Source: Escallonia rubra (lineage: Eukaryota; Streptophyta; Magnoliopsida; Escalloniales; Escalloniaceae). Taken from it: a stretch of DNA of 64,000 nt. The notes under the pieces are model-generated. The model saw only the letters and a list, made by a program, of their open reading frames with translations. It was not told the origin of the DNA and searched no databases. The stretch spans positions 124,001 to 188,000 of the forward strand of contig JAVXUO010001312.1 in assembly GCA_033065855.1 (NCBI GenBank), written 5' to 3'. Numbering within the stretch: the first letter of the stretch is position 1; every line of letters begins with the position of its first letter. Position numbers and translations under genes: made by a program. Shown here one piece after another: positions 1 through 64,000 of this stretch.

Positions 1-115
1 TTAAAATTGAAAAAAAAAATGGTTACCAAACGCTACTTTTTTTTTTCAGTTCTTAAAACTGAAAAAAAAAAGATCAAAAAAATTTTTTCTAACTGTCCCT
101 AAATCCTTTTGCCCT
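1..115. repeat. Tourist-like MITE fragment
   Basis: A run of A/T homopolymers around GGTTACCAAACGCT closely resembles the 3' part of the element at 40643-41079 (40970-41070). The left end lies outside the window, so only a fragment is seen. Confidence 0.45.
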
Positions 116-847
116 CCTTTTCGGTTTTCTGCAAATAATTTTCACTGTACCAACCCTCGGGTTGTAAGAATATATTATGTAGTTGTCACGATGACCTACG
201 TAAATTCATACCTCAATAGAACTATAGAACTGAGTGCAATTGACCCTTTTAAAATAAGTGCTTACACTGCTCTCTCTTGGGCAAATTGGTCCGCAAAGAG
301 ATTGGTGAAGGCCAGGGACAAGAATTATCAATGTAATATAAGAGGGTAAAATTGGCGCAAAACAATAGTCTGTAAAGTAGATTTTTAGTCACTAACACAA
401 ATTTATGCAAGGGAACAAGTATCTTCGAATAAGCGTTCTGGAGCTACTACTCGTAATTTAGCACTCCATTGGGGCCAGATTTTGTATTCACGTAGGAAGT
501 AATAGCGTCCATTCCTACTCTTGGAATTTAACAGAGTGAATTCTGGTAAAAAAAGATCATCGACAACAGAGGAAGCGTAAAACTTGGGATCGTCAAACAC
601 GTTTAGCAACTATTTTTGGCGCTCAAACTCGGTCATTTTAAAGAGGACTACGAAAGTGGCCAACACAACTGAAATAGACAGATAACTACATGTGATTGAG
701 TTTACATATTGAGTATTTTGTCATCCATTTTACAACAAGCATGCGACACAAGGTGCTATAACCATATATCAAAAATGCCCTTGGACCAGATAAACACTAC
801 AGGAAAAAAGCTAGATTTGGCAGAGGCTCTAGTATGTGCATCAAGTG
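116..847. other. GYRA 3' flank and probable 3' UTR
   Basis: No recognised gene. The bases just below 848 should be the GYRA 3' UTR. A 68-codon open frame on the minus strand at 609-403 has no family I recognise and no supporting context, so it is not called as a gene. Confidence 0.4.
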
Positions 848-39498
<38,651 letters not shown>

Positions 39499-40642
39499 GC
39501 CATTTGAAAGAGCAATCTCTCTCGAAATTTAGGGTTCTTTTGGGGGAAGAGCGACGAAATGGGGGTAAAGGGGGACTTGCAAAAACCCTAGAGATTTTAG
39601 ATAGGTTCTTGGGCGCCAAGTTCTTTCTGTGTGATAATATTATTTGCTTCCGGCGCGGGCAATTTCTGTTTTACCGTCTCTCTAGTAAAAAGTTCTTAAA
39701 TGCATTTGTCGACTTTTTCGTTAAACGAAAAATACAAATCAGATCAACTAATTTAATTTAGAAAAGGTAAAGAAAGGTAATCCGTATTGAAGAAATAAAA
39801 GCGCTTATGACTATAAACAATAATAATAAGAATTGCATCCGCCATGAACTCAGACTCTGGTCTGCTATAATTCAATTGAAGTGTAAAACAGTAAAGCAAC
39901 ATACTGCACTAGTATTTTTTTTTTTTTCTTATAAGAGTGACGCTGGAATGGTAAAGCAAAGCTTACCCCACCTGAAAGAATAAGCTTGGTAGCAAAAATA
40001 AAACAAATTTGAGGATGTTGTTTGTGGTTTGTTGTTTATGACTTTATGCCAACTATTTGAGTCCACAAAGAGCGTCTATTGAATGCAAAGCTGAATTAAG
40101 AGATTCATTGAGATGAGGATCACTCTAAAACGTGTTTCAGAAAGCAAACGAAGCAGAATATCTAAACATAGCTTCACCCGAGGCCGTCAAAGTTTCCTCT
40201 TTTCTTCCGGAAGGCGACCTAATGCAACAACCACCACTATAAAAATTGCTTTGAGAATTGTGGACCAGAGTAATTTGGAGTTTCGAAAAGCATAAGCGAG
40301 ATTCTAGATTTTCACCCGTATTATCATCGACGACATACTCAACTTGTGTACTGGCGTTAGGGAGAAGAGATTTATCCTCAGGCCTAGAAAAAAGTAATTT
40401 CGTAGAGGACCTAATATTTGGCTTGTTTTTGTTTTCTTATCCAACCACCACTTCAAGAAGATTAGTACCCATACCTTCTGCCACCAGAATAATCTTGTGA
40501 GGCTGAAACTTTAGACTCTTGAAAAATAATCTCATTCCTCATGTTCTAAGATGAAATAAAGATGTCGCTTGCATAAATAGTTAACTTGCATTTGTTGACT
40601 TATGGGGCTAAGGTGTCGTTGAGAAGGCATAGGTAAGTCTTA
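39499..40642. promoter_or_regulatory. GYRA 5' UTR, promoter side and upstream intergenic DNA
   Basis: The bases directly right of 39498 should be the GYRA leader and promoter. The first ~190 bp (to about 39685) are conserved in the decayed duplicate, which suggests the duplicated unit included the transcription start. I could not fix a TATA box. No gene is seen up to 40642. Confidence 0.5.
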
Positions 40643-41079
40643 GGCTCTGTTTGACAACACTTTCAATTTTGATTTTCAGTTTTTAAAAAAAAAAAAAACT
40701 AAGAGCAGTTAATTTTTTTTACTACAAAAACAAGTGGGTGTTTGATAACCCAGTTTTTTTTTTTTTGTGTTTAGCGATGGCGGTGGGCGACGGTGATGGT
40801 GGTCGGCGGCCAACGGTGGCTGTCGGCCGCTAGCAGTAGCCGTGGCTGTCGGCAATCGCCGGCGATGGGCGGTGGCTGCAGGCGGTGGGAGAGTGGTGGT
40901 GGTCTAAAAAAAAAAATCAAAACTGAAAACCGAAACTCATTTTTGGAGTTTTAAAAAACAGCCTTAGTTTAAAATTTGATTTTTTAAACTGAAGAAAAAA
41001 AAAACGAAAATTGGTTACCAAACGCGTTTATATTTTCCAGTTTCCAAAACTGGGAAAAAAAAGAGTATCAAACGGGGCC
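40643..41079. mobile_element. Tourist-like MITE (PIF/Harbinger)
   Basis: A 437-bp element with ends GGCTCTGTTTGACAACAC...GTATCAAACGGGGCC and TTA on both sides (40640-40642, 41080-41082), as in Tourist/Harbinger MITEs. The middle is GGCGGTGG-rich and the outer parts are A/T homopolymers. A relative is cut by the left window edge at 1-115. Confidence 0.72.
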
Positions 41080-41529
41080 TTAAATTTGGTTGTCTCGCGT
41101 TTGAGTTTTGCTGGAGATATTTTTTGAGAAGTAATTGGCTCTTATCGATGTTGTTAGAAATACTAATAAAAGAAAAAGGATGTTGTTACACATACATATA
41201 TACAAAAAGCTACTTACCTTGGAGATGGAAAATTCGCCCACTGGGTTAAAGGAACATTTTTTTCCTTAAGAGTGCATTAAAAAGTTCGGTTGCAATACAT
41301 AAGGGCCATAACCATATTTTGACTTGCGACAGTGACCTTTTAAAGGTCATTTGTAAGATGTCAGTGACATGACCGCCTCTCTTGCCAGACACAAGGGGAA
41401 GAGAGTTCAAAGAAAACAGAGTAAGTTGACTGATTCTTCATGCTCTAAACCTTTTAAGACTACTTAACTAACCTCTCTTGTGGTTGTTACCAGCCTCAAG
41501 TGAGAAGGAGGCCAAGGAACAAGATGTAT

Positions 41530-41859
41530 GAGCTCTAAGATCACATCTTTGGAATAAAATCCAGTTGGAAAAGGAAATCCAATTAGAGATAAGCTGCCCA
41601 TGAGCATTAGGAGGCAGCCCACCATCTTCCGCATAACTTGCTCATTTGACATGGCGTAAATCACCAAACCTGCACTCAGGAATAGTAATGCTTTCAAAAT
41701 GGCGTGATTCATTAAGTGAAAGACGCTAACCGAATACTTAGAGAGATGCCCCAAGAAAAAAATTATATAGCCTAATTGATTGCAAGTTGAATAAGTTATG
41801 ACCCTCTATAAATAGTTCTGTAATATTCCTGTCATAGCAGCAAGGAATAACATCATAGC
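41530..41859 (-). pseudogene. Nuclear copy of mitochondrial nad5, downstream part
   Basis: Minus-strand text reads [20 protein letters not shown], then [20 protein letters not shown] and DVILEL, an unmistakable match to plant mitochondrial NADH dehydrogenase subunit 5. Upstream (to 41859) MTGILQN and [13 protein letters not shown] follow in the right order. The reading frame is broken and residues differ from the conserved mitochondrial form, as expected for a mitochondrial DNA insertion no longer under selection. It continues beyond the inserted hAT element at 42985. Confidence 0.85.
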
Positions 41860-42984
41860 CAGGGGCGGAACTAGGCTTGTACAAGGGGGGGCTATAGCCC
41901 CCCCTGAGATTTTGAAAAAAAAAAAAATTTTAAAAATATATATAGTGTTTTTTTTCATTTTCCACTTTTCCTTTCTCTCTCTCTCTCTCTCTCCTCCTCT
42001 CTCGGCCGACTCATAGTAAGGTAGTCTCACAGTCACCGGAGTGCCGGACAGTCGGACACGGGACACCGGTCGTCGGTCGCCGTCATGCCGTCGCCGTGAC
42101 GCCGGCATCTCGGCTCCAGTCCTCCTCTCTCGGCTCTCTCAGGCCTCAGCCACCGCAGTCCGCAGCTCACCGCCCGCACGCCGGCTGCCGGCACCACCCA
42201 CCGACCCACGGCCACCGGTCGTCGTCTCAGCTGGGCTCTCATCAGTTGGTCGCCGTCCGTCCTCCGATTCCGAAGCGCGAAGGCCCTCCTCAGTCCGGTG
42301 GTCCCCACCCCAACTCCGGCCAGTCCCCACCCAACTCCGGCGACTCCGGCCAGAACAGATCTGGGCGGCAGATCCAGCTTAGATCTACCGTCTGCGAGCC
42401 GGCGCACGAACCGAGGAAGTTCCGCCACTGCCGTTCGGCGGTCACGGCGCTTGAACAATTTGATTAACATTGCGACAACGACGCCGTTCTGATTTCTGAG
42501 GACCGAGGTCAGTGTGCATTTTGAACAATTTCTTTTGCTATTGAGAATTGATTATTTGATTAATAATTTTAGGTTGTTAGTTGTGTATTTGATAATTTAG
42601 ATTACTAATTGATGCTTTATGGATGTTAATCGTGCATTGAGCACTAAGATTTGAGATTATTGATGAAGGATGTGACCCAATTGGATTTTTATCCCATTTG
42701 AGCATTGATTATTTGATTGATAATTTTAGGTTGTGTTAATTGTTCATTTAAAAATTGAGATTATTTTCATGCTGATTATATGTTGTTAATTGTGCATTGA
42801 GCATTTGAGAATTGAGATGGTTGATGGAGGATGGGACCCAATTGGATTGAGATGTCGGATATGTGATTTAGTTGAATGGTGGGGTGAAATTAAGTTAATT
42901 AAGTATATTTTTACTTATAAAAATATTTATCTCCTTCGGTATATTTTTAGCCCCCCCTGGGATAAAATCCTGGTTCCGCCACTG
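41860..42984. mobile_element. Tip100-type hAT element inserted in the nad5 copy
   Basis: A 1,125-bp element with ends CAGGGGCGGAACTAGG...CCTGGTTCCGCCACTG and perfect 8-bp duplications ATCATAGC (41852-41859 and 42985-42992). The CAGGGGCGGA end is the Tip100-group signature. The interior has a strongly GC-rich block (42010-42500) with overlapping open frames on both strands that look like composition artefacts, followed by AT-rich DNA with repeated TTGAGATT words. No transposase domain, so it is non-autonomous. Confidence 0.92.
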
Positions 42985-43290
42985 ATCATAGCTCCTGCAA
43001 AAGTATTAACAATCAAAGCCATGGGTGAGTATTTCAAATAAAGGGGAACACCTTGCTATCATGAAAACGCCGGTTGTTACCATAGTAGCTGCATGAATCA
43101 TAGCGGATACCGGAGTCGGACTCTCAATAGCCTCAAGTGAGTACGCAATCATATTTATGCAGATTTCCAGCAGCAATAAAGAGTAAAATAGAAATAAGAT
43201 TTATGGCAGTCAAACATGGGCGTAAATGCAAGATGCCAGCAGAATGATTGGCGGGATAAAGATTAGGGTTGCTTCCTTCCGACCGCGTCC
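42985..43290 (-). pseudogene. Nuclear copy of mitochondrial nad5, upstream part
   Basis: Continues 41530-41859 across the hAT element. The minus strand reads [19 protein letters not shown], then [11 protein letters not shown] and [10 protein letters not shown], and before that a worn [17 protein letters not shown], in the order expected in plant ND5. Broken and diverged. The outer border near 43290 is approximate. Confidence 0.83.
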
Positions 43291-43764
43291 TTCCTTGTGT
43301 GTTGAAGATATAAAGCGAGATTTTCCTATTGGAATGTAAGGAAGATCAACTCATAATACCTTTAGAGTGTAATAGGTTCATTTTACATTATCGAAATATC
43401 TTATATGATCGAGTACTCATTTCGAGTCGAAAAAAGCCCAAGTGGCAAAAATGCCGATAAGCAAGTAGACAAGTTTCTTGTTGGATAAATGGTCGTATAA
43501 TAGGTTTGAACTCAACACATTTGAGAACGAAAAGTAAGATCTAAAGCAAGTCTCATATCCTTGTTTTGAACATAATTAAATGAAAGGCCAATCTTGCAAG
43601 GTGAATTTAGCATAAGGTTAAACACTCTATTAGGGACCTTGGTCTTGACTCTTCCCTGTGGTATTCTTTCTCCTTCAACTCTTGGAATCACATCCAGCAG
43701 TGGTTGGTACAACTCGCTAAATCTAATTGCTTCACCTACTTCATTGCCCCCAGTATTTTGTTTG
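43291..43764. other. Unassigned DNA between nad5 copy and LTR element
   Basis: A minus-strand open frame at about 43512-43770 reads VPNRVFNLMLNSPCKIG and similar. I do not recognise the family and there is no start, splice or neighbour evidence, so it is not called as a gene. It could be part of the mitochondrial insertion or of an older transposon. Confidence 0.3.
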
Positions 43765-43769
43765 TGTTG

Positions 43770-46505
43770 TGTTGTGGCCAAAAACTGACCGGGACCGAAC
43801 GAGCGTCGGTTGGGACCAAACGAGCACGCGAGCAGACCTGCAAAGCACAACACGAGCAAACGGTGACGCGCCGGGACCCCCGGAGGGGGCTCCGGCGGGG
43901 AGCCTCCGATGCTTAAGTCAGTCCATCATTTTGAGAGAGTATCCGATAATATCATAAAGTGTCAGACCTTACCTTCTTCCTCCCTTTCACTTTCATTTTA
44001 TTGGAAAGTATTAAATGGTCGGTTACGTCCCCTTAATGGGAGTTAACAAAATTGATGGGTAGTTATTTACCCATAATGGGAGAGTGGGAGAGTGGGTAAA
44101 CTCCACTTCCTACCTCTCCAAGAGTCATGGGGCAGTTTCAGACTTCTCTGATTGCGACACATGTCGCTCTCCCACATGTGTATATTTTTACCCATATCAT
44201 TTGCCCCCCATTCCATGTTCTTTCTGAGAAAGAATGTGGAAGCAGGATAATTGACTTATCATCAAATTTTGGACCCTATTAAGGGATGCTCCGCGTTAGG
44301 AATTTAAACCAAAAGTGATATATCTATCTCATTGGTAGAGTGCATAAACTTTTGGTTTGGCAAAGGCGGGTTTGTTTACCCGGCCTTCCGAATACAGACT
44401 TAGAAGGGCTCGCCTACTCAATTGGCAGAGTGGAGGCCTTAAACATGCTCGCCTACTGCTGGCTGAGTAAAGAGAATGGATGCACTCGTCTACTCTACTG
44501 GGTGAGCAGAGAGTGAGATTAATGTGCTTGTCAGCTCGGCTTAGCGAGCTGAGGCTTAAGAGACTTAAAGTAGCTCGTTTGTTTGGCTGGGTAAGCAGGG
44601 AGACTTTGAGTCTAATGCATTTGTCTTCTTGGGTTAGCGAGCGGAGGATTGACTCTAAAAGTGCTCGTCTGTTCGGCTTGGCGAGTAGAGAGACTAAGAG
44701 ACTAATGTGCTCCTCTACTCGGCATGGAGAATAGAGGCTTAGTCTCTAAAGGTGCTCATCTGTTCAGATTCGCAAGCACAGAAACTAACCTCGGAGGGAG
44801 CTTGTATACTCGACTAGGCGAGTATAGGCAGAGGGGTCTAATGTGCTTGTCTGCTCGGTTTTACGAGTAGAGGCTTAGACCTCGAATGGAATTCGCCTAC
44901 TCGACTAGAGTAAAGGTATGGGTCTGTGCGCTCGTCTGCTTGGCAGAAACTAAGACCAAATGCGATTGTCTACTCAGTTAGAGTAGACGCATGGGTCTGT
45001 GCGCTCGTCTGCTCGGCAGAGGCTAAGACCAAATACGCTCGTCTACTCGACTATAGCAGAGGCATGGGTCTGTGCGCTCGTCTGCTCGGCAGAGGCTAAG
45101 ACCAAATACGCTCGTCTACTCGGCTAGAGCAGAGGCATGGGTCTGTGCGCTCGTCTGCTCGGCAGAGGCTAAGACCAAATACGCTCGTCTACTCGGCTAG
45201 AGCAGAGGCATGGGTCTGTGCGCTCGTCTGCTCGGCAGAGGCTAAGACCAAATACGCTCGTCTACTCGGCTAGAGCAGAGGCATGGGTCTGTGCGCTCGT
45301 CTGCTCGGCAGAGGCTAAGACCAAATACGCTCGTCTACTCGGCTAGAGCAGAGGCATGGGTCTGTGCGCTCGTCTGCTCGGCAGAGGCTAAGACCAAAGG
45401 TGCTCGTCTACTCGGCTAGAGCAGAGGCATGGGTCTTATGCGCTCGTCTGCTCGGTAGAGGCTAAGACCAAAGGTGCTCGTCTACTCGGCTAGAGCAGAG
45501 GCATGGGTCTGTGCGCTCGTCTGCTCGGCAGAGGCTAAGACCAAAGGTGCTCGTCTACTCGGCTAGAGCAGAGGCCGTCATGTCTTCTTTACTCAGCTTG
45601 GTCGAGTAAAGAGCTAGGAATTTGAAGGATCTCTGCTCGGTACGATAAGTAGTGACTTAAGGATTCAAAAGACCCCTGCTCAGTCTGATGAGCTGAGAGG
45701 TAGGAGTCGATCGAGGCTCTTCCACTCGTTCTGGCAAGCAGTGAGCTAGGAATCCGAAGGATCTCTACTCGGTTTAACGAGTAGAGAGGTAGAAGTCCAT
45801 TAGAGTACATGTTACTCCAACGAGTGAGAGCTAGGAATCAAAAAGAGCATATGTGCTCTTCGAGGCTTACATGACTCCTTAAGAAAGGAGTATGAGTGCT
45901 TAGCTGGACCAATGTTTAAGCGACCCTATATTGAGATGAGGCCGGGTGCCCGGCTAAACCAACGCATATGTCCTTACTGAAGGTGCGCCAAATGATCAAT
46001 GGCACTGTGATGCTGAGCTTCTCAAATAATTGATCATGAGCGGCTAAAGCACAGTTAAGGTACTAATGAGTGAGCCTTGTAATATCTCTTTTTGAGGCTA
46101 TTTTTATTTCTGGAATGACGACGCTCCTTGTCATTTAGAAAAGGTGTTTGGTCATTATAACGGTTTTGGTTATTCTCATGATGCACAAGGCAAGATTATT
46201 TTTTAATTCACCGTTCGGGTGACCTTGGACGTTGGTTGCAAAAGCACTCAGTGTAATGATGATGAGGTTAGGTGAGGCATCGATGCATAGGTTGTCGTTG
46301 ACATGTGATGGTTTATAGTGCTCGGTAAATTCGAGAGGGACGATTGACCAAGGCTTGAAACTGCTTGATAGATTCTTACATGGCATGAGTGGTGATGAGT
46401 TGGTCGTGCTGCTTAGCCATCGTGTTGTGCTTTGCAGGTCTGCTCGCGTGCTCATTTGGTCCCAACCGACGCTCGTTCGGTCCCGGTCAGTTTTTGGCCA
46501 CTACA
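43770..46505 (+). repeat. Probable 5' LTR with inverted-repeat ends
   Basis: About 2.7 kb. The first ~85 bases (GGCCAAAAACTGACCGGGAC...) are the near-perfect inverse of the last ~80 (...GTCCCGGTCAGTTTTTGGCC), which is much longer than the few bases of inverted repeat usual for LTRs. It contains the tandem array below. Confidence 0.6.
44400..45830. repeat. 73-bp tandem repeat array inside the LTR
   Basis: Unit of 73 bp containing GCTCGTCTGCTCGGCAGAGG and GCTCGTCTACTCGGCTAGAG. Phase-matched unit starts fall at 45001, 45074, 45147, 45220, 45293 and 45366. About eight near-identical copies fill 44935-45585. Both flanks (44400-44935 and 45585-45830) hold degenerate versions of the same CTCGTCTRCTCGG word, so the homogeneous core looks like a recent expansion inside an older array. 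Confidence 0.9.
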
Positions 46506-47358
46506 TTTTGACGCCATCCGTGGGACCTAGAGTTGTCAAAAGGGCCGGGCGGCCCGCGGGCTGGCCCGACCCGGCCCGACAGGTGAACAATAACGGCCCA
46601 GCAAATTTGGGCTTGGGGCCAGGGCCTGGACCAGGCCAAAGAATTCTGGGAAAAAGCCCGGTCCGGCCCGAAGCCAGCCCGGTTCTGGGGCCCAGTTCGG
46701 CCCCACCACTTGGTTTGAATTTTTTGGTTTCCCCCATTTCTTCCACCCCTTTTCCAAAATTCCACTTTTACCCCCCCAACAGCAATATAACGGCTAGTTT
46801 GGGGGGTATTTTAGTCTAACTTCATTTTTCCAACTCCTTTAAAGGTTTTTACACTCTTACCCTCCCCAACAACTATAAACGGATAGTTTGTAGGGGTATT
46901 TTGGTCTTTTGTGAAGTTTCTAAAATCTATAAATTCACACCATTTCTCTCTAATTTTTCACACCAATCTTCTTACTCTCTCTTACCTAAACATTCTATAT
47001 TTCTACAAGCTTTGCTACTATTTTCCTCTCCAATTACTACTCTTGCTAATTACTACTAGTATTTACTAATTAGTACTCTTGTTTATTAATTACTAGTCTT
47101 ACTAAATTCTAATTACTAACTACTACTCTTATTAATTTGTTACTCTCTAATTCTTTTGTCTAGTAATTAGTAATTAGTGAATTTTTATTTATTAATTACT
47201 ATTACTAAATGCTTTTTAATTACTAACTCTCTCCACATTGGATCAGAATTACCCTCAGTGATTAATATTTGTTACTCGTTCATTCTTTTAATTGTTATTT
47301 CTTATTACTACTCTTATACTTGTGTATTTAGTTACTCTTACAATTTTTAGCGTGAAAT

Positions 47359-49636
47359 ATGGCTGGATTATTGAAGAAAATGAGGTGTGCATCGTCATCA
47401 CGAAAAACATCATCATCATCGCAAGCACCACCACCAGCACAAGCGCCAGCGCCACGGCCATCACAAACACCAATCCAAGCACCAACACAACCATTCGTTC
47501 CTAGACGAATGAGTACAGGCTGTATGATAGATACCCAAGCCAATTGAGAGTTCAATCAAAACATTCCAGATTTTGAATACATGCCTGATGAAGACCCCCC
47601 GCATTATAGTCAATGACGCAGCTCGGTTGGCGAAGCTACTACTCCGTGGCATAATCTCAACCCTATGCTTGGTCATGATGAAGAAGGGCCGAGCAATGCC
47701 TCCGGTAACGTGCCAGAAGTCCAAAAGGGAAAAAAAAAAGAAAGCCGAATGTTGGAATCATTTCGATGTAGTTACGGTGGACGGTATCCAAAAAGCTCGA
47801 TGTAAGTACTGCGCTAAATTATTTTCGTCTGGTAGTGGTAATGGACATCTTAACAGGCATTATCCTCAGTGTGCACCTCGACAAGGCCACGTCGAACCTA
47901 CCCAAACGCAGTTATCTTTTGACGGTAAGTTATTTGTTTATAATCAGCGAGAGCAAAGAGACGATCTCGCTGAATTTGTTATTCATGATGAACAAGCCTT
48001 TTCTTTTGCCGATAATCCTAAGCACTCTAGATATATGAACACATACGTTCAACCTTTGTACAAAAAGGTTCATAGAAACACAACTAGATCCGATGCACTC
48101 CGACAGTACAATGCTGCCAAAGCACGCCTTATCGATTATTTCGATAAATTTGACGGTAAAGTTAGTCTTACTTCTGATATTTGGCAATCTCCTTATACTT
48201 TTGTTAGTTATTCTTGTGTGACCGCTCATTGGATTGATGCAGATTGGGTTATGCACAAGAGAATCATCGCTTTCGAGCACTTTCCTTTTCCGCACGATGG
48301 AATGAACATTGCTATTCTTATATTAAAAGCATGTACCACATTTAAAATAAAGGATAAGATTATAAGTGTTAGTTTTGATAATGCTTCTAATAATAAAGCT
48401 GATGTTGCAGCTTTAAAGGAGACGCTTCAACCTGTACTTAATGGTGAATTATTTCATGTTCGTTGTATTTGTCACATTATTAATTTAATTGTTCAAGATG
48501 GTTTAGCTGCTGCAGGAGATATTCTTCTCAAAATGAGGGGTATGACAGCGTATGTTAATAGCTCGAGTCCGAGAACACAACAATTTAAAACGTTGTGTGT
48601 TCAATATAATATGCCTCGCAGGAGAGCAGTTACAGATGTGGTCCACAGGTGGAAGTCTACATACCACATGCTTTTACACATTCTGGCATACCGAGAAATC
48701 TATACGCATTTTCTACTAACCCAGTTTCCAGCCGGCTTGCCAACTTAAAAGGAATGGCAGATGGCCACATACCTAGCTGATTTTTTACAGGTATTCTACA
48801 CGTCTACGAATTTATTGTCTGGTACGTACTATCCCACCTCTCCTCTCGCTGTAATAGAAATTCTCAAGATGGCTACAATGTTAACAAAATGGAGATATAT
48901 AGGACCCTTTCAACAAATAGTAAAAGAGATGGATAAAAAATTTAATAAATATTGGAAGAAATTGCCTGTTATTTTTGTTGTGGGTACTTGTTTAGATCCT
49001 AGGTTAAAGTTGCATGGCGTAAACGCCTCGATACAAGAGATATCAAAATTAATGTGCTACACAGCAGAGGAGACAACCGCACTCACAGCAAAAGTGAGCA
49101 AGAGGTTTGAGGACTTGTTCAACCTCTATCGTAATTCTGCTGACGTGCGCGAGTGAGCTACATTATCATCCACTATTGAGAGGTATTATGCGCCATACCT
49201 TCAGGGCTTTGAACATCTAGTAGCAAGACAACTACCAGGTGAAGGTACTTCTAATTCGGCAGGTTCGAATACTTTTTCTTCTTTTAATGAGATTGGTGTA
49301 TATGCAAATACTGATCATTATTCTGATTTATCAAGGCAAGAACATGTTAATTTTAATTTGTTAAATTTTTGGAAACAAAATCAAAACATGTATAAAACTT
49401 TATCCCAAATTGCACGGGATGTACTGCCAGTGCAAGCCTCTACGGTTGCTTCAGAGTCGGCATTTTTAGCCAGCGGGAGGGTTTTGGATGACAGGAGGAG
49501 TCGTCTTAACCCCGAGTCGCTCGAGCTATGTGTATGTTGGAAGGATTATCTTGATGCGAAATACCGCGAGCAAGATAAACCGATTGATGATTGGAAGAGC
49601 AGTGACTCGGATATTGAAGTACTTCCGGATGATTAG
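47359..49636 (+). pseudogene. hAT transposase with BED zinc finger, broken
   Basis: Catalyses cut-and-paste of hAT elements. Begins MAGLLKKMRCASS with a Ser/Pro/Gln-rich tail. The BED zinc finger (WNHFDVVTVDGIQKARCKYC, then GNGHLNRHYPQC) lies at about 47752-47872. The RNase-H-like core follows with TSDIWQSP and ISVSFDNASNNKAD. The C-terminal hAT dimerisation domain (ASTVASESAFLASGRVLDDR, LNPESLELC) ends at 49636. In-frame stops are seen at 47545, about 47614, 48746 and 49154, and the frame changes at an A-run near 47730, so no full protein can be made. Three of the four stops are TGA, compatible with decay of CGA codons in methylated DNA (inference). Confidence 0.93.
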
Positions 49637-50170
49637 GTAATTTGTTTTTATTTTCCTCTTTTGATCCTTTTGGTTGACGTTGCAGATTTCTTGATTTTTG
49701 ATTGCTGATATTTTGGATAGACATGTTTTGAGGTATATACATGCATTCTTATTTTGATTGTTAGAGTTTTAAGAATAATTTTTTTCACAAAATATACTTT
49801 TTTTTCATATATATAAAATAAATTTTTACAAGCAAGATATATATTTTTTCGTATATATAAAAAAATAGGTAACTTCGCCTGTTTGTTTACAAGCAGCCGG
49901 TCAAGCCCGGATAAAGGAGGAGGGCCTATGAACACATTTATTTTTCTATACTTATTACTTAAGATCGTCTCGGGAATTAACATGTATCAATCCTGGGTTT
50001 TCGGCCAATTAGTTTGAAGTAAATATCAAATAGTAGAAACAGTCTCTCTTAAATAGTAATAATTGTTATGTGTTCAGATTTTATTAATAAAGTCATAAAG
50101 ATCACCAAGAAGAGTAAGAAAATATTTAACATATAGCAAAAAATAAAATGAGAGACAAATAAATATATCT

Positions 50171-50179
<9 letters not shown>

Positions 50180-50226
<47 letters not shown>
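50180..50226. repeat. (TA)n microsatellite in the hAT tail
   Basis: About 23 TA repeats in uninterrupted series, within the 3' non-coding part of the hAT element. Confidence 0.9.
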
Positions 50227-50229
<3 letters not shown>

Positions 50230-51302
50230 TATTACATATAATGAAATAAAAGGATAAAAATTAGATTTGTCAAATTTTGAAAATTGGACATGCCTAAAGA
50301 TGAAATTTAAAATTGAAAATTGGGGAGTATTTTGGTCTAACTTAAAATTTTCAACTCTTTTAAGGGTTTTTACACTCTTACCCTTCCCAACAACTATAAA
50401 CGGATAGTTTTTAAGGGTATTTTGGTCTTTTGTGAAGTTTCCAAAATCTATAAATTCACACTAGTTCTCTCTCAAATAGTAACAATTGTTATGTGTTAAG
50501 ATTTTATTAATAAAGCTCACCAAAAAGAGTATGAAAATGTTTAACATATAATAAAAAATATAACGGCTAACAAATAAATATGTATATACATACATACATA
50601 TATATATGTATATTACTTATAATGAAATAAAATGATAAAGATTAGGTTCGTTAAATTGTGAATATTGGACATGCCTAGAGATGAAATTTAAAATTGAATA
50701 ATTGGACGGCCCTAGATATTGGGCCTAGGGCCAGGGCCTGGACTGGGCCCAGATTTCCCTTCGGCAGGCCCGGCCCAGATTGCAGCCCCACTGGCCCGGC
50801 CCCATCCCGGTTTCACAACAGGCCTGATGGGCCCGGGCTGGGCCGGCCCATTGACAACTCTAGTGGGACCGACTAGCTAGGCAAATCTTGAAGCAAACAC
50901 GCTAGTAAAGAATAGGGATAATATCATTTTACTCCCCTGAACTATTCCCGTTTTTTTATTTTGGTCCCTGTACTTTAAAACTCGTTAAATCAGTCTCTGT
51001 ACTTTACCCCGTCATCAAATCGGTCCCTCCGTTTGGATTTCCCCGTAAAAAAGGACCACGTGACAGGCACAGGTCTTCTTTTGAGGGGTATTTTCGGAAA
51101 TGGACTGAGTCCCACCCTAATTATCCCCCCTTCTCTCTCTCTCTCTCTCTCCCTCTCCCTTTGAGTAACCCGGATCTGCGAATCGCGAAGGTAAAGCCGC
51201 ACGCCCCGAACGGGTTCGACTCGGGCTTGCCGTCGGTGACCGAATCCATGGCCGGTAGCCTTAGTGTAGCCGGAATTGCAGGAAACAGGGCAGCGGCGCG
51301 TT

Positions 51303-51580
51303 GGTGTTGGGCGGTGGCGTTCAGTGAAGGAGCGTCGGAGTTGATCGCCGGTGATGGGGTCCATGGCCGGCAGCGGGGCTGTCCCGAGGTGGGAGTGGCG
51401 CCGCCGATCTAGGGCCGGTTGCCATCTCTCATCTTCTCTCCCGATCTAGGGCCGGCAGCGGGGCTGTCCCGGTGTTGGGCGATGACGTTCAGTGAAGAAG
51501 CGTCGGAGTTGATCGCCGGTGATGGGGTCCATGGCCGGCAGCGGGGCTGTCCCGAGGTGGGAGTGGCGTCGCCGATCTAG
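51303..51580. repeat. 109-bp direct repeat in the Pack-MULE
   Basis: Copies at 51303-51412 and 51472-51580, sharing TTCAGTGAAG, AGCGTCGGAGTTGATCGCCG and CCATGGCCGGCAGCGGGGCT with a few differences. The GC-rich text may be a second captured gene fragment that I cannot identify. Confidence 0.85.
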
Positions 51581-51584
51581 TTTC

Positions 51585-52070
51585 CACCTCAATGGAAGGC
51601 ATTGTCACGAAAATGTGAAGGTCCTTGCCGTCGTTGACAGCTTCCATCATGGTGATACAGTGGGAGCTCTCTACGTTCTGAGCGGGATCCTGTCCTGTCG
51701 CCAGGAACACTGCAGACACGATGTTATTGGCGTGGGCGTTGAAGCCTCCCAGAGCTCCGGCCATGGCGGATCCCGTTAAGTTCTTGAGCATATTAAGCTC
51801 CACCAAGGAAGCAACATCCGTCTTCAGGACCTTCTTCACCACCTCCTCCTTGATGATTGCCTCGCACACAACCGACTTGCCCCTGCCTTCGATCCAGTTC
51901 ACCGCAGCCGGCTTCTTGTCAGAGCAGTAGTTACCGGAGATGCCAATGACATCCATGTCCGGGAAGTCAGCCTGAAGGAAATCCAAGACGTTCTGGACAC
52001 CTTTGGAGACCATGTTCATCCCCATGGTGTCCCCCGTGCTGCAGCAAAACCTCATGTACAAGTTCTTTCG
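51585..52070 (-). pseudogene. Captured fragment of HMG-CoA reductase (catalytic domain)
   Basis: The minus strand reads uninterrupted for about 160 residues: [80 protein letters not shown], then MPSIEV. These are hallmark plant HMGR residues (NADPH-binding DTMGMN; the E-G-R-G-K loop; DKKPAAVNW). Homology stops at SIEV, after which the frame runs into unrelated GC-rich element sequence until about 51489. The N-terminal membrane part and the C-terminal catalytic His region are absent, so it cannot be an active reductase. The donor gene lies elsewhere. Confidence 0.95.
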
Positions 52071-53299
52071 GAAATGGACTGGAGGACCCCCTCAATTTCG
52101 AAACCTTGGCTCTAGTTTTTAACAGGTTTGACTGTTAAAAACGAGTCCATTTCTGAAAATACCCCTCAAAAAATGACCCGTGCCTGTCACGTGGTCCTTT
52201 TTGACGGGGAAATCCAAACGGAGGGACTGATTTGATGACGGGGTAAAGTACAGGGACTGATTTAACGAGTTTTAAAGTACAGGGACCAAAATAAAAAAGC
52301 GAGAATAGTTCAGGGGAGTAAAATGATATTATCCCTAAAGAATAGCAAGGGAGTTCAAGACGCCATAAGGCAGCACCGGTGGCGCTCGTGATGGTCAGCA
52401 CACAATCGGTAGTCATCAACAGCGTTACCACCCAACGATGCTCAGTGCCTCGCACCATCATCCGCACAATAATTAACGTATCCGCGGATCACCTCATAAT
52501 CACATAGAAAAAGGAACACAAGACGGAGAAGCACTACGACTGTACGCCACCGTCGGTGGCCATTGTCGCCAACCACAGTCTCGATAAATCCCCTTCCAAC
52601 CAACAGTGCCACGACAACCAAGGACAGCGGTACCACCGGAACTACGGCCTCCACTGCCAATTCGGTCGCCGTTGAGAAGGGAATTTTCAACATCGCCGCA
52701 CATAATTGTCGATGTTTCTGTCCGGCGGTGCTTCGGCAACTAGGACGTCACCACACATAGCAATGGGTCCATCCAGCGCCGCGGGTTTTTTGTCTGCCAT
52801 TAAACCCAACTGTCGCTACCACAATCTCCTACTGTTCTATTGTCCACCGCTCAATGGACCGTTACCATCAGTCTAGGCATCCCAAGACGCAACAATAACC
52901 ACCGCGGTCGTGCCGTCACTGCATCGCCTACCATTATAGGACGTAACGATAACCACCGTGACCACATGACAGTAACTGCGGTCGCCAATTTGTCTTAGCA
53001 AATAGTGAGTTGCCGGCACCACTTTGGCCAACTCCCCGCAAAAATCCATTTCGGCCAACGCCACGTCGCTGCAATTCACCTCCTCGCCTTTGCGTCACTA
53101 TATTCGTCGGTAACAAGGGGTTACCGCAATCGGCGCCTTCTTATCTGGTCAATCTCGCCACGATCGACGCTCTCACTGATCACACCCATCGGTCTGTTTC
53201 TCTGATCACCACGGAGTTACGAAAAATACCGAAAATGCAAACATACGCACCTTCGCCGATATTCCAAATGTCATAGGTCTTCCTCTGCGAGTCTGCCGC

Positions 53300-55330
53300 A
53301 GAGCATATGCACCACCGCCGCGAAATCTTGAAGGCCGTGACAAACCGAGTCATCGATCTCCGACCAGCAGCGCTTTGGACCTCCGATCAGTAGCGCCTTC
53401 CACATTTATAACCAAAATAGCTGTCAAAAGGGCGGCGACACTGGCGACGCTATAGCTCCCATTGTTCGCGAAAGAGAAACTAAAGCCAGTGGCACCAAAC
53501 AGCCCATCGCCAAGGGCCTTCGCCATCAATTGACAAACCTCAAGGGGAAATGGCTGAACCTGCTTCCAATTGTGCCAAATTGTCGATGGAACACGGCTTC
53601 ACTAGCAGCGGCGCTATGACTGCTGCTCTTGTTGAAAAGAGAACCTAGAAAAAACTATCAGGTGATTTCTTTTCATTACTCAGCTTTATGCTTTTAAACC
53701 TATGAATTTGCATATATATGTTAGGACCCATAACCAAGTCTTATTTACACACATGCCATATGCTTTTTCAAAGCCTTCACGTGTGTAGCCACAGATCTTG
53801 TACTCATCACTAAAAACATATGTAGACAAACATGTTTGTACATGACGTTATATGCAACGGCTATATATTTAAGTGTTGGCGCGTTTAGCATGCACCTCGG
53901 TATTGCTTAAATACTTTAGCCTAAGCCTATTAAAATTTTGGTCTAGCATTGGCCAATTGCTTCATCTGACTAAGCGCCTTCCAGGCATCGAAGGGCTAAT
54001 AATTTCTTGTTATTATGCCCCATTTACGTTACGCAATATCCAACTATCTAAACCGACAAGGTAGTAATGGTATCACAAAGCATGATTATTACTCATATTT
54101 TAGCGTTAAAAATATAGTTACCTTAATGCTCCTCTGCTACATTTTCCCATGACATGTTTTCTCCTGTTGCGAGGGTTTATATCGCACCCCACTACATAGT
54201 TCAAAGAATTCTCACAACCCCTGTGGCTTTAGTTACGTTAAGCGCTTCAAAGGCTCCTGCAGGCCAAGCATCACACGTTGACTTATTCTGATAACCATGA
54301 GAGCGTCACAGCCACCAGAGGCGCGACCTTCGGCGTCCTTGGAAAGGACCTAATCATCTCTGACAGATCTGCTGTTACACAAAACCCAATCTTTGGGATG
54401 GTTCCCTTCACGGCGGCGTTAAAGCACCCCTTCTCTTCAAAGAGAATCTGAGAGGCTGACCCCATACATCAGGTCTCAGGTGAAAACATGAGACCCTCAA
54501 TATAATCACCGTGGATCGCTACCGCCATCAACGGATAGTGGTCTCGACAATCCGTGACACTGATCTCCGACTAATGGCGCTACCTACCTCCAACCGACAT
54601 CACTGTCACAGGCAAGATGCGAGATAGGCCAGATCGCCAATGATGAGTCCCAACGGTGGCGGCACAGTGGCGACACCACAGTTGGCCCTTTCTTGGTGAA
54701 AGAGAAACCGACTTCATCAGGTGCACTCTTTCCCTATAAAGAAATTATGTTTTAACTTCATAATTTCTCATATTTATGATTATTGCCCACAATCAAGATT
54801 TATTTAAATCTTATAATGTGATTTATCTATGCATGTTAGCTTGCACATGAATGGCCATATGCGTCGCTAAAACCTGTATACACACAGACTTGTTTGTACA
54901 CGACATAATACGCAACATCTATGATTCTAAGTGTCGGCACGCGTAACATATGCCTGCATATTGCTTAAATACTTTAGCCTAGACCTATTTATTTTTTGGT
55001 CTAGCGTCAACCAATTGTTTCAATTGGCGAATCGCCTTCAGGCCACACGAGTGCTCATAATTTTCTATTATGCCTCACTTATGTCATGCAATACGACACA
55101 TCTTACTTGTCTAACTGACAGGGTAATAATGGTGTCACAGTGTATGATTACTACTAGTTTAGTGCTAAAATGTAGTTGCCTTTATCGTCTCATGCACTCT
55201 CTTGCTATATTTTTGCGTGACATATTTTTTCCTGTTACGAGGGTTTGTACTGCAAACCACTTCATAAGTGAAAAGCAAGTTCACAGCCCTTTGTGGCTTT
55301 GGTCACGCATAAAGTCTCAGCTATACCATC
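53300..55330. repeat. Diverged ~1.06-kb tandem duplication inside the LTR fossil
   Basis: Two successive blocks align: the segment around 53650-54250 with 54715-55310. Shared text includes TATTGCTTAAATACTTTAGC (at about 53905 and 54957), TTTTGGTCTAGC and GCGAGGGTTT/ACGAGGGTTT. Each is preceded by a related GC-rich part naming GATCTCCGAC. No protein family recognised. Confidence 0.75.
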
Positions 55331-55931
55331 ATATTGACTTGACGTGACAAGCTGATTTTCGCAGTAAAGTGGCACGTTACCAACAATCTGTAACTCTAAG
55401 AGAATTGCATACGTACGTTGATAACATCAATAGTACATTCAGTAACCCAGATAGCTCGTGCCTTTGTAACCGGCAAATCAATGGCCTTACTTGCCAGAGT
55501 TTATTGTACACCCCCCGCCAGCATATCGACAGCATATGACACCATTTTTATTGTTCATCCGGTGACGTTTTGACCATACACTATTTCAACAGATCATGGT
55601 CCCATAGCTTTATCTTCTCGTTTAGCCATGCGAACAAGCTATGATCCTCTAGCTTTACCTGTTCGTCCACCTGAGCCGACAAGCTATGTACTTAAAGTTT
55701 TGTAAGTATGCCCTAGACCAAATGACTAAGCAGTCATCTTTGCATCTATGCCTTCTTAGTCAGGGGGGCTACATGTATTTAATACTACGACCACTCTTGC
55801 ACGGAGCCCCCTCCGGGGGTCCCGGCGCGTCACCGTTTGCTAGTGTTGTGCTTTGCAGGTCTGCTCGCGTGCTCGTTTGGTCCCAACCGACGCTCGTTTG
55901 GTCCCGGTCAGTTTTTGGCCACAACATGTTG

Positions 55932-56743
55932 TGTGGTTATTTAGTATCTTGTGGTTTTTGCCCCTTATGTGCATTGGTTTTATTCTAGGGTTGATTCTCG
56001 TAGTCGTGTTTGAAGTGCAAGTGTCCTTATGCAGAGGTTTGTAGTGCTTGAGTTTTGTATGGCGTGTGAGCGGCTTTCATTGTCATTTCCAAGTTTTGGA
56101 GATATGTTAGTCGTAGAATACATAATCTAACTTAACAATATAAACACTGAGACATGGTTATAACCATTGTCGCAATTACGGGCTAACGGTATCGGGAGTA
56201 TAGACGATTACGTAACGGAAATCGATTATCGTGAGTGTTAGTTTTTTTCCAAACAAAATGTTCTAAACTCGAGGAGTATTAAATTGGTACAAAAGCTACT
56301 CACTTGAGAATGTCGTAGATCATATAAATTGGTATAAAGCTTAGCCAGTGAAGGCACTAATTTGGTATTCACAAATTTTTTCACTTTTCATTGGGCTCAA
56401 TTCCACCAACACATTACACTAAACCAAACCCTGCAAAATGAATGTTGTAAGCCTAGTCTAGCTAGAATATAAATTGATGTCCTACCATGCGATAATAAAG
56501 CTTGAATACCAAAATGGAGGTTCCTTGAACAGTGCTAAAGGTCCCAACGCGACACACCAGCATACAATTAAAGACTTGCAGGTAGTAGCTGATCAACCTG
56601 GTCGAGCACTTATAAGTTCTTCAACATTCTAACAATGGTTCGACCTGCCACCAATGCAATCATTTCTTAGTTCTTGCGATCTAGGGCAACTTGGAGAGGG
56701 GAAGGGAAAAGCTAGAAGAAATCAAATGGTATTGAGGTTTCCT
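55932..56743. other. Repeat sequence flanking the LTR fossil
   Basis: 55932-56140 resembles 38230-38480 in GYRA intron 1. Together with the bases just left of 43765 it reconstructs the site into which the LTR element inserted. No gene seen; the right part probably belongs to the gag-bearing fossil. Confidence 0.5.
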
Positions 56744-57282
56744 TCATTGGGTATTTAAAGTGTGATTTTGTACATATTCAAAGAAATTATTTCTGCAAAC
56801 GTAACAGTGGTAGAAGGCTGATCCTACCCTTGTCGATGAGATCTTGTATAGCATTCTCAAGGTGATACACCTCCCCATATGGTGTCTGGATCCTTGGTAA
56901 TATTCACATCGAGCATGCATGTTAGGCCTTTTTGGTGTAGCAGTGGAGGGTAACTTGACAATCATATATATACTGAACAGTTGCTCAAACACTTTAGTTA
57001 TAGGGGCACACATATTAGAGAATTTTCGCCTAGTGACAGATGGCTCCCATGAAACTACCTCTTGACATTTAATAGTATTAGCATTACTGCATGTGAACAC
57101 CTTTAGATGGGTGTTGGGATTCCTCAGACAAGTCCTGTATCCTCTTAGTTTCCCGTCCTTGGCTATCATTCTTTCGTTGATGGCATCCTCATTTTGAGTG
57201 AGAGAAGCTATCAATGCCTTGAACTTGGCGTGATATGTGGCCAAAGATATACTCGTGATAGACGGACAAGAGATTGTTTCAA

Positions 57283-58448
57283 GGGTTAATTACAGTTATA
57301 TCCCTCAGGTTATGGTGAAATTACAGGCGTGTCCATTAGTTTAAAAATAGGCACTTGTGTCCTTTGACCTAACGGAATAGCCAAATACATAACGGAATGG
57401 TTAAAATGACCATATTGCCCATGCCCATGACTTAAAATTGAATTTCTTGAAATGCCACTCTTTTCATCTCCCCCACCCACGGGCCGCCGTCGAGGCCATT
57501 TCCGCCGTAAATGCAAGGAAATCAATCTTCCATAAGAACTCAGAATAAAAGGGAATCAACCCAAGCAGGATTGCCTAATTTTTTTTGTGTTAACGACTAT
57601 AAGAACATAGAATAAAGGTTTTTCTACAAACTCACAGCAGTGGCTTGTGGAGGCGTGTCATGGCGGAGGTCGCGTATGTATCTCGTTGTGGGGTATGTAA
57701 GCGTGGGGCTGGATAGGTAACCTAGAGATGATGGTGTGACGGGGGTGGCTAGATCTGAAGTGGGGGGTGAGGGGATTACTTCGGTGGTCGGTGGTGGTTG
57801 CGGTAGAGGTTGGTGGTTATGGGTATGGAAGTGGGGACAGTGGCGGTGCATTGGGCCGTTGGCGGCGTGTGTTTGCGATGGTTTTCGACGAGGTGGAATG
57901 ACAGAAGGGCTACCGCCAGGGTGGGGTAAGGGGATGGGCTATTGGCGATGTGGGGTGAAGAAGGGGGCTGCCAGCGGGGTAGGGTGAGGAATGGGGCTAC
58001 CGACATGGTGGTGGGGTGAGGGAGGCAGTTGCCGCCGGCTTGGTAGGGTGAGGGAGGCGGTTGCCGCCGGCGTGGTGGGGCGAGGGAGGGGCAACTGAGT
58101 TCAAATTTGGAAGAGATGAGTTAGGTTGTCTATTTTCTCAACAAAAAAAAAAGGAATTTGATAGAGAAACCCATTTTTTTGGTTTAAAAATTAGGTCTTT
58201 AACCTTAATTAAAGAATTAAGGCCTTAAATGTTTATACAATATATACAATATAAGGGTAGTATTGTCATTTTAAAAATACATATCGAAGACATCTACACT
58301 TTTTGGACTGTTACCTAACAGATGGACACATGTATTACCTTTTTTACGTTTGTGGTGATGTTTGTGGTCATGGTCTGTTACTTTTTGAAACTTAGTGTCC
58401 TTGATTGTAATTACCCCCAAACCTCAGGGACATGGGTGTAATTAACTC
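57283..58448. mobile_element. MULE-like non-autonomous element in the gag fossil
   Basis: A 1,166-bp element with ends GGGTTAATTACAGTTATATC...(inverse GAGTTAATTACACCCATGTC) and the 9-bp flanks TTGTTTCAA (57274-57282) and TTATTTCAA (58449-58457), 8 of 9 matching. Subterminal words CCCTCAGG...CCTGAGG are inverted. The middle (57620-58090) is GC-rich (GGTGGGGTGAGGGAGG-like) and may be a captured segment, which I cannot name. No transposase. Confidence 0.78.
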
Positions 58449-59090
58449 TTATTTCAACTATATTCACTTGCTCCTCCTCCAAGGGGCGATTAACCATTTG
58501 AGTCGCTTTGTTCCTCAATGGAATAAAGAAAGCAAACACTAATTCCTTCGGCTCTTGCTTGGTGGTTTCTAAGTCCCGTCGGGTAATATCGAGATTGGCG
58601 TTATACTAATACTGGTTAATGAACTCACGTATCATGTCCTCCCATGTACAAACTCGCGAGTCCTTGAGAATAAGGAACTATCACAAGATAGCCCCTATTA
58701 AAGTCCTATGGAACATTTGGACCAATTGATTATGGTTAGCTCCACGAGGAGCTAATGCACGCATGTACATCTTCACGTGTATCCTTTGATCTAATGTCCT
58801 ATCAAACTTGTCCACATTGGGTAGCTTGAATTTTGAAGAGAGCTTGCCCTCCTTGTCCAAGGTAAGGGTATTGAGATCCATTGGGTCGTCCGCTTTTCTC
58901 ATCTGAGATATATGTGACTCTAATGCGGCCAATGTTTTCTTCCATTATGGAATTCCCATCTTTCTTTAATCATTGGGCTCGTATTGCCAATTAACTTAAT
59001 TCTTGGGATCTCCCCTTTTCCTCTCATCATTCTTTTCAATTTTTTGTTCCTTCCCCTGCTTATTCTCCTTCTCATTTTTTTGTTCTCTTA

Positions 59091-62000
59091 GGGTCCGATT
59101 GGATCACGGAATTAGCCTTGGAATTGAAGTAGATTTTGGAATTGGACCTTAGGAATTACAATTCTGCTGATTGGACGACTTATTTGGAATTGGAATTATA
59201 ATTCACACCCAATTCTATGAAATTAAAAACAGACTTTAAAGCCCATAGTCCAATTCCAGAGGCCCAACCTCAAATTTGCAATTCCAGCCCACTCTTCGTT
59301 TCCGTCTCTCAGCTCGCAACTCTGCCCGACACTGGTACTCTCATCTCTGAGCTCTCTTCCTGCTTTTTTGTCTTTGATTCAATCTCACTATGGCAACGAC
59401 CATCTTCCTTCTCTCTTCTCTTTGACTCAACCTCGCCATACCAGCGGCAATCTACTGTGCCGATAGCGCTGGCTATGATCTAGTATTTTGACGGCGGCAG
59501 CGGCTTCGACGATACTCTTTTGACGGCTCTAGTACCAGCTCTTTGCAACCATGTAAGTATACTTCTTGTAATCTGTACTGTCTGCAATTTGGAGAACATA
59601 TTGATAATAACCATTTCGTATCTCTTTATGCCAAATTGGGATGCTCTAAAAAATGCACATCAATTGTTCGACGAAATTGTTGCAAATCGTTTATCATCGT
59701 TGATGTTTGCTAGTTGGTCATGAATGTGGTCGCCTATAGGTGTCGGCAAGTATAGATTGGTATGCATCTCGACCATCAGTAAGTATAGATTGGTATGCAT
59801 CTTGACCATCGTTATCTCTTTATGCCAAATTGGGTCGCCTGTAGCTTAGTTTCACCGGCCTGGTGCTTTAGTGGTTGACCTTTGGAACAAAGGCAGAGAC
59901 TAGATGGTTAGCTTTAGTTCTCATTTACCATGTAAGTATACTTCCTCTCAGTTGATTGACGATCTTTATTTTGGCTAGCCTATCTTGGTTTTTGATTTCG
60001 ATCTGGTTTGCTTGGTTTCATCATATCCAAGTTTGTTGCCTTTATGACTGTACTGTGGGCTTCCACATCTTGCCTTTCTGGGTTGGATCTTTGTTCCTAT
60101 CAGACTCCCCTTCGTTTCTTTTATGTTGTTCTAGGTCTTCTTGTGGTGTGTTTTCAGTGTCCAATTTGTGTGGTAGCTTAGGCTACTCTGTGGCTTTTAG
60201 TCCCAGAGAAAGAGAGTTGAGGTTCATAGTGATAGTAGTGTTTTTTGACATTTGTAGCTTGTGGGTGGGCAGATCTCAGCGAGATCAGTTCAGTGCACCC
60301 CTCCTATATCTTGCATGATATTGCGATGCAGTAACCGTCCTTGGTGTTTTTGTTTTGTCAATCACGGATCTGGTTGATTGGTGCTTTTATATTTTGTATA
60401 GCTATACAGTCAATGGCGTGAGAAAAAACTGAATGATGGTGCTTTTATATTTTGTTATACTGAATGATGTGCTTTTTGTGTGTCCAGTGTGCATATTACT
60501 ATTTTGCTTATTTATAAGCAGGGAAGCTAGGCTGATAAATCACTGAAATAGTCAAATGTGTAGTCATTCTAATGTTAATTGTGATTATTTGTTTCAATTT
60601 CTCTTTTAGCCAGTACAGTATTTAATGTGTGTCCATGCTGTCTGTGAGTATGTAGCTTTGGCTAAAACCTGTGATTATTTGTTCTTTGCTTAAACTTTGC
60701 CATAAGAGTCTTTTCTTTTGATGGAGTATGGTCCATGTACTATGTGCAGCTTATACCTTTGCCCATTGTGTTAGAAATTGAATTAGCAGAACTTATACCT
60801 TTGCCCTTTATTGCAGCTGATAGAATTGAAACAGAAAGTTATCCCTTTGCCCAAAAGCTTAGTTTAAGCAATTTTACATATCTCAAAATCACCTCAATCT
60901 GAGTTCGTAGAAGGCCGTATGTGTTACTCTTGTTTTACGTTTTACTGTTCTATTCATGTGTTTACGTTTTAGTGTTCCAATTGAAGTTCTTCTTCTTATT
61001 ATTGCTTTTTGTGTTTGTAAATAGATGAGTACCGATAGCAATGCCTCGCAAGTTAGTCTTTCTAATAAAAAAAAGAATGTTGGTGATTCGAAGACAAAAT
61101 CATACCTTAGATGGACTGTGGAAATGGACCGGGTTCTTAACACCGTCTTGCTTGACCAACTTAATATTGGGAACAAAGTTCCTAATGGATGGAAACCAAG
61201 TGCGTACAATGTTGTGATTGATGCGATAAGTGATCAATGTAACGTGAAAGTTACAAAAGAGAATATTGTTGGTCATTTGAAAACATGGGACAAGCATTAT
61301 GAGGTAGTGTCCAAGTTATTGACCAAAGTGGCTTTTCATGGGATCTTATTCCAATACGATTAGCGTTTATAGTGAAGCTGCTTGGAATGCGTATGTCCAG
61401 GTAAAAAGCATATTAATCTCTCTTATTTTTTTTTTAAACAATTGGAACGTTGCTTATGTAATTCTATATTTACTTTTTGTAGGATCATCCCGATGCAAAG
61501 CCATATAGAAGAAAGGTAATTGAAAATTGGGAAGATTTATCAGCTATATGTGGACAAGATCGAGCAACAGGGGAAGGAGCTGAGACTGGTGTTGAAGGTT
61601 ACAATGAGCTAGCATCTAATTCCAATTTAGAGGAGGCTAATGAAGATCTTGATAACACGAATTGCCAAAAGGCAACCTCTACAACTAAGTTACAACCATC
61701 GAGAAAGAGAAGTCGTACTAGTGATGCACTTGCCACAGCTGTTACTTCAATGGCTAGTGCCATCGACAAGGTATGTGCATCAGAAGCTACAATTGCAAGT
61801 GCGGATTTCATTTATGAGAAGTTATCAGAGGTGCCAGATTTGGATCAGGTTGAGTTACTCAAAGCTTATGACGTGCTGACTGGCAACGCGAGGAAGTTTG
61901 AGTCATTCATGTCCCTTCCATTTCACTTGAGAAAGCCATGGTTAATGATGCAAATCAGCACTCATAAGACTTAAGATATGGAGCCGACAAGAAACTTCAG

Positions 62001-62538
62001 AACTTTGAATTATTATCGAACTTAGTTTTTTAGGAACTATTATCTTATTTACTAGTAGAGATTTAACTTGTTAATCATTTGTTACGTTTAAGAGCCACTT
62101 CATATTGTTAAGTCTAAGCACATTTTTATCTTTGAGAATATTTTCTTGTCGTCAAGTACTAGCATAGCATTAAAGTTCTAATATCCAGCTGTTAGGTTGC
62201 AAATTCAAGTTTTCTTATCAATTAATTGCATTTTTACATTTTGTACCTAAGTCATCGTGTGTGTACTTTTTTTTCTTTTGTTCTATAGGGCGGGACGGGG
62301 CGGGTGGGGGTGTGCTGTTAGGTATGATTTGGTAAGACAAGTATTAAATTTCTGTTTTGCAAATTTACCTCTTACTTTCTTTACTTTAGCAATTTTAATT
62401 CTTAATCTAATTTTTTGTGATAACCAATCAATGGAATTACAAATTCTATTCAATTCCAAAGCAATTCCAATTCCATAAGAATTGGAAATGAATTGCAATT
62501 CCCAATTCCAATTCCAATTCTGTTTGCCAATCGGACCC
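59091..62538 (+). mobile_element. PIF/Harbinger element with ORF1 only
   Basis: A 3,448-bp element with ends GGGTCCGATTGG...CCAATCGGACCC and TTA on both sides (59088-59090, 62539-62541). Subterminal GGAATTGGAATT words run inverted at both ends. It carries a Myb-like ORF1 (61025-61974) and a long leader region (59200-61020) with no recognised protein. I find no DDE transposase frame, so it appears to depend on another element's transposase. Inserted in the gag fossil. Confidence 0.9.
61025..61974 (+). pseudogene. Harbinger ORF1, Myb/SANT-like DNA-binding protein, damaged
   Basis: Exon 1 (61025-61400) begins MSTDSNASQVSLSNKKK and has a Myb/SANT-like domain, YLRWTVEMDRVLNTVLLDQL ... TWDKHYEVV, of the type found in plant PIF/Harbinger ORF1 and L10-interacting Myb proteins. 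An intron (61401-61482, GTAAAA...TTGTAG) leads to exon 2 (61483-61974): DHPDAKPYRRKVIENWEDLS, a basic KLQPSRKRSRTSD stretch and the C-terminus ending KPWLMMQISTHKT. Near 61330-61360 the reading frame changes twice: frame 1 stops at 61361-61363, whereas SGFSWD and NTISVYSEAAWNAYVQ read in other frames. The ORF1 is therefore probably not translated in full. Its partner transposase would normally be ORF2. Confidence 0.82.
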
Positions 62539-62700
62539 TTAGTGTTCATATTCTCCTCTAACAATTCCAAGTTCGTGGCTGTCTTTGCGTGTTGAGCGGC
62601 TAGAGCATTGACGCTGGCTTGAAAGTCCTCTTGCAAATCTGTGAGAACTCAAAAAACGTCACATAACTGAGTGTATTCTTCAGCCATTGGGATGTACAAG

Positions 62701-64000
62701 AGCTTTTAGATTGGTCCCGATGTTAGAGTTTGGTCCCGATGCCAGAGCTTCTTACCTTCTAAAAGAGAAAAAAAAAAGAAAATATTTTGGACTTTTCAAA
62801 AATTTTGAACTTTCTACTACTTTTTCCTTTTGTTGCTTCTGTGTAAACCCAGAAGCAACAAAAGGGAAATACCACTACCGGAAAAACTAATTAATAAATT
62901 TCTTTCTGAATTTGATGAGGGATGCCAAATGCTCAACAAAGCAGTTTAAAAATCAAGCTTAAAGATGCTATTCCTCCTTTCATACGCGAGTGAGTGGGTG
63001 CCGCTATGACACCCTTTCACACATGATGGGCACACGTCGCGGACTAGATAACAGCAAAATGATGGTTAAGTTATCGTCCTTAGTGAACGGAGAAGAGTGT
63101 GAGTGAACAATCATAAAACAAACCCCCAATAATACCATGATAAAGTGAAGAGTTGTACTAACCTTTTCATAATACAATACAAGAGTACTATAATATGTTA
63201 TCGTATTAACCCTGTGTACTATATTGGTACGCTAACAGTGAATATATTCCCCCGTCCCACGTTGAAGTACCGAGTATAAGAGTGAATAGTCCCACAGTAG
63301 CACAAACAACTGTGGCTGTGTTGTGCCACTCTTGAGTGTGCATTGCTAAGTGCACACTCTTGAGTGAGATCAACCAAGCTTTCTTGGGGTGACAGAGTCC
63401 ATTTTCATCTATAGCAACATAACATGCAGACAATTACAACGGGAAGAGCAAACGACCAACCATTGTCATGCGAGTCATCGCTCCATAACTATTGCAGTAT
63501 AGAGTCATAAGGTAAAAGTGAAGTTATACATTGCCATAAAATAAGATCAAGCAAGAAAACCAAGGAAGAAGAAATACTGCAGCTGTGTACCAGAAGGGGA
63601 AATAGAGGAAGAAAAGAAGAAGATAAAGAAGAAAAGGAATTAAACGGAAGCAAAAAGGCCCTGTGAACTATATTGGTACGCTAAATCTTTGAAGCTTTAG
63701 CTAGCTGTAGTCAAGAAGAAGATTAGTGCAAAAGGAACACCCTCGGCTGAGTATTACAACCAAAATATGTGCACATGAAGACAAACGTACGGGGGGATGC
63801 TGACTGGTGATAGCAAGCAAACGAGTTGAACGCGAGGGGTAACTTTTCTGATTATGGGTTTCAAAGATTTACAGAGGGGGGTGGTGATGTGAGTTCTTCG
63901 CCCACCGTCCTCAGCACGTAGCTACCGAGAAACTAATGCAATTTGCATTCATGTTCCTCGGGAAAAAGGAAGGGATTGTTTAAAATAGTCACTGAATGTG
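62701..64000. other. Right edge: probable LTR/leader side of the gag fossil
   Basis: No gene recognised. The phrase TGAACTATATTGGTACGCTA (about 63664) recurs in close form as TGTACTATATTGGTACGCTA (about 63215), a local repeat. Since gag runs leftward from about 62700, this should be upstream of it and may be its LTR, but a matching LTR is not in view. Confidence 0.35.

What the first reader, a model, noticed from the sequence alone, without database searches (positions are those of the whole stretch)
50915..52335. Pack-MULE that captured part of an HMG-CoA reductase gene
A Mutator element with ~190-bp inverted ends and a perfect 9-bp duplication carries ~160 uninterrupted codons of the HMGR catalytic domain on its minus strand, plus a GC-rich block with a 109-bp repeat. 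HMGR is the control step of the mevalonate pathway, so an antisense or sense transcript from this element could yield small RNAs against the parent gene. The capture is direct; any regulatory effect is speculation.
Basis: partly seen in the sequence, partly recalled or inferred. Interest (0 to 1): 0.75.

Follow-up and report, generated by a model that had tools for sequence, protein, structure and literature searches.

The report
Jumping gene carrying stolen HMGR pieces
A plant jumping gene of the Mutator kind recently picked up two pieces of a key sterol-pathway gene, apparently by a patchwork copying accident, and spread to at least five places; a second, older jumping-gene family in the same genome had already picked up a neighbouring piece of the same gene, so this is an example of a known process with an unusual repeat.

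Summary
In detail: a 1,421-bp element (50915-52335) with 192-bp inverted ends (95%), a perfect 9-bp target duplication, a GC-rich block with a 110-bp repeat, and 490 bp of an HMG-CoA reductase (HMGR) gene on the minus strand. It is a Pack-MULE. The source is an intact HMGR gene on contig C2782, 98.4% identical; the majority sequence of five HMGR-carrying copies differs from it at 4 of 489 bases. A second, inverted 58-bp HMGR piece reaches into intron 1, so DNA was copied. The right end of 5 of 5 HMGR copies carries inner sequence of the left end, found in 0 of 15 relatives without HMGR; with short microhomologies this suggests template-switching repair. And an older MULE family (56 HMGR-matching loci, 10 read) carries exon 1 of the same gene, one break falling within 3 bases of a break here. 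Protein function is not supported; silencing of the parent gene is possible but untested. New member of a known kind.

The parts
50906..50914 (.). left copy of 9-bp target site duplication TAAAGAATA
50915..51106 (+). left terminal inverted repeat (192 bp), starts GGGATAATATCATTTTACTCCCCTGAAC
   Evidence: terminus repeated genome-wide
51092..51107 (+). inner end of left TIR (TTTCGGAAATGGACTG), found again at 52066-52081 and, with one change, in the right TIR
   Evidence: (D6)
51107..51579 (+). CT-rich tract and GC-rich block shared with relatives that lack HMGR; no gene of origin recognised
51303..51412 (+). 110-nt repeat unit, first copy
51471..51580 (+). 110-nt repeat unit, second copy (96%)
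51580..52069 (-). HMGR piece A: 490 bp of exon 2 of the parent gene (C2782, L009 3690-4179), 98.4% identical
51489..52091 (-). 200-codon stop-free frame: HMGR piece A fused to GC-block codons
   Evidence: stop-free in 5 of 5 copies
52066..52081 (+). 16-bp filler identical to the inner end of the left TIR, between HMGR pieces A and B (overlapping each by a few shared bases)
   Evidence: (D6)
52079..52136 (+). HMGR piece B: end of exon 1 plus the first 8-10 bp of intron 1 (L009 3488-3545), 98%, inverted relative to piece A
52132..52142 (-). 11-bp snap-back copy of 52115-52125 (end of exon 1), making a small hairpin
   Evidence: (I6)
52144..52335 (-). right terminal inverted repeat, carrying inner left-TIR sequence that was found in 0 of 15 relatives without HMGR
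52336..52344 (.). right copy of the 9-bp target site duplication

Best explanation
A non-autonomous Mutator-like element that already carried a GC-rich block was broken, or lost its inner right part, and was repaired by a polymerase that changed templates several times. Read along the minus strand from the right end, repair copied the left TIR past the usual inner limit of the right TIR, jumped to the exon 1/intron 1 border of the HMGR gene on contig C2782, copied 11 nt, snapped back to the other strand for about 55 nt, returned for 16 nt to the TIR inner end, jumped to exon 2 of the same gene for 490 bp, and rejoined the GC block. The finished Pack-MULE then transposed with 9-bp duplications to at least five places, presumably moved in trans by a MULE transposase. 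Shown: the mosaic, the parent, the altered right arm, five copies at separate sites. Inferred: the break, the order of the jumps, a single event, the transposase. The HMGR piece has no detected protein function; at most it could feed small RNAs that act on the parent gene.
For: Parent gene with an intact joined frame of 604 codons. Both HMGR pieces come from one gene about 145 bp apart and piece B includes intron DNA. Five places hold piece A besides the parent and two more distant paralogs (11 matches, 8 of 8 candidates scored). All five copies have the same termini; 9-bp duplications are perfect in three, have one mismatch in C2052, and are ambiguous in an AT repeat in C675; 9 of the 10 300-bp flanks match nothing but themselves (the tenth, left of C675, was masked as low complexity). 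Inner left-TIR tract in the right arm of 5 of 5 HMGR copies and 0 of 15 relatives. Shared bases CAG and GAAA at two junctions, read by eye; random joins give 3 or more in 5.5% and 4 or more in 1.7% of 20,000 draws. MULE transposase domains are abundant (150 scored of 3,309 candidates). Template-switch and gap-repair models are described in passages seen of PMC8277862 and PMC4858842.
Against: At the other junctions shared sequence is only 0-2 bp (by eye). No transposase gene with this TIR was found. The order of events cannot be read from one product; capture in two rounds is not excluded. In 2 of the 15 relatives the site of the right-arm tract was not located at all.
Confidence: 0.86

Rival explanations
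1. The HMGR fragment encodes a working or domesticated protein kept by selection.
For: A 200-codon frame is stop-free in 5 of 5 copies. 5 of 11 private changes are synonymous, above the 22-27% expected from all mutation types. Piece A varies at 11 of 490 columns against 28 of 471 in the CT tract and GC block.
Against: If only C-to-T/G-to-A changes are considered, 43% synonymous is expected, and 6 of 11 changes alter the protein. Piece A varies about like the TIRs (4 of 191 and 6 of 192). Only 163 of 604 codons are present. In the older family 55 of 56 fragments contain a stop, mostly a TAG that is probably inherited. At this divergence few stops are expected anyway.
Confidence: 0.03
2. The element is a source of small RNAs that act on the parent HMGR gene, and copies persist because of, or are limited by, this effect.
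For: 336 to 399 24-mers per copy match the parent gene perfectly (347 of 1,398 in the window copy); the review PMC13317346 (passages) reports captured fragments as siRNA reservoirs in maize.
Against: No RNA data here. The HMGR pieces do not form a long HMGR hairpin, since A and B come from different exons, and the 192-bp TIR stem contains no HMGR. HMGR is essential (recalled), so strong silencing would be selected against.
Confidence: 0.15
3. Capture came from two MULEs of the family lying beside the HMGR gene (capture in cis), not from repair copying.
For: A mechanism based on closely spaced elements is described for Pack-CACTA in the review PMC13317346 (passages).
Against: No TIR match within the 8,001 bp fetched round the parent (nothing further out was examined); pieces A and B are inverted to each other and separated by TIR filler, which simple flanking does not give.
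Confidence: 0.05
4. The HMGR piece came through mRNA (retrocopy) before entering the element.
For: Piece A is pure exon.
Against: Parent exon 2 has no intron inside piece A, so absence of introns is uninformative; piece B carries intron 1 bases.
Confidence: 0.01

Closest known systems
Pack-MULEs of rice and other plants (Jiang et al. 2004, known to me here through passages of PMC13317346; models in passages of PMC4858842 and PMC8277862)
   Same: MULE ends, 9-bp duplications, captured gene fragment with an unlinked parent, GC-rich internal region, multicopy
   Different: Junctions here suggest several template switches, a snap-back and an altered TIR in one element; the same parent gene was also captured by another MULE family. 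I did not establish how often either occurs in known Pack-MULEs
Pack-TIRs formed by gap filling or FoSTeST in animals (PMC8277862, passages seen)
   Same: Capture from an unlinked gene with short microhomology at junctions, multicopy
   Different: Plant MULE; filler from the element's own TIR lies between the captured pieces
Second MULE family of this genome (example L041 about 4283-5632)
   Same: Same terminal GGGATAATATCA, 9-bp duplications, fragment of the same HMGR gene
   Different: TIR matches of 42-60 bp with other sequence, exon 1 instead of exon 2, 9.5-15% from the parent, many more copies

Membership tests
Mutator-like element (MULE) | terminal inverted repeats, often long (definition recalled) | tested here: met
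   192 bp, 95% in the window copy, 97-99% in the other four
Mutator-like element (MULE) | target site duplication of about 9 bp (definition recalled) | tested here: met
   perfect 9 bp in the window copy, C3180 and C2732; one mismatch in C2052; ambiguous in an AT repeat in C675
Mutator-like element (MULE) | mobilised by a MULE transposase | tested here: inconclusive
   PF10551 domains abundant but none seen inside a pair of these termini on the printed rows; candidate long elements of the other family could not be fetched
Pack-MULE | contains a fragment of a host gene whose parent lies elsewhere | tested here: met
   parent C2782:207689-208178
Pack-MULE | no transposase coding of its own | tested here: met
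   1,421 bp; HMGR is the only Pfam hit among the four frames scanned
functional HMG-CoA reductase | complete catalytic domain | tested here: not met
   covers profile positions 148-307 of 368

The most novel reading that the evidence does not exclude
The HMGR gene on C2782 is a recurrent capture site with a fixed fragile base: two different MULE families, at different times, took neighbouring pieces whose breaks meet at the same position in exon 1 (CTTCCTG|GAGG), so capture is steered by a property of the donor gene, such as a recurrent break or stalled fork, rather than being random.
Probability: 0.12. Interest if true: 0.65.

Novelty: new member of a known kind. Interest (0 to 1): 0.42.

Why it matters
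How plant MULEs acquire gene pieces is not settled; PMC8277862 (passages) says it is worth exploring whether gap filling or fork switching applies to plant Pack-MULEs. This young element, with an almost unmutated parent, relatives that lack HMGR and four sister copies, keeps a readable junction record and suggests that one TIR was rewritten from the other during capture. Two separate captures of one central metabolic gene, with one shared break, give a testable case for donor hot spots, and the pair (young copies 98-99%, old 85-90% identical to the parent) would let one ask whether small RNA pressure on the parent fades with age.

Tried and rejected
Origin of the GC block: a genome search (40 of 212 candidates scored) and three fetched places (read) gave relatives, truncated copies and loose matches and no recognised gene; I did not scan those three for protein domains. 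Autonomous partner: of the 100 of 184 exact termini printed, none lies with a partner around one of the 150 (of 3,309 candidates) PF10551 hits; three contigs occur in both lists (C85, C131, C1071), the nearest distance being about 9 kb (by eye). A local fold of the parent in 60-nt windows gave no outlying structure at the shared break (rank 0.59 sense, 0.47 antisense of 358 windows), so a hairpin does not explain it. The stretch of family 2 beyond its HMGR piece matched only loci of that family among the 40 scored of 153 candidates. Literature: searches for Pack-MULE with HMG-CoA reductase, Mutator-like with captured and HMGR, and 3-hydroxy-3-methylglutaryl with transposable element, captured and gene fragment returned 0 papers; other searches gave listings of which only PMC8277862, PMC13317346 and PMC4858842 were looked into, as passages. 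Only the held open-licence library was searched. No dates in years are given because the species and its rate are unknown.

Full report
Observation. The window copy is a 1,421-bp element, 50915-52335, with termini GGGATAATATC...GATATTATCCC, inverted repeats of 192 bp at 95% identity and a perfect 9-bp duplication TAAAGAATA. Inside are a CT-rich tract, a GC-rich block with a 110-nt repeat at 96%, and a minus-strand frame of 200 codons, 163 residues of which match PF00368 at E 2.3e-61; PDB HMG-CoA reductase chains match at E 6.2e-91.

Copies and parent. The window lies in a 566-Mb genome in 3,222 contigs. A search with the HMGR part gave 11 matches (8 of 8 candidates scored): five element copies (C1031, the window; C2052, C675, C3180, C2732; 98-100%), the parent gene on C2782 (98%, two stretches), and two paralogs at 75-83% (C2886, C2176; two stretches each). 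The five copies differ from each other at 0.4-2.3% of aligned sites. Their 300-bp flanks match nothing but themselves in 9 of 10 cases; the left flank of C675, an AT repeat, was masked and gave no match even to itself. Target duplications are perfect over 9 bp in three copies, have one mismatch in C2052 and are ambiguous in the AT repeat of C675. The parent gene joins into an intact 604-codon frame with a single intron (L009 2486-3535 and 3644-4408). The majority sequence of the five copies differs from the parent at 4 of 489 sites: two synonymous, two nonsynonymous, one of the latter a few bases from the junction. The capture is recent.

Anatomy of the capture. Piece A (51580-52069) is the reverse complement of parent exon 2, L009 3690-4179. 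Piece B (52079-52136) is L009 3488-3545, the end of exon 1 with the first bases of intron 1, in the opposite orientation to A. The intron bases show that DNA was copied. Between A and B lie 16 bp identical to the inner end of the left TIR (52066-52081 = 51092-51107). Just beyond B an 11-bp snap-back makes a small hairpin (I6). The right TIR of 5 of 5 HMGR copies runs on into inner left-TIR sequence (TTTTC[G/A]GAAATGGACT), which was found in 0 of 15 relatives without HMGR; 13 of those 15 have another sequence there, and in two (L025, L026) the site was not located. Junction overlaps, read by eye, are CAG between piece B and filler, GAAA between filler and piece A, and 0-2 bp elsewhere; of 20,000 random joins of gene and element 5.5% reached 3 bp and 1.7% reached 4 bp. 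Together these point to repair synthesis with several template switches that began by copying the left TIR; the order and the single event are inferred. Models of this sort are described in passages that I saw of PMC8277862 and PMC4858842.

What the element was before. Relatives share TIRs and GC block but not HMGR. Of the 12 relatives whose right parts were printed, 11 run on in GC-block sequence past the point where HMGR begins here. The twelfth, C1698 (L006), carries a different insert that begins within about 10 bp of the same point; its short frame resembles P-loop proteins: in the PDB comparison the best row was FAP42 (E 1e-6), guanylate kinases followed from E 6.6e-4, and Pfam matches stayed under their cut-offs. 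The exact 28-bp terminus occurs 95 times forward and 89 times reverse, 0 and 0 for the reversed pattern.

A second family. The Pfam search of the genome returned 70 matches (82 of 82 candidates scored): 1 for the parent, 5 for the copies here, 8 for the two paralogs, and 56 others within profile positions 3-92, of which 55 contain at least one stop. I fetched 10 of the 56. All 10 align as one family with termini GGGATAATATCA, end-to-end TIR matches of 42-60 bp in 9 (L049 lacks a recognisable right end), and 9-bp duplications read by eye in 8 (not L042 or L049). Of the 56 loci, 28 have an exact copy of the 34-bp terminus within 1.5 kb (from the 76 exact rows). In the 10 copies the fragment is exon 1 of the same C2782 gene: 82-85% to it against 67-77% to the paralogs. 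A DNA search with the parent gene scored 40 of 108 candidates and gave 34 rows of this family, 33 of them among the 56 and one further (C3220); 30 of the 34 end at parent position 3490. The two subfamilies share the 3' junction, and 14 of 532 sites at which eight compared copies agree with each other against the parent, some of which may be changes in the parent; I read this as one old capture, 9.5-15% from the parent. Its break lies after L009 3490 (CTTCCTG|GAGG), and piece B of the window element begins at 3488-3491, the uncertainty being the shared CTG. With two breaks in one family and four in the other over about 1.9 kb, I estimate a chance of about 1.7% for such a meeting (8 pairs times 4 positions; own arithmetic, made after seeing it). 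It may be chance; a local fold did not single out the site.

Function. Private substitutions in piece A are 5 synonymous and 6 nonsynonymous events. Neutral expectation is 22-27% synonymous for all mutation types and 43% for C-to-T/G-to-A alone, so weak selection is neither shown nor excluded. Piece A varies at 11 of 490 columns, close to the TIRs (4 of 191, 6 of 192) and less than the CT tract plus GC block (28 of 471); the CT tract and CpG richness may inflate the latter. Per copy 336-399 24-mers match the parent gene perfectly; for the older family 8-29 in the 10 copies examined. So, if small RNAs were made, the young copies are better able to reach the parent. No RNA data were available.

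Placement. It meets the tested features of a Pack-MULE: TIRs, 9-bp duplications, gene piece with known parent, no transposase of its own. The link to a transposase is inconclusive. It is a new member of a known kind; what lifts it is the readable junction record and the second capture of the same gene. Three literature searches joining HMGR with such elements returned no paper in the held library.

Noticed in passing
L041:4283-5632 and 55 further PF00368 loci listed: An older, higher-copy MULE family carries exon 1 of the same HMGR gene; one of its breaks coincides, within 3 bases, with a break of the window element.
   Followed up: yes
L006:931-1510 (C1698): A sibling element without HMGR carries another insert near the same point of the GC block, with a P-loop-like frame; similar DNA at C645 and C3027 (95%).
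   Followed up: partly
L009:2486-4408 versus C2886 and C2176: The parent HMGR gene has one intron, while its two paralogs match in four separate coding pieces each: possible loss of two introns.
   Followed up: no
G000 C449:229995-235795 and C476:9055-14852: Family-2-like termini in inverted pairs 5.8 kb apart: candidate long, perhaps autonomous MULEs; letters could not be fetched.
   Followed up: no
window 47531-48748: 405-codon open frame with a BED zinc finger just over the Pfam cut-off (20.7 against 20.6), perhaps a hAT-type transposase (the latter recalled).
   Followed up: no
window 57282-57326: 45-bp stretch 80% like the second family's end region.
   Followed up: no
window 50706-50860: GGGCC-rich tract next to the element, open in several frames; nature unknown.
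   Followed up: no
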